From the NCBI RefSeq assembly GCF_001509585.1, contig NZ_LNCI01000006.1, positions 248,001 to 312,000 on the forward strand: 64,000 nucleotides of DNA, in the 5' to 3' direction. The notes under the pieces were generated by a model that was not told the origin of the DNA, ran no database searches, and was given only the letters and a program-made list of their open reading frames with translations. The position numbers and the translations under genes were made by a program. The DNA is from Tropicimonas marinistellae. Its GTDB lineage: Bacteria > Pseudomonadota > Alphaproteobacteria > Rhodobacterales > Rhodobacteraceae. How positions within the stretch are numbered: the stretch's first letter is position 1; the number at the start of each line of letters is the position of its first letter. Of this stretch, positions 1-64,000 are shown in pieces.

Positions 1-507
1 GGGGTCCACGGCGGCCAGCGCCGCGAGGGTGCCGCCCGTGGAGGTGGAGATGACCAGCACCCGCTCCCCGATGCGCCGCCCGATGGCGAGTGCCTCGGCA
101 GTGTCCGCGATCCAGTCGCCGGCGGCCGGTTCCGCCATCGCCGGCCCGTCGCGGCCATGGCCGGAGAGGCGCGCGAAATAGAGGTTCGCGCCGAGCGCGG
201 CGGCCACATTGTCCGGCACCGGGCGGATCTCGGCCTGCGACGCCGAAAAGCCATGAAGGTAGACGATCGCAAGCGGCGTGCGCGCCCCCGGCGCGCCGTT
301 CCAGCGGATCTGCTTGGCATCGTCGGGGCGCAGGTTTGGCACCTCCGCCTCCCGCGTGGCCAGCCAGCCATCGAGCTCGGCCGCGTCGGCGGGCAGGATC
401 TGCGGATCGAAACCGATCTCGGCATCCACCGGTTCGCGCGGCCCCCAAAGCAGGATCGCCGCCAGCCCCGCCACAAGCACAAGGAGCGCGACGAGGAACA
501 CCCTCAT
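1..507 (-). CDS. alpha/beta hydrolase, 3' end cut by window edge
   Basis: The first 169 residues of a hydrolase running off the left edge. Residues 3-20 form a hydrophobic segment that could be a signal anchor or signal peptide, so the enzyme probably acts at or outside the inner membrane. An HGF oxyanion motif is at residues 85-87, a GHGRD stretch near 116-120, and a nucleophile elbow STSTGG with the likely catalytic Ser at 156. The first elbow position is Ser rather than Gly. Its ATG overlaps the stop of the upstream hydrolase gene in an ATGA, so the two are probably co-translated. The substrate is unknown. The Asp/His part of the triad would lie beyond the edge. Confidence 0.8.
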   Translation of the reverse strand, partial: MRVFLVALLVLVAGLAAILLWGPREPVDAEIGFDPQILPADAAELDGWLATREAEVPNLRPDDAKQIRWNGAPGARTPLAIVYLHGFSASQAEIRPVPDNVAAALGANLYFARLSGHGRDGPAMAEPAAGDWIADTAEALAIGRRIGERVLVISTSTGGTLAALAAVDP

Positions 508-1280
508 GCGGCCGCGCCGGCGGCCGCCGCGGCGGAGGAGACCTCCTCGACCGCGACCACGATGGCATCGAGGTTGCCGGGTTCGGAAAACCGGTGGTCC
601 GCCCCCTTGACCAGCGTCAGCCGCACATCCGGACCGGCCGCGTGATCGAGCAGGCGCAGCGCGACCGACATGTCCACATCCGCGTCGGCGGTGCCCTGCA
701 GGAAGCGCGTCGGGAACGGCAGCGCCAGCGGCTTTCGCAGCACCAGCTGGTTACGGCCATCCTCGATCATCCGGCGCGTGACGATCAGCGGATCACCGTA
801 GTCGGACGGCAGCGCCACCATCCCGGTGGCCACCATATCGGCCTTCTGGGCATCGGTGAAATTGGCCCAGAACCCGTCTTCGGTGAAATCGGGCGCGGCG
901 GCGATGGTGACGAGCCCGGCGAGCCGTTCCGGCAGGACGCGCGCCATCAGCAGCGCCAGCCAGCCACCCATGGACGAGCCGACGAGCACCAGCGGCCCGG
1001 AGGTCAACTCGGTCAGGACGGCGGCTGCGTCCTCGGCCCACGCGCCGATGCACCCGGCCTCGAAAGCGCCCTCGCTCAGCCCGTGGCCCGAACAATCGAA
1101 CCGCAGGAAGCCGCGCCCGGCACGCCTGGCCCAATCTTCAAGGTGCAGCGCCTTCGTCCCTTCCATGTCGGAGCGCAGCCCGTGGAGGAAAACGACCGTG
1201 GGCCCCGCCCCCTCGGTACGCCGGTAGGCCAGTCGACGCCCCTGGCCGGTCGTCAGGTACTCTGGTTCACTCGCGCTCAT
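504..1280 (-). CDS. alpha/beta hydrolase, ABHD10-like
   Basis: A 258-residue soluble serine hydrolase. Visible are the HGL oxyanion motif (33-35), the FDCSGHGLSEG strand/turn (61-71), the nucleophile elbow GSSMGG with catalytic Ser103, and a late ADHRF segment that supplies the His. The pattern resembles the ABHD10/palmitoyl-thioesterase-like esterases common in alphaproteobacteria, but the substrate cannot be read from sequence. The start is preceded by GGGAGGG at good spacing. The stop overlaps the next hydrolase start (ATGA). The promoter region is shared with the divergent aminotransferase gene. Confidence 0.85.
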   Translation of the reverse strand: MSASEPEYLTTGQGRRLAYRRTEGAGPTVVFLHGLRSDMEGTKALHLEDWARRAGRGFLRFDCSGHGLSEGAFEAGCIGAWAEDAAAVLTELTSGPLVLVGSSMGGWLALLMARVLPERLAGLVTIAAAPDFTEDGFWANFTDAQKADMVATGMVALPSDYGDPLIVTRRMIEDGRNQLVLRKPLALPFPTRFLQGTADADVDMSVALRLLDHAAGPDVRLTLVKGADHRFSEPGNLDAIVVAVEEVSSAAAAAGAAA

Positions 1281-1377
1281 GGTCCCTCCCCGCGCCGTCG
1301 TTTCGGGCGCCAGACTACCCGCTTGCCGACACGCCGCAAGCCTTGCCGTTGCGGGGATGCTGCGCCTTATTGGGGCC

Positions 1378-2484
1378 ATGACACGACGCCCCCGGTTCAC
1401 CGATCTCGCAACCCGCCTTCCCGCTTCCGTTCCCTTCGTCGGCCCGGAGGCACAGGAGCGCCGCCGGGGCCGCCCCTTCGCCGCCCGCCTCGGGGCCAAC
1501 GAGCTGGTCTTCGGCCCCTCCCCACGGGCGATTGCAGCGATGGAATCCGCGGCCGCCGAGGCCTGGAAATACGGCGATCCGGAGAGCCACGAGCTGCGCC
1601 ACGCGATTGCCGCCCGCCTTGGCGTCGCGCCCGGGACGATCATGGTCGGGGAGGGAATCGACGGGCTGCTGGGCTATCTCGTGCGGCTCTTCGTGGCGCC
1701 TGGCGATGCGGTGGTGACGTCCCACGGCGCCTACCCGACGTTCAACTACCACGTCGCGGGCTACGGCGGGCACCTGCACGGCGTCCCCTACCGCGACGAT
1801 CGCGAGGACCCTCAGGCCCTGCTCGAGCGGGCCCGCGAAACCGGCGCGAAGCTAATCTACCTTGCCAACCCGGACAATCCGATGGGCACCTGGCACGGCG
1901 CGGAGAGCATCGCGGAGATGATTGCCGGGGTGCCTGACGGCTGCCTGCTGATCCTCGACGAAGCCTACGTTGAATTCGCGCCCGCCGGCACGGCGCCGCC
2001 GATCGACACCGATACGCCACACGTCATCCGCATGCGCACCTTTTCCAAGGCGCATGGGCTCGCGGGCATGCGCGTGGGCTATGCCATCGGTCACCCGGAG
2101 CTGATCTCGGCCTTCAACAAGGTGCGCAACCACTTCGGCATGAGTCGGCTCTCGCAGGCGGCCGCCCTGGCGAGCCTCGCCGACACCGCGCACCTGGCCG
2201 AAACCATCGCCCGCGTCGCCGGCGCGCGCGACCGGCTAGCGGAAATCGCGGCCGAAAACGGCCTTGCCGCCCTGCCCTCGGCGACGAACTTCGTGGCCAT
2301 GGATTGCGGCCGCGACGGTGCCTTCGCCGCCTCCGTGCTCGACGGGCTGCTCGCGCGCGATGTCTTCGTCCGCATGCCCTTCGTCGCGCCGCAGGACCGT
2401 TGCATTCGCGTCTCCTGTGGCCCCGACGCCGACCTGGACCGTTTTGCCACGGCCCTCCCCGAAGCGCTGAAATCCGCCCGCTGA
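1378..2484 (+). CDS. PLP-dependent aminotransferase, HisC-like (class I/II)
   Basis: A 368-residue fold-type I aminotransferase resembling histidinol-phosphate aminotransferase. Visible features are NPDNPMG at about 165-171, DEAY at 194-197 (the Asp that pairs with the pyridoxal nitrogen) and TFSKAHGLAGMR with the Schiff-base Lys at about 224. I chose the ATG at 1378 because a GGGG stretch precedes it at normal spacing; an in-frame ATG at 1357 would add seven residues. No his genes lie nearby, so it may act on another amino or oxo acid rather than in histidine synthesis. It is divergent from the hydrolase pair. Confidence 0.85.
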   Translation: MTRRPRFTDLATRLPASVPFVGPEAQERRRGRPFAARLGANELVFGPSPRAIAAMESAAAEAWKYGDPESHELRHAIAARLGVAPGTIMVGEGIDGLLGYLVRLFVAPGDAVVTSHGAYPTFNYHVAGYGGHLHGVPYRDDREDPQALLERARETGAKLIYLANPDNPMGTWHGAESIAEMIAGVPDGCLLILDEAYVEFAPAGTAPPIDTDTPHVIRMRTFSKAHGLAGMRVGYAIGHPELISAFNKVRNHFGMSRLSQAAALASLADTAHLAETIARVAGARDRLAEIAAENGLAALPSATNFVAMDCGRDGAFAASVLDGLLARDVFVRMPFVAPQDRCIRVSCGPDADLDRFATALPEALKSAR

Positions 2485-2566
2485 CACGCCCTCGCGGGAT
2501 TGTCACAGCCAAGCCGACGGTGGCGGGCTATAATCCGGCCAGCCTGATCAGCGGCGGAGAGCGGAG

Positions 2567-2749
2567 ATGAAACGCCATTCCATGGGGCGCGCGCCGGATT
2601 ACACCACGGCTGCGCTGGTGAGCGCGGGGATCAACCTGTTCTGCCTGCTGCTGGCGCTTCGGCTGATCCTTGGCTGGGGCGCGGTCCTGCTCACCGCCGC
2701 CGGCCTCAACCACCTGATCGCACGGCTGGCGGCGCGGCGCGGCGCCTGA
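2567..2749 (+). CDS. small membrane protein, 60 aa
   Basis: A short protein with a basic N-terminus and one or two hydrophobic segments between about residues 15 and 50, so probably an inner-membrane protein. It begins with ATG after a GGAGAG site and lies 82 bases downstream of the HisC-like aminotransferase on the same strand, consistent with a common transcript. It ends one base before the convergent class V aminotransferase. I recognise no domain and assign no function. Confidence 0.65.
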   Translation: MKRHSMGRAPDYTTAALVSAGINLFCLLLALRLILGWGAVLLTAAGLNHLIARLAARRGA

Positions 2750-2750
2750 G

Positions 2751-3947
2751 TCATGCGCGGCTCAGCACCTCGGATGCCGCTTCGAGCGCTCCCGGCCCGT
2801 GCGGGATGCCGAGCGCCTTGAGACCGGCATCGATTGCCCCGAGCGCACCCATCACCATCTGCGCATTCACATGGCCCATGTGACCCACGCGAAACGCCCC
2901 GTCCGAGGCCGGATCCTCCTCCGTCGCCATCCCGAGGCCGATGCCCAGCGTCACGCCGGCATGCGCCGAGACCCAGTCGCGCAGGCGCGTCCCGTTTTCT
3001 TTGCCCGCGCGAACGGTGGTCACAGCGTGGCTGCGGCAGGCCGGATCGGCGATATTCAGCGCCAGCGGCCCACCGGCCCCCCAGGCGTCGAACGCCGCCC
3101 AGACCGCATGTGCCAGCGCCGCGTGGCGGGCCCACACGGCCTCGATCCCCTCCTCGTTGATCAGGTCGAGCGCCGCGCGCAGGCCGTAGAGGTGATGCGT
3201 CGGCGCCGTGCCGCAGAAGTGCTGGTAGAAGACGTCCGGGTTGGCGCGCGGGCGCCAGTCCCAGTACCCCGTCACCAGATCCGCATGTTCGCGCGCCGCC
3301 TCCGCGCGTTCGTTGAAGAAGACGAACCCAAGGCCGGGCGGTGTCATCAGCCCCTTCTGGCTGGCGCTGACCATCACGTCCACGCCCCAGGCATCCATGC
3401 GGAACGCGTCGACGGCAAGGCAGGCAATGCAATCCACCAACAGCAAGGCCGGATGACCGGCCCGGTCGATCGCCGCGCGAAGGGCCGGAATGTCATTGCG
3501 GACGGAGCTGGCGGTATCCACCTGCACGCAGATCACCGCCTTGATCGCGCGGTCGGTGTCGGCGGCGAGCGCCGCTTCCACCGCCGCAGGGTCGATTGCC
3601 GCCTGCCGTCCGAAATCCATGCGGTCGACGCGGATCCCGAGCCGCTCGGCCATGTCCGCCCAGCCATGGGTGAATCGGCCCGTCGCCAGCGCAAGCACCC
3701 GGTCGCCGCGGCTGAACACGTTGGTCAGGGCGGCCTCCCAGGCCCCGTGACCATTGCTGATGTAGATCGCAACCTCGCCCTCGGTGCCAGCCACGCGCCG
3801 CAGGTCGGGAAGGATCGTATCGACCATGTCGACCAGTTCGCCGGTGTAGATATTCGGTGCCGGCCGATGCATCGCCCGCAAGACGGCATCCGGCATGACG
3901 GAGGGGCCGGGAATGGCCAGGTAATGGCTGCCGCGCGACAAGGTCAT
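2751..3947 (-). CDS. class V aminotransferase, alanine/serine-glyoxylate type
   Basis: A 398-residue PLP enzyme of the alanine-glyoxylate / serine-glyoxylate / ureidoglycine-glyoxylate group. The N-terminus reads IPGPSVMP, matching the family's substrate-binding start, and SASQKGLMTPPG near the middle carries the Schiff-base Lys. The family transfers an amino group to glyoxylate from Ala, Ser or ureidoglycine, and the exact donor is not decidable here. Another glyoxylate-related function, glycolate oxidase, is encoded at 54-58 kb. The start at 3947 fits the family N-terminus; an in-frame upstream ATG would add about 12 residues. The gene is convergent with the 60-residue membrane protein. Confidence 0.88.
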   Translation of the reverse strand: MTLSRGSHYLAIPGPSVMPDAVLRAMHRPAPNIYTGELVDMVDTILPDLRRVAGTEGEVAIYISNGHGAWEAALTNVFSRGDRVLALATGRFTHGWADMAERLGIRVDRMDFGRQAAIDPAAVEAALAADTDRAIKAVICVQVDTASSVRNDIPALRAAIDRAGHPALLLVDCIACLAVDAFRMDAWGVDVMVSASQKGLMTPPGLGFVFFNERAEAAREHADLVTGYWDWRPRANPDVFYQHFCGTAPTHHLYGLRAALDLINEEGIEAVWARHAALAHAVWAAFDAWGAGGPLALNIADPACRSHAVTTVRAGKENGTRLRDWVSAHAGVTLGIGLGMATEEDPASDGAFRVGHMGHVNAQMVMGALGAIDAGLKALGIPHGPGALEAASEVLSRA

Positions 3948-4265
3948 GGGAAATCTCGCAAAAAACTCCAGACACCCGGCCATAGGCCGCCCCCGCCACA
4001 CGGTCAATGCTTGCCGACCGTTTCAGCGACGCGAATTCGCGCCCGCGTTCTTCTGTCGCGAAATATCCTCGGGGGGGCGCGGCACCGGCCGCGCGGGGGG
4101 CAGACAGCCCCCCTCCGGCAGCCCGTGGGGGGCGCCGCCCCGGCGCAGCGCGGCGGCCCCGGCTACGGCCCGTCGCCGCCGCGACTTGCCCTGCCGCGCG
4201 GATTCGCGCTAAGTCCCCGCGGCGCCATTTCTTTCGGCGCGCGCACCCCGGGGGCTGTCAGCCAC
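3948..4265. other. divergent intergenic region with GC-rich tract
   Basis: About 318 bases between the divergent class V aminotransferase and the phosphatase gene. It contains a copy of a repeated element (4048-4077), followed by long G and C runs and self-complementary GC-rich stretches up to about 4200. Promoters for both neighbours must lie here, but I cannot point to convincing -35/-10 boxes. No credible small gene is seen. Confidence 0.5.
4048..4077. repeat. short intergenic repeat, copy 1
   Basis: The 28 bases beginning TTCTTCTGTC and containing CGAAATATCC are essentially identical to 56853-56880 and related to 61171-61195. All three copies are intergenic. In copies 1 and 2 the core is followed by a G run and GC-rich DNA. 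Confidence 0.6.
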
Positions 4266-4955
4266 ATGTTCACGCGTCTTGAGACCTGGTTCGAGAACCT
4301 CGAACGCCGGCTGCGGAAATCCGTGGGTGGGGACATCGCGACGCCCGAGAACCGGCGCCGCGCCTGGTGGCATTTTCAGCTCTTCGACCACGCATTCCTT
4401 CGCCTTTGGTGGACGAACTTCGACAAGGTGGCCGACGGCGTCTATCGTTCCAACCATCCGGGGCCGGAACGATTGGTCAGATACAAGGAAATGGGCATCC
4501 GCAGCATCCTGAACCTGCGCGGCGAAGACGGGCGCAGCCCGTGGCTTTTCGAGAAGGAGGCCTGCGACGATCTGGGCATCGATCTGCAGGTCGCCAAGAT
4601 CTATGCGCGCAAGCCCGCGAAGCGGCACGAGATCCTCAACCTGATCGAAACCATGCGTGGCATGGAAAAGCCCTTCGTGATGCATTGCAAGTCGGGCGCC
4701 GACCGCGCCGGGTTTGCCGCGGTGCTCTACAAGGCCGTCATCGAGGGCGCCCCGCTCGAAGAGGCGCGCCGGCACCTCTCGCTTCGCTACATCCATACCG
4801 ACTGGACGGCGACGGGGATCGTCGACCACATCTTCGACATGTACGAAGCCCGCAACGCCGAAGACCCGATCGACCTAGAGACGTGGTTCGAAACCGAATA
4901 CGACCACAAGGCCGCGGCGGCGAGCTTCGCCGAGAAACGGGCGGGCCGGCGATGA
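4266..4955 (+). CDS. protein tyrosine/dual-specificity-like phosphatase
   Basis: A 229-residue cytoplasmic phosphatase of the cysteine-based superfamily. The P-loop reads HCKSGADRAG, with nucleophilic Cys141 and Arg147 fitting the C-X5-R rule. The preceding segments (DGVYRSNHPG and LNLRGED) are typical of the bacterial DSP-like group. The substrate could be a phosphoprotein, phosphoinositide or phosphorylated sugar. The stop overlaps the start of the ABC exporter gene in an ATGA, which points to translational coupling and perhaps a joint envelope role, but that is inference. Confidence 0.85.
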   Translation: MFTRLETWFENLERRLRKSVGGDIATPENRRRAWWHFQLFDHAFLRLWWTNFDKVADGVYRSNHPGPERLVRYKEMGIRSILNLRGEDGRSPWLFEKEACDDLGIDLQVAKIYARKPAKRHEILNLIETMRGMEKPFVMHCKSGADRAGFAAVLYKAVIEGAPLEEARRHLSLRYIHTDWTATGIVDHIFDMYEARNAEDPIDLETWFETEYDHKAAAASFAEKRAGRR

Positions 4956-6751
4956 GCAAGCGGCGCGCCGAAATCGAGAACGTCGACGACCTCGGCTGGG
5001 GCGAACAGCGCAAGCTCTTCGGCTGGCTCTGGCGGGGATACATGCGCCAGCACTGGCTGGTGATCCTGATTGCCGGCCTTCTCATGTCGATCGAAGGCTC
5101 CATGCTGGGGCTGATGAGCTACATGATGAAGCCGATGTTCGACGAGGTCTTCGTCGGCGGCAACCGCGACGCGATGGTCTGGGTCGGCACCGTCATCATG
5201 GGTATCTTCATCGTGCGGGCGATTGCCAACGTCTCGCAACGGGTGCTGATCACCCGCGCATCCGCCAAGATCACCTTCGACCTTCAGACGCGCCTGCTGC
5301 AACACGTGATGACACTCGACACGCTGTTCCACCAGGCGAATCCGCCCGGATACCTGATGGACCGGATCCGCGGCGACAGCGGCTCCATCCGAAACGTCGC
5401 CAATGTCATCATCACCGGGGTCGGGCGCGATGTGATGTCGCTTGTCTCACTTCTGGCGGTCGTGCTCTGGATCGACTGGCGCTGGACGCTGATCGCGCTC
5501 ATCGGCGTGCCGCTCCTGGTGGCGCCGTCGCTCTTCGTGCAGCGCTTCGTGCGGCAGGTATCGCTGCGCAACCGGATCAATTCCGGCAAGATGAGCACGC
5601 GGCTCGACGAGATCTTTCACGGCATTACCCCGATCAAGCTGAATGCGCTGGAGGCCTATCAGGCCGGGCGGTTCCGCGACCTTGCCGACAGGCAGATCGA
5701 GACGGAAACCCGCGCCAGTTTCGGCAAGGCGCTGATTCCGGCGATGATCGACATCATGAGCGGCATCGGATTTCTCGGCGTGCTCCTCTATGGCGGCGGC
5801 GAGATCATGGCCGGCGAGAAGACGCTGGGCGAGTTCATGAGCTTCTTCGCTGCCATGGCACTGGCCTTCGAACCGATCCGGCGGATCGGCGGCGTGAGCG
5901 GGGTGTGGCAGGCGACCGCCGTCAGCCTGCACCGGCTGAAAGGCCTGTTCGACACCCGTCCGCGCCTGCAGCACGCGCCGAACCCGGTCCGGCTGCCGGA
6001 GGCACAGGGCGACATCCGCCTCGAGGGCGTCGAACTCGCCTACGGAGACCTGCCGGTTCTGCGCGGGACAACCTTCACCGCCCGGGCGGGCGAGACCACG
6101 GCGCTGGTTGGCCTGTCGGGTGCGGGCAAGTCGACGGTGTTCAACGTCCTGACGCGGTTGGTGGAAACCGACGACGGCCTCGTGACCATGAGCGGCACGG
6201 ATATCCGTCGGTTCGACCTTGCGGATCTGCGCGGCCAGTTCTCCATGGTCACGCAGGACGCGCTTCTGTTCGACGAATCCGTGCGGGAGAATATCCTGCT
6301 CGACCGTACCGACGTTTCCCCGGAACGGCTGCGCGAGATCATGGACGCCGCCCATATCTCCGATTTCATCGACGCCCTGTCCGAGGGGCTCGATAGCCCG
6401 GCCGGCCCCCGCGGCTCCGCGCTCTCTGGCGGCCAGCGGCAGCGGGTCGCCATCGCCCGCGCGCTGCTGCGCGACACACCGATCCTGCTGCTGGACGAGG
6501 CGACCTCGGCGCTTGACGCCCAATCGGAGGCAATCGTCCAGGCGGCGCTGGAACGTCTCTCCGAAGGGCGCACGACGCTCGTCATCGCACACCGCCTCTC
6601 CACCGTCCGAAATGCCGACAAGATCGTCGTCATGGAGGCCGGCAGGGTCGTCGAGGAAGGGACGCACGACGAGTTGCTGCAGCGTAACGGCGCCTATGCC
6701 GACCTCTACCGCCTTCAGTTCAACGAAGCGGACTCGTCTTCGGACGCGTAG
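4952..6751 (+). CDS. ABC transporter, fused membrane and ATPase domains (MsbA-like)
   Basis: A 599-residue half-transporter exporter that works as a homodimer in the inner membrane. Roughly residues 25-330 are a six-helix exporter membrane domain. The ATPase domain follows, with Walker A GLSGAGKST at about 387-395, a Q-loop (VTQDALLF), signature LSGGQRQR at about 490, Walker B ILLLDEATSALD at about 510 and an AHRLS switch His. The family includes lipid A and polysaccharide exporters, and the closest general description is MsbA/LipA-exporter-like. The start is set by the four-base overlap with the phosphatase. The 3' end overlaps the convergent glycosyltransferase by 37 bases. Confidence 0.92.
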   Translation: MSKRRAEIENVDDLGWGEQRKLFGWLWRGYMRQHWLVILIAGLLMSIEGSMLGLMSYMMKPMFDEVFVGGNRDAMVWVGTVIMGIFIVRAIANVSQRVLITRASAKITFDLQTRLLQHVMTLDTLFHQANPPGYLMDRIRGDSGSIRNVANVIITGVGRDVMSLVSLLAVVLWIDWRWTLIALIGVPLLVAPSLFVQRFVRQVSLRNRINSGKMSTRLDEIFHGITPIKLNALEAYQAGRFRDLADRQIETETRASFGKALIPAMIDIMSGIGFLGVLLYGGGEIMAGEKTLGEFMSFFAAMALAFEPIRRIGGVSGVWQATAVSLHRLKGLFDTRPRLQHAPNPVRLPEAQGDIRLEGVELAYGDLPVLRGTTFTARAGETTALVGLSGAGKSTVFNVLTRLVETDDGLVTMSGTDIRRFDLADLRGQFSMVTQDALLFDESVRENILLDRTDVSPERLREIMDAAHISDFIDALSEGLDSPAGPRGSALSGGQRQRVAIARALLRDTPILLLDEATSALDAQSEAIVQAALERLSEGRTTLVIAHRLSTVRNADKIVVMEAGRVVEEGTHDELLQRNGAYADLYRLQFNEADSSSDA

Positions 6752-7419
6752 CGACGGGCCAATTGCTCCGGCGGGGCACCACACCGGTACCGCACAAGAT
6801 TGCTGAGGTTGCGTGACCCTCGTCGCAGCCAGCCCTCGGCCTCGTATCGCGCCGCCGAGGTGGAGACATTGGCCGGCATCAACCGAATGCCCCTGCCGAG
6901 CGCGCGGGCCAGCGCCACGTCCTCCATCAGCGGTATTTCCGGAAACCCTCCGGCGGCCTCGTAGCGCCCCCGTGTCAGCAGAAGCCCCTGATCGCCGTAG
7001 GGCAGACGGAAGAGCCGGCTCCGCAGGTTCGCCCAGCCGGCGACGATCCGCGGCGCCGCACCGCTGGCACGGAAAGACAGCCGGAACGCATGCGCCAGAT
7101 CCGGCGACGCCATCGCGGCGCGGACGTTCTCGACCCACCCGGGTGGCAGATGCGTGTCGGCGTGCAGGATCAGCAACCACGCGCCGCGCGCGGCCGCACA
7201 GCCACGCCGCAACTGCCCCCCTCGCCCGGCCGGACCGGGTATGAAGCGCGCGCCGACCGCCTCTGCCAGCGCTTCGGTGTCGTCGGTGGAGCCGCCGTCG
7301 GTTACGATCACCTCCCGCACCAGCCCTGCCGCGACGCCGTCGAAGACACCGGGCAGCATCTCCTTCAGGGCGGGCTCTGCATCGAGTGTGGGGATGACAA
7401 CGGAAACGGGGGCGGGCAT
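6715..7419 (-). CDS. glycosyltransferase family 2, TIGR04283 type
   Basis: A 234-residue GT-A fold glycosyltransferase without membrane helices. The N-terminus PVSVVIPTLDAEP and the DGGSTDDT segment (about 41-48) bind the nucleotide sugar; LILHADTHLPPGW carries the metal-binding DxD-like motif, here HAD. RGGQLRRGC is characteristic of the TIGR04283 family. Donor and acceptor are unknown. The start is the ATG at 7419, 69 bases from the divergent ygfZ start. Its 3' end overlaps the ABC transporter tail on the other strand. Confidence 0.87.
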   Translation of the reverse strand: MPAPVSVVIPTLDAEPALKEMLPGVFDGVAAGLVREVIVTDGGSTDDTEALAEAVGARFIPGPAGRGGQLRRGCAAARGAWLLILHADTHLPPGWVENVRAAMASPDLAHAFRLSFRASGAAPRIVAGWANLRSRLFRLPYGDQGLLLTRGRYEAAGGFPEIPLMEDVALARALGRGIRLMPANVSTSAARYEAEGWLRRGSRNLSNLVRYRCGAPPEQLARRYASEDESASLN

Positions 7420-7488
7420 GGCTCTTGCTGGGCTGTCGGGTCGGCTCACCCTCCCCTATATGTAGTCCGAACGGAATGGGAGACTCGC

Positions 7489-8244
7489 ATGGCGGGAGAA
7501 CAGGCAAACGGACGCAGCGTGCTGGCCATCGGCGGTGACGACCGCGTGCATTTTCTGCAAGGGCTCGTGACCAGCGATGTGGAGCGCCTGGCGGATGGGG
7601 CTGTCTACACTGCATTGTTGTCCGCGCAGGGGAAGTACCTCGCGGATTTCTTCCTGATCCCGGATGGCGCGCGCATCCTGCTCGACGTGGCCGAACCGCT
7701 GGCCGCAGATCTGGTCAAGCGCCTGAACATGTACCGGCTGCGGGCCAACGTGACGATCACGGCGACGGATCTCAAGGTACAGCGCGGGCTTGGCCCGGTG
7801 CCGGAGGGCGCATTTGCCGACCCCCGGCATGCCTCCCTCGGTTGGCGCCTCCATTCCGAGGGGACCGGCACAGCGCCGGAGACCGACTGGGATGCGCTCC
7901 GCGTGTCGGCCTGTGTCCCCGAAACGGACGTCGAGCTTGTCCCGAACGATAGCTACATCCTCGAAATGGGGTTCGAGCGCCTGAACGGAGTGGACTTCCG
8001 AAAGGGTTGCTATGTGGGCCAGGAAGTCACCGCGCGGATGAAACACAAGACCGAACTGCGCAAGGGGCTGGTGGCTGTCTCGGTGGAGGGCGAGGCACCC
8101 GTGGGAACGGAGATCCTCGCGGACGGCAAACCCGCCGGCCGCCTGTTCACGCAATCCCGGGGGCGCGGCCTGGCGTACCTGCGCTTCGACCGCGCCAGCG
8201 GGCCGATGCAGGCCGGTGACGCAAAGGTGACATGGGACCACTAG
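7489..8244 (+). CDS. ygfZ: YgfZ/IBA57-type folate-binding protein
   Basis: A 251-residue GcvT-like protein. The diagnostic YgfZ motif KGCYVGQE is present in the second half, including the Cys conserved in the family. YgfZ/IBA57 proteins bind tetrahydrofolate and help build or repair [4Fe-4S] clusters in some enzymes, such as radical-SAM proteins. The window also encodes RimO, a radical-SAM enzyme of the type known to depend on YgfZ in E. coli. The start is the ATG at 7489. The final codons overlap the next gene by 13 bases, so the two are probably co-translated. Confidence 0.92.
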   Translation: MAGEQANGRSVLAIGGDDRVHFLQGLVTSDVERLADGAVYTALLSAQGKYLADFFLIPDGARILLDVAEPLAADLVKRLNMYRLRANVTITATDLKVQRGLGPVPEGAFADPRHASLGWRLHSEGTGTAPETDWDALRVSACVPETDVELVPNDSYILEMGFERLNGVDFRKGCYVGQEVTARMKHKTELRKGLVAVSVEGEAPVGTEILADGKPAGRLFTQSRGRGLAYLRFDRASGPMQAGDAKVTWDH

Positions 8245-9047
8245 AGCGTGCCACCGCAGCCGCAGCCGCGCGGTTCGGAACGGCCCCGGCACAGGCACGC
8301 GCCCTGCACGGGGGCGACTTGTCGGAAGTCCTTCTGCTCACCTGGGCGGACGGGAGCCGCGTCGTCGCCAAACTCGGCCCGTTGGTTGCCCGGGAGGCGC
8401 GCATGCTCTCCGTCATGCGCGACGCGGGCGCGCCGGCGCCGGAGGTGCTTGGCTGCGACGGCGACGTCCTTTTCCTGGAGGCGCTGTCAGAGACGCAGGC
8501 GACGCGCGGCGCGTGGCAGGCGTTGGGCGCAGGTCTCAGGCGTTTGCACGCATTTCGCGGGGCCGGTTACGGGTGGGCGGAGTCCTACGCCTTCGGCACG
8601 GTGACGATCCCGAACGCCCCCTGCCCCGACTGGCCATCCTTCTGGGCCGAGCGACGGCTGGTGCCGACGGCGGAGGGGCTGCCCGGAGACATCGCCACAC
8701 GCGTGGACCGGCTCGCAGGGCGCCTGCCGGAATTGCTGCCGCGTCATCCGCGGCCGGCGCTGCTGCATGGCGACCTGTGGACCGGAAACGCGCTCTTCGG
8801 CCCCGGCGACGCGGCGCATTTCATCGACCCGGCCTGTTACTTCGGGCACGCCGAGGTCGACCTCGCCATGCTGCACCTGTTCGGCCAGCCCGGCCGGGGC
8901 TTTTCCGAGGGTTACGGGGCGACGGAGCCGGGGATCGAAGCGCGCCGCCCGATCTATCAGCTCTGGCCGGCGCTCGTGCACATGCGCCTCTTCGGCGCGG
9001 GGTATCGCGGGCTGGTGGAACGGTGTCTGAACGCCGCGCGAAGCTGA
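8232..9047 (+). CDS. fructosamine kinase/APH-family small-molecule kinase
   Basis: A 271-residue protein with the aminoglycoside-phosphotransferase-like kinase fold. Visible are the catalytic-loop motif LLHGDLWTGN and the metal-binding FIDPACYFGHAEVDLAM, the pattern of fructosamine-3-kinase relatives. Such enzymes phosphorylate glycated amines so that they decay, a form of protein or metabolite repair. The gene begins inside the end of ygfZ. It ends just before a strong hairpin (9056-9077) that separates it from convergent efp. Activity on fructosamines is inferred from family only. Confidence 0.88.
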   Translation: MGPLERATAAAAARFGTAPAQARALHGGDLSEVLLLTWADGSRVVAKLGPLVAREARMLSVMRDAGAPAPEVLGCDGDVLFLEALSETQATRGAWQALGAGLRRLHAFRGAGYGWAESYAFGTVTIPNAPCPDWPSFWAERRLVPTAEGLPGDIATRVDRLAGRLPELLPRHPRPALLHGDLWTGNALFGPGDAAHFIDPACYFGHAEVDLAMLHLFGQPGRGFSEGYGATEPGIEARRPIYQLWPALVHMRLFGAGYRGLVERCLNAARS

Positions 9048-9055
9048 AACGACAT

Positions 9056-9077
9056 CGGGCCGCCAACCGGCGGCCCG
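9056..9077. terminator. hairpin between convergent genes
   Basis: A perfect 9-bp stem (CGGGCCGCC / GGCGGCCCG) with an AACC loop sits between the 3' ends of the kinase gene and efp. There is no long T run on either side, but the position and strength suggest a bidirectional terminator. Confidence 0.6.
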
Positions 9078-9105
9078 CATGGTTTCGCTGTACTGTGAAC
9101 CGCGC

Positions 9106-9669
9106 TCAGGCGCGTTCGGCGTATTCCATCGTCTCGGTGTTGACGACGATATCCTCGTCCTGCCCCACGAAGGGCGGCACCATGACCTTGACGCCATTGT
9201 CGAGCAGCGCCGGCTTGAAGGAATTGGCCGCGGTCTGCCCCTTCACCACCGGTTCGGTCTCCACGACCTTGCAGGTGACCTTCTGCGGCAGCGTCGCGTT
9301 CAGTGCCTCGTGCTCGTAATACTCGATCTGGATCGTCATCCCGTCCTGCAGGAACGGACGCCGCTCGCCGAGGATCTCGGACGGGAGTTCGATCTGCTCG
9401 AATGTATCGTTGTCCATGAAGACGAGCATCCCGTCGTTCTCGTAGAGGAACTGCTGGTCCTTCTGTTCCAGGCGCACACGCTCCACCTTGTCGGCGCTGC
9501 GGAAGCGCTCGTTCAGCTTCGAGCCGTTGCGCAGATTGCGCAGTTCGACCTGCGCGAAGGCGCCGCCCTTGCCGGGCTTCACGTGGTCCACTTTCACGGC
9601 AGCCCAGAGCCCATCGTTGTGCTCCAGAACGTTTCCGGGGCGGATTTCGTTTCCGTTGATTTTCGGCAT
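9106..9669 (-). CDS. efp: elongation factor P
   Basis: A 187-residue, full-length EF-P with the three-domain beta-barrel pattern (KOW-like N-terminus [16 protein letters not shown], then OB domains). EF-P binds between the P and E sites and rescues ribosomes stalled on polyproline. The tip loop reads KPGKGGAF, with Lys at the position modified in EpmA-type bacteria; I see no epmA or epmB here. The start ATG at 9669 faces the divergent DUF6280 gene across a 213-base region. Confidence 0.97.
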
Positions 9670-9882
9670 GAAGTGAACCTTGCGGCGCTTGAACCAATTT
9701 TGCCGGTCTCTATATCTTGGTGATCGAAGGCTGACAAGCCGACGAGATATGGCCCGGCAGATGCGAAAGCTATGCACATTCTGCATATGAGCCATTCCGA
9801 AACGGAAATACCGAATCGCCGCAAAAACGTCATATTCGGCGGCATGCCGAAAAGACAAGAGCAAGAATAAAAGGACGACGAG

Positions 9883-10203
9883 ATGACTGATTTCGTTGAC
9901 GGCACGGCTTTCAACTACGAACAGGGTCAGAGAGCGCGCAAGCTCTTTGCCGCTGTCGTTTTGGCCGCGCTTGATGACGCCATCGCCGATGACAAGAAAT
10001 ACGGCAATGGTCCCGAACAAATCGCCCGCTGGGCGCGATCGCGCGACGGGCGCGAAGTACTGAGTTGCGCAGGCATCGACCCCAACGAGCGCGTTGTGTC
10101 GGGGCTCATGCAGTTCGTGTCGAACGGCGTGCGGACCTCCGTTGCACTGTCCCGTGAAGAAAGCGAGCGCCGCCAGGCCGCGGAACACGCAGAAGCAGCC
10201 TGA
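9883..10203 (+). CDS. DUF6280 family protein
   Basis: A 106-residue soluble protein matching, from memory, the DUF6280 family that is nearly universal in Rhodobacterales and of unknown function. A GGACGACGAG stretch gives a good ribosome site. The 5' leader contains an inverted repeat (TTCGGC/GCCGAA, 9835-9851), which could be a regulatory hairpin or operator. A strong intrinsic terminator follows at 10248-10280, so the gene is probably monocistronic. Conserved runs such as [18 protein letters not shown] are predicted helical. Confidence 0.85.
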
Positions 10204-10247
10204 CAAGGCAGCCTGTCCGCTATTGGCGGGCCGGCACGTAGCAGACG

Positions 10248-10280
10248 AAAAAGGGTGCGCAGTTCCGGCGCACCCTTTTT
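10248..10280 (+). terminator. intrinsic terminator of the DUF6280 gene
   Basis: A 13-base perfect inverted repeat (AAAAAGGGTGCGC / GCGCACCCTTTTT) with a 7-base loop ending in a T run, 45 bases after the DUF6280 stop. Because of the A/T tails it could work in both directions. Confidence 0.9.
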
Positions 10281-10589
10281 CGTGTTCATCTTGTGCGATG
10301 GGCTCATTGCCGGTCGGAGCGTGGGCGACAACAGCCCTTTAGACGCACGACAGGCTCGCTCAGGTCACCACGGCACGCCTGCGCCACGGCGACCGGACGC
10401 AGCTCGACGGCCCACCCCGGGCAACGTCCTGCCCCTTGTGACATCATGGAAATCGGGCGAGATGTGACGCGGCCGTTGCAGCGCCGCTGAAACGTTTCGC
10501 GTTCCACGCATGAGATCGCGTGTCGCCAAACGGGTTCAATGCCCCGATCTGAGTCAGAGCATGGTGGTTCGAGGTTAGGGTGAAACGCT
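10281..10589. other. gene-free stretch
   Basis: About 309 bases between the terminator and the 3' end of the PopZ-like gene. The only structure I see is a short inverted repeat (AGAGC/GCTCT, about 10556-10592) around a TTCGAGGTTAGGGTGAAACG core next to the stop codon of the PopZ-like gene. It may be the terminator or an extragenic repeat. No credible ORF. Confidence 0.4.
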
Positions 10590-11936
10590 CTAGTCGTAGT
10601 CCCGCATGGAAAGCGCGCGATGGATTTCCCTGCGCACGAGCTTCCGGACGTTCCGCGTGATACGTTCGCCCAGCTCGCCCTGCAGCTCCCGGTGAACGCA
10701 TTCCGACACCAACTCGGTGAGTTGCGCCATGTCAATCTGCGCGCCGTCTTCAATGAACAGGTTTTCTCCCGTTGGGGAGGGGTGGTCGCTTTCAAGCGAG
10801 CCGTCGTCCCGCTGCCCGTCTGGCACGTGCATGTTCTCGCCCAACCCGGCAAGCCGGGCCTCCGCCGAGATATGCCGAAACATGGGTTCGCCGGTGCCGG
10901 CATCGTCGACCGCTTCCTCCGGCGATTGCACGTCCCTGTCTGGTACCGGGAGTTCCTCGGGCATTGCCACGACGTTCGCAGCGTGGTGGCTGTCTGCGTC
11001 CGCCTGCGCGGCGACGTCGGCATCATCTACCGAAGCATCGGGTTCATCTTCGTCGGGCGCCACAAGGGCCGCCTCGCTGTCTGCCGGAACATCCTGGAGA
11101 TGGTCACCGGACTCGGCGTCACCGCCGAATCTGAACCCGGCGCGCGGGACCTTCCGCACGAAGACCGGAGTCTCGTCGACGTCCGCATCGTCGTCCGCCG
11201 CGCTCTCCGCTGCGAACGGCGTGTCCTCACGCGTATCTGGCGCCGCAAAAGAAAAGCCGGGGCGCTCCGCTTCCATCGCTCTGCGCCGGTTCTCGACGGC
11301 TGCGCGCACGAAACTCGGAACTTCCGGCGTGGCATTCGCGGTGTCGGCCGCATCCGTGACGCCATCCTCGGCCGGCGCATCCGTATCGGGCGCCGCCAGC
11401 GCCTCGGCCGGCGCAGCTTCCGGCATGCGCGGCGCGTCCTCATCGGGGTCGTCGGCGTCCAACCGTCCGCTGTCGCTCGCCGCGTCCGCGAACCACCGGT
11501 CCGCCTCGGTTTCTCCCGGGGCCTCGTCCAAGGCATCGTGCGCTGGCGCATCGTCGGAAAACTCGGCTTCCTCCCCAACACGCAGCGACGGGGTCAGAAT
11601 AAGCGCGGGCTCACTACTCGGTTTCGCTTTCGCAACGGGGACAGGATCCTCCTCGCGCGGGACCGCCGCTGTGGGCACCTCCGCTGCGGGCACCTCGGCG
11701 TCGGGCGTTTCCAACTCCGGATCGCCCCCGAAACCGGGCTCGTCCTCTTCACCGAAATCGGTCTCGTCGTAGGTTGCGTCGTCGGAAAAATCGAGATCGT
11801 CGCCCACGTCCGGCTCGTCGTCCGGCGCGCCCGTTGATCGCGGCTCGGCAGGGCCATCCGCGGAATCGCCCTGAACGAGCCGTCGGATGGACAGCAGAAC
11901 ATCTTCGATTTCTGCGTTGGCAACTGGTTCCGACAT
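10590..11936 (-). CDS. PopZ-like acidic disordered protein
   Basis: A 448-residue protein with a short N-terminal helix (EIEDVLLSIRRLVQ, about 9-22), a very long Asp/Glu/Pro/Ala-rich low-complexity middle and a C-terminal helical block ending in VRKLVRREIHRAL. This two-end architecture resembles the polar organiser PopZ/DUF2497 of alphaproteobacteria, which self-assembles through its C-terminus and binds partners through the N-terminal helix. The middle is longer than in Caulobacter PopZ (about 177 residues in total). It is followed downstream by a gene-free stretch rather than by valS, the neighbour I would expect. Assignment is by pattern, not by strong identity. Confidence 0.7.
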   Translation of the reverse strand: MSEPVANAEIEDVLLSIRRLVQGDSADGPAEPRSTGAPDDEPDVGDDLDFSDDATYDETDFGEEDEPGFGGDPELETPDAEVPAAEVPTAAVPREEDPVPVAKAKPSSEPALILTPSLRVGEEAEFSDDAPAHDALDEAPGETEADRWFADAASDSGRLDADDPDEDAPRMPEAAPAEALAAPDTDAPAEDGVTDAADTANATPEVPSFVRAAVENRRRAMEAERPGFSFAAPDTREDTPFAAESAADDDADVDETPVFVRKVPRAGFRFGGDAESGDHLQDVPADSEAALVAPDEDEPDASVDDADVAAQADADSHHAANVVAMPEELPVPDRDVQSPEEAVDDAGTGEPMFRHISAEARLAGLGENMHVPDGQRDDGSLESDHPSPTGENLFIEDGAQIDMAQLTELVSECVHRELQGELGERITRNVRKLVRREIHRALSMRDYD

Positions 11937-12059
11937 CAGATCTCCCGCCCTTAGTTTCGCCCGACGGCCTCCGCGAGGGCCATCGGAGTACAACATGGCC
12001 GTGCCCCGACTTGTAAAGGTGGGCATCCGTACCGGAACGCGTTAACGGCGATCACCCGC

Positions 12060-13460
12060 CTATTGTTTGCCCAGTCTCCGCAAAACCCGGTCGAGCTGCT
12101 GGCCGCGCGGCGAAAGCCGGGCTGGCGAGTGCTTGACGGCATTGTAGTAGCCAGCGGGATCATACGTCTGAATTCCGAGGTTCAGATGGTCGACGGTCAG
12201 AAGACCCATTGCAGAAAGAAGTGAATAAACCGCTACGTACTGCGTCGCGATCGCATCAATTCTCGCGGCCCGGGCGTCCAGCAGTTCCTGCTCCGCGTCG
12301 AGAACGTCCAGCGTCGTCCGCGCGCCGAGCGTCGCTTCTTCCCGCGTCCCGTCGAAGGCGATCTGCGCCGCTTCGATCTGAAGCTCGGTGGCGCGGATCT
12401 GCGCCTTCGCGACCTCGAGGTTGGCCCAGGCATTCGCAACCTGCTCCTCGATGCCGAGCGTCGTCTGCAACAGGTTCGCACGTGTGGAATCCCGGCGCGA
12501 AATGGCCTGACGCTCCAGCGCGGCGAGCCGGCCGCCACCGTAGATCGGCTGCGACAGCCGCATCCCCAGCGAGTGCTCCTCGTCGTCGTAAAGCTCGTCG
12601 GTGCCGGTCAGCGACGTGATGGTCGCCGACACGGTCGGCAGATAGGCCCCTTTCGCGACCTTCATGCCGATCTCGGCGACGGTCACCTCGCGTTGCGCCT
12701 GACGGATATCCGGGTGCGTGCGAACGGCGACATTCGCCGCCTCCTGAACTGTCGCCGCCGTGGCGGGAAGGCCACCGGGCGTTTCCAGGTCTCCGGGGTA
12801 CCGGCCCACGGCGGTCCGGAAATTCTCCCGGGAAATCGTGTAGTCGCCGCGCGCGGCTTCAAGAAGGCTCACGGCAGCGGCCAGGCGGCTGTCGGCCAGG
12901 GCAACGTCGGTCCGTGTCACCTCCCCGACTTCAAACCGGTCCTCGGTCGCCTGCTTTTCCTGCGTCAGCACGCGCACGTTGTTTTCGCGCAGGTTGACGA
13001 AGGCTTGCGCCCGCAACACGCCGAAATACGCCGCGACGGCCTGCAGCAGCACGTTCTGCTCCAGCGATCTCAGCGCCTCGCGCGTGGCCAGGACCGTTTC
13101 CTTCTCGGCATCGACGCTGAGGCGATTGCGGCCGCCCGCATAAAGCGTGATGTCGGCCTGCAACGCGAAGGTCGCGCTGAGGTTGTCCGTGGCGCCGAGC
13201 GTTCCGAACTGGTTCGGATGCGTGCCACCGAAATCCGTGATGAAATCAAGGGTCGGAAGCAGGGCGGAGAAGGCAATCGCCACCTCGTCGTCCGCCACCC
13301 GCAACAGAGCCCGGTTCTGCTCCAGAAGATTGGAGTTCCGATAGGCATCGATCAGGGCATCCGCCAAGGTCTCCGCCATCGCCCCAACCGGCATGAGCGC
13401 CGCAACCGCGGTCGCCGCACCGAAGAAATTGCGCCGAAGGCGCTTGCCGATAATACTCAC
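12060..13460 (-). CDS. tolC: TolC family outer membrane efflux protein
   Basis: A 466-residue outer-membrane channel component for type I secretion and efflux. The N-terminus has a basic stretch and a hydrophobic segment ending AMA-ET, a signal peptide cleaved near residue 28. The two repeated helical OEP domains follow, with family segments such as LVSDAL-like ETLADALIDAYRNS at the start and ALGARTTLDVLDAEQEL near the end. I chose the GTG at 13460 because a GGGAG site precedes it and no ATG fits better. It lies 61 bases after pcm on the same strand, a neighbour relation seen across Rhodobacterales. The RTX protein encoded at 41.6 kb could be among its cargoes. Confidence 0.92.
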   Translation of the reverse strand: MSIIGKRLRRNFFGAATAVAALMPVGAMAETLADALIDAYRNSNLLEQNRALLRVADDEVAIAFSALLPTLDFITDFGGTHPNQFGTLGATDNLSATFALQADITLYAGGRNRLSVDAEKETVLATREALRSLEQNVLLQAVAAYFGVLRAQAFVNLRENNVRVLTQEKQATEDRFEVGEVTRTDVALADSRLAAAVSLLEAARGDYTISRENFRTAVGRYPGDLETPGGLPATAATVQEAANVAVRTHPDIRQAQREVTVAEIGMKVAKGAYLPTVSATITSLTGTDELYDDEEHSLGMRLSQPIYGGGRLAALERQAISRRDSTRANLLQTTLGIEEQVANAWANLEVAKAQIRATELQIEAAQIAFDGTREEATLGARTTLDVLDAEQELLDARAARIDAIATQYVAVYSLLSAMGLLTVDHLNLGIQTYDPAGYYNAVKHSPARLSPRGQQLDRVLRRLGKQ

Positions 13461-13521
13461 GCGAACTGCTCCCTCTCGAAGGCCTGCCTTTTGTTGCACT
13501 ATAACAGGGTCGATTCGCCGT

Positions 13522-14175
13522 TTACAGCGTGAATGCCTGTTCGGCCTCAAAGCCGGGCAGAACTGGTGCACCTGCGTTAAATGCGAAACGCCAGTTAACG
13601 ACACCGTCTATCTTGTACCCAATCTTTACGGCACCACATTCACTATCCATGAAGAGGCAGGCAATACGTCCGCCTTCTTTCAATTGATCGGAAAACGCCT
13701 GTGGCAGCTCCGCAACAGCGCCTTGAATCATGATCACGTCGTAGGGTCCGTGCTGTGCCGCACCCTCGTTCAGGGCACCGCGAATAACGGCAGCGTTGTC
13801 AACATCCTGCGCGGCGAGTGTCGTTTCCGCTTCCTCGGCGAGGTCAGGATCCTCCTCCAGCGCAACCACCGCTTCCGCCAGGCGCGCGGCAACAGCAGTC
13901 GCGTAGCCGAGGCCGGCGGCGACGTCGAGCACCAGGTCGTTCGGGCCGATGTTCAGCGCATCGAGCATCTTCGCCAGCGTCCGCGGTTCCAGCACCACGC
14001 GGCGATTGCCCAGAGACACGTTCTGACCGGCATAGGCCGCATCCCGGCGATTGTCCGGCACGTAAAGCTCGCGCGGCACGTCAAGCATCGCTTCGATAAT
14101 CGGATACTTGGTTACGTCGGACGGCCGGATTTGCGTATCGACCATCATTGTTCGCAGGGAAGTGAAAGCGCTCAT
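13522..14175 (-). CDS. pcm: protein-L-isoaspartate O-methyltransferase family protein
   Basis: A 217-residue SAM-dependent methyltransferase of the PCMT family. The SAM-binding motif I reads LVLDVAAGLGYATA (about 98-111), followed by an acidic strand end (VALEEDPDL) and a post-I motif. The family methylates isoaspartyl residues in damaged proteins, but the Rhodobacterales version beside tolC is divergent and may have another target. The start is at 14175. A minus-strand terminator lies upstream at 14288-14328, so it probably has its own promoter in the 110 bases between. Confidence 0.85.
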   Translation of the reverse strand: MSAFTSLRTMMVDTQIRPSDVTKYPIIEAMLDVPRELYVPDNRRDAAYAGQNVSLGNRRVVLEPRTLAKMLDALNIGPNDLVLDVAAGLGYATAVAARLAEAVVALEEDPDLAEEAETTLAAQDVDNAAVIRGALNEGAAQHGPYDVIMIQGAVAELPQAFSDQLKEGGRIACLFMDSECGAVKIGYKIDGVVNWRFAFNAGAPVLPGFEAEQAFTL

Positions 14176-14709
14176 GGATAACCTCTGTCGACCCGGAAGC
14201 CTCGTGATCGTGTCGCACAATCACCTGAGCGAGGCAACATGCAGGCACGCCGCATCACCTTGGCCATGTGCCGGGTTCTATGTGGTGAAAAAAGGTGGGC
14301 GACAGGCCATCCCCATGAGCCTGCCGCCCGTTGCGCCCTGGGAGCGCAACACTTGCACGTGAGTGGTGCTATCGTTCGGGCGTCCTCTCTGGGGAGGTTC
14401 ACCCGGCTGTCCGGCGGCCGAAACGAGAAAGACCGGCCGGTTTGGCAACCGGACGAACACGAGGGCGTATCGGGAGGTCGGTGGGCGCCAGCCCCGTCGA
14501 CATCGTGACTCGGGGGTGCGCGCCACGCATTTTCCTTCAACGCTGCCAGAGTGGGTCGTGTCCGTCTCTGCCATCAGCAAGAGGGATATAGCGACCGGGC
14601 GCACATCTAATCAGTCCCGTAGGCACGTGACGCGTACGTCATCCTGCGCGTGGCCAAACCATTCGACGAGTTGTATTGGCCGGTGACGACGTCGTGAACC
14701 CCGCGCCGC
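14176..14709. other. long intergenic region with terminator, possible sRNA
   Basis: 534 bases between pcm and the luxR-type gene. The clear element is a minus-strand terminator at 14288-14328. The 380 bases between it and the luxR stop contain several short ORFs with atypical composition, none credible. The segment could be an unusually long 3' region of the luxR transcript or a separate small RNA gene. Confidence 0.4.
14288..14328 (-). terminator. intrinsic terminator on minus strand
   Basis: Read on the minus strand, the arms GGCGGCAGGC and GCCTGTCGCC form an imperfect 10-bp stem over an 11-base loop, followed by CACC and a run of six T. It would stop transcripts coming from the luxR side before pcm. 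Confidence 0.7.
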
Positions 14710-15438
14710 CTAGGCGGCTTCGAGCAGACCGAGACCGAAGCCTTTCACCGCTGCCGTCGTGCGGTCGTTGACACCCAGCTTCCTGAATATCCGGCGGACA
14801 TGGGTGTCGACCGTGTGAGCGGAGATACCAAGAATATCGGCGATCACGGAATTGGACTTGCCACGCGCAATCCATGCCAGGACCTCGAGTTCGCGGTCCG
14901 TCATGCCAAAGCTCGTGTCTTCCTCTTGAACGGTAACCATGCGGCAATAGGCCAGATGCGCCGCTTGCGCCACGAGTTGCAACTCCCGCAACGCTGTCGG
15001 ACTCAGACGCGGTGTGTCTGGAACGAAGCCGAGGTTCACCGTCCCGTTCCGTCCGCCCGGACCGAACAGCTGAAGAACGACGCCATCCCCGGAAATCTCT
15101 TCGCGCACGATCTTGAGAAATCGCCGTTCTTCATCCGACAGGTTCGCCACCCGGCTCACATCGGACCAGTAGAACGGTTCGGTTGTCGCGAGCGCGATCT
15201 CGGCAATCGGATTGTTGCGGAAGAGCTCTTCGGATTCGAACTTCCGGACAAAACGCTCCGGAAACCCGTCGTGAAAGATCGTCGGCCGGTCTTCCGATTC
15301 ATAGTCGGCAAGGAAATGGCGGTAGCTCACACGTTGCGCGCCACGTTGCCTGAAAAACGACAGAACCGTGCGCCAGAGCGTGTCCGGATCTGCAATATAC
15401 CGAATTCGCTCGATAAATTCACGACAATCACTCTGCAT
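14710..15438 (-). CDS. LuxR family regulator with autoinducer-binding domain, solo
   Basis: A 242-residue regulator: an N-terminal autoinducer-binding-like domain (about 20-160) and a C-terminal GerE helix-turn-helix (about 175-235, LTDRELEVLAWIARGK-like). Aligning spacing with TraR, the ligand-contacting Trp57, Tyr61 and Asp70 correspond to Phe63, Phe67 and Asn76, while Pro71 and Trp85 are kept (Pro77, Trp91). The protein may therefore sense something other than a normal acyl-homoserine lactone. No luxI is in the window. The start is supported by GGAGAGGAG. It is followed on the same strand by the long region described above. Confidence 0.9.
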   Translation of the reverse strand: MQSDCREFIERIRYIADPDTLWRTVLSFFRQRGAQRVSYRHFLADYESEDRPTIFHDGFPERFVRKFESEELFRNNPIAEIALATTEPFYWSDVSRVANLSDEERRFLKIVREEISGDGVVLQLFGPGGRNGTVNLGFVPDTPRLSPTALRELQLVAQAAHLAYCRMVTVQEEDTSFGMTDRELEVLAWIARGKSNSVIADILGISAHTVDTHVRRIFRKLGVNDRTTAAVKGFGLGLLEAA

Positions 15439-15479
15439 TCCGACTCCTCTCCGAGATCCCTCTCACCCGTCGGAATGGC

Positions 15480-16049
15480 TCAATCGTCCATGACGAGTCG
15501 CTCTTCCATACCGTTACGCACACGATAAACCACGCCCTGCCGATCCTCCAACTCCGCCATGGCCGCGGTATCGCACCCAAGCAAGGCACCGCGCAACAGC
15601 TGCGAGGTCACGCCATGCGTCACGACGATGCAGGAGGCCGTTTGTTCCGCGAGCCAGCCAGCCAGCCGCGTCTGCATAGCCTCCAGCGTTTCGCCGCCCG
15701 GTGCCGCGAATTTCCACAGAAACGGGTGCGGATCGTCCGTCGCGCCGGGCCAGGCGCGTTCGATTTCACGCATCGTACGCCCCTGCCAGGCCCCCATGGC
15801 AACCTCGCACAGACGGTCGTCGAGAGTGCAGACTGATCCCGGCAGGGCGAGCGCGGCCGTTTCGGTCGCACGTCCGCTCGGGCTCGATTGAACGGGCAGC
15901 CCCTGCGCACCCGCGGCGCGCAGGATCGCCCCCTGCCGGACGGCCTGTTCCCGCCCCCGCGCCGTCAGCGCGGAATCGAGATGCCCTTGCATCCGCCCCT
16001 CAACGTTCCAGACGGTCTCGCCATGCCGCAATATGAAAAACTCGGCCAT
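15480..16049 (-). CDS. histidine phosphatase family protein
   Basis: A 189-residue phosphoglycerate-mutase-like phosphatase. The catalytic RHGET motif is at residues 8-12 and the second conserved His is in VVTHGVTSQLLRG; a Glu region (LCEVAMGAWQG) acts as the acid. The substrate may be a phosphorylated metabolite, and members of this family include alpha-ribazole phosphatase and broad-specificity phosphatases. It lies 42 bases upstream of luxR on the same strand and just downstream of tRNA-Val. Confidence 0.9.
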   Translation of the reverse strand: MAEFFILRHGETVWNVEGRMQGHLDSALTARGREQAVRQGAILRAAGAQGLPVQSSPSGRATETAALALPGSVCTLDDRLCEVAMGAWQGRTMREIERAWPGATDDPHPFLWKFAAPGGETLEAMQTRLAGWLAEQTASCIVVTHGVTSQLLRGALLGCDTAAMAELEDRQGVVYRVRNGMEERLVMDD

Positions 16050-16070
16050 GCCACGCCAACTGATGGGAAA

Positions 16071-16145
16071 TGGTGGGTGATGAGGGATTTGAACCCCCGA
16101 CATCTTCGATGTGAACGAAGCGCTCTACCACTGAGCTAATCACCC
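16071..16145 (-). tRNA. tRNA-Val (CAC)
   Basis: A complete 75-base cloverleaf on the minus strand with CCA encoded. The acceptor pairs GGGTGAT with ATCACCC, the D arm is GCTC/GAGC, the anticodon stem CTTCG/CGAAG surrounds the loop TTCACAT with anticodon CAC, and the T arm contains GTTCAAAT. It reads GUG codons. Confidence 0.97.
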
Positions 16146-16263
16146 GGTGGCGTGCCTCATAACGCCGGGCGGTTTGGTTCGCAAGGGGGGATTGCGGCAG
16201 GGCCGGCACAGGTCCACGCGATCGGCGCCTGTGCCGGACAGGACGCCTCCCGCGCAGGCCCGT

Positions 16264-17196
16264 TCAATCGAAAGTCACCGGACGTTTGTGTTTCCGATCC
16301 ACGTTCAGCGTGAACACGTCCGGCCGCGCGTAATGGCCCGTAACGTCGAACTTGCGGCGCGATGCGGCGGCCGCGGCGACATCGATTTCGGCCCACAGAA
16401 GCCCTTTTTCCTTTCGCATCGGGCCGGCTGCCACACCTCCGAACGGGCGGTACACAACGGCGTCGCCGGGGTTTACCCAGTCCTCGTCGGCGCCGAACAG
16501 CTCGTCCCGGTACGGAAGCCCGTCGGGAACGTCGGATGCCTGCAGCGATGTTGCGCACCCCACGACCCAGCAGCCACCCTCCCGCGCGATGTGCTGCATC
16601 GTGGCCAGCCATGTATCGCCGCTGTCCCATGTTGGCGCGGCGTAGATATCGATGTTCTGGGCATAGAGCCCGCAGCGGGCAAGCGGCATGTAGTTCTCCC
16701 AGCAGATCAACGTGCCGATGCGCCCGACGGCGGTTTCCACGACGTTCAGCCCCGAGCCGTCGCCAAACCCCCAAACCATCCGTTCCGGGTTCGTCGGCAT
16801 GAGCTTGCGGTGGTTGTTGGCAAGGCGTCCGTCCGCATCGATGATCGCGCAGCTGTTGAAGAGCGTGCTGCCCGAGACGGCGCCGTCCCGCTCCTGGTAC
16901 CCCACCACGAGCACCACGCCATGCTCCCGCGCCGCCTGCCGGAGAGGCGCAAGGCCGTCTTTCGACAGGTCCACCGAATTGGCGAGCGACAGCGCGAAAA
17001 GCTCGTCCGTGGCCCCCATGCCCGCGCCGGGCTTGAGCCGCCAGACATAGGTGGGATAGCCCGGAATCCAAACCTCCGGAAAGACCACGAGACCGGCCCC
17101 CGCGGCAGCGGCCTCCGCCACGATTTCGACCGCGCGCTCCATGGTCCGTTCCAGATCCAGGTACACCGGCGGGTATTGAACGACCGCAACTTTCAT
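16264..17196 (-). CDS. nitrilase/carbon-nitrogen hydrolase
   Basis: A 310-residue member of the nitrilase superfamily. The catalytic triad is visible: Glu in FPEVWIPGYPTYVW, Lys in HRKLMPTNPERMVWG and Cys in LICWENYMPLAR. These flanks match true nitrilases (branch 1) better than amidases, so the likely reaction is hydrolysis of an organic nitrile to acid and ammonia; the substrate is unknown. The start is preceded by AAGGGAC. It follows the lon terminator and lies upstream of the tRNA on the same strand, probably as a single-gene unit. Confidence 0.9.
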   Translation of the reverse strand: MKVAVVQYPPVYLDLERTMERAVEIVAEAAAAGAGLVVFPEVWIPGYPTYVWRLKPGAGMGATDELFALSLANSVDLSKDGLAPLRQAAREHGVVLVVGYQERDGAVSGSTLFNSCAIIDADGRLANNHRKLMPTNPERMVWGFGDGSGLNVVETAVGRIGTLICWENYMPLARCGLYAQNIDIYAAPTWDSGDTWLATMQHIAREGGCWVVGCATSLQASDVPDGLPYRDELFGADEDWVNPGDAVVYRPFGGVAAGPMRKEKGLLWAEIDVAAAAASRRKFDVTGHYARPDVFTLNVDRKHKRPVTFD

Positions 17197-17273
17197 TCTT
17201 TTGTCCCTTCGTGTCCCGCCACACCAATGTGACGTTTCAAAGCCTGACACGACTCCGGGGCAGCACAAAAGAA

Positions 17274-17299
17274 AAAGGCGCCCGACGAGGGGCGCCTTT
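17274..17299 (-). terminator. intrinsic terminator of lon
   Basis: A 10-bp perfect stem (AAAGGCGCCC / GGGCGCCTTT) with a 6-base loop, followed on the minus strand by further T residues, 18 bases after the lon stop. Confidence 0.88.
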
Positions 17300-17317
17300 C
17301 GATCGGTCCAAACGGCC

Positions 17318-19735
17318 TTAATGCGCTGTCTGCGCCTCGCCTGCCTTGGCGGCGTCCACCGCCGCGGCCCGCGCGGCAGCGGCTTCCTCTTCGGCCGCTT
17401 CGTCCCATTCGATGGGCTCGGGCATCCGCACCAGCGCCTGCCGCAGAACGTCCCGCACATGGGCGACCGGAATGATCTCCAGACCTTCCTTCACGTTGTC
17501 CGGGATCTCGGGCAGGTCCTTGGCATTCTCCTCCGGGATCAGCACCGTCTTGATGCCGCCCCTGAGCGCGGCCAGCAGCTTCTCCTTGAGCCCGCCAATC
17601 GCCAGAACGTTGCCACGCAGCGTCACCTCGCCGGTCATCGCGATATCCTTGCGCACCGGGATCTTGGTGAGCACCGACACGATGGAGGTCACCATCGCCA
17701 CGCCGGCCGAGGGGCCATCCTTCGGCGTCGCCCCTTCCGGCACGTGGACGTGAATATCCAGCGAGTCGAACTTCGGCGGTTTCACCCCGATCTCCGGCGC
17801 AATCGAGCGCACGAAGCTGTTCGCGGCGTCGATGCTTTCCTTCATCACGTCGCCGAGCTTGCCGGTGGTCTTCATCCGCCCCTTGCCGGGCAGTTTCAGC
17901 GCCTCGATGGACAGAAGATCGCCGCCCACGGATGTCCAGGCGAGCCCGGTGACAACGCCAACCTGGTCCTCCTTCTCCGCAAGCCCGTAGCGGAAGCGCT
18001 TCACGCCCAGGAAATCCTCAAGATCGCCGGGCTCCACCGTGACAGTCTCGGTTTCCTTCTTGACGATCTTGGTGATCGACTTCCGGGCAAGTTTCGCGAT
18101 TTCGCGTTCGAGATTCCGGACACCGGCCTCGCGGGTATAGGTGCGGATGATCTCGGTCAGCGCCGCATCGCTCAGCTCGAATTCCTTGGCCTTCAGACCA
18201 TGGTTCTTCATCTGCTTCTCGATCAGGTGGCGCCGCGCGATCTCGCGCTTCTCGTCCTCGGTGTATCCGGCCAGCGGGATGATCTCCATCCGGTCCAGAA
18301 GCGGCCCCGGCATGTTGTAGGAATTCGCCGTGGTCAGGAACATCACGTTCGAAAGGTCGTATTCCACCTCAAGGTAGTGATCGACGAACGTGTTGTTTTG
18401 CTCCGGATCGAGCACCTCCAGCATCGCCGAGGCCGGATCGCCGCGGAAGTCCTGCCCCATCTTGTCGATTTCATCGAGCAGGATGAGCGGATTGGTGGTC
18501 TTGGCCTTCTTCAGCGCCTGGATGATCTTGCCCGGCATGGAGCCGATGTAGGTCCGCCGGTGGCCGCGAATCTCGCTTTCGTCGCGCACGCCGCCGAGCG
18601 AGATGCGAATGAACTCGCGCCCGGTGGCACGGGCAACCGATTTGCCCAGGCTGGTCTTGCCCACGCCCGGCGGGCCGACAAGGCACAGGATCGGGCCCTT
18701 CAGCTTGGCAGACCGCTGCTGCACCGCGAGGTATTCGACGATGCGTTCCTTGACCTTCTCAAGCCCGTAATGGTCGTTGTCGAGCACGTCCTGCGCGCGG
18801 CTCAGGTCCTTCTTGACCCGCGATTTCTTGCCCCACGGGATCGACAGGATCCAGTCGAGGTAGTTGCGCACAACGGTCGCTTCGGCCGACATCGGCGACA
18901 TGTTCTTGAGCTTCTTCAGCTCGCCCTCGACCTTCTCGAGCGCCTCTTTCGAGAGCTTGGTCGCGGCGATCTTCTCTTCCAGCTCCGCCAACTCGCTCTG
19001 GCCTTCGTCGCCATCGCCCAGTTCGCGCTGAATCGCCTTCATCTGTTCGTTCAGGTAATACTCGCGCTGCGTCCGCTCCATCTGCGACTTCACGCGGGTC
19101 TTGATCTTCTTCTCGACCTGCAGAACGGACATCTCGCCCTGCATCAGGCCATAGACCTTCTCAAGCCGCTCGGCGACCGAGAGGGTTTCCAGAAGCTCCT
19201 GTTTCTGCTCGACCTCCAGCCCCAGATGGCCCGAGACGAGGTCGGCCAGCTTGGCCGCCTCGCGCGTTTCGGCAACCGCGGCAAGCGCTTCTTCGGGGAT
19301 GTTCTTCTTGATCTTCGCGTAACGCTCGAATTCCTCGCCGACGGAACGGACCAGCGCGGCCACCGTCTCCTCGTCGCCGGGAATCTCGGTCAGCGTGTCG
19401 GCGCGGGCCTCGAAGAAGTCGTCGTTCTCAAGGTATTCGTAGATCCGGACGCGGCACAGGCCCTCGACAAGCACCTTCACGGTGCCGTCGGGCAGCTTCA
19501 GCAGCTGCAGCACATTCGCGAGCACGCCCGCCTTGTAGATTCCTTCAGCCGCCGGATCGTCCTCGGAGGCGTCGATCTGGCTTGCCAGCAGGATCTGCTT
19601 GTCGTCCTGCATCACCTCTTCCAAGGCGCGGACGGACTTATCCCTGCCCACGAAGAGCGGCACGATCATGTGGGGGAACACCACGATGTCGCGCAACGGC
19701 AACACGGGGTAGGATTGGTTCAGAGGCTCTCGCAT
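17318..19735 (-). CDS. lon: ATP-dependent protease Lon
   Basis: An 805-residue Lon of usual length. It has an N-terminal substrate-binding LAN domain beginning [13 protein letters not shown], a coiled helical region, an AAA+ module with Walker [10 protein letters not shown] and Walker [11 protein letters not shown], and a C-terminal protease domain with catalytic Ser in GPSAGVAM and the partner Lys downstream. Lon degrades misfolded and regulatory proteins in the cytoplasm. The C-terminus carries a short Ala/Glu-rich tail. The gene has its own terminator and a likely RpoH-type promoter 80 bases upstream of the ATG. Confidence 0.98.
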
Positions 19736-19814
19736 GCTCGTTTTCCTGTTCTTGGCAAGAAGGCACCGGCCCCGTTCAACGGCAGCGCACGGCCTTCTCC
19801 GGTCCTGGCATCTT

Positions 19815-19845
19815 CAAGTGGGTTCCAGCCCCGCTTATTTCAACC
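19815..19845 (-). promoter_or_regulatory. probable heat-shock (RpoH) promoter of lon
   Basis: On the minus strand GGTTGAAA is followed after exactly 15 bases by CCCACTTG, close to the sigma-32 pattern CTTGAAA / CCCCATnT. The same arrangement, with the same spacer length, stands upstream of hsp20 (52582-52612). Inferred; not mapped. Confidence 0.55.
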
Positions 19846-19991
19846 CGGCCATGTTTTCTCTGCCAGTGTGCCCGCGCAGCATGGCGGGAGCAAGCAGGCA
19901 TTCCGGATAATGCCGCCAACGGTCGCCGCGGCGCTGCGCGGGGCAGTGTCACCCGAGGGCTCCGTAGCCTCCGCTCAAGGGGGGGCCGCCG

Positions 19992-21134
<1,143 letters not shown>

Positions 21135-21198
21135 TCAGATATGTCCGGCGTATGCAATTGGGTGCACCAGATGCGCGGAACGTGGAAAGGAGCGCTAC

Positions 21199-22629
21199 AT
21201 GAGCGACGACTTCAAGCTCGGCTGGGAAGAATGGGTGGCTCTCCCCGACCTCGGCCTTCCGGCGATGAAGGCCAAGGTCGACACGGGGGCCAAGACATCG
21301 GCGCTCCATGCCTTCGACATCGAACCCTTCGGCCCCGCCGCGAACCCGAAAGTCCGTTTCTCCGTTCACCCGATCCCGGGCGAGGAGGAAATCTCCATCC
21401 CCTGCTCCGCCGACATCGTCGACCGGCGCGAGGTCACCTCGTCGAACGGTGAATCCGAACTGCGCTACGTCATCGGGACCGATATCCAGATCGGCAAGCG
21501 GCGCTGGCCCATCGAAATGACGCTGACCCACCGCGGCGGCATGAGCTACCGCATGCTGCTCGGCCGGCAGGCGCTTGGCGAGGACGTGCTGGTCAGCCCC
21601 GGCGACAGCTTCTGCCAGCCCGAACTCAGCTTCGACATCTACCACTCCCACCACGTCCGCGAAGCCGCCCCGAGCCGCGCCCTGCGCATTGCCGTGCTCA
21701 GCCGCGAGGCGCACAATTACTCCACCACGCGGCTCGTGCAGGAAGGCGAGCGGCGCGGCCACGTCGTCGAGGTGATCGACACCACGCGCTGCTACATGGC
21801 GATCAACGCGCTGGCACCCGAGGTGCATTACGATGGCAAGCGCCTGCCCCGCTACGACGCCGTCATCCCGCGCATCGGCGCCTCGATCACGCCCTACGGC
21901 ACGGCCGTGATCCGGCAGTTCGAAACCATCGGGACCTATTGCGTGAACGGCTCCGCCGGCATCACCGCCAGCCGCGACAAGCTGCACGCGCACCAGATCC
22001 TTGCCCGCCACAAGATCGGCATGCCGGCCACCGCTTTCGCCAACTCGCCCAAGGATACCGACAACCTGATCGACCTCGTGGGCACGGCGCCGCTGATCGT
22101 GAAACTGCTGGAATCGACACAAGGCAAGGGCGTCGTCCTGGCGGAGACGCGGAAGGCCGCGCAATCCGTCATCTCCGCCTTCCGGGGTCTGAAGGCGAAC
22201 TTCCTCGTGCAACAGTTCGTGAAGGAAGCCGCCGGCGAGGACATCCGCTGCCTCGTCATCGGCGGCAGGGTGGTCGCCTCCATGCGCCGCGTCGCCCAGC
22301 CCGGCGAGTTCCGCTCGAACCTGCACCAGGGCGGCCATGCCGAGGCCGTCCGGATCACCAAGACGGAACGCGAAGCCGCCGTGAAGTCGGCAAAGGCATT
22401 TGGCCTCAACATGGCCGGCGTCGACCTGCTGCGCGGCGAGACCGGCCCCAAGGTTCTGGAGGTCAACTCCTCGCCCGGGCTGGAAGGAATCGAGAAGGCG
22501 AGCGCCAAGAACATCGCTGGCGTGCTCTATGACGAGATCGAGAAACGCGCCCGTCCGGCACCGGCCCGCAAACGCACCGTCCGCGCCCCCCGCGACGCAG
22601 CGGCAAAAAGGGCCGACGAACAGACCTGA
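21199..22629 (+). CDS. retropepsin-like protease domain fused to RimK-type ligase
   Basis: A 476-residue two-part protein. About residues 1-140 match the RimB/ATP-dependent zinc protease-like domain (PF05618), with the aspartic-protease-like [11 protein letters not shown] motif near 26-36. The remainder is an ATP-grasp RimK ligase with a substrate-carboxylate activation domain and late metal-ligand segment [14 protein letters not shown]. RimK adds glutamates to a protein C-terminus (ribosomal S6 in E. coli), and RimB trims or counteracts. Having both on one chain suggests a self-contained write-and-edit enzyme; that role is inference. The start has a GGAAAGGAG site. A short basic tail ends the protein. 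Confidence 0.88.
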
Positions 22630-22699
22630 CAAGACTGGACCCGAAGGCCAGCCTTTCTTATATATTCAGTCAACAATTTTTTCCGGAATGGAAGACAGG

Positions 22700-23062
22700 A
22701 TGACAGCCGATACCGCCCGCATGGAAGGCGAACCGATGATTCGGCCTTCGACAACCGACCACCCGCTCTACGATTCGGTCGTGGAGGCGTGCCGCACGGT
22801 CTTCGACCCGGAGATTCCGGTGAATATCTACGATCTGGGTCTCATCTACACCATCGACATCAATCCCGAATCCGAAGTGCGGGTTACCATGACCCTCACG
22901 GCGCCCGGTTGCCCGGTGGCCGGCGACATGCCCGGCTGGGTTGCCGAAGCGATCGAACCGCTCCCCGGCGTGAAACAGGTGGACGTCGACCTGACCTGGG
23001 AACCACCCTGGGGCATGGAAATGATGAGCGACGAGGCACGGCTGGAACTCGGGTTCATGTGA
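22700..23062 (+). CDS. sufT: SufT-type Fe-S assembly protein (MIP18/DUF59)
   Basis: A 120-residue DUF59 protein. Hallmarks are DPEIPVNIYDLGLIYTI and TLTAPGCPVAG with the conserved Cys, plus the VDLTWEPPWGMEMMS end seen in SufT. It helps mature Fe-S proteins. The ATG at 22700 follows GGAAG at good spacing; an ATG four codons upstream is possible. An AT-rich segment just upstream (TTATATATTCAG) is a plausible promoter. It is followed by the A-type carrier gene, away from any suf operon in this window. Confidence 0.88.
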   Translation: MTADTARMEGEPMIRPSTTDHPLYDSVVEACRTVFDPEIPVNIYDLGLIYTIDINPESEVRVTMTLTAPGCPVAGDMPGWVAEAIEPLPGVKQVDVDLTWEPPWGMEMMSDEARLELGFM

Positions 23063-23168
23063 CCGCGCCAGATCGCGCCAAAGCCACGGCGGCGAGCGCC
23101 GCCTGCGGGCAACCTTGAGCCGCGCCACGGGCCGCCCTACATTGGGCGTAGCGAAAAGGACGAATGCG

Positions 23169-23540
23169 ATGTTCTCCATCCCCGGCAAACAGGCCGTATC
23201 CCTCACGCCGCGCGCAGCGGCGCATATCGCCAAGCTGATGGACCGTGACGGACATCAGGGCCTGCGGCTCGGCGTCAAGAAGGGCGGATGCGCCGGCATG
23301 GAATATTCCATGGAATACGCCGACACGATCGACCCTCTCGACGAGGTGGTTGAACAGGACGGCGCGCGCGTCATGATCGCGCCGATGGCGCAGATGTTCC
23401 TCTTCGGAACCGAGATCGACTACGAAGTGTCGCTGCTCGAAGCCGGGTTCAAGTTCCGCAACCCCAATGTCACCGAGGCCTGCGGCTGCGGCGAGTCGAT
23501 CAAGTTCGACGAAACCCTCATGGCTGACAAGCCGGCCTGA
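23169..23540 (+). CDS. sufA: A-type iron-sulfur carrier (HesB/IscA/SufA family)
   Basis: A 123-residue A-type carrier with the three conserved cysteines: one in KKGGCAGMEY and two in ACGCGES near the C-terminus. Such proteins bind or transfer [2Fe-2S]/[4Fe-4S] clusters to targets. The N-terminus has a short extension before LTPRAAAHIAKLM. It is 106 bases downstream of sufT and likely works with it. Its 3' end overlaps a small convergent ORF by 23 bases. Confidence 0.93.
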   Translation: MFSIPGKQAVSLTPRAAAHIAKLMDRDGHQGLRLGVKKGGCAGMEYSMEYADTIDPLDEVVEQDGARVMIAPMAQMFLFGTEIDYEVSLLEAGFKFRNPNVTEACGCGESIKFDETLMADKPA

Positions 23541-23754
23541 TCGTTCGCGGCTCCAGCGGCTGCCGCTCCTTCGCACGCCCGAATAGTTGAACCCGCAGCT
23601 GAAGCCAGCGCCGGCGGCGCTGCCACTTGGCGCGGCTGCGCACGCGTGCCCGGATAATGTCCACCTCGCTGCGCGCCTTTGGCAATGCACTCCAGGCATC
23701 GTCGAAAAGTACCGGGCTGGCGTCGCAATAGGGGTCAAGCGGTCGATACGACAT
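23518..23754 (-). CDS. small basic hypothetical protein, 78 aa
   Basis: A 78-residue ORF whose second half is strongly basic (RRRR and WQRRRRWLQLR). It starts SYRPLDPYCDASPVLFDD. I recognise no family. Support: an AAGGAA site before the ATG at 23754 and composition like genuine genes. It is divergent from the LysR regulator and overlaps the sufA tail. A target of the LysR protein is possible but unproven. Confidence 0.5.
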   Translation of the reverse strand: MSYRPLDPYCDASPVLFDDAWSALPKARSEVDIIRARVRSRAKWQRRRRWLQLRVQLFGRAKERQPLEPRTIRPACQP

Positions 23755-23859
23755 TGCAGTATTCCTTTCATTTTCGGAAATCATCTCCTTAAAATCACGA
23801 ACACAGGGCCAGTTTCAGTCCGTGATTTCGCAAGAGCCGTTTCAAAAATGAAAGACGCC

Positions 23860-24696
23860 ATGAGTCTCGACGATCTCTCGCTCTTCCTGTCCGTGGCCGA
23901 GCATGGATCGCTGACCGCTGCCGCGCAGGTAACGCAAACCAGCGTCCCGACGCTCGGCCGGCGCATGACCCGCCTGGAAGCGCAGATCGGGCGACGCCTG
24001 TTTCTGCGCGGCACGCAGGGCTATGCGCTGACAGCCGAGGGGCGTGCGCTGGCCGAAGAGGCACAATCGCTGAAGGCCGCCACCGAACGCATCGACAGAT
24101 GGCGCAATCGCGGTGGCCGCGCGGTCCGGGTGCGGATCACCGCGGGCAACTGGACGGCGCGCTTCATCGCCCGCAACATCACGCGCATCTGGTCGCCGGA
24201 CGACATCTGGGCGCCGGACTTCCTTGCCTCGAACCGCAACGTGGATATCGCCCGGCGGGAGGCGGACATTGGCATCCGCAACCGCCGGCCCGAGCAGGAC
24301 TGGCTGGCGGGGCGCCGGACCTGGCGGATCGACTACGCCGAATACGGGATCGGCCCGGACGTGACGGGCTACGTCACCTTGCCGCGCGAAACCGCCGGCA
24401 CCCCCTCCGAGCGCTGGCTCTGGCGGACCCGCGCCGAACAGGTGGTAATGCTGGCGAGCGATACCCGGCTGGCGATGGAGCTTGCGAAGCGTGGGGTCGG
24501 CCGTGTCCTGCTGCCCACCTATGCCGGCGACACGGAGCCGGGCCTTGTCCGCCTTGCGCCGCCGGTTGCCGAGATTACCCACGACGAATGGCTGGTCAGC
24601 CACCACGAGGCCCGGCACGATCCGCCGGTCCGGGCGGCCCTCGACGCGCTCACGCGCCTGCTGACCGACCCTTCGCTGCGGTCACACCCGCCATGA
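23860..24696 (+). CDS. LysR family transcriptional regulator
   Basis: A 278-residue LysR-type regulator. The winged helix-turn-helix occupies about residues 1-60 (LSLFLSVAEHGSLTAAAQVTQTSVPTLGRRMTRLE), followed by a linker helix and a shortened effector domain. I start at the ATG at 23860, which puts the HTH in the usual place; an ATG four codons upstream is also in frame. The divergent gene is the 78-residue basic protein, and tpiA lies downstream on the same strand. The co-inducer is unknown. Confidence 0.85.
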   Translation: MSLDDLSLFLSVAEHGSLTAAAQVTQTSVPTLGRRMTRLEAQIGRRLFLRGTQGYALTAEGRALAEEAQSLKAATERIDRWRNRGGRAVRVRITAGNWTARFIARNITRIWSPDDIWAPDFLASNRNVDIARREADIGIRNRRPEQDWLAGRRTWRIDYAEYGIGPDVTGYVTLPRETAGTPSERWLWRTRAEQVVMLASDTRLAMELAKRGVGRVLLPTYAGDTEPGLVRLAPPVAEITHDEWLVSHHEARHDPPVRAALDALTRLLTDPSLRSHPP

Positions 24697-24801
24697 CGCC
24701 AGCGGAAAGGCATCAATGCGCCGCGCCCGGCACATCTTGACCCCGGCCCACGCCCCTGCAAATTGGCGCCCGACCCAAATGTCCAGACGGAGGGACGACC
24801 C

Positions 24802-25551
24802 ATGGCGCAGAAACTTGCCGCCGGCAACTGGAAGATGAACGGCACCGAGGCCTCTCTGGCCGAGGTCGACGCGATGTTGGAGGCCCATCCGGCGCCGGGC
24901 TGCAACGTGCTGATCTGCCCCCCCGCCACCCTGCTGGACCGCCTGAGCAAGCGTGTGGGCAGCGGCCCGATCGCCACCGGGGCGCAGGATTGCCACATGA
25001 ACGCGAGCGGCGCGCATACCGGCGACATTTCCGCCGAGATGATCAAGGATGCCGGCGGCACCTACGTGATCCTCGGCCACTCCGAGCGGCGCACCGACCA
25101 CGGCGAGACCAACGAGACCGTCAATGCCAAGACCGCCGCCGCCACCGGCGCGGGCCTCGTCGCCGTGGTCTGCGTGGGCGAGACGCTGGAACAGCGCGAC
25201 GCCGGCGAAACGCTCGACCTGGTCGGCGCACAACTCGCAGGTTCCATCCCCGACGGTATCACGGGCGAGAGCCTCGTGGTCGCCTACGAGCCCGTCTGGG
25301 CCATCGGCACCGGCCGCGTCCCCACCATCGAGCAGATCGCCGAGGTGCACGATTTCATGCGCGCCAAGCTGACCGCGCGCTTCGGCGCCGACGTCGGCGG
25401 CGCGGTCTCCCTGCTCTACGGCGGCTCGGTGAAGCCGTCGAATGCGGCAGAGATCTTCGGTGTCGCCAATGTCGACGGCGCGCTGGTGGGCGGCGCCTCC
25501 CTGAAGGCCGCGGACTTCGGGGCCATCATCGACGCGCTGCAAAACGCCTGA
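24802..25551 (+). CDS. tpiA: triosephosphate isomerase
   Basis: A 249-residue TIM barrel that interconverts dihydroxyacetone phosphate and glyceraldehyde 3-phosphate. Visible residues are Asn/Lys in AAGNWKMNG (substrate Lys), His in ILGHSERR, catalytic Glu in [12 protein letters not shown], and the phosphate-binding [12 protein letters not shown] and GALVGGASL loops. It starts with ATG after GGAGGGACGA. The next gene begins 13 bases after its stop, so the iron permease is probably on the same message. Confidence 0.98.
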
Positions 25552-25564
25552 TACACAGGCCTGC

Positions 25565-27295
25565 ATGAGTTTGCGCCCCTTCGCCCTCGCCGAACGCTTC
25601 GCGACCGGCCTCCTGCGTGGAGGGGCGCTCCTCGTGGCCGCGATCTGCCTGCTGCCCATGGTGGCCGTGCTGATCGCCGCCCTGCTCGGCTCCACCGACA
25701 CGCTGCGGCACCTCGCCGACACCGTGCTCTGGCGCTACTCCGCCACCACCCTGCAACTCGTGCTGATCGTCGCGGCGGGCACGGCGGCCATCGGCACCGG
25801 GGCGGCCTGGCTCGTCACCATGACGCGCTTTCCCGGCGTCCGTCTCTTCGAGATCGCCCTCGCCCTGCCGCTGGCCTTCCCGGCCTATGTCATGGGCTAC
25901 GCCTACACCGACTTCCTCGACCACCCGGGCCCCGTCCAGACGCTCCTGCGGGACGTCACCGGATGGGGGCCGCGCGACTACTGGTTCCCGGAGATCCGCT
26001 CCGTCACCGGCGCGGCGGTGATGCTGATCCTGGTGCTCTACCCTTATGTCTACCTGCTGGCGCGGGCCGCCTTCCTGCAGCAGAGCGCAACCGCATTCCT
26101 CGCCGCCCGTGCCCTCGGACGCGGCCCCTGGGCCGCCTTCCTGCGCGTGAGCCTGCCCATGGCGCGGCCCGCCATCGCCGGCGGCGTGCTGCTGGCCGTC
26201 ATGGAGACAATCGCGGATTACGGAACGGTCTCCTACTTCTCGGTGCAGACCTTTGCCACCGGTATATACACGAGCTGGTTCACCATGGCCGACCGCGCCG
26301 CCGCCGCGCAGCTTGCACTCTGCCTGCTCTGCTTCGCCCTCCTGCTCGCCATGCTCGAACGCATGCAACGGGGCGCCGCCCGCCACTACGGCGCGGGCAA
26401 GCGGTTCGAGCGCCTGCCCCCCACCCCACTACGTGGCGCGCCGAAATGGGCCGCGCTGACGCTCTGTGCCTTGCCGGTCCTGTTCGGCTTCGCGCTTCCG
26501 GTGATCTTGCTCTTCACAATGGCGACCGGCTCGGAGCAATCGCTGCTGTCGGCGCGATACCTCGCCTTCACCGGCAATACCGTCATCCTGGCCGGCACCG
26601 CGTCGCTCCTGACGATGTTCGGCGCCATCCTCATCGGCTTCCGTCAACGGCTCTGGCCGGGCCGCCGCTCCGCCATCGCGGGCAACATCGCGCGCATCGG
26701 CTATGCCGTGCCCGGCGGCGTGATCGCGGTCGGGCTGCTGGTGCCCTTCGCGGCCATCGACAACGGTCTGGATGCCTGGATGCGCGCCACCTTCGGCGTA
26801 TCGACGGGCCTGCTTTTCACCGGGTCGATCTGGCTGCTGGTCTGCGCCTATCTCGTGCGGTTCATGGCGGCGGCGCTCAACGCCTACGACAGCGGCCTTG
26901 GCACGGTCCATCCGAACATCGACGCCGTCGCGCGCACCCTCGGCACGCCGCCGGCCGCGCTCGTGCGCCGCATCCACCTGCCGATCCTGCGACCCTCGGT
27001 GCTGACAGCCCTGCTCGTCGTCTTCGTGGATGTCATGAAGGAGCTTCCGGCGACCCTCATCATGCGCCCGTTCAACTTCGACACGCTCGCCGTGCAGGCG
27101 CACAGGCTGGCGTCCGACGAACGGCTCGCAGGTGCGGCCGTCCCCAGCCTCGTCATCGTCGGTGTCGGCCTGCTGCCCGTGATCCTCGTCTGCCGCTCGC
27201 TGGGAACGCGGAATTCGGACAGGAGCTCCCGGCTCTGGGCACGTCACCGCACCGGCAAACTCATTACATCGGCGGGCGGCGCCCCCGCCAAATAA
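25565..27295 (+). CDS. ferric-iron-type ABC transporter permease (FbpB/AfuB-like)
   Basis: A 576-residue inner-membrane permease made of two homologous six-helix halves, each with an EAA-type cytoplasmic loop for the ATPase (around ARALGRGPWAAFLRVSLPMARP and, in the second half, ARTLGTPPAALVRRIHLPILRP). This double-length arrangement is typical of Fe(III) permeases such as FbpB/SfuB. A periplasmic binding protein and an ATPase should be needed, but neither is adjacent. It lies 13 bases after tpiA. A small inverted repeat (CGTAC/GTACG, 27296-27308) follows the stop. Confidence 0.88.
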   Translation: MSLRPFALAERFATGLLRGGALLVAAICLLPMVAVLIAALLGSTDTLRHLADTVLWRYSATTLQLVLIVAAGTAAIGTGAAWLVTMTRFPGVRLFEIALALPLAFPAYVMGYAYTDFLDHPGPVQTLLRDVTGWGPRDYWFPEIRSVTGAAVMLILVLYPYVYLLARAAFLQQSATAFLAARALGRGPWAAFLRVSLPMARPAIAGGVLLAVMETIADYGTVSYFSVQTFATGIYTSWFTMADRAAAAQLALCLLCFALLLAMLERMQRGAARHYGAGKRFERLPPTPLRGAPKWAALTLCALPVLFGFALPVILLFTMATGSEQSLLSARYLAFTGNTVILAGTASLLTMFGAILIGFRQRLWPGRRSAIAGNIARIGYAVPGGVIAVGLLVPFAAIDNGLDAWMRATFGVSTGLLFTGSIWLLVCAYLVRFMAAALNAYDSGLGTVHPNIDAVARTLGTPPAALVRRIHLPILRPSVLTALLVVFVDVMKELPATLIMRPFNFDTLAVQAHRLASDERLAGAAVPSLVIVGVGLLPVILVCRSLGTRNSDRSSRLWARHRTGKLITSAGGAPAK

Positions 27296-27387
27296 CGTAC
27301 TCGGTACGCAATTGCCCCGCGGCGCCGACATACCCGCCCTCAGGCGGACATTGCGCAAGGCGACTCACACCACACACCCGGCAGACT

Positions 27388-28812
27388 TCACGCTCTCACC
27401 GCCGTAAAACTCGCACGAACCTGATGTGGATTCTCCTCCCGTCCCTGCTGCGCCATGCCGACCACCGAACCGACGATGGTGTCGCGCGCCGAACCTTGGT
27501 GCGGTTCGTCCGAGACGAGATACCCGACGAAGTCCCAATCCCACCGCGCGCCTTCGATCCGGCGGCTCCCCCGGAGCCGCAGCCGATAGGGCGCGCGCCC
27601 GGACACGTTTCCGCGGAGCCGGACGGACCAACCGTCGCCCGCAAGCTGGCCGGACAGGCTGTCGCCCGCCGCCGCCAGGCTTAACCTGTAGTCGCCCGGT
27701 GCCGGCTCGTCGCGGGATGCTCCCGGTTCCAGGGAAAAGCCGTGGCAACGCCATGTCCCGCCCATTGCATCGGCACGCTGCCGGGCCGCGTTGTCTTCGG
27801 GGCAAGGGACCGGTTGCCAATGCCCGCCCGGTGCGCGTCCGTCGCACAGCGGATCGCTTGTCGACACGCCAACCAGCACTCCGGCGGCTTCCCGCATCAC
27901 GTCCGTCGTCTCGTCGAAGTCGACCAGCACATCCTCGGTGCGCTCCGGCGTCTTTCCGAGAATGCGGTCGAGTTCCGACGGGGTATCGGTCAGGCGCGTC
28001 GCACCGAAGGACATTCCATGAACCCGCTCGGCCTCGTCGACGACATATCTGTCCACGCATTGCGGCCATGTCGGTTCGACCGTCGTTCCATGGGCGTCAT
28101 CGCCCGCCGACGTTGCACGCGACGTATCCCGCGCGTCCCGGACGCCCTCCCCGCCGCTGCGGGGGGCGACGCGACGCACGTCCATGTACCAGCGCGCGTT
28201 CGGGTAGGTGTCGAACAGCCATGCGATATTCCGAAGCTCCGGATGCTGTCCCGGTGACGTGGACATCAAGGCGGCCGGGGCACGCTTCGAACCGGACACG
28301 CTCGCAGCGCTGTCATCGTGGCCCCGCTGGAATACCCCTTGGAGGTCCTGATTGAACCCCAAGTCAATACAGCGGCAGGCCAGTCCGGCATGGGAATACC
28401 CCGGTTCGGCGGGGGCATCCGCAAAGAGTCCATCGGGCAGGTCCAGGTGCCTGCGGTCGGGATTGGCGCAAGGCAGAACAACGATCTGAAGCCGCTCGAA
28501 AATATCCCGGACGTTCTGGGCTTCGTAGATCGCCGGTCCGTAGACGAGCCCGGCCCCATTCGCGCGCGCCTTGAGCATATCGGCGGCGAGATAGACGAGC
28601 GCGTCCGGCGGCAGCCACCCGCCGGGGCACAGACCGCCGACCACGAAGACGGTTGCGCGAATTGGCGACCGGTCATCTCCCAGCACGAGCGCCCGGATTT
28701 CCTGCCCGTCGCCGCTCTTGTGCGGCATGGCAATCACCTCGACATGGTCGGGGTAGGTCTCTGCCAGCCCTTGCAGGCTGAGACCGATGTCATCGACGTT
28801 CTGGAAAGACAT
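27388..28812 (-). CDS. M14 carboxypeptidase-like protein with degenerate active site
   Basis: A 474-residue protein. Residues about 1-215 follow the M14 zinc-carboxypeptidase fold: VVGGLCPGGWLPPDAL aligns with the family's GIHAREW segment, LPCANPDR with the NPDG turn, CIDLGFNQD with the DLNRN segment and WYMDVRRV with the DLHS strand. By that alignment the zinc ligands are lost (His to Cys62, Glu to Gly65, His to Arg213) and the Asn-Arg pair becomes Gly-Phe. The last 140 residues look beta-rich. It is probably a non-catalytic binder or has new chemistry. It starts after AGGAAGGAG, six bases past the stop of a 53-residue peptide gene, and is divergent from the YcaO operon. Confidence 0.75.
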   Translation of the reverse strand: MSFQNVDDIGLSLQGLAETYPDHVEVIAMPHKSGDGQEIRALVLGDDRSPIRATVFVVGGLCPGGWLPPDALVYLAADMLKARANGAGLVYGPAIYEAQNVRDIFERLQIVVLPCANPDRRHLDLPDGLFADAPAEPGYSHAGLACRCIDLGFNQDLQGVFQRGHDDSAASVSGSKRAPAALMSTSPGQHPELRNIAWLFDTYPNARWYMDVRRVAPRSGGEGVRDARDTSRATSAGDDAHGTTVEPTWPQCVDRYVVDEAERVHGMSFGATRLTDTPSELDRILGKTPERTEDVLVDFDETTDVMREAAGVLVGVSTSDPLCDGRAPGGHWQPVPCPEDNAARQRADAMGGTWRCHGFSLEPGASRDEPAPGDYRLSLAAAGDSLSGQLAGDGWSVRLRGNVSGRAPYRLRLRGSRRIEGARWDWDFVGYLVSDEPHQGSARDTIVGSVVGMAQQGREENPHQVRASFTAVRA

Positions 28813-28818
28813 GGACTC

Positions 28819-28980
28819 TCACTCCTTCCTGTCAGCGCCGCCTGGGCGATCGGCAAGGATGACCCGCCGGGCCTCTCCATCCCGGCGCTCGAATCCGTTG
28901 CGGAATGATCGGCGCGCAGTGCCGCGCGTCAGCATCGGAACCTCGATGCATTTTGCACAGGTATTCGGTGCGGATGTCAT
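28819..28980 (-). CDS. 53-aa arginine-rich peptide, candidate modified-peptide precursor
   Basis: A short gene directly upstream of the M14-like gene (six bases between stop and start). It has an excellent ribosome site, GGGGGAG, six bases before the ATG at 28980. The peptide has two cysteines close together (Cys8-Ala-Lys-Cys11) and ten arginines, several in pairs (23-24, 32-33, 38-39). I recognise no family. Position, size and composition make it the best candidate substrate for the neighbouring YcaO/TfuA and guanidino-modifying enzymes. It lacks the classic Cys/Ser/Thr-rich core of azole peptides, so this is a hypothesis. Confidence 0.55.
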   Translation of the reverse strand: MTSAPNTCAKCIEVPMLTRGTARRSFRNGFERRDGEARRVILADRPGGADRKE

Positions 28981-29044
28981 TGCTTTCTCCCCCAGGTAGC
29001 GGCGGTACGAATAGTTGCGACGTTGTCCGGTCGCCCCGTCGCGC

Positions 29045-29269
29045 TCAGATCGCCGGTGCATCTGCCAGCCATGCCCGCCGTCCCGGTGTCCGACGGACGG
29101 CCCATGCATCACGCGGCCTCAATCCAAAGCGACCGGGGGAAAACGGATCGTGGCACGCGGGCCGCCCGTCGGTTCCAGCGAACGCGTACCGGCCGTGGCC
29201 GCGTCCGAAACAGCTATCGTTTCCAGGGCAATCAGCGACGCCCCGAAGTAAAGAATTCATGTCGATCAC
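29045..29269 (-). CDS. possible 74-aa Gly/Cys-containing peptide
   Basis: An open frame upstream of the 53-residue peptide on the same strand, starting with GTG at 29269 eight bases after GGAG. The first 50 residues contain three cysteines (14, 20, 39) in a Gly/Asn/Asp/Ser-rich setting; the tail is basic. It would be the first gene of the minus-strand unit. Codon third positions are less GC-biased than in surrounding genes, so it is either fast-evolving or not a gene. Kept at low confidence as an alternative precursor candidate. Confidence 0.25.
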   Translation of the reverse strand: MIDMNSLLRGVADCPGNDSCFGRGHGRYAFAGTDGRPACHDPFSPGRFGLRPRDAWAVRRTPGRRAWLADAPAI

Positions 29270-29568
29270 GTCCGAATCTCCGCTCTAAGCAGCAGCACTC
29301 CGACGGCCCTTGCCTATGGAACGAATGTCTCACCGCGACCGTGATGCGCCTGTGACGCGGGAGAATCGTCGCCCGTCGCGTGCTCTGCCCACCCCGGTAA
29401 TGTTGCGCGCCGAAATCCCGCGCCCTGAATGCGGCCGGACCGCGATCGCGATGCAACTCCCGAGCCGCAATTTCCCGCGCCCGCATGCCCGGCGCGCGCC
29501 CTCGACAAGACGACTCTTTCCGCGATCACGCCGGCGCGCAGGGGGCCGTGGGTCCTCTGCGGCATGGA

Positions 29569-29598
29569 TTGACAGAATCGCCACCGGCTCCCTAAACA
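29569..29598 (+). promoter_or_regulatory. putative promoter of the YcaO operon
   Basis: A perfect TTGACA (29569-29574) is followed after 18 bases by TAAACA (29593-29598), about 34 bases before the TTG start. The -35 is consensus; the -10 matches at about three of six positions. Confidence 0.45.
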
Positions 29599-29631
29599 TT
29601 AATAGATTTCTACAAAACCTAGGATAATTCA

Positions 29632-31041
29632 TTGCGACTCAGCGATTATCGCAGATTCAGCAGCTCCCGCCGGTTAACCGAGGAAGTCCCGAGATTTCGG
29701 TCACTTAGGGAGACTCTCACCGCGACAGCCGCAACTGCGCAATCGGCGACGGAGGCGCAGGACGCCCGCGCCTCGCATGTCGTCGTTTCCGGAGTTCTGG
29801 GAACAATTTCGCCGTTATTATTGGTTTGTCCAAACGATTTTATCACCTGGCGCCCATTTCGAAAAATCGTGACCGGAATCATGTCCGCGCTTTCGGAGAA
29901 AACGGACTTTATTGTTTGCGCGGATTGGCAATCCCCGGATGCGGAAACGAAACTCCGCGCCATGGTGGCGGATGCCGGCCTCACCATGGACCGGATCCGG
30001 CCCGTCGATATCGGCGGTCTGGAAGTCACGCCCTTCGCGCAGGACATCTGCGTTTGCCTGACCCCCCGCGACGCGGCCCCCGCGGATCGGTTCGTGTTTC
30101 TCGAACCGCTGGATTTCCAGCGCCGCGACGACCGGGAAATCTGCGACCGGGTGGGGGCGGCACTGTCCCACGACGTGCGTGCGTCGGGCCTGGAGTTTCA
30201 GGGCGGCAACCTGCTGTGCACCGACCGCCACATTCTGATCGGCGCGGATCATTTCGAGGCGAACCGCGAGGCAATGGCGCCCACCGATCCGACCGCCCCC
30301 GAACAGGCGGTTAGGATGGCCTTCAAGACATCTCTGGACGACACGCGCGCCCTCTTCCCGCTGGGTGCGCCGCAGGTTCCGGTCCCGCGTCCCATCGTCC
30401 GGCCCGGCGGCAGCCGGAAGGCGGTCCACTACATCCACCCCAGCGCCATCGGCCTCAACCAGCCGATCTTCCATATCGACATGTTCGTCACCCCGCTCGG
30501 CCCCATCGGCGGCATCCCGACCGCCCTGGTCGGCAAACCCACGCCGTCGCATCAGCACGGGCCCGAGGTCGACCTGCTCGCGGGCCTGCCGTTCGATACC
30601 GTGGTGCGGGCGCTCGAAAGTGCCGGCTACCGGGTCCTGCGCAACCCGATCACCACGGCGACGCTTCGCGCGAACGGGCAGCCCCGGCGCGTGCGGGACC
30701 TGTCGCCGTCGGACGATATCGAGGGGGCGCTCCGCGAGTCCGTGGTCGCACAAGGCGCTCAGCCGACCGATCACGTCGAGATTTTCGAACACCACATCCT
30801 CACCTGGAACAACGTGATCGTCGAAAACCGCGGCTCGTCCGGTTTGCATGTGGTCATGCCCACCTACGACCACCCGCATGACGCGGAATGCGCGGCGATC
30901 TACGAAAGCCTCGGCGCGCGGGTGTCCCGCCTTCCGGACATGACCCGCATGGTCGCGCTCCGGGGCGCCGCGCATTGCATGGTCCGCGACGTGGCACGCC
31001 ACCATGAAACCGACGCGGACGTCGGGCCAAGGATCGCCTAG
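29632..31041 (+). CDS. guanidino-group-modifying enzyme superfamily protein (arginine deiminase-like)
   Basis: A 469-residue protein with the GME fold pattern (arginine deiminase, peptidylarginine deiminase, amidinotransferase). Catalytic signatures in order: FAQDIC with Asp138 where the family has an RD pair, QGGNLL (190-195), HID (281-283), NNVIVEN (393-399) and RGAAHCM with the likely nucleophile Cys449. The His, Asp and Cys are retained, so it is probably active on a guanidine, perhaps a peptide arginine. I use the TTG at 29632 (AGGA seven bases before) because strand one of the fold starts before the first ATG at 29881. It is the first gene of the operon; its stop touches the next start (TAGATG). 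Confidence 0.75.
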   Translation: MRLSDYRRFSSSRRLTEEVPRFRSLRETLTATAATAQSATEAQDARASHVVVSGVLGTISPLLLVCPNDFITWRPFRKIVTGIMSALSEKTDFIVCADWQSPDAETKLRAMVADAGLTMDRIRPVDIGGLEVTPFAQDICVCLTPRDAAPADRFVFLEPLDFQRRDDREICDRVGAALSHDVRASGLEFQGGNLLCTDRHILIGADHFEANREAMAPTDPTAPEQAVRMAFKTSLDDTRALFPLGAPQVPVPRPIVRPGGSRKAVHYIHPSAIGLNQPIFHIDMFVTPLGPIGGIPTALVGKPTPSHQHGPEVDLLAGLPFDTVVRALESAGYRVLRNPITTATLRANGQPRRVRDLSPSDDIEGALRESVVAQGAQPTDHVEIFEHHILTWNNVIVENRGSSGLHVVMPTYDHPHDAECAAIYESLGARVSRLPDMTRMVALRGAAHCMVRDVARHHETDADVGPRIA

Positions 31042-32868
31042 ATGGACGCCGGCCGGACAGAGGCTTCAGGTCGCCCGACGCTGCACCTGTTCGGAACGCC
31101 GCATGCCGTGATTGGCACCGAAACGCACCCCTTCTTCGATCGCGCGGCACAGATCGTCGGCATCCTCGCGCTCGCACCGGACCAGATGCAGCGCCGTGCC
31201 CATGTCGCCGAAACGATCTGGGGCGACCCGCAGGCCGGCCTGACCAATCTGCGGCAGGCCCTGGCCCGGTTTCGCCGAAAATACCCGGCATTCTCGGCGC
31301 TGATCGAAGCGAACCCGAGCCGGTTACGGCTCGTCCCCGGGATCGTCGATACCGATGTTGCGGCGCTCCTGGCGCGTGGAACGGCCGCTGGGTCCGATGC
31401 GGCCCGGCCACTGCCCACGGGCGCGTTTCTCGATGGCGTTGATACGCCAAGCCATGCCTTCGAGGAATGGCTGCGCGATGCCCGCCAAACGCTCGACGGG
31501 CAACGGCTGCACCTGGCGTCTGCGGCACTCGATCAGGCAACGCGCTACGGCCATTGCGAGATGGCGCAATTCGAGCGGCTGGTGGAACAGCTCAAAGCCT
31601 TCGACGACGGCGGCGGTTCCGTCGACGCCACGATCGCGGAAGCCGCGCGTCGCATCGGCCTCGGCACGGTCGCGGCCTCCCCGGCGCCGGGGCCCGCCCC
31701 CGACACGTCGCAGCACGCCCCCCCGCCACGACTGGCCCTGTTGCGGCCGCAGGCAGATCGCTCTGTCGCCATTCCGCTGGAGCGTTTCGTCGGCGATGTG
31801 GCGGACCGCCTGTCGCGATTTCGCAGCTTCGCAACCCTGGCGCCGTTTTCCAGCTTCGCCATCGCGCCGGCGGACGTGGCCGAGGAAAGCGAGCGCCTGA
31901 ACATCGCCTATGTCGCCGAAACGCAGCTCCGCTACGACGGCGACGAGCCGATGCTCGCAATCCGCCTGATCTCGGCCAGCGACGCGCGGATCGTCTGGGC
32001 CGCCGAGTTCTCGCTGGCACCGGAAACGCTCGCGGATAGCTGCAAGCGGCTCGCACAAACGGTCGCCGCGAGCCTCGCGGATCACGTCGAGGCGGATCTC
32101 GCCAACCGCGAACGCGCCGCAGGCGCCCCCGGCGCCTACCTTCACTTCCTGACGGGGCGTGAGCAGCAATTGCGGGGCGATCTTCCGGCCCTGAGGCGCG
32201 CACGGAATAGTTTCCGCGCCACGCTTCGGGCCGATCCCGGTTTTGCCATCGCGCGCGCGCGCATCGCCGAAACGCTGGTCATCGAGTGGATATTGCGCGG
32301 CGGAACGGACGGCGAGCTTCTGGCCAACGCCCACAACGAGGCGCAACAGGCGCGGCAGATCGACCCCGGCGCGGCCGAGGCGCATTGGATCATGGGCTCG
32401 ACGCAATTGTACCGGCGGGAATACGATGCGGTGGTCTCGCATTTCGAGACAGCCCGCGCGCTGGCACCGCATTCCGCGGACCTGCTGCTGAATTTCGCCG
32501 ACGCGCTCTCCCACCTCGATGCCCCGGTGCGCGCCGAAAGCCTGTTTCAGAAGGCCGTCGACCTGAACCCGATGCCTCCCGACCGCTATTGGTGGTTCGG
32601 GGCGAGCATCGCGCTGGCGCGCGGGGACTTCGACACGGCCGCAACGCGCTGTGACAGGATCATGGCCGAGGAAGTCGCCGTCGGAACGCGTACCACGTGC
32701 TACGCCCTGAACGGTCAGGACGAAAAAGCCGCCGCCTGGGCGCACCGGTTGCGAGACGTGTTGCCAAACACGACCGTCGCCGAACTGTCCGAGTTGATAC
32801 CGGGTCCACAGGACACAGACCTTCATCGCCATTACCGGGAGGGCCTGCGAATTGCAGGCTTCATTTAA
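31042..32868 (+). CDS. SARP/BTAD-type transcriptional regulator with TPR domain
   Basis: A 608-residue regulator. Residues about 12-100 look like the winged-helix of SARP/AfsR-type activators: LHLFGTPHAVIG, an LALAPDQMQRRAHVAETIWGD-type segment and NLRQALARFRRKY. A BTAD-like helical part follows (105-195), then an alpha/beta segment like the TolB-like domain found with CadC-type regulators (about 230-350), and TPR helices to the end. Such proteins switch on secondary-metabolite clusters. It begins immediately after the deiminase-like gene's stop, so it is likely the pathway's own activator. No membrane helix is visible, so it should be cytoplasmic. Confidence 0.75.
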   Translation: MDAGRTEASGRPTLHLFGTPHAVIGTETHPFFDRAAQIVGILALAPDQMQRRAHVAETIWGDPQAGLTNLRQALARFRRKYPAFSALIEANPSRLRLVPGIVDTDVAALLARGTAAGSDAARPLPTGAFLDGVDTPSHAFEEWLRDARQTLDGQRLHLASAALDQATRYGHCEMAQFERLVEQLKAFDDGGGSVDATIAEAARRIGLGTVAASPAPGPAPDTSQHAPPPRLALLRPQADRSVAIPLERFVGDVADRLSRFRSFATLAPFSSFAIAPADVAEESERLNIAYVAETQLRYDGDEPMLAIRLISASDARIVWAAEFSLAPETLADSCKRLAQTVAASLADHVEADLANRERAAGAPGAYLHFLTGREQQLRGDLPALRRARNSFRATLRADPGFAIARARIAETLVIEWILRGGTDGELLANAHNEAQQARQIDPGAAEAHWIMGSTQLYRREYDAVVSHFETARALAPHSADLLLNFADALSHLDAPVRAESLFQKAVDLNPMPPDRYWWFGASIALARGDFDTAATRCDRIMAEEVAVGTRTTCYALNGQDEKAAAWAHRLRDVLPNTTVAELSELIPGPQDTDLHRHYREGLRIAGFI

Positions 32869-32884
32869 GCAAGGGAGAACCACA

Positions 32885-33313
32885 ATGGCCAATACACTCG
32901 ACGGAAAGTCATTCACGCTTTTCGAATACGCCGACACCGAGGAACCCGCAGTCTCTATGTGGGTTCATCTGCCCAGCCCGGACGACACGTCGAAGTCGCA
33001 ACCGATCCAGTTGCTTCAGGACGATCTCGATCAGGCGACGGAGGACGAATTCGAAGTTCAGACCGAAGTCACAGCGCAGGCCGAGACAACGACCCTGCGT
33101 GACCTCGGCATTCTGGATTTTGACGCGGTTTTCCTGGAATCCATGCGCTGGCGCCACACCGACGTGGATCAGGAAGCCCTTGAGGCCGCGCTGAAAGACC
33201 TCGTGGCAGCCGCAAAAACCCTCACAAGCCTCGGGCTGAGCATCGTCGTCGGCTTCCGCACGAACGAAGACGAAGAGATGCCCCCTGTCACCATCCGCGC
33301 CACACGCGGATGA
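32885..33313 (+). CDS. unknown acidic protein, 142 aa, in YcaO operon
   Basis: A 142-residue protein with a GGGAG ribosome site before the ATG. It is acidic, has no cysteine, and shows a predicted beta N-terminal half (SFTLFEYAD, VSMWVHLP) and a helical stretch (EALEAALKDLVAAAKTL) before a final strand ending TIRATRG. I recognise no family. Its stop overlaps the YcaO start (ATGA), so it is made together with YcaO. Possible roles are a leader-peptide-binding partner, an immunity or carrier protein, or itself the modified substrate through its C-terminal tail. Confidence 0.75.
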   Translation: MANTLDGKSFTLFEYADTEEPAVSMWVHLPSPDDTSKSQPIQLLQDDLDQATEDEFEVQTEVTAQAETTTLRDLGILDFDAVFLESMRWRHTDVDQEALEAALKDLVAAAKTLTSLGLSIVVGFRTNEDEEMPPVTIRATRG

Positions 33314-34440
33314 CATCCCTGCCCTTCGAGCCAGCCGCGTTCGGGATAACGCGGCTGGCCGAACAGGGACAACTTTTGCCGTTTGGCCTGCCGGTCTGGA
33401 GCGCGCTCCGACCGGCAGCGCGTTCCTTCGCAGTCACGAACGGCAAGGGCATGACAGATGCGCAAGCGCGGCTGACGGCCGCGATGGAAGCCGTCGAATG
33501 CGCCTGCGCCGAAGCCTCCGAACGTCTCGTCACGCGGTGGGCGAGCATCGCGGAATTGCAAGCGGAAGGCGCGCCGATCCTCGACTTCGCCACGTGCCTT
33601 CACGTGCGCAAACCGGCGCTCGACACCTCCCACATACGCGGCTGGGTGTCCGGCACGGTGTGGTCCACCGGGGCGCCGATCCTGGCGCCCTACGAGGTGG
33701 TCGGCCTGGATTACCGCGCCAATGCCGGCTGGGACCGCGACAGTTTCGCGATGGTCTCGGGCGGGCTGGCGGCACATACCGATGCAGACGCCGCGCGGGC
33801 AAACGCACTCCGCGAGGCGATCGAGCAGGACGCGCAGGTTTTCCTGCGGTCGGTTCCGGGCTACGCCCGCCGCAGGCGCCGCCTCGACCCGCAGGCCGTC
33901 CTTCCCGAAAGCGTCGCGCCGTTGGTGGAGCGTCTCGCCGCCATGGGCACGTGGGTCGAGTTGATCGACGCAACAACGGACATTCGCGTTCCCGTGGTCA
34001 TGGCGCTTCTGCGCGAGGCGGGCAACGGCGCCGCGCTGGATCGCCGGGCCGCCGGTTGCGCCTGCCGGGCATGCTATCCCGACGCCGCGGCGGCCGCGTT
34101 GCTCGAAGCCGTGCAAAGCCGCGTCACGGATTTCGCGGGGGCACGGGACGACATCGTGGCGGCAGATTTCGCGCCGCGCACGGGCGCCGAACCGCGCCCG
34201 CCACCGACATCCGCGACCCTGCCCCGGCAAAATGCGGGCGCATCAATGGCCGAACTCTGCGACGCGCTGGCGTCAGCCGGTCTCCCGCAGGTTCTCGTCT
34301 TCGACATCCGCCCGGAGGGACACCCGCTCCACTGCTGCAAGGTGCTCGTTCCCGGCCTCGAATGCCTCTCCGAAGGCCCGCGCCAGCCGCGCCGGGGGCG
34401 GAGATTCGCGAGCCGCGCCCTCGCGAGTGTGCTGCGATGA
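33310..34440 (+). CDS. YcaO-domain ATP-dependent cyclodehydratase/thioamide enzyme
   Basis: A 376-residue YcaO protein. The ATP-binding signature SFAVTNGKGMTDAQARLTAAMEAVE (from about residue 39) includes the paired Glu60/Glu63, and NALREAIEQDAQ matches the second nucleotide motif. The C-terminus lacks the PxPxP ending of azoline-forming YcaOs and instead ends in a basic helix; a GCACRACYPD segment holds three cysteines. YcaO enzymes activate a backbone amide by phosphorylation for cyclisation or for sulfur attack. With TfuA next door, thioamidation is the favoured reaction. It overlaps both neighbours by four bases (ATGA). Confidence 0.92.
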   Translation: MTSLPFEPAAFGITRLAEQGQLLPFGLPVWSALRPAARSFAVTNGKGMTDAQARLTAAMEAVECACAEASERLVTRWASIAELQAEGAPILDFATCLHVRKPALDTSHIRGWVSGTVWSTGAPILAPYEVVGLDYRANAGWDRDSFAMVSGGLAAHTDADAARANALREAIEQDAQVFLRSVPGYARRRRRLDPQAVLPESVAPLVERLAAMGTWVELIDATTDIRVPVVMALLREAGNGAALDRRAAGCACRACYPDAAAAALLEAVQSRVTDFAGARDDIVAADFAPRTGAEPRPPPTSATLPRQNAGASMAELCDALASAGLPQVLVFDIRPEGHPLHCCKVLVPGLECLSEGPRQPRRGRRFASRALASVLR

Positions 34441-35141
34441 GCCGTTTCGTCTGTATCGGTCCGACAGCCCACGGCCTGCCTGAATCGGCCTTCCGGAGGG
34501 TCGCCAGGCACCCGCCCGCGGCCCGCGGCGACCTGCTGCGCCTCGTTGACGACGGCGCCACCGCGATCCTTCTGATCGATGGGCTCTACGGAGATCGTCC
34601 AAGCGTCTCGCACAAGGAAATCCTGTTCGCATTGTCGCGGGGCGTGGCGGTCATCGGCGCGGCCAGCCTCGGCGCCCTCCGCGCCGCCGAATGCGCGGCC
34701 TTCGGCATGGCCGGCATCGGCGCGGTCTTCGCCGACTACCAAAGCGGCGCCCGCACGAGCGACGCCGATGTCGCCGTTCTGCACGCCCCGGAGGCCCTGC
34801 GCTGGCGCCCCCTGTCGGTCTCGCTGGTCGACATCGACGCGACCCTCGATGCCGCAGCCGAACGGATCGGGCCCACCGAGGCCGCGCAGCTCGCATCGGC
34901 CGCGCGGCGCCTCCATTTCGAGCGCCGCCAATGGGACGCGGTCGTCGCGGCGGCGCAGCTGCCGCCGGATCGCATCCCGCTCCTGGAACGCCACCGGGTG
35001 TACCGCAAACGCGAGGACGCGCGCGCGGCGCTGGATCTGCTCCGCGCCGGTCCGGCGGCCCCGGTGCCGCTCGATTTCGAGCCCACGGACTGCTTCCTGG
35101 CCGACCTGCGCCGGTTCGCACCCGGCCTGCTGCGCCGCTGA
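34437..35141 (+). CDS. TfuA family protein
   Basis: A 234-residue TfuA-like protein. The family core is recognisable: GPTAHG near the N-terminus, IDGLYGDRPSVSHKEIL (48-64) and VIGAASLGALRAAE (72-85). TfuA was first seen in the trifolitoxin cluster. In methanogens it partners YcaO in making the thioglycine of methyl-coenzyme M reductase, probably by delivering sulfide. Its ATG overlaps the YcaO stop, so a working pair is very likely. No mcrA or other obvious thioamide target is in the window. Confidence 0.9.
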   Translation: MSRFVCIGPTAHGLPESAFRRVARHPPAARGDLLRLVDDGATAILLIDGLYGDRPSVSHKEILFALSRGVAVIGAASLGALRAAECAAFGMAGIGAVFADYQSGARTSDADVAVLHAPEALRWRPLSVSLVDIDATLDAAAERIGPTEAAQLASAARRLHFERRQWDAVVAAAQLPPDRIPLLERHRVYRKREDARAALDLLRAGPAAPVPLDFEPTDCFLADLRRFAPGLLRR

Positions 35142-35223
35142 GGCGTTACGGCCGCGTCACGCTCCCGCTGACACGCTCACGTCCAATGCAATGCCGGCCC
35201 CCCGGCGAACCCAGGAGAACAGC

Positions 35224-37383
35224 ATGGACGACGAGCTCCGCCCCATTCCGGATGGCGCAATTCGCAAGACGATTGCCCAAAGGGTGCGGGACACGGCCAC
35301 CGAAACGGCAGACCGGCGCACGGACGCCCTCGAACAGGCGCGCAATGCCGATCTGGACCTGGCGCTCGGATCGAACGCCCCCTGGGTGCCGGCCTGGGGC
35401 ACCTTCACCAAGGGTCTCGCGCATGATGCATTCGGGCGCGTCAGGAGCACGGACCTGCGCGCGCTGATCGCCGCCCTGAACCAGGCCCCGGACGATGCGG
35501 GCCAATCCGGGGAATCGCCCTTTCCCGGCGTCTACAAGGGCCCCGGCGCAGGCCGCCCCGCGCGGTTCGATGCGCCGCTCTACACCGGCACCTTCGCGCG
35601 CCCGCAGGCCAGCCACAACGGCACGGCCCGCGCCTGGGAAAGCCCGCTCTGCGGCCATGTCTTCGACCTCGAAGGCGCGGATGCCGACCAGACCGCAATG
35701 CCGCCCGCCCCGGAACTGGGCTCCGCCGAGGTCACCGCCGAACTGGCCGAGATCTACTGCGCCGCGTTGCTCCGCGACACGCCGTTCACCGCGTGGCAAA
35801 CGGACCCGGACGTCGCGCAACTCGTGGCAAAGCTCACCACCCTGAGTTTCTTCCAGCCCAACACCCCGCTTCCCCCCGACGCGGTAAAACGCAGGACGGC
35901 GCGCCTCGCGCAGGGCCAACTGACCGAGTCGGTGCTGTTCCGGGGCTCCACACCGGGCGCCAAGGCTGGCCCCTACATCTCCCAGTTCCTGCTGATCGGA
36001 AACGCGGAACGCCCCTCGCCCGCGGCCGAGACCGACGCCGACCCCCTCCCCGGCGATGCCTTCGCGCGCGCGCAGGTCTTCGTTCCCAAACCCGGCGACA
36101 CATCCGCCGCCAACGCCGTCGCGGCGGCCGACGGGTTCATCCGCTACGGCATCCAGGCGATCTCGCAGCAATACATGGGGCACGCCGACGGGCTCGATCA
36201 CATGACCGAATGGGCCAGCTGGCTGGATGTCCAGAACGGCGCGAACCGCAAGGACAATTACGACCATTATCGCGACAGCCCGAGGTTCATCTCGACGCCG
36301 CGCGATCTGGCCACCTACGTCCACTTCGACGCGCTCTACCAGGCCTATCTGAACGCCGTGCTGATCCTGCTCGGCATGGGCGCGGAAACCGATGCCGGCC
36401 TGCCGGAAGGCCCGGGAAACCCCACGCGGGACGCCTTCGCCACATTCGGCGGGCCGCACATCCTCACGCTCGTGACCGAGGTCGCGACGCGGGCGCTGAA
36501 AGCGGTGCGCCGGCAGAAGTACAACATCCATTTGCGCGCGCGCCCGGAGGCGCTGGCCGCCGCCGTCTCCCTGGCCTGGCGCGGCGGAGCGGCGGCCGAC
36601 AGCCTCGGCAATCAGAAAACGGCCTGTATCGCGACGATGCTGGAGCTTGCCAATACCAGCCTGCTCACCCGCATCCGCGACCACAACATGGCGATGAACG
36701 ACGCGATCTGGTCCCGGCAATTCGCGGTCGATCTCGGGCCGCTGGACGCGGCGCACAATGCCCTCCTGCCCATGGCGTTCCCGGAGGGCTCGCCGATGCA
36801 TCCGTCCTACGGGGCCGGTCACGCGACCGTCGCCGGGGCCTGCGTGACGGTGGTGAAGGCGTTCTTCGAGATGTTCGAAACCCCGGTCGCACGCACCGCC
36901 TTCAACATCTACGACGTGGTCGACCGGCCGAAGGGCTACCCCGCCCTCAAGTTTCCCGCCGAACTCTTCGGCGCGGAGAAACACCTGTTGGGCGACAGCG
37001 CGCCGTTCGAGCCCGACCCCGGCGCTGACGGCACCCGGCTCCGCCGGTCCGGCCACGCGCCGGTGACCACGCAGGGCGAGTTGGACAAGCTCGCGGCGAA
37101 CATCTCCATCGGGCGGAACTTCGGCGGCGTCCACTACTACACCGACTATTACGAATCCCTGCGCATGGGCGAACGCATCGCCGTGTCGATCCTGCAGGAA
37201 CAGATGCTGACCTATCGCGAACCGGTCTTCATGCGCTTCACGAGCTTCGACGGCGACCGCATCATGCTCGCCGGCACCGGCGGCAGCCGCGGGCAGAACG
37301 ACGCGCTGGTCTATGTCTGGGACGACCAGGGAACAGGCGGCGACGCCGCGAGCTACGAAAACTGGTGGAACCGTCATAGCTGA
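35224..37383 (+). CDS. vanadium-dependent haloperoxidase family protein
   Basis: A 719-residue member of the PAP2/vanadium haloperoxidase superfamily. All three vanadate-binding regions are visible: KYNIHLRARPE (Lys and Arg), HPSYGAGHATVAGA (Ser, Gly and acid-base His) and SIGRNFGGVHYYTDY (Arg and vanadate-ligand His). These enzymes use peroxide to oxidise halide and halogenate or oxidise organic partners. There is no signal peptide, so it should be cytoplasmic, unlike many exported homologues. It has an AGGAGA site and follows tfuA after 82 bases on the same strand. A role in tailoring the YcaO product is inferred; independent peroxide or iodide metabolism is possible. Confidence 0.88.
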   Translation: MDDELRPIPDGAIRKTIAQRVRDTATETADRRTDALEQARNADLDLALGSNAPWVPAWGTFTKGLAHDAFGRVRSTDLRALIAALNQAPDDAGQSGESPFPGVYKGPGAGRPARFDAPLYTGTFARPQASHNGTARAWESPLCGHVFDLEGADADQTAMPPAPELGSAEVTAELAEIYCAALLRDTPFTAWQTDPDVAQLVAKLTTLSFFQPNTPLPPDAVKRRTARLAQGQLTESVLFRGSTPGAKAGPYISQFLLIGNAERPSPAAETDADPLPGDAFARAQVFVPKPGDTSAANAVAAADGFIRYGIQAISQQYMGHADGLDHMTEWASWLDVQNGANRKDNYDHYRDSPRFISTPRDLATYVHFDALYQAYLNAVLILLGMGAETDAGLPEGPGNPTRDAFATFGGPHILTLVTEVATRALKAVRRQKYNIHLRARPEALAAAVSLAWRGGAAADSLGNQKTACIATMLELANTSLLTRIRDHNMAMNDAIWSRQFAVDLGPLDAAHNALLPMAFPEGSPMHPSYGAGHATVAGACVTVVKAFFEMFETPVARTAFNIYDVVDRPKGYPALKFPAELFGAEKHLLGDSAPFEPDPGADGTRLRRSGHAPVTTQGELDKLAANISIGRNFGGVHYYTDYYESLRMGERIAVSILQEQMLTYREPVFMRFTSFDGDRIMLAGTGGSRGQNDALVYVWDDQGTGGDAASYENWWNRHS

Positions 37384-37448
37384 GGGGGTGGTGGCGCAGG
37401 TCGCTCACGATCACCCACGCCAGATTTGGTCCACGTTCCAGAACGAAA

Positions 37449-37468
37449 CGCCCGGCCAGAGGGGTGGG
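37449..37468. repeat. short repeat, copy A
   Basis: The 20 bases here match 37930-37949 at 19 of 20 positions (core CCCGGCC-n-GAGGGGTGGG). A third partial version, AGGGGTGGGCCGGGCG, is at about 37488-37503. Close by (about 37534-37554) is a GTAGGGCGGGCTTCAGCCC hairpin of the kind found as dispersed extragenic repeats. No gene is seen between the haloperoxidase stop and 37674. Confidence 0.5.
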
Positions 37469-37673
37469 CGAGAGACGCCCGATCAATAGGGGTGGGCCGG
37501 GCGATGGAGAACGTTTTCACAGAATGGTTCGGCGTAGGGCGGGCTTCAGCCCGGCGGCCCGCATCACGGTGTATGGCGGCCAGTCGGACGAAACCCCAGC
37601 CCATGATTGCTTCCATTCGCCGCGCGGCCTCGGGATTGCGTTCCCCCGGCTCCGGGCGAAACTCCCCATCACG

Positions 37674-37901
37674 ATGGCAGAAACCGATCCCCTCGAACCC
37701 CTCGGATTGCTGCACCGGATTCGCCGGCGCCGCGAACGGCGCCGGCTCGAGCTGATCTACGAAAACCCGCGCGGAACGCGGAAGGGCTGGGCGCGGGCGC
37801 ACCGCGGAATCGGCTACGCCCGCAGCGTCCTGTGGTCCGTGTTCTGGACCGTGGCCATCGTGTTCGGCGGCGCGGCCTTGGCAATCCACTTTCTTGCGTA
37901 A
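37674..37901 (+). CDS. small single-pass membrane protein, 75 aa
   Basis: An ORF with a basic N-terminal half (HRIRRRRERRRLELIYENPRG) and a clear C-terminal transmembrane segment (VLWSVFWTVAIVFGGAALAIHFLA). Codon use resembles real genes. The ATG at 37674 has no strong ribosome site. No family recognised. It lies in an otherwise gene-poor stretch after the haloperoxidase gene and is convergent with lepA. It could be an inner-membrane anchor protein, but this is only a shape-based guess. Confidence 0.5.
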   Translation: MAETDPLEPLGLLHRIRRRRERRRLELIYENPRGTRKGWARAHRGIGYARSVLWSVFWTVAIVFGGAALAIHFLA

Positions 37902-38352
37902 CACCCGCTCTTCTAGGAACGGAGGGCAGCGCCCGGCCCGAGGGGTGGGTAGACCGGGCCTCGACGCTGCGGTTTTCCGGACACAGCGCAAACACCCACG
38001 GAACGTTGCCCGGCCGACCAGCCCGGGCCGCGCCCGACCCTCCCCCCGGGAGGGCGCATTGGCGATGCCGCACACCGCACAACCCGAGTCCGGGGCTTTG
38101 GGATAAAGCGGTGACCACACCCGTTCCGAAGCGCCCACCCAGGATCGGGCGCGGCCCTATGCGCCCCACTTCATCGCCGCAAAGAACCCGCGTGCGGTGC
38201 TTGTCGCGCCCGAACGCGCTGCCCGTCCTCGTTGGGAATTGCCCTTCGGACTCCGCGACCCCTTAACAGGTCGTGAATCCGGCCTCGTAACCCATTGAAA
38301 TCATGAGGATCGAAATCTGTCTCACGATGAGACACCCGCGCAGTCGCCGGCT
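37902..38352. other. gene-free stretch before lepA 3' end
   Basis: About 450 bases holding the second repeat copy (37930-37949), a GC-rich inverted segment (CCCGGGCC near 38022) and, near the lepA stop, a 7-bp inverted repeat TGTCTCA-CGA-TGAGACA (38318-38334) that may be part of the lepA terminator although no T run follows. No credible ORF. Confidence 0.45.
37930..37949. repeat. short repeat, copy B
   Basis: Matches 37449-37468 at 19 of 20 positions. It is followed by an inverted segment (GGCCCGA ... CCGGGCC) that can fold. Confidence 0.5.
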
Positions 38353-40152
38353 TCAGCTATCCATCTTCAAGGCGTTGATGAAGGCTTCCTGCGGGATGTC
38401 CACCTTGCCGAACTGCCGCATCTTCTTCTTGCCGGCCTTCTGCTTCTCCAGCAGCTTCTTCTTCCGCGTCGCATCCCCGCCGTAACACTTGGCCGTCACA
38501 TCCTTCCGCATCGCCGAGAGCGTCTCGCGGGCGATCACCCGGCCCCCGATGGCCGCCTGGATCGGGATCTTGAACATGTGGCGCGGGATCAGCTCCTTGA
38601 GCTTCTCGCACATCGCCCGGCCCCGCATCTCCGCCCGGTCTCGGTGGACCATCATCGACAGCGCATCCACCGGCTCCTCGTTCACCAGCACGGACATCTT
38701 CACGAGATTGTCGGTGCGGTAGCCCTGCAGCTGGTAGTCGAAGCTGGCGTAGCCCTTGGTGACGGATTTCAGCCGGTCGTAGAAGTCGAAGACCACCTCG
38801 TTGAGCGGCAGGTCATAGACCACCATGGCGCGGGAGCCTGCATAGGTGAGGTCCTCCTGGATACCGCGCCGGTCCTGGCAGAGTTTCAGCACGTCGCCGA
38901 GGTATTCGTCCGGCACCAGGATCGTCGCCTTGATGCGCGGCTCCTCGATATGGTCGATATCCGCCGGGTCCGGCATGTCGGCCGGGTTGTGCAACTCGAT
39001 GGTCTCGCCGGAGCGCAAATGGATCTGATAGATCACGCTGGGCGCGGTGGTGATCAGCTCGATGTCGTACTCGCGCTCGATCCGGTCGCGGATCACCTCC
39101 AGATGCAGCAGGCCGAGGAAGCCGCACCGGAAGCCGAAGCCGAGCGCGGCGGAGGTCTCCATCTCGTAGGAGAAGCTGGCATCGTTCAGCGCGAGTTTCT
39201 CGATGGCCGTGCGAAGATCCTCGAACTCGGCATTGTCCACGGGGAACAGGCCGCAGAAAACCACCGGCTGCGCCGGCTTGAAGCCCGGCAGGGGTGCGGT
39301 GCAGGGCTTCTTCTGATGCGTGATCGTGTCGCCCACCCGGGTATCGCGGACTTGCTTGATCGAGGCCGTGAGAATCCCGATCTCGCCCGGACCGAGCTCG
39401 GCAATGTCCTGCATCTGCGGGCGAAGAACGGCAAGCTTGTCGACACCGTACTTGGCCCCCGTCTGCATCATCAGGATGTTGTCGCCCTTGCGGATCACCC
39501 CGTCCATGACCCGGATCATGACAACGACGCCGAGATAGGGGTCGTACCACGAATCCACCAGCATCGCCTTGAGCGGCGCGTCGCGGTCGCCCGTGGGCGC
39601 CGGCAGCCGCGTGACGATGGCCTCCAGAACGTCGGGGATGCCAACCCCAGTCTTGGCGGAGATCAGGCAGGCGTCCGAGGCGTCGATACCGATCACATCC
39701 TCGATCTGCTCGGCAATGCGCTCGGGCTCCGCCGCGGGCAGGTCGATCTTGTTCAGAACCGGCACAATCTCGTGGTCGGCCTCGATGGCGGTATAGACAT
39801 TGGCGAGCGTCTGCGCCTCCACGCCCTGCGTGGCGTCCACGACCAGTAGCGAGCCCTCGACCGCGCGCATCGACCGGGAAACCTCATACGCGAAGTCCAC
39901 ATGGCCCGGCGTGTCGATCAGGTTAAGGATATAGGTTTCTCCATCCTTCGCCGGATATTCGATTCGTACCGAATTCGCCTTGATGGTGATCCCGCGCTCG
40001 CGCTCAATATCCATCGCGTCGAGCAACTGCTCCTTCATATCGCGCTCGGCGACGGTGCCCGTCATCTGGATGAGCCGGTCGGCAAGCGTGGATTTGCCGT
40101 GGTCAATATGGGCGACGATGGAGAAGTTGCGGATATGGCTGAGCTCGGTCAT
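38353..40152 (-). CDS. lepA: elongation factor 4 (LepA)
   Basis: A 599-residue translational GTPase. G1 AHIDHGKST, the switch region [13 protein letters not shown]3 DTPGHVDF and G4 NKID are all present, followed by EF-G-like domains and the LepA-specific C-terminal domain ending [18 protein letters not shown]. It back-translocates or remodels stalled ribosomes and affects initiation. The start ATG at 40152 gives the standard N-terminus [14 protein letters not shown]. It is probably monocistronic: upstream are 278 bases without a gene. Confidence 0.98.
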
Positions 40153-40430
40153 GGGCGGGATATGATTTGCTTTGCGGACACGGTCAAGATGGGTTGCGAC
40201 GGCGACGGTTCCCTTTGAGCGGCAGGGTGATCGCCGGGCGGTCGGTTCGGTCGCATCTGGCGTTGTCCCGGCCTTTCGCCGAGCATGCCGCGTGCCAATG
40301 TCGGACGAACCGGCACAACGCCGATGCATTGGCCCACCCGCCGAAGCTCCGACTGAAAGGGAGATACGCTTCCCCCCACATCGCGCGAGGCCGTGACACA
40401 ATTGGTTTCTTACCCTGAGCCCTATTCAAC

Positions 40431-40706
40431 TCAGAACACGATACGGAACCCGGGTGGGGGTGCGTCGGACAGGTCCTCCCGCTCCACGGCCGTCACATGC
40501 GCGCCCGGGGGGCCGTGTTCAATCGCGCGGATCATCTCGGAAACGCTGTCCGATGCACCGGACAGGACGGCGGATACCGTGCCGTCCGCCTCATTACTCA
40601 CCCAGCCATCGACGCCGTGGTGCGATGCGGCCGCCTGGCACCAGGCGCGATAGCCCACGGCCTGCACCCGCCCGTGAATCCGCAATTTCACTACAGTGGA
40701 TTCCAT
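40431..40706 (-). CDS. acyP: acylphosphatase
   Basis: A 91-residue acylphosphatase of normal length. The phosphate cradle GRVQAVGYRAW carries the catalytic Arg, and GWVSNEADGTV carries the catalytic Asn. It hydrolyses carboxyl-phosphate bonds such as acetyl- or carbamoyl-phosphate in the cytoplasm. It lies 278 bases upstream of lepA on the same strand and is otherwise isolated. Confidence 0.95.
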   Translation of the reverse strand: MESTVVKLRIHGRVQAVGYRAWCQAAASHHGVDGWVSNEADGTVSAVLSGASDSVSEMIRAIEHGPPGAHVTAVEREDLSDAPPPGFRIVF

Positions 40707-40847
40707 CGTCCCAGCCTCCTCTCCGGCCCGACCGGACCTGCCTGCTAGATCGCTTCCCTAGCACATAGTAGCAATAAACACGGTCGCTGGCCTGCGGCTC
40801 CTTCGGGGTGCGGGCGAGCACGGTGCCGGACGGTTCAGACTAAGGAC

Positions 40848-41438
40848 CTAGCCTGAGGAATACGGGTCTGCGGGTGCGCGGCTGGCCGAAAGCGTCTGTT
40901 GCCGGCCCTGAACGAGCCCCTCGATGGCATCTGCAAGGTGGACTTCCTGGATGTTGTAGTCGCCTCGTTCCACCCGCAAGCGGTGCGCCTCGATCATTAC
41001 GTCGCCGTGGGTGCAGCCTGCCGGAGGCTCGAACCGGTAGCAGGCAAGTTCGATCAGCAACCCCATCGGATCAGTGAAGTAGATCGAATCCATGAAGCCT
41101 CGATCCTTCGGGCCGGAATGGCGGATTCCGCGTTCATCCAGCCGCTCGACAGCCTGCGAGAAGGTTGCCTTGCTCACGTTGAAGGCGAGGTGATGCACAC
41201 AGCCCGGCTCCGTTGGGGTGCGCCGGGGATCCGGCTGCCGCGTCTCGTTGGTGAAGACAGTGATCAGGCGCCCGTCGCCCGGATCGAAATAAAGATGCCC
41301 CTCATCGGGGTTGTCTAGGTTCGGCTGATCGAAAACGAATGGCATCCCCAGAACGCCTTCCCAGAAATCGATCGAAGTTTGCCGGTCGGCGCCGGTAAGC
41401 GTGATGTGATGCACGCCCTGTGCCTGCAACTTGCGCAT
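40848..41438 (-). CDS. VOC family metalloprotein (glyoxalase/dioxygenase-like)
   Basis: A 196-residue vicinal-oxygen-chelate protein. Two beta-alpha-beta-beta-beta modules are visible: the first around GVHHITLTGADRQTSIDFWEGVLGM, the second around GCVHHLAFNV ending GLLIELACYRF. The His residues at the starts and the Glu at the end form a typical metal site. The extended C-terminus resembles the ring-cleaving dioxygenase-like group. The reaction is not assignable. The start has a GGAGGA site. Confidence 0.85.
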   Translation of the reverse strand: MRKLQAQGVHHITLTGADRQTSIDFWEGVLGMPFVFDQPNLDNPDEGHLYFDPGDGRLITVFTNETRQPDPRRTPTEPGCVHHLAFNVSKATFSQAVERLDERGIRHSGPKDRGFMDSIYFTDPMGLLIELACYRFEPPAGCTHGDVMIEAHRLRVERGDYNIQEVHLADAIEGLVQGRQQTLSASRAPADPYSSG

Positions 41439-41558
41439 GTCTGTCCTCCGCAACGTGTTCGAGGAATCGTAGCGCAGACATTCCGGATGGCAAAATGCAA
41501 CCGGCGCCCCGATACAAGGGCGCCGGAAAAGGCTTGCGTGCGAATCGCCAATCGCGTG

Positions 41559-42476
41559 TCAGGCGATTGTGTCGCCGTCGTCGAAGATACGGATATCGTT
41601 GATCAGGATATCGGCGTCCTTGATACCGCGCATGACAATCTCCTGATCGCCGAAATCAAAGACAACCCGGCCCTTGACCACGTCGGCAAACTCGTTGACG
41701 ACCTGTTTTCGGGTGAGGTCCGCGCCGTCCCAAAGACCGGCATGGAATGCCAGGGTATCGACGTCGTTCTCGAAATCCATGACCTTGTCGCGACCAGCCG
41801 CATCGGTAAACGCGATCACGTCCTGGCCGAGCCCGCCGGTGAGCTCGTCGTCGCCCGCGCCGCCGACGATCAGGTCGGCGCCCTTCCCGCCACCGATTGT
41901 ATCGTCACCGCGCTGGCCAAAGAGCGCATCCGATTTGGATCCGCCCATTATCGTGTCATCGCCCTTGCCGCCCTTGAGCAGATCGCTCCCGTCGCGACCC
42001 TTCATCATGTCGTTGCCTTTATATCCAAGGGCAACATCATCGGATGAACTCAGCTTGAACGTGTCGGCACCGCTGAACATCTTCTGCAACAGTTGAACGT
42101 CGTCCTTGGTCGATCCCGTCTCCATCGCCGCGGTGATCTCCGCCGCGTCTATCGAGATCTTCTGGACCGCCCACATCTTGTTCCAGTTCTCGCCGTCCCA
42201 ATACTCGAGAAACCAGCCGGTCACGGTCCCGCCGATCATCGCATTGTCGGTGCTTTCGCCGGCGTCACCTTCGGCGAGGATGTTCGCCCCGGCGAACTGC
42301 ATGTTCAGGGAGACACCATCCTCCTCGAAGACGATGCCAAAAGCATCTCGGTACTTCGTGCCCCAGTACCGGAAAGGCTCGTTGTCGTAGAACGCGAAGC
42401 TCAGCGCATTGTCGAGTACGACACTGAAGTTGAACCCGTCCTGCCCGAAGAAATCCGCCGCACGCACGTTAGCCAC
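41559..42476 (-). CDS. RTX calcium-binding protein
   Basis: A 305-residue protein without a signal peptide. About residues 150-220 contain six or so glycine-rich nonapeptides (such as GGKGDDTIM, GQRGDDTIG and GGAGDDELT) that form a calcium beta-roll, and the C-terminal 80 residues resemble a type I secretion signal region. It should be exported in one step by a TolC-dependent machine, which is not encoded nearby. The N-terminal 140 residues are a beta-rich domain I do not recognise. The start is GTG with GGAGATACCA before it. Likely a surface or extracellular protein. Confidence 0.85.
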   Translation of the reverse strand: MANVRAADFFGQDGFNFSVVLDNALSFAFYDNEPFRYWGTKYRDAFGIVFEEDGVSLNMQFAGANILAEGDAGESTDNAMIGGTVTGWFLEYWDGENWNKMWAVQKISIDAAEITAAMETGSTKDDVQLLQKMFSGADTFKLSSSDDVALGYKGNDMMKGRDGSDLLKGGKGDDTIMGGSKSDALFGQRGDDTIGGGKGADLIVGGAGDDELTGGLGQDVIAFTDAAGRDKVMDFENDVDTLAFHAGLWDGADLTRKQVVNEFADVVKGRVVFDFGDQEIVMRGIKDADILINDIRIFDDGDTIA

Positions 42477-42695
42477 TGGTATCTCCTAATTTTCGTCTCT
42501 GCCCCATCGCCGCCACAATAGCTATCAGCGGGTTCAAACGGGTGTCAAACACGGGCAAGTGAACCGGCACGCTTTCGCTGTCAATCCCCTGCGGATCCCG
42601 ATGGGGTTCACGGTCGCGCGAACGAGACGCCTTCGCCCCCCCTGCTGCAGTGGTTTGCGGCAGTGGAAGCGGTTTTCTGCCGAGCGCATCTGCCC

Positions 42696-43769
42696 TCAGG
42701 ACGGTTTCAGCGCCCGACTGCGCGCCGGCCGGAACGTCCGCCGAATCCACCGTCGAAGCGGCGTTTCGAAGAAGCGGAAGGACAACTCGCCAGACACCAG
42801 GGTCACTCCAAGGATCAATCCGATCAGAACGCCCGGCGGGAGCGTGAGCGGGTCAAGTCCGGTCGTCTGAGCAATCGTTGGAATCGCAAGGTAGATGACT
42901 GGTACATGCAGGAGGTAAATCGAATAGGAGATGCGTCCGAGCCAGCGCAGCGGCGGCACCGAAAGCACCCGCGCCACGTGGCCCTCGTCACGGCTTGTCA
43001 GCAGCACCACCGCTGCCAAAGGAAGAACGAGCACGACACTGAAGACCGCGTTGGCCATGGCGACCGCGACCGCGGCGAGAGCGCTAGCCAACACGATGCG
43101 GCGCGTGTTCGGCGTCATCAGGTCATAAATGCCCCGGTGCCGGTGCAGCAACATACCCAGTGCAAATCCCGGGATCGCCCGTTGCAGCATCGCGCCCTTA
43201 TGCAACATGAGGCCACTGAATGCTGTCTCGAGCCAGGCGTAGCCAGCCACAACGAGCGCCGGTAACAACCAACTCGCCCCACGCCGCGCGGACAGCAGGA
43301 GCAAGGTCGGGAACGCGAGGTAGGCGGCCCATTCGCCACTAATCGACCAGGACGGAAAATTGAACGCCTCGAAATGCGCATAGGCGGGCGTCCAGCCGTG
43401 GACGAGCGCGAAACTCTTGGCGGCGTGGACCTGAAGGCCCGGGTCCGAGAGCTTCCCCTGCAAAAGGTACAACACCACCATCACGAGTGTGGTCGCGAAA
43501 TGAAGGGGATAGATTCTTGCCAACCGGGCGACGAAGAACTCCGACATTGCCGCGCCGCTCGGCATCGCTTCCATGCGTTCGGCATAGACATGGCAAAGCA
43601 CGAAGCCGCTGAGCACGAAGAAGAGATCCACCATGATGTCGGCGGAGTTGACGAAGGTCAGCGCGACATGGGTGACAGTCTCGGGCACGAAGTACTGAGC
43701 GAGGTGCATCAGCACTACCAGCGATGCCGCAATGCCGCGTATCGACGTGTGGCTCCTGATCTCCTGCAT
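42696..43769 (-). CDS. acyltransferase family 3 (OafA/YrhL-like)
   Basis: A 357-residue integral membrane acyltransferase with about ten hydrophobic helices. The N-terminal active-site His lies in LVVLMHLAQYF, and the FFVLSGFVLCHVYAERM segment is typical of the family. These proteins O-acetylate surface polysaccharides, lipopolysaccharide or peptidoglycan, or act on small molecules. The start has AGAAGGG. It is upstream of the RTX gene on the same strand, 219 bases away; no polysaccharide genes are near. Confidence 0.9.
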   Translation of the reverse strand: MQEIRSHTSIRGIAASLVVLMHLAQYFVPETVTHVALTFVNSADIMVDLFFVLSGFVLCHVYAERMEAMPSGAAMSEFFVARLARIYPLHFATTLVMVVLYLLQGKLSDPGLQVHAAKSFALVHGWTPAYAHFEAFNFPSWSISGEWAAYLAFPTLLLLSARRGASWLLPALVVAGYAWLETAFSGLMLHKGAMLQRAIPGFALGMLLHRHRGIYDLMTPNTRRIVLASALAAVAVAMANAVFSVVLVLPLAAVVLLTSRDEGHVARVLSVPPLRWLGRISYSIYLLHVPVIYLAIPTIAQTTGLDPLTLPPGVLIGLILGVTLVSGELSFRFFETPLRRWIRRTFRPARSRALKPS

Positions 43770-44248
43770 TCTGCCCTTCTACTTAGGCTCCTGGGCGTGC
43801 GCTGAGCGCGCGCAGCCGCCTGCACGCTCCGCTGCAACTCGTTGAACACGCAGCTTGTGGCTTTTGCATGACCGAGCCGAGCCTGTGCGAGGGCAGGTGC
43901 CGCCACGCCCGAGAGGCGGCGACCGGCGCACGGAGGGCCAACGCCGCGGAATCTGCGATACGCGCAACCGGGATGCAGACAGCGAATTCCCCAATGGCGT
44001 TGGTCACGTTTTGCGCGACGATGCCGCCTGGAGACACACGGGAGCCGTGGCAAGGCGTGGGCAGCGGGCGTCATGGAAATCAATCACTCGGCCGGGCAGA
44101 CCTGTGGCCCGACACGCCCGCCGGGCGTTCAATCGACGTTTCCGAGCACGCTAAACATTGAAATCGGTCCGCTCTTCTGGCACCAATTGTCCATTGGGCC
44201 AGCATCGCGCCAAGACGGACGGCCCGCATGAAATCGAGGCAGAGCACG
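43770..44248. other. gene-free stretch
   Basis: About 479 bases between the divergent acyltransferase and the small exported protein. Short frames exist on both strands but show no ribosome sites or recognisable composition. The only pattern I note is a small inverted repeat CCAAT-TGTCC-ATTGG (44183-44197) ahead of the exported protein, which could be an operator. Confidence 0.4.
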
Positions 44249-44572
44249 ATGAAATCCCTAACGACATTCGTCCTAGCAGCGGCGCTGGCCGTTCCTGCAG
44301 GCGTTGTGACCACGCCTGCCGCCGAAGCCGGTTCCACGATCGAGCGGGCCTGCATGAAATCCAACCGACGGGCGGCCTCCAAACCGCTCTGCGGTTGTAT
44401 TCAGCAGGTCGCCGACCAGATGCTGACGCGCAGCGATCAGCGAAAGGCAGCGAAGTTCTTCAAGGACCCGCACCGGGCACAGGAAATCCGTCAGTCCGAC
44501 CGTGCGTCGGACGAGGCGTTTTGGAAGCGATACAAGGCCTTCGGCACCACCGCTGGCAACATCTGTCAGTAG
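44249..44572 (+). CDS. small exported protein with CxC motif
   Basis: A 107-residue protein with a clear signal peptide (KSLTTFVLAAALAVPAG, cleavage near AEAG) and a mature part containing four cysteines: CMKS, the pair in PLCGCIQQVAD and a near-terminal Cys. This pattern is common in Rhodobacterales, where it is often labelled 'arginine transporter' without good basis. It is probably a periplasmic disulfide-bonded protein of unknown function. I chose the ATG at 44249 over 44228 because a GAGG stretch precedes it and the signal peptide then has a normal N-region. Confidence 0.8.
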   Translation: MKSLTTFVLAAALAVPAGVVTTPAAEAGSTIERACMKSNRRAASKPLCGCIQQVADQMLTRSDQRKAAKFFKDPHRAQEIRQSDRASDEAFWKRYKAFGTTAGNICQ

Positions 44573-44666
44573 AACGGATTGGCTCCTCGGCCGAATGGCC
44601 CTCCCTTCCAGCGCGCGGGACCGATTTGGCGCTCGGGGAACCAGTGACCTTCGCCGTCCGAATGCC

Positions 44667-45161
44667 TTACGGACGGCGTATAGGACCTGCTGCGCGAAGT
44701 TCCGACAGCAATCCCATGGCGGCGTGTTCCAGCAGCCTTAACACGACATCGAAACCGCCGTCGTAGTACGGATCGGGCACATCGACCCGTTCCGACGGCC
44801 CATAGCTGAGAAACAAGCGAACCGGGGTAGACGCACCTGCCGGCCGCAGGGCCTCGATATCTGCCTGGTTCTTTCGATCCATTGCGAGGATGAGGTCGAA
44901 CCGATCGAAATCCTCCTCGCCGAATTGACGTGCCCGAAACGCGGACAGGTCGTAACCGCCCTTACGCGCCACCGCCTGCATCCGCCGGTCGGGCGGTTCG
45001 CCCAAATGCCACGCGCCGGTACCGGCACTGTCGAGTTCCACGTCGAGACCGGCGCGATCGGCAAGATGGCCGGTCACCGCCTGCGCGGCTGGTGAGCGAC
45101 AGATGTTGCCGAGACAGACAAAGAGGACACGCGGCGCTGTGGAATGCGGGTTTTCGGTCAT
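44667..45161 (-). CDS. low-molecular-weight protein tyrosine phosphatase
   Basis: A 164-residue LMW-PTP. The P-loop CLGNICRSP near the N-terminus has the nucleophilic Cys and Arg, and the general acid Asp lies in VPDPYYDGG. Bacterial members dephosphorylate tyrosine kinases of polysaccharide export or act on arginine phosphate. No kinase partner is visible in the window. The start at 45161 places the P-loop at the usual position. It is divergent from the sirtuin gene. Confidence 0.95.
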   Translation of the reverse strand: MTENPHSTAPRVLFVCLGNICRSPAAQAVTGHLADRAGLDVELDSAGTGAWHLGEPPDRRMQAVARKGGYDLSAFRARQFGEEDFDRFDLILAMDRKNQADIEALRPAGASTPVRLFLSYGPSERVDVPDPYYDGGFDVVLRLLEHAAMGLLSELRAAGPIRRP

Positions 45162-45448
45162 GGCGACTGCCTGCGCCCGGGTGCTTACGTGGTCAAGACC
45201 GTCTTTCGTATAGGCCCCTCCGCGGCGCTCGCTTGCTGATGACCCAGACAATTGTCGATTGCGGTGCAGTATCGCGCTTTTCGGCGGCATTGTATTGCGT
45301 GCGGCAACTGTTACCCGATCACGAAGCGACTTCTGCCGTGTGTCGCGTTGCCCTGCCGGTTCGTGTGATTCACAAAGGTCCGGCAAGGCCACCTAGCCAT
45401 ACGCGCGGTGGCTCACATGCGGGATGCGAGGTAGTAAGGGGGCATTCG

Positions 45449-46144
45449 ATGCGCAAGATCGTCATTCTCACCGGAGCCGGCATTTCGGCCGAGAGCGGGT
45501 TGGGCACCTTCCGCGATGCTGGCGGGCTATGGTCGCAATATGATCTCGAAGAGGTGGCAACGCCGGATGGATTTGCGCGCAATCCCACGTTGGTGCATGA
45601 TTTCTACAATGCGAGACGGGCAAATGCACTCAACGCCTCGCCCAATGCCGCCCATGCAGCGCTCGCCCGGCTGGAGCGGGACTGGCCCGGCGAAGTCGTG
45701 CTCATTACCCAGAACATCGACGATCTGCACGAACGGGCGGGACAGCGCCGGGTGATCCATATGCACGGCGAGTTGACAGGCGCGCTCTGCGCGGAATGCG
45801 GTGCCCATTGGCAGGCACCACCGGAAATGCACGCCGATGATCCGTGCCCCGAATGCGGCGCGGCGGCGACACGCCCCGACATCGTCTGGTTCGGAGAGAT
45901 GCCCTACGACATGGACCTGATCGAGAAACACATTGTGAGCGCGGACCTGTTTGCCGCGATCGGCACATCCGGACAGGTATTCCCAGCCGCCGGTTTCGTG
46001 ATGCAGGCCAATGCCGCGGGCGTTGAAACGGTGGAACTGAACCTGGAGCCGTCGGAACTGAGCGGGATGTTCGATGCCCGGCACGAGGGACCAGCGACCG
46101 ACGTGGTTCCGACCTGGGTTTCACACCTGTTGGGGACGGCCTGA
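45449..46144 (+). CDS. cobB: Sir2-type NAD-dependent deacylase
   Basis: A 231-residue sirtuin. NAD-binding GAGISAESGLGTFRD, TQNIDDLH, catalytic His in IHMHGEL, and a four-cysteine zinc site (CAEC and CPEC) are present. It removes acetyl or succinyl groups from lysines, using NAD, and in bacteria controls acetyl-CoA synthetase among others. The DFYNARR segment carries the Tyr/Arg pair linked to desuccinylase activity in class III sirtuins. It starts after an AAGGGGG site. Confidence 0.96.
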   Translation: MRKIVILTGAGISAESGLGTFRDAGGLWSQYDLEEVATPDGFARNPTLVHDFYNARRANALNASPNAAHAALARLERDWPGEVVLITQNIDDLHERAGQRRVIHMHGELTGALCAECGAHWQAPPEMHADDPCPECGAAATRPDIVWFGEMPYDMDLIEKHIVSADLFAAIGTSGQVFPAAGFVMQANAAGVETVELNLEPSELSGMFDARHEGPATDVVPTWVSHLLGTA

Positions 46145-46243
46145 TCCGCCGGCCCCGCCTGCGCCGGACTCGGGGCGCCAGCCCGGCCGGATCGCGACGG
46201 CCGGAAGCGCCGGCCCGAGCGGGTCGGCGCCTCCGGGCACGGG

Positions 46244-46702
46244 TCAGTGCGCCATGCCTTCCTTCGGCTGGCGCTTGAGGTCGATCGGGATCTCAACCAC
46301 CTTGTCACCCGCCCTTTCGAACGTCAGCGTCACGGTGACGGTCTCGCCGTCGTTCATCGGGCCGTTCAACCCCATGAACATCACGTGGTCGCCGCCGCGT
46401 TTTAGCATGTGGGTTTCGCCGGCAGGTATCGGAAAGCCCTCCTCCACCTCAACCATCTGCATCACGCCATCGGCGCTGGCGATGTGCGTGTGAAGCTCCA
46501 CTTTTTTGGAAACGTCTGAAGAGGCGGCAACAAGCCTGTCATCCTCCGTACCCGTATTGTGAATCTCCATGAAGGCAGCGCCGGATTTGGCGTTTGCCAT
46601 GGCGGCACGCGCATAGGCGTCGTGGATCTCGATCTCGGCAAGTGCCGGGGTTGCGAGTGCGAGCGCCGCGCCAATGGCGGCGAGTTTCGTCGTGAGGGAC
46701 AT
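46244..46702 (-). CDS. copper chaperone PCu(A)C
   Basis: A 152-residue periplasmic protein. The signal peptide ends ATPALA-EI. The copper site is visible as the spaced His/Met ligands in ELHTHI, GVMQM and ETHMLKRGGDHVMFMGL. PCu(A)C proteins deliver Cu(I) to the CuA site of cytochrome oxidase, often with Sco. The adjacent small exported protein upstream on the same strand is probably in the same operon. Confidence 0.93.
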   Translation of the reverse strand: MSLTTKLAAIGAALALATPALAEIEIHDAYARAAMANAKSGAAFMEIHNTGTEDDRLVAASSDVSKKVELHTHIASADGVMQMVEVEEGFPIPAGETHMLKRGGDHVMFMGLNGPMNDGETVTVTLTFERAGDKVVEIPIDLKRQPKEGMAH

Positions 46703-46753
46703 GAAAGTCTCCGTCTGAGTCGTATTCCGGTCTGGATGAAATCGTCGAACGAC

Positions 46754-47095
46754 TCAGGCAGGGGGGGCGCGGGCGCTCCGGTTGCGCGGAGTTGAAGCAT
46801 GAATAACGGCGGCCACGCGCGGCCAGTCGCGCCACGTCCGGTTCAGCGCGACCGGTGGGATTTCTGGCGGGCTTAGCGCGGTGACCGCCCAGAACGACAT
46901 GGCGGCATCCGGGCAAAGCGTCACCGATTCGACCGGATTGCCCTTGCTGTCCAGCGTGACGGTCACGATACCGTGGCCCGTACAGATGACCATTTGGCCG
47001 GCAGCCGGCGCCTGACCGCGTGCCATGCCGAACCCCAGGGCCGAGAGGCCGAGGCTGAGCACGAGCAAGAGGGAAAGGGCGCGTTGGCGAGTCAT
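46754..47095 (-). CDS. small exported protein, DUF2946-like, beside copper chaperone
   Basis: A 113-residue protein with a signal peptide (ALSLLLVLSLGLSALGFG). The mature part begins with a VICTGHGIVTVTLD strand and has a conserved CPDAAMSFW segment; the Cys and His may bind metal. The arrangement with PCu(A)C 51 bases downstream suggests copper handling. I choose the ATG at 47095; a GTG three codons upstream is possible. The DUF2946 assignment is tentative. Confidence 0.7.
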   Translation of the reverse strand: MTRQRALSLLLVLSLGLSALGFGMARGQAPAAGQMVICTGHGIVTVTLDSKGNPVESVTLCPDAAMSFWAVTALSPPEIPPVALNRTWRDWPRVAAVIHASTPRNRSARAPPA

Positions 47096-47140
47096 CGCCT
47101 GCACCCTATTTGGGCAAATTCATGATGGGAAGGGCAAAGA

Positions 47141-47165
47141 AAAAGCCCCGCAGGTGGCGGGGCCT
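47141..47165 (-). terminator. intrinsic terminator of rpmB
   Basis: On the minus strand a GC-rich stem (GCGGGGC pairing with GCCCCGC) is followed by TTTTTCTTTG, about 65 bases after the rpmB stop and before the copper-related genes. Confidence 0.85.
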
Positions 47166-47228
47166 GTGGCGGATCTTCTCCGCTCAGTGCGCGGTGGCCA
47201 GATCGGTCACCGCGTCCGCATCGCGCAG

Positions 47229-47513
47229 TTAGGCCGCTGCGGCCTTGGCGATGTCTTTCTTGATCTTCAGCGCCTTTGCCGACAGGTCCTCGTCCTTGGC
47301 CTTCGCCAGAAAGGCATCGAGCCCACCGCGATGGTCGACCGACCGCAGAGCGGCAGACGAGATCTTCAGCTTGAAGGACCGCCCGAGGGCGTCAGAGATC
47401 AGCGTCACATCCTGCAGGTTCGGCAGGAAACGACGCTTGGTCTTGTTGTTGGCGTGGCTGACGTTGTTGCCAACCATCGGGCCTTTACCGGTCAGTTCGC
47501 AAACACGCGACAT
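47229..47513 (-). CDS. rpmB: 50S ribosomal protein L28
   Basis: A 94-residue L28 with the standard N-terminus [20 protein letters not shown] and the [13 protein letters not shown] segment. It binds 23S rRNA in the large subunit. A well-formed terminator follows, so it is transcribed alone. The single N-terminal cysteine region (rather than CxxC pairs) indicates the zinc-free form. Confidence 0.98.
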
Positions 47514-47751
47514 GGTTTCTTCCTCGACGTTCGTATGACAAATGGGGCGCAACCCGGGCCAGGGTAGCGGCCGGGGCGCCCCGAATTCCGTTCGGGCGTT
47601 TAAGGGCATGCCGGCGGCGGTGTCAAGGCGATTCCCCCACGCAAGCGATGCGTGCCGGTGCGAACCGTCGAAACGCCAACGACTTGCCGGTCCTTCCCCC
47701 ACCGGGCAGGATGCGACAGCCCCCGTGATCGGGGCCGCAAGGAGGACGCAC

Positions 47752-48129
47752 ATGAGTTTGCAGGCCGAGTTGCAAGCGCTCTTCGACCGTTACGCGGCGG
47801 CCTATCGCGCCGCTGATACGGAGGCATGCGCCGCCGTTTTCGCCGAAGATGCCGTGTTGATCTCGCCCTTTGGCCCGACGGCGGTCGGTCGGGCGGCAAT
47901 TGCCAAAACCCATGGGGATTGGGTGAACGAAGACGCCGAGGGCAAGGAGGTCGCCATCACTGCCTGTGGCGGCGGCGGCGATTTCGCCTGGTGCCTCGCC
48001 GCGTATCGCGAGGGCGATCACGCGGGGGATGGCACCTCGCTGAACGTGCTGGAGCGGCAAAGCGACGGCCACTGGCTGATCCGGGTGTGCAGCCTCAATG
48101 CGACCTTTGCGGAAAACACGCCTGGCTAG
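47752..48129 (+). CDS. SnoaL/NTF2-like domain protein (DUF4440 type)
   Basis: A 125-residue single-domain protein with the cone-shaped NTF2-like fold: helix [33 protein letters not shown] followed by curved strands ending [12 protein letters not shown]. Members act as small isomerases, hydrolases or ligand binders; this one is unassigned. It has a strong AAGGAGG site. The dipeptidase gene follows 85 bases downstream on the same strand. Confidence 0.85.
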
Positions 48130-48214
48130 TCACCAACCGACTGGCCGACATCGGATCGATTCGATACTTCCGAAGCCACCGGAGTGGCGATGATTTTCAA
48201 GGGAGTGGCACGGA

Positions 48215-49282
48215 ATGGTGGCGACGATCCCGGTATTTGACGGGCACAACGACCTGCTGCTGCGACTGCAACAGGCGCCGGCGCGACGCGAGGCGATCTC
48301 GCTCGAAGGAGGTGCCGGCGGGCATCTGGACCTGCCGCGGATGCGCGAAGGCGGCTTCGCCGGTGGGCTATTTGCCATCTTTGTCCCCTCGCCACGCGAT
48401 CCCGACGCGCCAAACCTCCTCGAAGCGATGGCACAACCGCCCTACGAGATTCCTCTGCCCAATCCCCTGCCCTTGGAACAGGCACAGCCAGTTGCAATCG
48501 CCGCTGCGGGCCAGATGCTGTGGATGGCACGGTCTGCGCCCGACGATTTCGCCCTATGCCGAACCACCGCGGAGATCCGCGCGGCGATGCACGCCGGACG
48601 TATCGCCGGGGTGATGCACATGGAAGGCGCCGAGGCCATCGGACCGGACCTCGACGCCCTGCATGTCTTTCATGCCCTGGGGCTGCGGTCGCTGGGGCCG
48701 GTATGGTCCCGGCCAACGGTTTTCGGTCACGGCGCGCCTTTCCGGTTTCCCGGCGATCCGGATGCCGGCCCCGGGCTGACCGAGGCCGGCAAGGCATTGG
48801 TGCGAGAATGCAATGCACTGAAGATCGTGGTGGACCTCTCCCACCTCAACGAGGCCGGTTTCGACGATGTGGCCGCGATCAGCGACGCCCCCCTGGTGGC
48901 CACCCATTCCAACGCCCATGTCCTGAGCGCCTCGCCGCGAAACCTGACCGACCGGCAGCTTTCGGTCATCGCCGAAAGCGGTGGGTTGGTGGGCCTGAAC
49001 TTCGCCACCTTCTTCCTGCGTGCGGACGGCCGGGCCGCTGCCGATTGTGGATGGGACCCGATGCTGCGCCACCTGGACCACCTGATCGACCGGCTCGGAG
49101 AGGATCACGTGGGTTTCGGCTCGGATTTTGACGGCTGTGTGGTGCCCGACGTGATCGGCGACGTGTCGGGCCTGCCATCCATGCTCGCGGCCCTGCGGGC
49201 GCACGGATACGGCGATGCGCTTTTGCGCAAGTTGGCTCATGAGAACTGGCTGTCGGTCCTAGAGCGTAGCTGGGGCGCGTGA
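48215..49282 (+). CDS. membrane dipeptidase family M19
   Basis: A 355-residue zinc dipeptidase of the renal-dipeptidase family. The binuclear metal site is visible as DGHND (His and Asp), HMEGAE (bridging Glu) and the later His residues in VDLSHLNE and VATHSNAH. It cleaves dipeptides, including D-amino-acid or dehydro forms. No signal peptide is evident, so it is cytoplasmic. It lies between the NTF2-like gene and the ECF sigma operon. Confidence 0.94.
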   Translation: MVATIPVFDGHNDLLLRLQQAPARREAISLEGGAGGHLDLPRMREGGFAGGLFAIFVPSPRDPDAPNLLEAMAQPPYEIPLPNPLPLEQAQPVAIAAAGQMLWMARSAPDDFALCRTTAEIRAAMHAGRIAGVMHMEGAEAIGPDLDALHVFHALGLRSLGPVWSRPTVFGHGAPFRFPGDPDAGPGLTEAGKALVRECNALKIVVDLSHLNEAGFDDVAAISDAPLVATHSNAHVLSASPRNLTDRQLSVIAESGGLVGLNFATFFLRADGRAAADCGWDPMLRHLDHLIDRLGEDHVGFGSDFDGCVVPDVIGDVSGLPSMLAALRAHGYGDALLRKLAHENWLSVLERSWGA

Positions 49283-49364
49283 GGCCGTGACACTGCGAGC
49301 AACACGGGATTGTTTTGCGTGACCCTCCAAGGAATGCCCGAACGGCCGCGTCTAACCATCCGAC

Positions 49365-49904
49365 ATGCGCATGACAACCGATGACGATGCCCTCGCCCGG
49401 GCCGCCGCAGGCGGAGATCGGGACGCCTTTGCCGCCCTTCTCGGGCGGCATTACGACCGGCTGTTCGCCTTCGCCCTTCGCCTGACCGGACACCGGGCAG
49501 AAGCCGAGGACCTAACGCAGGACATCTGCCTCGCCCTGCCCGCCAAGCTGCGCGGCTTTCGCGGCGACGCGCGGTTCACCACGTGGCTCTACCGGGTCGC
49601 CGTGAATGCCGCGCATGACCGCCGCCGCCGAGCCGCCACGCATGCGAAGGCCGCAGATGGGTGGGGCGACTGGGAAGTGGCCCGTCGCGCGGCCGATGCA
49701 GAGACGCAGGACGCGACCGGGTGGCTGGCACAGGCCATGACCGCTCTGAAACCCGACCTGCGCGACACGGCCATACTCCTCCTTGCCGAGGAACTGACAC
49801 AGGCAGAGGCGGCTTTGGTGCTCGGCATTTCGGAAGGAACGGTCGCCTGGCGGATGTCGGAAGTGAAAAAGGCCCTGCGCGCCCGCGCCGCGGAGGAATT
49901 GTGA
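49365..49904 (+). CDS. ECF-type RNA polymerase sigma factor
   Basis: A 179-residue sigma-70 family protein with only regions 2 and 4. Region 2 runs from FAALLGRHYDRLFAFALRLTGHRAEAEDLTQDI to TTWLYRVAVNAAHD. Region 4 contains ELTQAEAALVLGISEGTVAWRMSEVKKALR. Start codon choice is between 49365 and 49371. Its stop overlaps the ATG of the von Willebrand protein (TGATG), an arrangement usual for a sigma factor and its anti-sigma factor. Confidence 0.93.
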   Translation: MRMTTDDDALARAAAGGDRDAFAALLGRHYDRLFAFALRLTGHRAEAEDLTQDICLALPAKLRGFRGDARFTTWLYRVAVNAAHDRRRRAATHAKAADGWGDWEVARRAADAETQDATGWLAQAMTALKPDLRDTAILLLAEELTQAEAALVLGISEGTVAWRMSEVKKALRARAAEEL

Positions 49905-51892
49905 TGACAGACGAAATTGACCGCCTGACCAAAGCGCTGAAATCAGACCTTCCCAATGCCGACCCGGCACGGAAGACGGAAAATATCGCCGCCGCGATGA
50001 ACGCGTTCGACGAAGAATTCGCACATGGCATCCAAGAGATCGCCCCGCCCGTCCGTCCCACATCCGAGCGCGGGTTTCTCGCGCGGTTTCTCGACGGAGG
50101 TGAGAGGATGCTGAATGCGATGACAAGTCGCGCCAGACTTGCGGCGACGACGGGATTGGTGACAGCCGGGCTGGCGATGCTGCTGGTGCTGCCGCAGGAG
50201 GGCGTTTTCGGGCCGACGCGCGACGACACGCTGCCGGAACTCGCGGCCGATACGCCGGTGGCGCGCGCCATTGACCGGGAACAGGTATTGGATCCTGCCG
50301 CCGATATGGCCCTTACCGAACGCGCCTCGCCAGCTGGCCTCAGCCTTGCCGATGCCCCGGAGGCGGCACTTGAAGCCAGCCCTGCACCGATGGCGGATGG
50401 CGCGCCGCGGCTTGCGGCGCGAACCGTGGCCAAACAAGCCGCACATCCTTCACAGGAAGTCGCGTCTCCCCGTCCAGGTGGCGGCACCGAGACCTTCGCA
50501 AATGGAGCCCCAAACTCACTGAAGATCGCTGCCGAGGAGCCCGTCTCGACCTTCTCGGTCGATGTGGATACCGCGGCTTGGTCGGTGGTGCGCTCCTCGC
50601 TGATGGCAGGACAACTGCCGCCGCGCTATGCCGTGAGGGTCGAGGAGATGGTGAATTACTTCCCCTATGACTATCCGGCTCCCGAGCCCGGTGGCGCCCC
50701 CTTTGCGGTTTCCACCACCGTCAGCCCGACACCATGGAACCCGGACACGCAACTGCTGCAAATCGGATTGCAAGGCACCCTGCCGGCAATCGAAGACCGC
50801 CCCGCCCTGAACCTGGTGTTCCTGATCGACACTTCGGGCTCCATGCAGGGGCCGGACCGGTTGGGCTTGCTCACGCAATCCTTCCGGCTGATGCTGGGCC
50901 AATTGCGCCCGGAAGACCGGGTGGCGATCGTTACCTATGCCGGCAGTGCCGGAGAAGTGCTGCCTCCCACGCCAGCCGGCGACCGCGGTACGATCCTCGC
51001 CGCTCTCGACCGGTTGCAAGCGGGCGGCTCCACAGCCGGACAGGCAGGGCTGGATCAGGCCTACTCGGTCGCCGAGGGAATGGCCGGCGACGGCGCGGTA
51101 ACGCGGGTGATCCTTGCCACTGACGGCGATTTCAATGTCGGCCCATCCGAGCCGGACGCGTTGAAGGCCGATATCGCGCGCAAGCGCGAGGGGGGGATTT
51201 ACCTCTCCGTGCTCGGTTTTGGCCGTGGCAATCTAAACGACGCACTCATGCAGGTCCTTGCCCAGACGGGCAATGGGCAGGCGGCCTATATCGACACGCT
51301 GGCCGAGGCACAGAAGGTCCTCGTGGACCAGCTCACCGGCACGCTTTTCCCCATTGCCCAGGACGTCAAGATCCAGGTGGAGTTCAATCCGGCGGTGGTG
51401 GCCGAATACCGGCTCATCGGCTACGAGACCCGCGCGCTCGCACGCGAGGATTTCAACAACGACCGGGTGGATGCGGGCGAAATCGGCGCCGGCCATCAGG
51501 TGACGGCGCTCTACGAGGTGACGCCGCTCGGATCGCCGGCGATGCTTTCGGATCCGCTACGGTACGGATCGAGTGCGTCGCTCGCAGGCGACGACACGTC
51601 GGACGAGCTGGCCTTCCTGCGGCTGCGTTACAAATTGCCGGGCGCGGATGCGAGCCGCTTGATCGAGCACCCCGTACCGGCGACGGCAATCGCCTCCGCC
51701 AGTGAAACGGCGTTCGCCACGGCAATTGCGGGCTTTGGCCAGTTGCTGCGCCAAAGCCCCTACCTCGGCAACTGGAGTTGGGACGAAGCCATTGCACTGG
51801 CCGAAGCGAACCGTGGCGCGGACACATACGGTTATCGCGCCGAAGCCGTGCAACTCATGCGCCTTGCTCGGTCGCTCGGACAGGCGCAATAA
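49904..51892 (+). CDS. von Willebrand factor A domain protein (YfbK-like) with N-terminal TM
   Basis: A 662-residue protein. Residues 1-78 are cytoplasmic and anti-sigma-like, 80-96 form a transmembrane helix, 100-205 are a Pro/Ala/Glu-rich linker, then a von Willebrand N-terminal domain (FSVDVDTAAWSVVRSSL), the VWA domain with MIDAS DTSGS at 309-313, and a C-terminal DUF3520-like part. This matches the YfbK/VWA family. It may hold the sigma factor at the membrane while its periplasmic VWA part senses ligands; that is inference from gene overlap and topology. No signal peptide other than the TM. Confidence 0.88.
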   Translation: MTDEIDRLTKALKSDLPNADPARKTENIAAAMNAFDEEFAHGIQEIAPPVRPTSERGFLARFLDGGERMLNAMTSRARLAATTGLVTAGLAMLLVLPQEGVFGPTRDDTLPELAADTPVARAIDREQVLDPAADMALTERASPAGLSLADAPEAALEASPAPMADGAPRLAARTVAKQAAHPSQEVASPRPGGGTETFANGAPNSLKIAAEEPVSTFSVDVDTAAWSVVRSSLMAGQLPPRYAVRVEEMVNYFPYDYPAPEPGGAPFAVSTTVSPTPWNPDTQLLQIGLQGTLPAIEDRPALNLVFLIDTSGSMQGPDRLGLLTQSFRLMLGQLRPEDRVAIVTYAGSAGEVLPPTPAGDRGTILAALDRLQAGGSTAGQAGLDQAYSVAEGMAGDGAVTRVILATDGDFNVGPSEPDALKADIARKREGGIYLSVLGFGRGNLNDALMQVLAQTGNGQAAYIDTLAEAQKVLVDQLTGTLFPIAQDVKIQVEFNPAVVAEYRLIGYETRALAREDFNNDRVDAGEIGAGHQVTALYEVTPLGSPAMLSDPLRYGSSASLAGDDTSDELAFLRLRYKLPGADASRLIEHPVPATAIASASETAFATAIAGFGQLLRQSPYLGNWSWDEAIALAEANRGADTYGYRAEAVQLMRLARSLGQAQ

Positions 51893-51960
51893 CCGGCGGC
51901 GGCTCGTTCGCGCGAAATGGAGTATCCGCACTCAGGCCGCGCAACCGTATCCAGAAACAG

Positions 51961-51991
51961 AAAGGGCGCGCCGCAACCCTGCGACGCGCCC
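51961..51991 (-). terminator. probable terminator of hsp20
   Basis: GGGCGCG and CGCGCCC arms with a 14-base loop; on the minus strand the stem is followed by TTTCTGTTTC. It is between the convergent ends of the VWA gene and hsp20 and may serve both. Confidence 0.65.
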
Positions 51992-52018
51992 CGGTATGGT
52001 GTTCTTTGGACCAGAAGG

Positions 52019-52477
52019 TCAGGCTTCGACCGTCTCCGCCTCGATGGCCTTGCTGCCGCCGGAAATCTCGATGCGGCGCGGCTTCAGGGCTTCCGGCACT
52101 TCGCGCACGAGGTCGATATGGAGCATTCCGTCCACATGGCTGGCACCGGACACGCGCACGTGATCGGCGAGCTGGAAGCGGCGCTCGAAGGCGCGAGTGG
52201 CAATGCCGCGATGCAGGAAGGTCCGCTCCTTGTCGTCCTCTGCCTTGCGGGCCGAGACGATCAGGGCGCCTTCCTTCACCTCGACCGACAATTCGGCTTC
52301 GGTGAACCCGGCGACGGCGATGGAGATGCGGTAGGCATTCTCATCGGTCTTTTCGATGTTGTAGGGCGGATAGGTGGGGGCGGAAACCTCGGTTTCCATA
52401 ACCCGGTCCATCATGTCGGCGATCCGGTCGAACCCGACGGTGGCACGATAGAGCGGCGAAAAATCAAGTGTACGCAT
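52019..52477 (-). CDS. Hsp20/alpha-crystallin small heat-shock protein
   Basis: A 152-residue IbpA-type small chaperone. The N-terminal RTLDFSPLYRATVGFDRI is typical, followed by the alpha-crystallin domain (YNIEKTDENAYRISIAVAGF to GMLHIDLVREVPE) and a C-terminal extension with an IEI anchor motif (PRRIEI). It holds unfolded proteins for disaggregation. The ATG at 52477 is nine bases from GAGAGG; an ATG three codons upstream is too close to it. A likely RpoH promoter lies at 52582-52612. Confidence 0.95.
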   Translation of the reverse strand: MRTLDFSPLYRATVGFDRIADMMDRVMETEVSAPTYPPYNIEKTDENAYRISIAVAGFTEAELSVEVKEGALIVSARKAEDDKERTFLHRGIATRAFERRFQLADHVRVSGASHVDGMLHIDLVREVPEALKPRRIEISGGSKAIEAETVEA

Positions 52478-52581
52478 TGCTTGCATCCTCTCTTGAGCGA
52501 TGTCTCAGATGTGCACCCTCCCGCGGGACGGGTGCCGTTTCATTCCGTCCGGACCCGACCATCGGCATCCGGACGTGAGAT

Positions 52582-52612
52582 GATGTGGGAGGCATTCCGG
52601 GCCGTTTCAACC
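52582..52612 (-). promoter_or_regulatory. probable heat-shock (RpoH) promoter of hsp20
   Basis: On the minus strand GGTTGAAA is followed after 15 bases by CCCACATC, about 105 bases before the ATG. It is the same layout and spacer as upstream of lon (19815-19845). Inferred. Confidence 0.6.
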
Positions 52613-52670
52613 CCCTCGCGGCGCGATCTTCACGCCAGCGTGAACGGACTTGGGAACCGTCGGCGGCGCA

Positions 52671-53528
52671 TCATGGCTTTACGAAATGTGCACCTGTGTC
52701 GCGATCGTCCGACAGGCCTCGAAAACCGGGGGCGGGAAGCCGGCGCGCGGCGAAACCGGCTTCGGGCCAGACCCCGCGTCCCTCGCGCAGCGCCCGGCGC
52801 GTTGCCGCAAGTGGTGCTGCGATCTCCGGTCCATAGACATTCGATTTCCCATCCTCCCTGAGCCCGCGCGAGACAAGCGAGACGATCCGTCCGCGTCCGG
52901 AGGAGATCTCGAACACCGGCGCACCGGAGGAGCCGAAATCGGCATCGCAGGTGAACAGGAGTGCCCCCTGCCCGCGCCCGAGAACACTGCAGGCCCGCTG
53001 CCAGCTCAGAGCCTGGTCGCGGCCTCGGGCGTAGGAGACAAGGCTCACCGTTCCTCCTGGCGCAACCCGTGTCCCGACCGTGAATGGCGCTGCCGTTGCG
53101 GCCGGGATCGGCGCGTCAAGCACGACCAGCGCCACGTCGGATACAAGCTGGCGAATACCATCGCTGTCGTTGGGGGCGTAGTTGGGATGTAGGACGGCAC
53201 GGATACCGCTTCGCTCGGCTATCGCCTCTCCATCCCGCAATCCGGCCCGGAAACGCAGCGCACGCGGATCAACACGCGCTCCGCTGCGGCGATCGATCAG
53301 GCAATGGGCGGCCGTAAGCACCAGATCGGTTTCGATCAGCACACCCGTGCAGAAGCCACGGCCGGAAAGATCGAGGCGTCCAACCGCTTCCCAACCCAGG
53401 CTGTCATGCCGCAGCGTCAGGCGCTTGAGCCCGCTGTCGGTCGCCGTGGCCGGACCACCGGCCATCAGCCCGAAAATCAGCGCAAGAACGGCACGCGATA
53501 CCGCGATATGAGGCCGACACCTGCTCAT
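52671..53528 (-). CDS. trypsin-like serine protease (S1), second of tandem pair
   Basis: A 285-residue exported chymotrypsin-fold protease. A signal peptide covers about residues 1-30. The catalytic triad is His75 (LTAAHC), Asp131 (SDVALVVLD) and Ser201 in the GSSGAP oxyanion loop. Cys60 and Cys76 form the conserved loop disulfide, and two more cysteines (180 and 194) pair before the active Ser. It is paralogous to the gene upstream, whose stop overlaps its ATG. Periplasmic or secreted; substrate unknown. Confidence 0.9.
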   Translation of the reverse strand: MSRCRPHIAVSRAVLALIFGLMAGGPATATDSGLKRLTLRHDSLGWEAVGRLDLSGRGFCTGVLIETDLVLTAAHCLIDRRSGARVDPRALRFRAGLRDGEAIAERSGIRAVLHPNYAPNDSDGIRQLVSDVALVVLDAPIPAATAAPFTVGTRVAPGGTVSLVSYARGRDQALSWQRACSVLGRGQGALLFTCDADFGSSGAPVFEISSGRGRIVSLVSRGLREDGKSNVYGPEIAAPLAATRRALREGRGVWPEAGFAARRLPAPGFRGLSDDRDTGAHFVKP

Positions 53529-54346
53529 GGGCGGAGAAATTTCGCGCCAAGACGGCTACTGTCGCCGCCGTTCATGGCGCTGCCACGGTTGAGCGTTCTG
53601 TCCGGCGCGGCCTCGAGGGTCGTCTCCAACCGCTCCAGCGAGGGCCGCAATTCGCCGGCCAGCGCCACTGGCTCACCTTTTGCCTCGGCCTTGGAGGAGA
53701 CCACCGACACGATCCTCGGCACTCCGTCGAACCACTTGAAAACGGGCGCCCCCGAAGAACCGAAATCCACCGTGCAGGAAACCACGACCACCCCGGCGAC
53801 ACGTTCCAGCACGTGACAGACTTGCTGGAGCGAGGGCGCTTCGGAGCGGTGTTCGGCATAGGAAACGATCCCCACCTCGGCCCCCTTGCGCAGATCGAAT
53901 CCGGTCTCGAACGGCTGAATGCGGGTGCTCCTGATCGGCCGGTCGAGTTCCAGCAGCGCGAGATCCTTTGCAACGCGCGAGATTTGCTTCGGCGCGCCGA
54001 AATCGTAGTCCGGATGCACCACTGCGCGCCGTACGCCCCGATAGGCTTCGGCGCGCCCGTCGCGCCAACCCGCGCGGAACTCCATCTGCTCCACGCCAAT
54101 GCGCACGCCGGTGTCGGCGTCGAAAAGGCAATGCGCCGCCGTCAACACACGCTGCGGTGCAATCAGGGCACCTGTGCAGAACCGTCCGGGGCCCATGTCG
54201 AGCCGGCCAACGGCCTCCCAGCCACGGGTGTCATCGGCCGTCTTGAGCGCGGTCAGGGGTGTGGCGCCGGACGAAACATCCTCGGCGGCGGCGACGCCAC
54301 CAATGGCGAAAAGACCCAAAAACAACAAAGACACTAGACGGAACAC
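53525..54346 (-). CDS. trypsin-like serine protease (S1), first of tandem pair
   Basis: A 273-residue exported protease, clearly a paralogue of its neighbour. The signal peptide is the hydrophobic LVSLLFLGLFAIGGVAAA. The triad residues are in LTAAHCLFDADTG, VAKDLALLELD and VDFGSSGAPVF. I take the GTG at 54346 as start because GGGAGAG precedes it and no in-frame ATG fits the signal peptide. The last bases overlap the next protease start. The glcF 3' end lies 70 bases upstream on the same strand. Confidence 0.88.
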   Translation of the reverse strand: MFRLVSLLFLGLFAIGGVAAAEDVSSGATPLTALKTADDTRGWEAVGRLDMGPGRFCTGALIAPQRVLTAAHCLFDADTGVRIGVEQMEFRAGWRDGRAEAYRGVRRAVVHPDYDFGAPKQISRVAKDLALLELDRPIRSTRIQPFETGFDLRKGAEVGIVSYAEHRSEAPSLQQVCHVLERVAGVVVVSCTVDFGSSGAPVFKWFDGVPRIVSVVSSKAEAKGEPVALAGELRPSLERLETTLEAAPDRTLNRGSAMNGGDSSRLGAKFLRP

Positions 54347-54416
54347 ATGCGCTCTCCCGATGGTTTCCGGCACGGTAGCGGCCGCTTCGGGCGACAATGT
54401 GGCGCTGAACCGCCCG

Positions 54417-55709
54417 TCAGGGAAGGTCGGCGAGCGCCCGAGGACGCGGCCCGCCCGTGGCCCAGTCCATCAACTCTACCGTATGCACCACCGGAAGGTC
54501 GGTGCCAGTGCCGATCTGCATCATGCAGCCGATGTTGCCCGCAGCAATCACTTCCGGCCCCGTCGCTTCGAGCGTGCGCACTTTGCGCGCCTTCAGCTCG
54601 CTGGAAATCTCCGGCTGCAACAGGTTGTACGTGCCCGCCGATCCGCAACAGAGATGCGAATCCGCCGGTTCCAGCACGGTGAACCCCGCCCCCTTGAGCA
54701 AAGCCTTGGGCGGGGCGGTGATCTTCTGGCCGTGTTGCAGGGAACAGGCGGCATGATAGGCCACCCGAAGCGGTTCGGGCGCCTCCGCCTCTGGCCCCAA
54801 ATCCGCCAGAACCTCCGTGATGTCACGGGCAAGCGCACTGACCTGCCCGGCAGCCGCGGCCAGCGGATCATTGCGGAACATGTGACCATAGTCCTTCACG
54901 GTCGTACCGCAGCCGGATGTATTGATGACGATTGCGTCAAGTCCATCGCGTTGCAGCTCGGCCTGCCACGCGTCGATGTTCCGCCGCGCTGCGTCCATTG
55001 CAGCGTCGGCCTTGCCCATGTGATGCGTCACCGCCCCGCAACACCCCTGCCCGCGCGCTACCACCACCTCGCAGCCAAGCCGCGTCAGCAGTCGGATGGT
55101 GGCGTCATTGATATCGGTATTGAGCGCGCGCTGCGCACAGCCGGTCATCAGCGCCACGCGCATCCGCCGCTCTCCTCTTGCAGGAAACACCTGCGGGTCG
55201 TCGTTGCGGCTTACCGGCGGGATCTCTTTCGGCGCCATCGCGAGCATGGCCCGCAGACGCCCATCGGGCATCAGCCCCGCAAGCGGCCGACCGATCTTCG
55301 CCCCCAGAAGCGCCAACCGAAACCGGCCCGGATAGGGGATGATATGGGCAAGAACGGACCGCAGCAGCCGGTCAAGGAGCGGGCGACGATAGGTCTTTTC
55401 CACGTGTTCGCGCGCGTGGTCGATCAGGTGCATGTAGTGCACGCCGGAGGGACAGGTCGTCATGCAGGCGAGACAACTCAGGCACCGGTCGAGATGTTTG
55501 ACGGTCTCTTTGTCCGCCGGCCGGTCGTTTTCCAGCATGTCCTTGATCAGGTAGATCCGTCCGCGCGGGGAGTCGAGCTCGTCGCCCAACACCTGGTAGC
55601 TCGGGCAGGTCGCAGTACAGAAGCCGCAGTGGACACAGGCGCGCAGGATCTCATTGGCACGCGCAATGCCGGGGTCTTCGAGTTGCTCAGGCGTGAAATT
55701 CGTTTGCAT
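54417..55709 (-). CDS. glcF: glycolate oxidase iron-sulfur subunit GlcF
   Basis: A 430-residue subunit with two [4Fe-4S] motifs, CVHCGFCTATCP (about 25-36) and CLSCLACMTTCP (about 76-87), followed by two CCG domains (GCCGAVTHHMG and LCCGSAGTY) that bind further cluster or quinone-linked cofactor. It passes electrons from GlcDE-bound FAD to the respiratory chain during glycolate oxidation to glyoxylate. It starts three bases after the glcE stop, as the third gene of glcDEF. Confidence 0.97.
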   Translation of the reverse strand: MQTNFTPEQLEDPGIARANEILRACVHCGFCTATCPSYQVLGDELDSPRGRIYLIKDMLENDRPADKETVKHLDRCLSCLACMTTCPSGVHYMHLIDHAREHVEKTYRRPLLDRLLRSVLAHIIPYPGRFRLALLGAKIGRPLAGLMPDGRLRAMLAMAPKEIPPVSRNDDPQVFPARGERRMRVALMTGCAQRALNTDINDATIRLLTRLGCEVVVARGQGCCGAVTHHMGKADAAMDAARRNIDAWQAELQRDGLDAIVINTSGCGTTVKDYGHMFRNDPLAAAAGQVSALARDITEVLADLGPEAEAPEPLRVAYHAACSLQHGQKITAPPKALLKGAGFTVLEPADSHLCCGSAGTYNLLQPEISSELKARKVRTLEATGPEVIAAGNIGCMMQIGTGTDLPVVHTVELMDWATGGPRPRALADLP

Positions 55710-55712
55710 GCG

Positions 55713-56837
55713 TTACCCCATGACCCCCGGATTGAGAATACCGCGCGGATCGAACTTCGCCCGAACACCGGCGGATATCGCTGCCAGGGGCGCCGGTTCG
55801 GGATGGAAAGTTCCGAGCCGCGCACGGGTCTCGGCAGAGGCACGCACGAGCGTCGCGTGCCCCGGCACCGCGATCTGCGCGCGTAGGTCCGTGCCTTCGG
55901 GCACGAGTGTCCAAATCAGCCCGCCGCCCCAATCCACCAGATGCCGGAAGCCGCCAGTGCCAAGCGCCCGCGGCAGGTCCGTCGGTTTGACCGACACTCT
56001 CCACACATCGCCCGGCGCATCTGCGAAGGGCGTCACATCCCGGACCTCGCGCCACAGCGCCGCCTGTTCGCCGGGATCGTGCACCACCCGGTCAGGTTCC
56101 GGACCCGCGAGCGCCTTCGCCAACGCCCCGACCCGGTAACGCACCGAATCCGAAAACCCCTCTATGCGCAGCAGCGTGGCCGAGGCCCGGCCGTCCTGCG
56201 CTGGTAGGCAAGCGGCTCCGGTCACCTCGAACGGCGTGCCGAGCGCCGCGGTCATGATCGCGAGCGTGGCCTCCAGATCAAGACCATCCCAGGCCAGCGT
56301 CGCAGACGCCTCCGGCCTCGGCAGCACCTTCAGCGATACCTCGCTCAGCACACCGAGCGTTCCGAAGCTGCCACAAAGAAGCTTCACGAGGTCGTAGCCG
56401 GTGACGTTCTTCATCACCCGACCGCCGTTCTTCAACACCGACCCACGCCCGTCCACGAACCGTACTCCCAGCAGGCTGTCGCGACAGGCACCTGCCTGAA
56501 TGCGCCGGGGACCGGATACATTGGCCGCGACCACGCCTCCGATCGTGGGGTCTCCATCCGTGCCTATCAGCGCCCGATGATCCATGGGTTCGAACGCGAG
56601 CCGCTGCCCCTCTTCTGCCAGTGCGGCGTCCACGTCCCGCAACGGCGTGCCGGCTCGCGCGACCAACGTCAGCGCGCCCGGTTCGTAGAGCGTGATCCCG
56701 GCAATCCCGGCCACCGATAGTGGCTCTCCGCGTGCCATCCCGGCTATTGGCCGCGTGCCACCGCCACGCACCGCCAGCGGACCAGCCGCCGCGGCCACCA
56801 TCTCGGCCAGATCCGCCTCGTTGCTTGGCGCAAGCAT
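55713..56837 (-). CDS. glcE: glycolate oxidase FAD-binding subunit GlcE
   Basis: A 374-residue FAD_binding_4 protein, shorter than GlcD, with the PLAVRGGGTRPIAGMA and DPTIGGVVAANVSGPRR nucleotide-binding segments. It forms the GlcDEF complex at the inner membrane. The ATG at 56837 sits six bases from GGAGGGG. The 100 bases between glcD and glcE hold a repeat element (56853-56880), so this junction is looser than the glcE-glcF one. Confidence 0.95.
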   Translation of the reverse strand: MLAPSNEADLAEMVAAAAGPLAVRGGGTRPIAGMARGEPLSVAGIAGITLYEPGALTLVARAGTPLRDVDAALAEEGQRLAFEPMDHRALIGTDGDPTIGGVVAANVSGPRRIQAGACRDSLLGVRFVDGRGSVLKNGGRVMKNVTGYDLVKLLCGSFGTLGVLSEVSLKVLPRPEASATLAWDGLDLEATLAIMTAALGTPFEVTGAACLPAQDGRASATLLRIEGFSDSVRYRVGALAKALAGPEPDRVVHDPGEQAALWREVRDVTPFADAPGDVWRVSVKPTDLPRALGTGGFRHLVDWGGGLIWTLVPEGTDLRAQIAVPGHATLVRASAETRARLGTFHPEPAPLAAISAGVRAKFDPRGILNPGVMG

Positions 56838-56852
56838 CACACGCCCCTCCGC

Positions 56853-56880
56853 TTCTTCTGTCGCGAAATATCCTCGGGGG
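56853..56880. repeat. short intergenic repeat, copy 2
   Basis: Identical over its 28 bases to 4050-4077 and related to 61171-61195. Here it sits inside the glc operon, between the glcD stop and the glcE start, and overlaps the glcE leader. Confidence 0.6.
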
Positions 56881-56937
56881 TGAATTCGCCGCCAGGCGAA
56901 GAGGGGGCAGACGCCCCCCCGCCCCGACCACCGCCGC

Positions 56938-58374
56938 TCATCCCGCCACCCGGCGCGCCCGCGATGCCGCCAATGGAAAGACCTTGGCCGGGTTGAGCAG
57001 CCATCGCGGGTCGAACACGTCCTTCACCGCCATCTGGATCTCCATGTCCTCGGGCGCGAACTGATGCACCATCAGGTCGCGCTTCTCGATCCCAACCCCG
57101 TGTTCGCCGGTCAGGCATCCGCCCGCCTCGACGCACAGCTTCAGGATCTCGGCGCCGAAACGCTCGCAAAGCTCCAGATCGCCCGGCTTGTTGGCATCGT
57201 AGAGGATCAACGGGTGCATGTTGCCGTCGCCGGCGTGGAATACGTTTCCCACCTGCAATCCGAATTCCTCGCTCATCTCACCGATCCGCCGCAGCACCAT
57301 GGGCAGGGCGCTCACCGGGATGGTGCCGTCGAGACACATGTAGTCGGCAATTTGCCCCATCGCCCCGAATGCCGATTTCCGACCGAGCCAGATCCGCGCG
57401 GATTCCTCGGCCGAGCCGCTCTCACGCAACTCCAGCGGATCGTGCCGGCGCGCGATCTGGAGGATCACCCCGAGCTGCTCGTCGATCTCCGCGTCTGATC
57501 CTTCCACCTCCACGATCAGAAGCGCCTCGCAATCGGGGTAGCCGGCGCGCGCGAAGTCTTCTGTCGCGCGGATGCAAAGACGGTCCATGAACTCGATCGC
57601 CACTGGCAGCACGCCCGCCTTGATGATGTCCGAGACGCATTGTCCCGCCACTTCGGAGCTGGAAAACGCCATCAACACGGGCCGCGCGCCCTCGGGCTTG
57701 GGCAGTATGCGCAGCGTCGCCTCCGTCACCACCCCGAGTTGCCCTTCGGAGCCGCAGACAAGGCCGAGCAGATCGTAGCCCGGCGCATCCAGATGCGCAC
57801 CTCCGAGCTCCACCACCGTGCCGTCCATGAGCACCATGGTCACGCCCAGCAGGTTATTCGTCGTCACGCCATATTTGAGGCAATGCGCGCCGCCGGAATT
57901 CATCGCCACGTTACCGGCAATCGCGCAGGCCAATTGGCTGGAGGGATCGGGTGCATAGAAGAAGCCGGCCTCTTCCACCGCACCGGACACGCTCAGGTTC
58001 GTACGTCCGGTCTGGACCCGAATGACGCGGTTCTCGTAATCGGTCTCCAGTACGGCATTCATCCGTGCCACCCCGAGGAGCACACAATCGGCGGTGGGAA
58101 GCGCCCCCCCGGCAAGCGACGTACCCGCCCCGCGCGGCACCACCGGCACACCCAGTTCATGACAGACACGCAGCGTCGCCGCGACCTCCTCGGTGGAGGC
58201 CGGCAACACAACTGCCATCGGCGGACAGCGGTAGGCGGTCAGCGCATCACATTCATAAGCACGTGTTTCGGCGGCTTCGTGGATTACGGCACCGGCCGGA
58301 AGCACCTCCTGCAAGCGGCGCAGGATGCTATCCTTCTTCGATAGCACCGTCGAATCGGGCTTTGGCATCTCCAT
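56938..58374 (-). CDS. glcD: glycolate oxidase subunit GlcD
   Basis: A 478-residue FAD-linked oxidase, the catalytic subunit. The FAD domain contains VVPRGAGTSLAGGALP and AGNVAMNSGGAHCLKYG, and the substrate domain ends with HAGDGNMHPLI and GCLTGEHGVGIEKRDLM, typical of GlcD/lactate dehydrogenases. It oxidises glycolate to glyoxylate, a photorespiration product common in marine systems. The promoter at 58402-58430 and an overlapping inverted repeat suggest repression or activation at this gene. The start ATG at 58374 follows GGAGGGGG. Confidence 0.97.
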   Translation of the reverse strand: MEMPKPDSTVLSKKDSILRRLQEVLPAGAVIHEAAETRAYECDALTAYRCPPMAVVLPASTEEVAATLRVCHELGVPVVPRGAGTSLAGGALPTADCVLLGVARMNAVLETDYENRVIRVQTGRTNLSVSGAVEEAGFFYAPDPSSQLACAIAGNVAMNSGGAHCLKYGVTTNNLLGVTMVLMDGTVVELGGAHLDAPGYDLLGLVCGSEGQLGVVTEATLRILPKPEGARPVLMAFSSSEVAGQCVSDIIKAGVLPVAIEFMDRLCIRATEDFARAGYPDCEALLIVEVEGSDAEIDEQLGVILQIARRHDPLELRESGSAEESARIWLGRKSAFGAMGQIADYMCLDGTIPVSALPMVLRRIGEMSEEFGLQVGNVFHAGDGNMHPLILYDANKPGDLELCERFGAEILKLCVEAGGCLTGEHGVGIEKRDLMVHQFAPEDMEIQMAVKDVFDPRWLLNPAKVFPLAASRARRVAG

Positions 58375-58389
58375 CCGGCATCCCCCTCC

Positions 58390-58418
58390 AAAATTGGTCA
58401 GATAATGTAACCAATTTT
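58390..58418. promoter_or_regulatory. perfect 9-bp inverted repeat, probable operator of glcDEF
   Basis: AAAATTGGT and ACCAATTTT are separated by 11 bases, so the arm centres are 20 bp apart (about two helical turns on one face). The repeat overlaps the predicted glcD -10 and spacer. The TTGGT...ACCAA arms recall GntR-type sites, but the spacing is wider than the usual TTGGTnnnACCAA. Confidence 0.65.
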
Positions 58419-58430
58419 GCCGTGTTGCAA
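58402..58430 (-). promoter_or_regulatory. predicted promoter of glcDEF
   Basis: On the minus strand TTGCAA (58425-58430) and CATTAT (58402-58407) are 17 bases apart; each matches its consensus at four of six positions. The start codon is about 28 bases beyond the -10. Confidence 0.5.
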
Positions 58431-58458
58431 GCGCCACGTGGCAAGGTAGGGTCCGCCC

Positions 58459-59181
58459 ATGACACTTCTTGGAACGCTCGAGCTGTTCGCCTGGCCGGAC
58501 TTCGCGGCCGTCGCGATCCTGGCGCTGGCCTCCTTCGGGATCGGCTGGGTCATCGAGCACCCGTTCGGCAAACGCCTGTCCACCTCGATCCTGATGCGAC
58601 GCTATCGGGAAGACTGGATGCGCGCCTTCGTCACGCGACAACCACGGATCTTCGACAGCGGCATTCTCGATTCCCTGCGCCAGGGTACGCTGTTCTTCGC
58701 ATCCTCCTCGATGATCGCCATCGGTGGTGGCTTGGCGCTCATCGGCAATCCCCAACCGCTGCGCGACGTCGCCAGCGACCTCACGCAAAGCCAGACGCCC
58801 GAAGCGATCTGGGAGATCAAGATCCTGCTGATCCTGCTGCTGCTGAGCAGCGCCTTTTTGCATTTCGTCTGGGCGCACCGGCTCTTTGGCTATTGCGCGG
58901 TGCTCATGGCCTCCGTGCCGAACGATCCAGAAGACCCACACGCCTATCCCAGGGCCGCCAAGGCGGCCGAAATCAATGCCCTCGCCGCCCGCAGCTTCAA
59001 CCGCGGGATGCGCGCGGTCTACTTCGCGCTAGGGTCGGTCGCATGGCTCGCCGGCGCCGTCCCGCTGATGATCGGCACGATCGTCGTGCTGCTTGTGATC
59101 TGGAGGCGCGAGTTTGCCTCCCGCAGCCGCGACGTGTTGCGCCGCCCTGACTTACCTGTCGGGCAGGACCAGAAACCCTGA
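58459..59181 (+). CDS. DUF599 family membrane protein
   Basis: A 240-residue inner-membrane protein with about four hydrophobic segments (near residues 12-30, 76-92, 118-136 and 190-210) and a cytoplasmic RRYREDWMRAF motif typical of DUF599. Function unknown. It is divergent from glcD across 84 bases that contain the inverted repeat, so it may share that control. Confidence 0.85.
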   Translation: MTLLGTLELFAWPDFAAVAILALASFGIGWVIEHPFGKRLSTSILMRRYREDWMRAFVTRQPRIFDSGILDSLRQGTLFFASSSMIAIGGGLALIGNPQPLRDVASDLTQSQTPEAIWEIKILLILLLLSSAFLHFVWAHRLFGYCAVLMASVPNDPEDPHAYPRAAKAAEINALAARSFNRGMRAVYFALGSVAWLAGAVPLMIGTIVVLLVIWRREFASRSRDVLRRPDLPVGQDQKP

Positions 59182-59277
59182 CGCACCCTCGCTCTCGCCT
59201 GTCTCGGCACCCACCCGCGGCGCTCCGTTGACGGGATCGTGACCACAGGCAGAGGCGAATTGTGGCAGGGTTGCGCC

Positions 59278-59673
59278 ATGACGGTTGAGCACTTCTTCCA
59301 GTCCCTCGTCCTGGCCGGCGCCTTGTGCGCCGGCTCTTTCTTATTGCCGGCCCTCGGGGCGGCACACGCCGACCCCGCGGTCATCGAGGCCGCGGACGCC
59401 CGCAGCGACGGACAGGGCTGGACCATTGCCGTAACGCTCAGCCACGGCGACACTGGCTGGGACGACTACGCGGATGGCTGGCGCATCCTAGCGCCCGACG
59501 GCTCGGTGCTCGCCACCCGCGTTCTCGCCCATCCGCATGTGAACGAGCAACCATTCACACGCAGCCTTGGTGGCGTGGTGATACCGGGCGAGTTGAACGA
59601 GATCGTCATCGAGGCCAGCACATCGACGGGCGGCTGGGACGGGGCGCGCTATCGGCTACGCCTGGCGCGCTGA
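59278..59673 (+). CDS. small exported beta-rich protein
   Basis: A 131-residue protein with a signal peptide (about residues 1-32, ending AAHADP) and a compact beta-sandwich-like mature part containing the segments GWDDYADGWRILAPDGSVLATRVLAHPH and GELNEIVIEAST. I take the ATG at 59278, since an upstream in-frame start would put 13 polar residues before the signal peptide. It lies 45 bases before rimO on the same strand. No function can be given. Confidence 0.75.
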   Translation: MTVEHFFQSLVLAGALCAGSFLLPALGAAHADPAVIEAADARSDGQGWTIAVTLSHGDTGWDDYADGWRILAPDGSVLATRVLAHPHVNEQPFTRSLGGVVIPGELNEIVIEASTSTGGWDGARYRLRLAR

Positions 59674-59718
59674 GCGCTTGCCCTTTCGTCGCACGCGCCG
59701 CACCGCTATATGCGCCCC

Positions 59719-61110
59719 ATGTCCACCGCGTCCAGCAATCCGCCCGACCTTCGCCCCGACCTCGCCCGCGCCAGGGTGACGGAGTCCGCCCGACCCGGCC
59801 AGCCGACGATCGGCATGGTCTCGCTCGGCTGCCCCAAGGCGCTTGTGGACAGCGAGCGAATCCTGACGCGTCTGCGCGCGGAGGGCTACGGGATCTCGCC
59901 GGATTACGCCGGTGCCGACGCGGTGATCGTGAACACCTGCGGATTCCTCGACAGTGCGAAAGCCGAAAGCCTGGAGGCAATCGGCGAAGCGCTGAAGGAG
60001 AACGGCAAGGTGCTTGTCACGGGCTGTCTGGGCGCGGAACCCGACTACATCACCGGCACCCACCCGAAAGTCCTCGCCGTCACCGGCCCCCACCAATACG
60101 AACAGGTGCTGGACGCCGTGCATGCCGCGGTTCCGCCCGATCCGGACCCGTTCGTGGACCTGATGCCCGCCAGCGGCGTTCGACTCACGCCGCGCCACTA
60201 CAGTTACCTAAAGATTTCAGAAGGTTGCAATCACAAGTGCAAGTTCTGCATCATCCCCGACATGCGCGGACGCCTCGCCAGCCGCCCGGCGCACGCAATC
60301 CTTCGCGAGGCGGAGAAACTGGTGGAGAACGGCGTGCGGGAACTGCTGGTCATCAGCCAGGACACCTCCGCCTATGGCGTAGACCGAAAGCACGACACGC
60401 ACCCGTGGAAAGGTGGCGAGGTGCGCAGCCATATCACGGATCTGGCTGGTAAATTGGGAGAGTTGGGCGCCTGGGTGCGGCTGCACTACATCTACCCCTA
60501 CCCGCACGTGCGCGACCTGATCCCGTTGATGGCGGAAGGGTTGGTGTTGCCCTACCTGGACATCCCGTTCCAGCACGCACACCCCGATACGCTCAAACGC
60601 ATGGCGCGGCCCGCGGCAACAGCGAAGACACTGGACGAAATCGCCGCGTGGCGGGCGATCTGCCCCGAGTTGACACTGAGGTCGACCTTCATCGTCGGCT
60701 ACCCGGGCGAGACGGAGGAAGAATTCCAGACCCTGCTCGACTGGATGGACGAGGCGAAACTCGACCGCGTGGGCTGCTTCCAATACGAGAACGTCGATGG
60801 CGCACGCTCCAACGACCTGCCCGGCCATGTACCGGATGAGGCGAAACAGGAGCGGTGGGAACGATTCATGCAGAAGGCGCAGGAAATCTCCGAAACAAAG
60901 CTCGCCGCCAAGGTGGGAAAACGTCTGGAGGCCATCGTCGATCTGGTGGAGGACGACGCCGCCACCTGCCGGACCAAGGCCGACGCACCCGAGATCGACG
61001 GCAATCTCTTCATCGATGACGGTCACGAAGCACTTGAACCCGGCCAGATCGTCACCGTCGAGGTGGACGAGGCGAGCGAATACGACCTCTGGGGCCGCCT
61101 GGTGAACTGA
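59719..61110 (+). CDS. rimO: ribosomal protein S12 methylthiotransferase RimO
   Basis: A 463-residue radical-SAM methylthiotransferase that adds a methylthio group to an Asp of ribosomal protein S12. The N-terminal UPF0004 domain carries cysteines in SLGCPK, VNTCGF and TGCLG for the auxiliary cluster. The radical-SAM triad CNHKCKFC follows, and a C-terminal TRAM domain ends the protein. The start at 59719 is one of two close ATGs. It depends on Fe-S biogenesis factors such as the YgfZ and SufT proteins encoded earlier in the window. Confidence 0.97.
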
Positions 61111-61170
61111 GCCGGCCGTGACCCTGTCGCCAACTTTGCGCGACGGTGCCGATCCCTGTCAGGGGGCGGG

Positions 61171-61195
61171 TTTCTTCTGTCTGGAAATATCCAGG
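61171..61195. repeat. short intergenic repeat, copy 3 (diverged)
   Basis: TTTCTTCTGTC followed by TGGAAATATCCAGG; it shares the TTCTTCTGTC and GAAATATCC blocks with the other two copies. Here the core can pair as CTGG/CCAG. It lies 60 bases after rimO and before the convergent lipoprotein gene. Confidence 0.5.
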
Positions 61196-61271
61196 TAGCC
61201 CAACGGCACGCATGCGCGCCGGCAAAGGTGCGCCGTAGCCCGCCGCTCGCCGAGAAACATCGATGATCGCG

Positions 61272-61583
61272 TCAGCGCCGTGGCACCGAATAGAGGCGGT
61301 AGCCTTGAGTCACTGCGACCAACTGCGCGCCGGTTTCTGTCTCGAAAACACCGACACCTTCGTAATCCTCCGGGCACCCCACGAAATCGGCCGCATCGTC
61401 GAGGAACTGGTTGGTGTAGGCGTTCTCTCCCACGCGAACACATTGGTCTGCCGGGTCTCTGTAGCCACCTAGCAACGGCAACGGCTCGGCGGTGGGCGTT
61501 TCACCCGGATTGCCAACCGACTCTTCCGCAGGCGTACAGGCCAGGAGCGTCGGCAGCAGGGTGGCCGCGATGATCGCGCGCAT
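61272..61583 (-). CDS. small lipoprotein
   Basis: A 103-residue predicted lipoprotein: signal peptide RAIIAATLLPTLLAC with a lipobox LLAC, so acylated at Cys16. The mature part has two further cysteines (DQCVRVGE and FVGCPEDY) and a compact C-terminus. Its family is unknown to me. Likely attached to the outer or inner membrane facing the periplasm. Confidence 0.75.
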   Translation of the reverse strand: MRAIIAATLLPTLLACTPAEESVGNPGETPTAEPLPLLGGYRDPADQCVRVGENAYTNQFLDDAADFVGCPEDYEGVGVFETETGAQLVAVTQGYRLYSVPRR

Positions 61584-61696
61584 CGGTCATCTCCTTCTGT
61601 TGGACAGCTGCATTCTAGGCGGGATCTTGCGAAACGCCACTGCCCTGTGGCCACGCTCGATGGGCACGACTGGCCGCCTCGCGAGCAGCGCGTTTC

Positions 61697-62026
61697 TCAA
61701 TGCGGGCGCAGGGCTTCCAATGCGTGCGCGTTTCGGCAAAATCCCGGCGCGCGAACCGGCGCCGCGCCGCACCCCGATTGCCCTCCGAGCCACCGCTGGC
61801 AGGAGTCCACATGCGGACATGTCCGGCAGACATCCACAAGGTCACGATATTGGTCGGGGCTCAGCCGCCCCTCCTTCAGCGCACGCGTGAAGTTCAAACC
61901 GATCGAGCGGCCGACGCTGCGGGTCAACCAGAAATGCAGGTCGCTGTCACCGGGCACGGGGGTGCATTTTCCCGTCGCGCCTTTGGAGTGGTGTCCCGGG
62001 AATTCGGATGCAGCCCCCTTTGCCAT
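61697..62026 (-). CDS. DUF6455 family cysteine-motif protein, second of pair
   Basis: A 109-residue protein whose core has four or more conserved cysteines: CRTCPHVDSCQRWL and later CGAAP/FCRNAH. This is the DUF6455 pattern in Rhodobacterales. The ATG at 62026 lies four bases after the stop of its paralogue, so both are on one message; a GTG nearer the conserved HFWLTRSVGRSIGL region may be the true start. The cysteines could bind iron or zinc. Function unknown. Confidence 0.7.
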   Translation of the reverse strand: MAKGAASEFPGHHSKGATGKCTPVPGDSDLHFWLTRSVGRSIGLNFTRALKEGRLSPDQYRDLVDVCRTCPHVDSCQRWLGGQSGCGAAPVRAPGFCRNAHALEALRPH

Positions 62027-62030
62027 CGGT

Positions 62031-62318
62031 TCAGGCGACCGCCGCGGGCTTGTCCGCCTCCTCCTGCGCCACCCTGAGTGCGGCGAAGAGCTTGGCGTTC
62101 ACGCAGGTTTCCGGTGCGGCATCGATTTCTGGATTCTCCTGCAACCAGTGCGGACACTCTCCGGCCCATTCGCAGCCACGGCACTTCTGGACGGTGTTTG
62201 CCCATCCTTCCTGATTGAAGCGGCCTTCCTCGATGGCACCTTGCAGATCCACACCTGCAGCCTTCGCCATGCTGAGCGCCAGCCAGTAATGATCGCGTTC
62301 CGAGCCGAGTGGTCTCAT
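62031..62318 (-). CDS. DUF6455 family cysteine-motif protein, first of pair
   Basis: A 95-residue protein with CRGCEWAGECPHWL and a following ETCVNAKLF, matching the neighbouring paralogue in spacing, and an N-terminal HYWLALSMAKAAGVDLQGAI helix. Same proposed family, DUF6455. It starts at an ATG in the 253 bases before the divergent 81-residue protein gene. No function known. Confidence 0.75.
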   Translation of the reverse strand: MRPLGSERDHYWLALSMAKAAGVDLQGAIEEGRFNQEGWANTVQKCRGCEWAGECPHWLQENPEIDAAPETCVNAKLFAALRVAQEEADKPAAVA

Positions 62319-62571
62319 GTCCTGATCCTATTCTGTCCCGTCCTGTTCCGTGGACGTCAGCTTGCACACCAATTGCCCAGCGACATTGATGCAGGTCAAG
62401 GCGCCCCCCTGAGAGCCGTGATGCAGCCCGCCATGCGAGAATCGAATACCTTTTCGGTGACAAAACGCCCAAAAACACAGCACTCAGAGAAGCATGACGC
62501 TCATGCGCCGCAGCGACGCGCCGGAACCGGTGGTGGCTGACAGCGCAATCGGCAGGCGCTATTGTCAGCCC

Positions 62572-62817
62572 ATGTTTACCATCGAGCACGAATTCGACGC
62601 GACCGTGATCACTCTGGTCGACGAGGCGCCCGCCCCGATCCAGGAGGATATCACCGTCAACGCGTTCGAGGATTGCGTCACCGTCGAGCAACTAGACCCG
62701 CGCAGCGATACGGTGCAGAAGATCACTCTGTCGCTACAGCAATTGCGCGACCTCTCGGCGGCGCTCGACCTGCCGGAGGGCATCTATCGCCTTCGGCGCG
62801 GAACGCCCGAGCCTTAG
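62572..62817 (+). CDS. conserved small protein, 81 aa
   Basis: A short acidic protein, predicted beta-strands followed by a helix (LSLQQLRDLSAALDL). I recall close relatives in many Rhodobacterales with the same start (FTIEHEFDATVITLVDE), all uncharacterised. The ATG at 62572 is preferred over an upstream in-frame start because the conserved N-terminus begins there. Divergent from the DUF6455 pair. Confidence 0.75.
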   Translation: MFTIEHEFDATVITLVDEAPAPIQEDITVNAFEDCVTVEQLDPRSDTVQKITLSLQQLRDLSAALDLPEGIYRLRRGTPEP

Positions 62818-62841
62818 CGCCCGCTGCACCGCGGGATCCGG

Positions 62842-63639
62842 CTATCGCGCATCGCCACCTGCAGCGGAGGGATCGGTACAGGCGTTCAGATGGGCCGTCT
62901 CCTCGCCGGCCGTCGCAAGGAGGCGGATGGCATCGGAATAGCCAAGCTCCCTGTCGAACCGCCCCGTGCACAAGAATATCAGGACCTGCGCGATCACCAG
63001 AGGATTGGTCATCATGAACGTATGGGTCGTGTCGAGGACCAGGTGGTCAGCCATACCTGCAGCCCGGGTCGCGTCGACAGCAACCTTTCCATCGTCCCGC
63101 CCGGGGATAACGGCGGAATAGATCGGGTTCAGCGAAAGGCGCCCTGCCAGCACGCCGGCCTCGAATGGAAGCGGCCCGAGTCTGGCCGGCAGGTCTGCGG
63201 CACCGGTGCCGAGCTGTCCGCCGGCCGGCCCGTTTACCCAATCGAACACCACATTTCCATCGAGCCAGTCCACCAGTTCGGACCCTGCATTCGGCGGCGC
63301 AAGCAGCACCGCGCGGCCGATCCGATCCGCGCGCGCCGGGTCTTCCGCCCATACCCGCAGGAGAATCCCGCCGAGCGAGTGGGTTACGAAGTTGACAGGC
63401 GCGTCAGACGGGCAGCGCGCGACCGCTGCATCGATTTCTGCGGTCAGCGCCTCCACCGGAGCCTCGGTTGACGGGTATCCGATGTTCACAACCGTCGCAC
63501 CGCTCCGGCTCAACGCCAGTTCCAATGGCAGCATGGAGTTCGACGTTCGCGCGAGCCCATGAAGCAGCACGACGCAGCCCGCCAACGACGGGGCCGGGAG
63601 CCAAAGCAATGACGCCAGCAGGAGGATAAACCGCATCAT
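62842..63639 (-). CDS. exported alpha/beta hydrolase (lipase/EstA-like)
   Basis: A 265-residue exported hydrolase. The signal peptide [18 protein letters not shown] is followed by [14 protein letters not shown] (oxyanion loop) and the nucleophile elbow THSLGG with Ser near residue 88. A later HTFMM carries the likely catalytic His. It looks like bacterial extracellular esterases/lipases or acetyltransferases of the PGAP1/LipA type. The ATG at 63639 is one of two adjacent candidates. It is downstream of the partial transporter on the same strand. Confidence 0.82.
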
Positions 63640-63696
63640 TCTGCCGATGTAGGAATTCTGCGCCGCACCGTCCAGCTTGGCCCGCATCCAACGCGG

Positions 63697-64000
63697 TCAG
63701 GGGGCCTTGCCTGTCCCGGCATTGCCGCGTTGTGGCACCAATATCCCGATGGCGATACCGCCTAGAACAAGGGCCGCGGCAATTACAAATCGTATTGTCA
63801 GAGCTTCGCCGAGCAGCACCATGCCACCGGCCATGGCGAGGATCGGAACCGAAAGCTGCGCAAGCGCGGCGACGCTGGCCGCAAGCCGTGGCAGTACGAG
63901 GTACCACAGCGCATAGCCGAGCCCGGAGGTTACGACACCCGATATCACCGCCAGCCCTATACCGGCCGGGCGGGTGCCTACGGTGTCTTGCGCGAGGCCG
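63697..64000 (-). CDS. EamA/DMT family transporter, 5' end beyond window
   Basis: The last 100 residues of an EamA-type drug/metabolite transporter. The visible frame contains four hydrophobic helices (such as VISGVVTSGLGYALWYLVLP and FVIAAALVLGGIAIGILV) and continues to the right edge, so the N-terminal part is missing. The family exports amino acids, nucleosides or similar small molecules. The esterase gene follows 57 bases downstream. Confidence 0.85.
   Translation of the reverse strand, partial: GLAQDTVGTRPAGIGLAVISGVVTSGLGYALWYLVLPRLAASVAALAQLSVPILAMAGGMVLLGEALTIRFVIAAALVLGGIAIGILVPQRGNAGTGKAP

Follow-up and report, generated by a model that had tools for sequence, protein, structure and literature searches.

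Gene Organization of the Locus

The window, the 64,000-nucleotide stretch of Tropicimonas marinistellae DNA analyzed here, carries the one YcaO gene of its genome, surrounded by genes that a sequence-only reading had singled out; all eight features named there are present at the positions given for them. On the forward strand lie a deiminase-like gene (29632..31041), a TPR regulator gene (31042..32868), a gene for a 142-aa protein, hereafter u142 (32885..33313), YcaO (33310..34440), TfuA (34437..35141) and a vanadium bromoperoxidase gene (35224..37383). The reverse strand carries a 53-aa ORF (28819..28980) and an M14-like gene (27388..28812). The tight junctions described earlier are also found, with 4-base ATGA overlaps at u142/YcaO and YcaO/TfuA, and TAGATG where the deiminase gene meets the regulator gene.

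YcaO, a predicted ATP-dependent amide-activating enzyme, scores 157.1 bits against PF02624 (E 9e-46; curated cut-off 25.7 bits), and the product of the adjoining TfuA gene, its predicted sulfide-delivery partner, scores 131.9 bits against PF07812 (E 1.2e-38; cut-off 30 bits). TfuA uses a Ser-Lys pair (PMC13185837); S77 and K191, which may be these residues, are invariant across 45 TfuAs. By E-value, the best NCBIfam match of the window YcaO is the McrA-glycine thioamidation YcaO, below its cut-off, and the models nearest to the YcaO-TfuA pair are those of methanogen McrA thioamidation, with scores far under the curated cut-offs. The link of trifolitoxin-type YcaO with TfuA to rhizobial azoline antibiotics (PMC9670871) raises the question of whether YcaO yields azolines instead of thioamides. 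This is highly improbable: the accepted partner in thioamide formation is TfuA (PMC13185837; PMC13174530), the top NCBIfam match, though below cut-off, is a thioamidation enzyme, and a Pfam search found neither a dehydrogenase nor a cyclodehydratase partner beside the window YcaO.

Pfam and NCBIfam searches with the regulator gave TPR matches (TPR_19, E 9e-9), a weak one to the HilA family (E 0.001), and nothing else. The regulator gene of the earlier reading is thus present, while its SARP-like label, for which the HilA-family match is weak, is putative.

A Recurrent Cassette in Alphaproteobacteria

For comparison with the window proteins, 48 loci were used, comprising 8 TfuA loci from the same family, 6 plasmid loci and 34 loci from a scan of genome contigs. 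TfuA matches were found in 9 of the 198 genomes drawn from the family, the window's own among the 9. Two of the plasmid loci (L022 and L023) were chosen for a deiminase and both lack YcaO; another two of the loci (L020 and L034) are both from Rhizobium daejeonense. The order regulator, ~140-aa protein (hereafter u), YcaO, TfuA, deiminase is fixed in 20/48 loci, a count that is no frequency because the window and two cassette plasmids served as seeds for the contig scan, which favors the cassette. After the deiminase, an HTH gene follows in 15 of the 20 cassettes and a ~75-aa gene, as called, in 14. Among the named loci, the cassette spans Rhizobiaceae, Stappiaceae, Phyllobacteriaceae, and Dongiaceae, and the gene set related to that of the window is found mainly in rhizobia.

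A neighborhood search across Rhodobacterales had been proposed earlier; among the close relatives, the cassette is missing from all 8 other TfuA loci in the window's family, five of which show another layout (YcaO, TfuA, a metallopeptidase-like protein and a 167-189-aa protein). Most YcaO-TfuA pairs observed outside the seeded scan lack a deiminase, and in Labrys, four loci combine regulator, u and YcaO with no deiminase. Of 385 genomes sampled from the class, four matched the deiminase profile, the window's and three of one genus; the u profile matched the same three, all of which have genes for the regulator, u, YcaO, TfuA, the deiminase, and HTH. Most sequences behind the two profiles are cassette members, and one of these genomes (G535) is a near copy of a profile member (L045), so that the three, coming from a single genus, count as one lineage and not as three independent cases.

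The sequence-only reading had regarded the co-location as accidental should YcaO-TfuA pairs turn up with no other gene of the set conserved. The deiminase and the ~140-aa gene do recur with such pairs: together they form a recurrent unit in other alphaproteobacteria, and the core grouping is not accidental. A 50-row YcaO tree places the window sequence as sister to 20 cassette and 7 Labrys rows (fork 100/97). The regulator tree, with 41 rows, sets the window sequence outside the cassette and Labrys rows and inside the fork that holds them (31 rows, 100/99), so that the regulators of the YcaO cassettes are its sister group. The window branches are long in both trees, and the window TfuA shares up to 50% identity with cassette TfuAs. 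From this kinship of regulator and YcaO and from the gene order, the core at 31042-35141 is best read as a divergent relative of the recurrent cassette.

The Deiminase-Like Enzyme

The guanidino-modifying enzyme superfamily, which amidinotransferases share with deiminases, is marked by a catalytic Asp, a His-x-Asp and a Cys. On its own, the ORF at 29632..31041 has no match to this superfamily in Pfam, NCBIfam or PDB. A profile of 16 rows, this ORF among them, matches the agmatine deiminase/PAD structures 3hvm and 2cmu (E 3e-4), with a weak match to DDAH (E 0.07). PF04371 is matched by two of these rows, the best at E 5e-10; this ordinary family has members in 33/100 phylum genomes and none in the window genome. 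All 16 rows share Asp138, Gly191-192, His281, Asp283, and Cys449 (numbering from TTG 29632), and the catalytic Asp, His-x-Asp and Cys are thus kept in the window protein. The profile match and these positions bear out the earlier assignment to the guanidino-modifying enzymes. Its start is uncertain between 29632 and 29881 (TTG 29632, TTG 29821, GTG 29869, ATG 29881); the first candidate is disfavored because a promoter-like site ends at 29628.

In the deiminase tree, a clade of 15 cassette deiminases (100/100) stands apart from 9 ordinary agmatine deiminases; the deiminase of G535 shares a tip with L045, a Dongia record. The window deiminase lies outside this clade, near stand-alone genes from a Paenibacillus polymyxa and a Vibrio maritimus plasmid, its exact place being weakly supported. 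Forcing it into the cassette clade costs 3.1 log units (p-AU 0.161), and a single clade is not rejected. The window deiminase, whose gene stands at the front of the operon, may have been recruited separately by its lineage; otherwise it has strongly diverged. The sequences support its link to the cassette in kind more than by descent.

Rather than a peptide, the deiminase might act on a small molecule such as agmatine, arginine or a released product, leaving YcaO-TfuA as the sole modifiers of the protein. The nearest solved relatives, which include agmatine deiminase and DDAH, and the kin on plasmids remote from any YcaO agree with this. On the other side, all three profile matches other than the window's among the 385 genomes lie in the cassette, the profile being mostly cassette-built, and the cassette deiminases stand apart from the ordinary enzymes. 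We consider a small-molecule role rather unlikely, and a deiminase acting on the peptide remains our preferred reading.

Neighboring Genes and the Accessory Block

The gene downstream of TfuA (35224..37383) has no match among Pfam and NCBIfam models; it matches vanadium bromoperoxidases in PDB (5lpc, E 5e-109), in agreement with its earlier naming as a vanadium haloperoxidase. Its kin are bromoperoxidases of the algal and cyanobacterial type, and such enzymes are known to work alone. The gene is on the operon strand, 82 bases past TfuA as had been reported, with its own ribosome-binding site and with no terminator-like site in between. This arrangement, and the lack of the whole block in congener stretches (see below), would suit a tailoring enzyme of the product. 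Since the gene occurs in 0/48 related loci and its kin act alone, that role is improbable; the gene looks like a local extra, and a haloperoxidase step is unsupported.

In the M14-like protein (27388..28812, reverse strand), the match to PF00246 is confined to residues 13-119 (E 7e-9). HxxE is the zinc motif of M14 metallocarboxypeptidases, and CPGG stands at its expected place as judged by eye. The protein therefore looks inactive, probably without zinc ligands, in keeping with the earlier term pseudo-carboxypeptidase. The 53-aa ORF (28819..28980, reverse strand) is putatively coding: it has a good ribosome-binding site, which overlaps that of the M14-like gene, and a codon-based gene caller leaves it uncalled. 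It matches no family and no locus, apart from one chance-level Pfam row (E 0.08). Like the haloperoxidase gene, both are missing from all 48 related loci, and the three are treated as neighbors of the core. The earlier proposal of a single unit is thus supported in part, by the recurrence elsewhere of YcaO-TfuA with a deiminase and a ~140-aa gene, and not for these three.

In seven of the eight congeners, <2 kb separates tpiA from the ABC permease gene (which ends at 27295 in the window); in the eighth (G938), the contig ends 2.6 kb past tpiA. None of the called genes at 27388-37901 (the 53-aa ORF left out) was found in these eight tpiA stretches or in seven lepA-side stretches. Across the nine genus genomes, the haloperoxidase is present in the window's alone and YcaO in two, the second copy being of a distant type. 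Six congeners have tpiA and lepA on separate contigs, and in the other two the genes are 36 and 366 kb apart, an arrangement that gives no exact insertion site. The lack of the block in congeners fits one accessory block; it does not show one pathway.

The Candidate Substrate

A gene for u is situated between regulator and YcaO in 20/20 cassettes, and u142 shares its place and length. No sequence similarity between the two is detectable (hhalign probability 0.2%), they could not be tied by structure with an unusable u142 model, and u142 has no match elsewhere, including the 48 loci. Several features of u recall a precursor. Three of the Labrys loci without a deiminase have two YcaO genes, each with its own u, and the fourth has one of each; in Mesorhizobium albiziae (L039), u occurs as a tandem pair. 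Short tandem repeats are inserted between the conserved ends of three Labrys u proteins, with QAGV/QAGI about ten times in L042 and a different unit in L043. They resemble the variable repeats of thiovarsolin-family precursors, which range from no repeat to five (PMC6511847).

Alternatively, u and u142 might be binding partners of recognition or scaffold type, the true precursor then being another small or distant ORF such as the 53-aa one. Within Rhizobiaceae, u identity is 70-76%, as against 45-56% for YcaO, TfuA and deiminase and 58-61% for the regulator, which is unusually high for a precursor and counts against the substrate reading; in pairs with L039, L044 or L045, u falls to 26-41% while YcaO stays at 37-48%. 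The predicted model of u has three strands followed by three helices, a fold that may recall a recognition element, and structure searches with it gave nothing firm. A conserved Arg of u is kept in 14/14 rows from deiminase loci; it does not discriminate, because 3/4 rows without a deiminase keep it too. We judge the binding-partner role unlikely, a little more so than a small-molecule deiminase. The best reading of these sequences remains that u, and by position u142, is the YcaO-TfuA substrate, and the 53-aa peptide noted earlier gives way to the 142-aa protein as the best candidate.

Proposed Mechanism

The cluster is real, and at its core lies a divergent version of a recurrent thioamide cassette, the thioamide chemistry being predicted from its enzymes. 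The sequences show gene content, order, recurrence, the kinship of YcaO and regulator, and the retained catalytic residues of the deiminase. What we infer is the substrate role of the 142-aa protein, a thioamide as the product and the peptide as the target of the deiminase. In this scheme, the regulator would switch the operon on; YcaO would bind the 142-aa protein and activate a backbone amide with ATP; TfuA would supply sulfide, placing sulfur where the backbone oxygen was; and the deiminase would turn an arginine of the same substrate into citrulline. We give about even chances to such a divergent cassette, in which the ~140-aa protein receives a thioamide from YcaO-TfuA and citrulline from the deiminase. 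A bolder version, a ribosomal product class in which YcaO-TfuA and a dedicated deiminase place both modifications on a folded ~140-aa protein and the window's cassette was separately assembled and also halogenates its product, has only a very slim prospect of being right. The cassette would join two protein modifications, backbone thioamidation and arginine deimination, in one recurrent operon that spans several alphaproteobacterial families, and it supplies a defined substrate candidate that can be tested by simple co-expression.

Comparison with Known Systems

TfuA-associated YcaOs were at one time set aside, their substrate then being unknown (PMC4603692); the known YcaO-TfuA product classes and a new homocitrulline class have since been set out (PMC13174530). 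Rhizobium and Agrobacterium are among the dominant proteobacterial TfuA gene cluster families (PMC8120280), which probably include cassettes like those found here. Neither "deiminase" nor "haloperoxidase" occurs in the main text of that paper, and its supplementary cluster maps may well draw the cassette. The literature searched contained no paper with both TfuA and agmatine deiminase, and none with both TfuA and haloperoxidase.

Four systems resemble the proposed pathway in part. In methanogens, YcaO-TfuA acts on a protein, McrA, and not on a short peptide; this substrate is an enzyme subunit, unlike the window candidate (PMC5589413). Citrulassins come from a ribosomal peptide pathway with a peptidylarginine deiminase; they are lasso peptides, and the opening of the abstract does not mention YcaO-TfuA (PMC12971885). 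In the std cluster of Streptomyces thermodiastaticus, thioamidation by YcaO-TfuA is followed by formation of a ureido side chain (homocitrulline), which is made from lysine by a carbamoyltransferase and then hydroxylated, and the cluster as described there has no deiminase (PMC13174530). The thiovarsolin cluster of Streptomyces varsoviensis has the YcaO-TfuA pair too, together with an amidinotransferase-type enzyme that is dispensable for the known product; the account of it cited here names no deiminase, and its precursor, regulator and other genes are unlike those of the window (PMC6511847).

Window proteins and stand-alone deiminase relatives

The C-terminal part of the window's M14-like protein (27388-28812, minus strand), at residues about 333-474, is distinct from the M14-like part and is matched by hypothetical proteins that plasmids of Rhizobium and Mesorhizobium encode. 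The gene for one of these plasmid relatives adjoins an M4 family metallopeptidase gene. Elsewhere in the window, a single ORF (21199-22629) encodes an apparent RimB-RimK fusion, judged from matches of residues 7-140 to RimB (aspartic endopeptidase) and of residues 163-457 to RimK (S6 glutamate ligase). The protein encoded at 41559-42476 has a stretch resembling RTX-type calcium-binding repeats, which scores under every curated cut-off. Stand-alone relatives of the deiminase are encoded on plasmids of Paenibacillus polymyxa, adjoining a DNA/RNA non-specific endonuclease gene (L022:11770-14908), and of Vibrio maritimus, near an S-type pyocin domain gene (L023:7727-13155).

Repeat-bearing proteins at related loci

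The u protein is, in the related cassettes, a candidate substrate of about 140 aa encoded between regulator and YcaO. In three Labrys loci, one u protein has a tandem-repeat insert flanked by conserved ends (L042:13839-14492, L043:13732-14406, L046:13833-14468), and paralogues lacking the insert are present within the same locus. Mesorhizobium albiziae has a tandem pair of u genes (L039:8864-9878). Another Labrys locus holds a regulator-u-YcaO unit (L054:7363-11131), for which no TfuA was found within the fetched locus.

Another alphaproteobacterial layout has the gene order YcaO, TfuA, metallopeptidase-like and a fourth gene. Short tandem repeats occupy the C-terminal end in six of ten related proteins that this fourth gene encodes (L012:7607-8110, L015:9496-10014, L053:4945-5586, L055:13974-14591, L057:13960-14556 and L058:13956-14552). 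The unit VSGAR occurs in eight copies in the L012 protein and nine in that of L015; among the six, SAGSF (four copies) and YSGGKA (four to six) are also found. These repeat-ended proteins look like multi-core precursors and, with a repeat that holds Arg or Lys, are likened to thiovarsolin, the YcaO-TfuA product of Streptomyces varsoviensis, with none to five repeats in its precursors.
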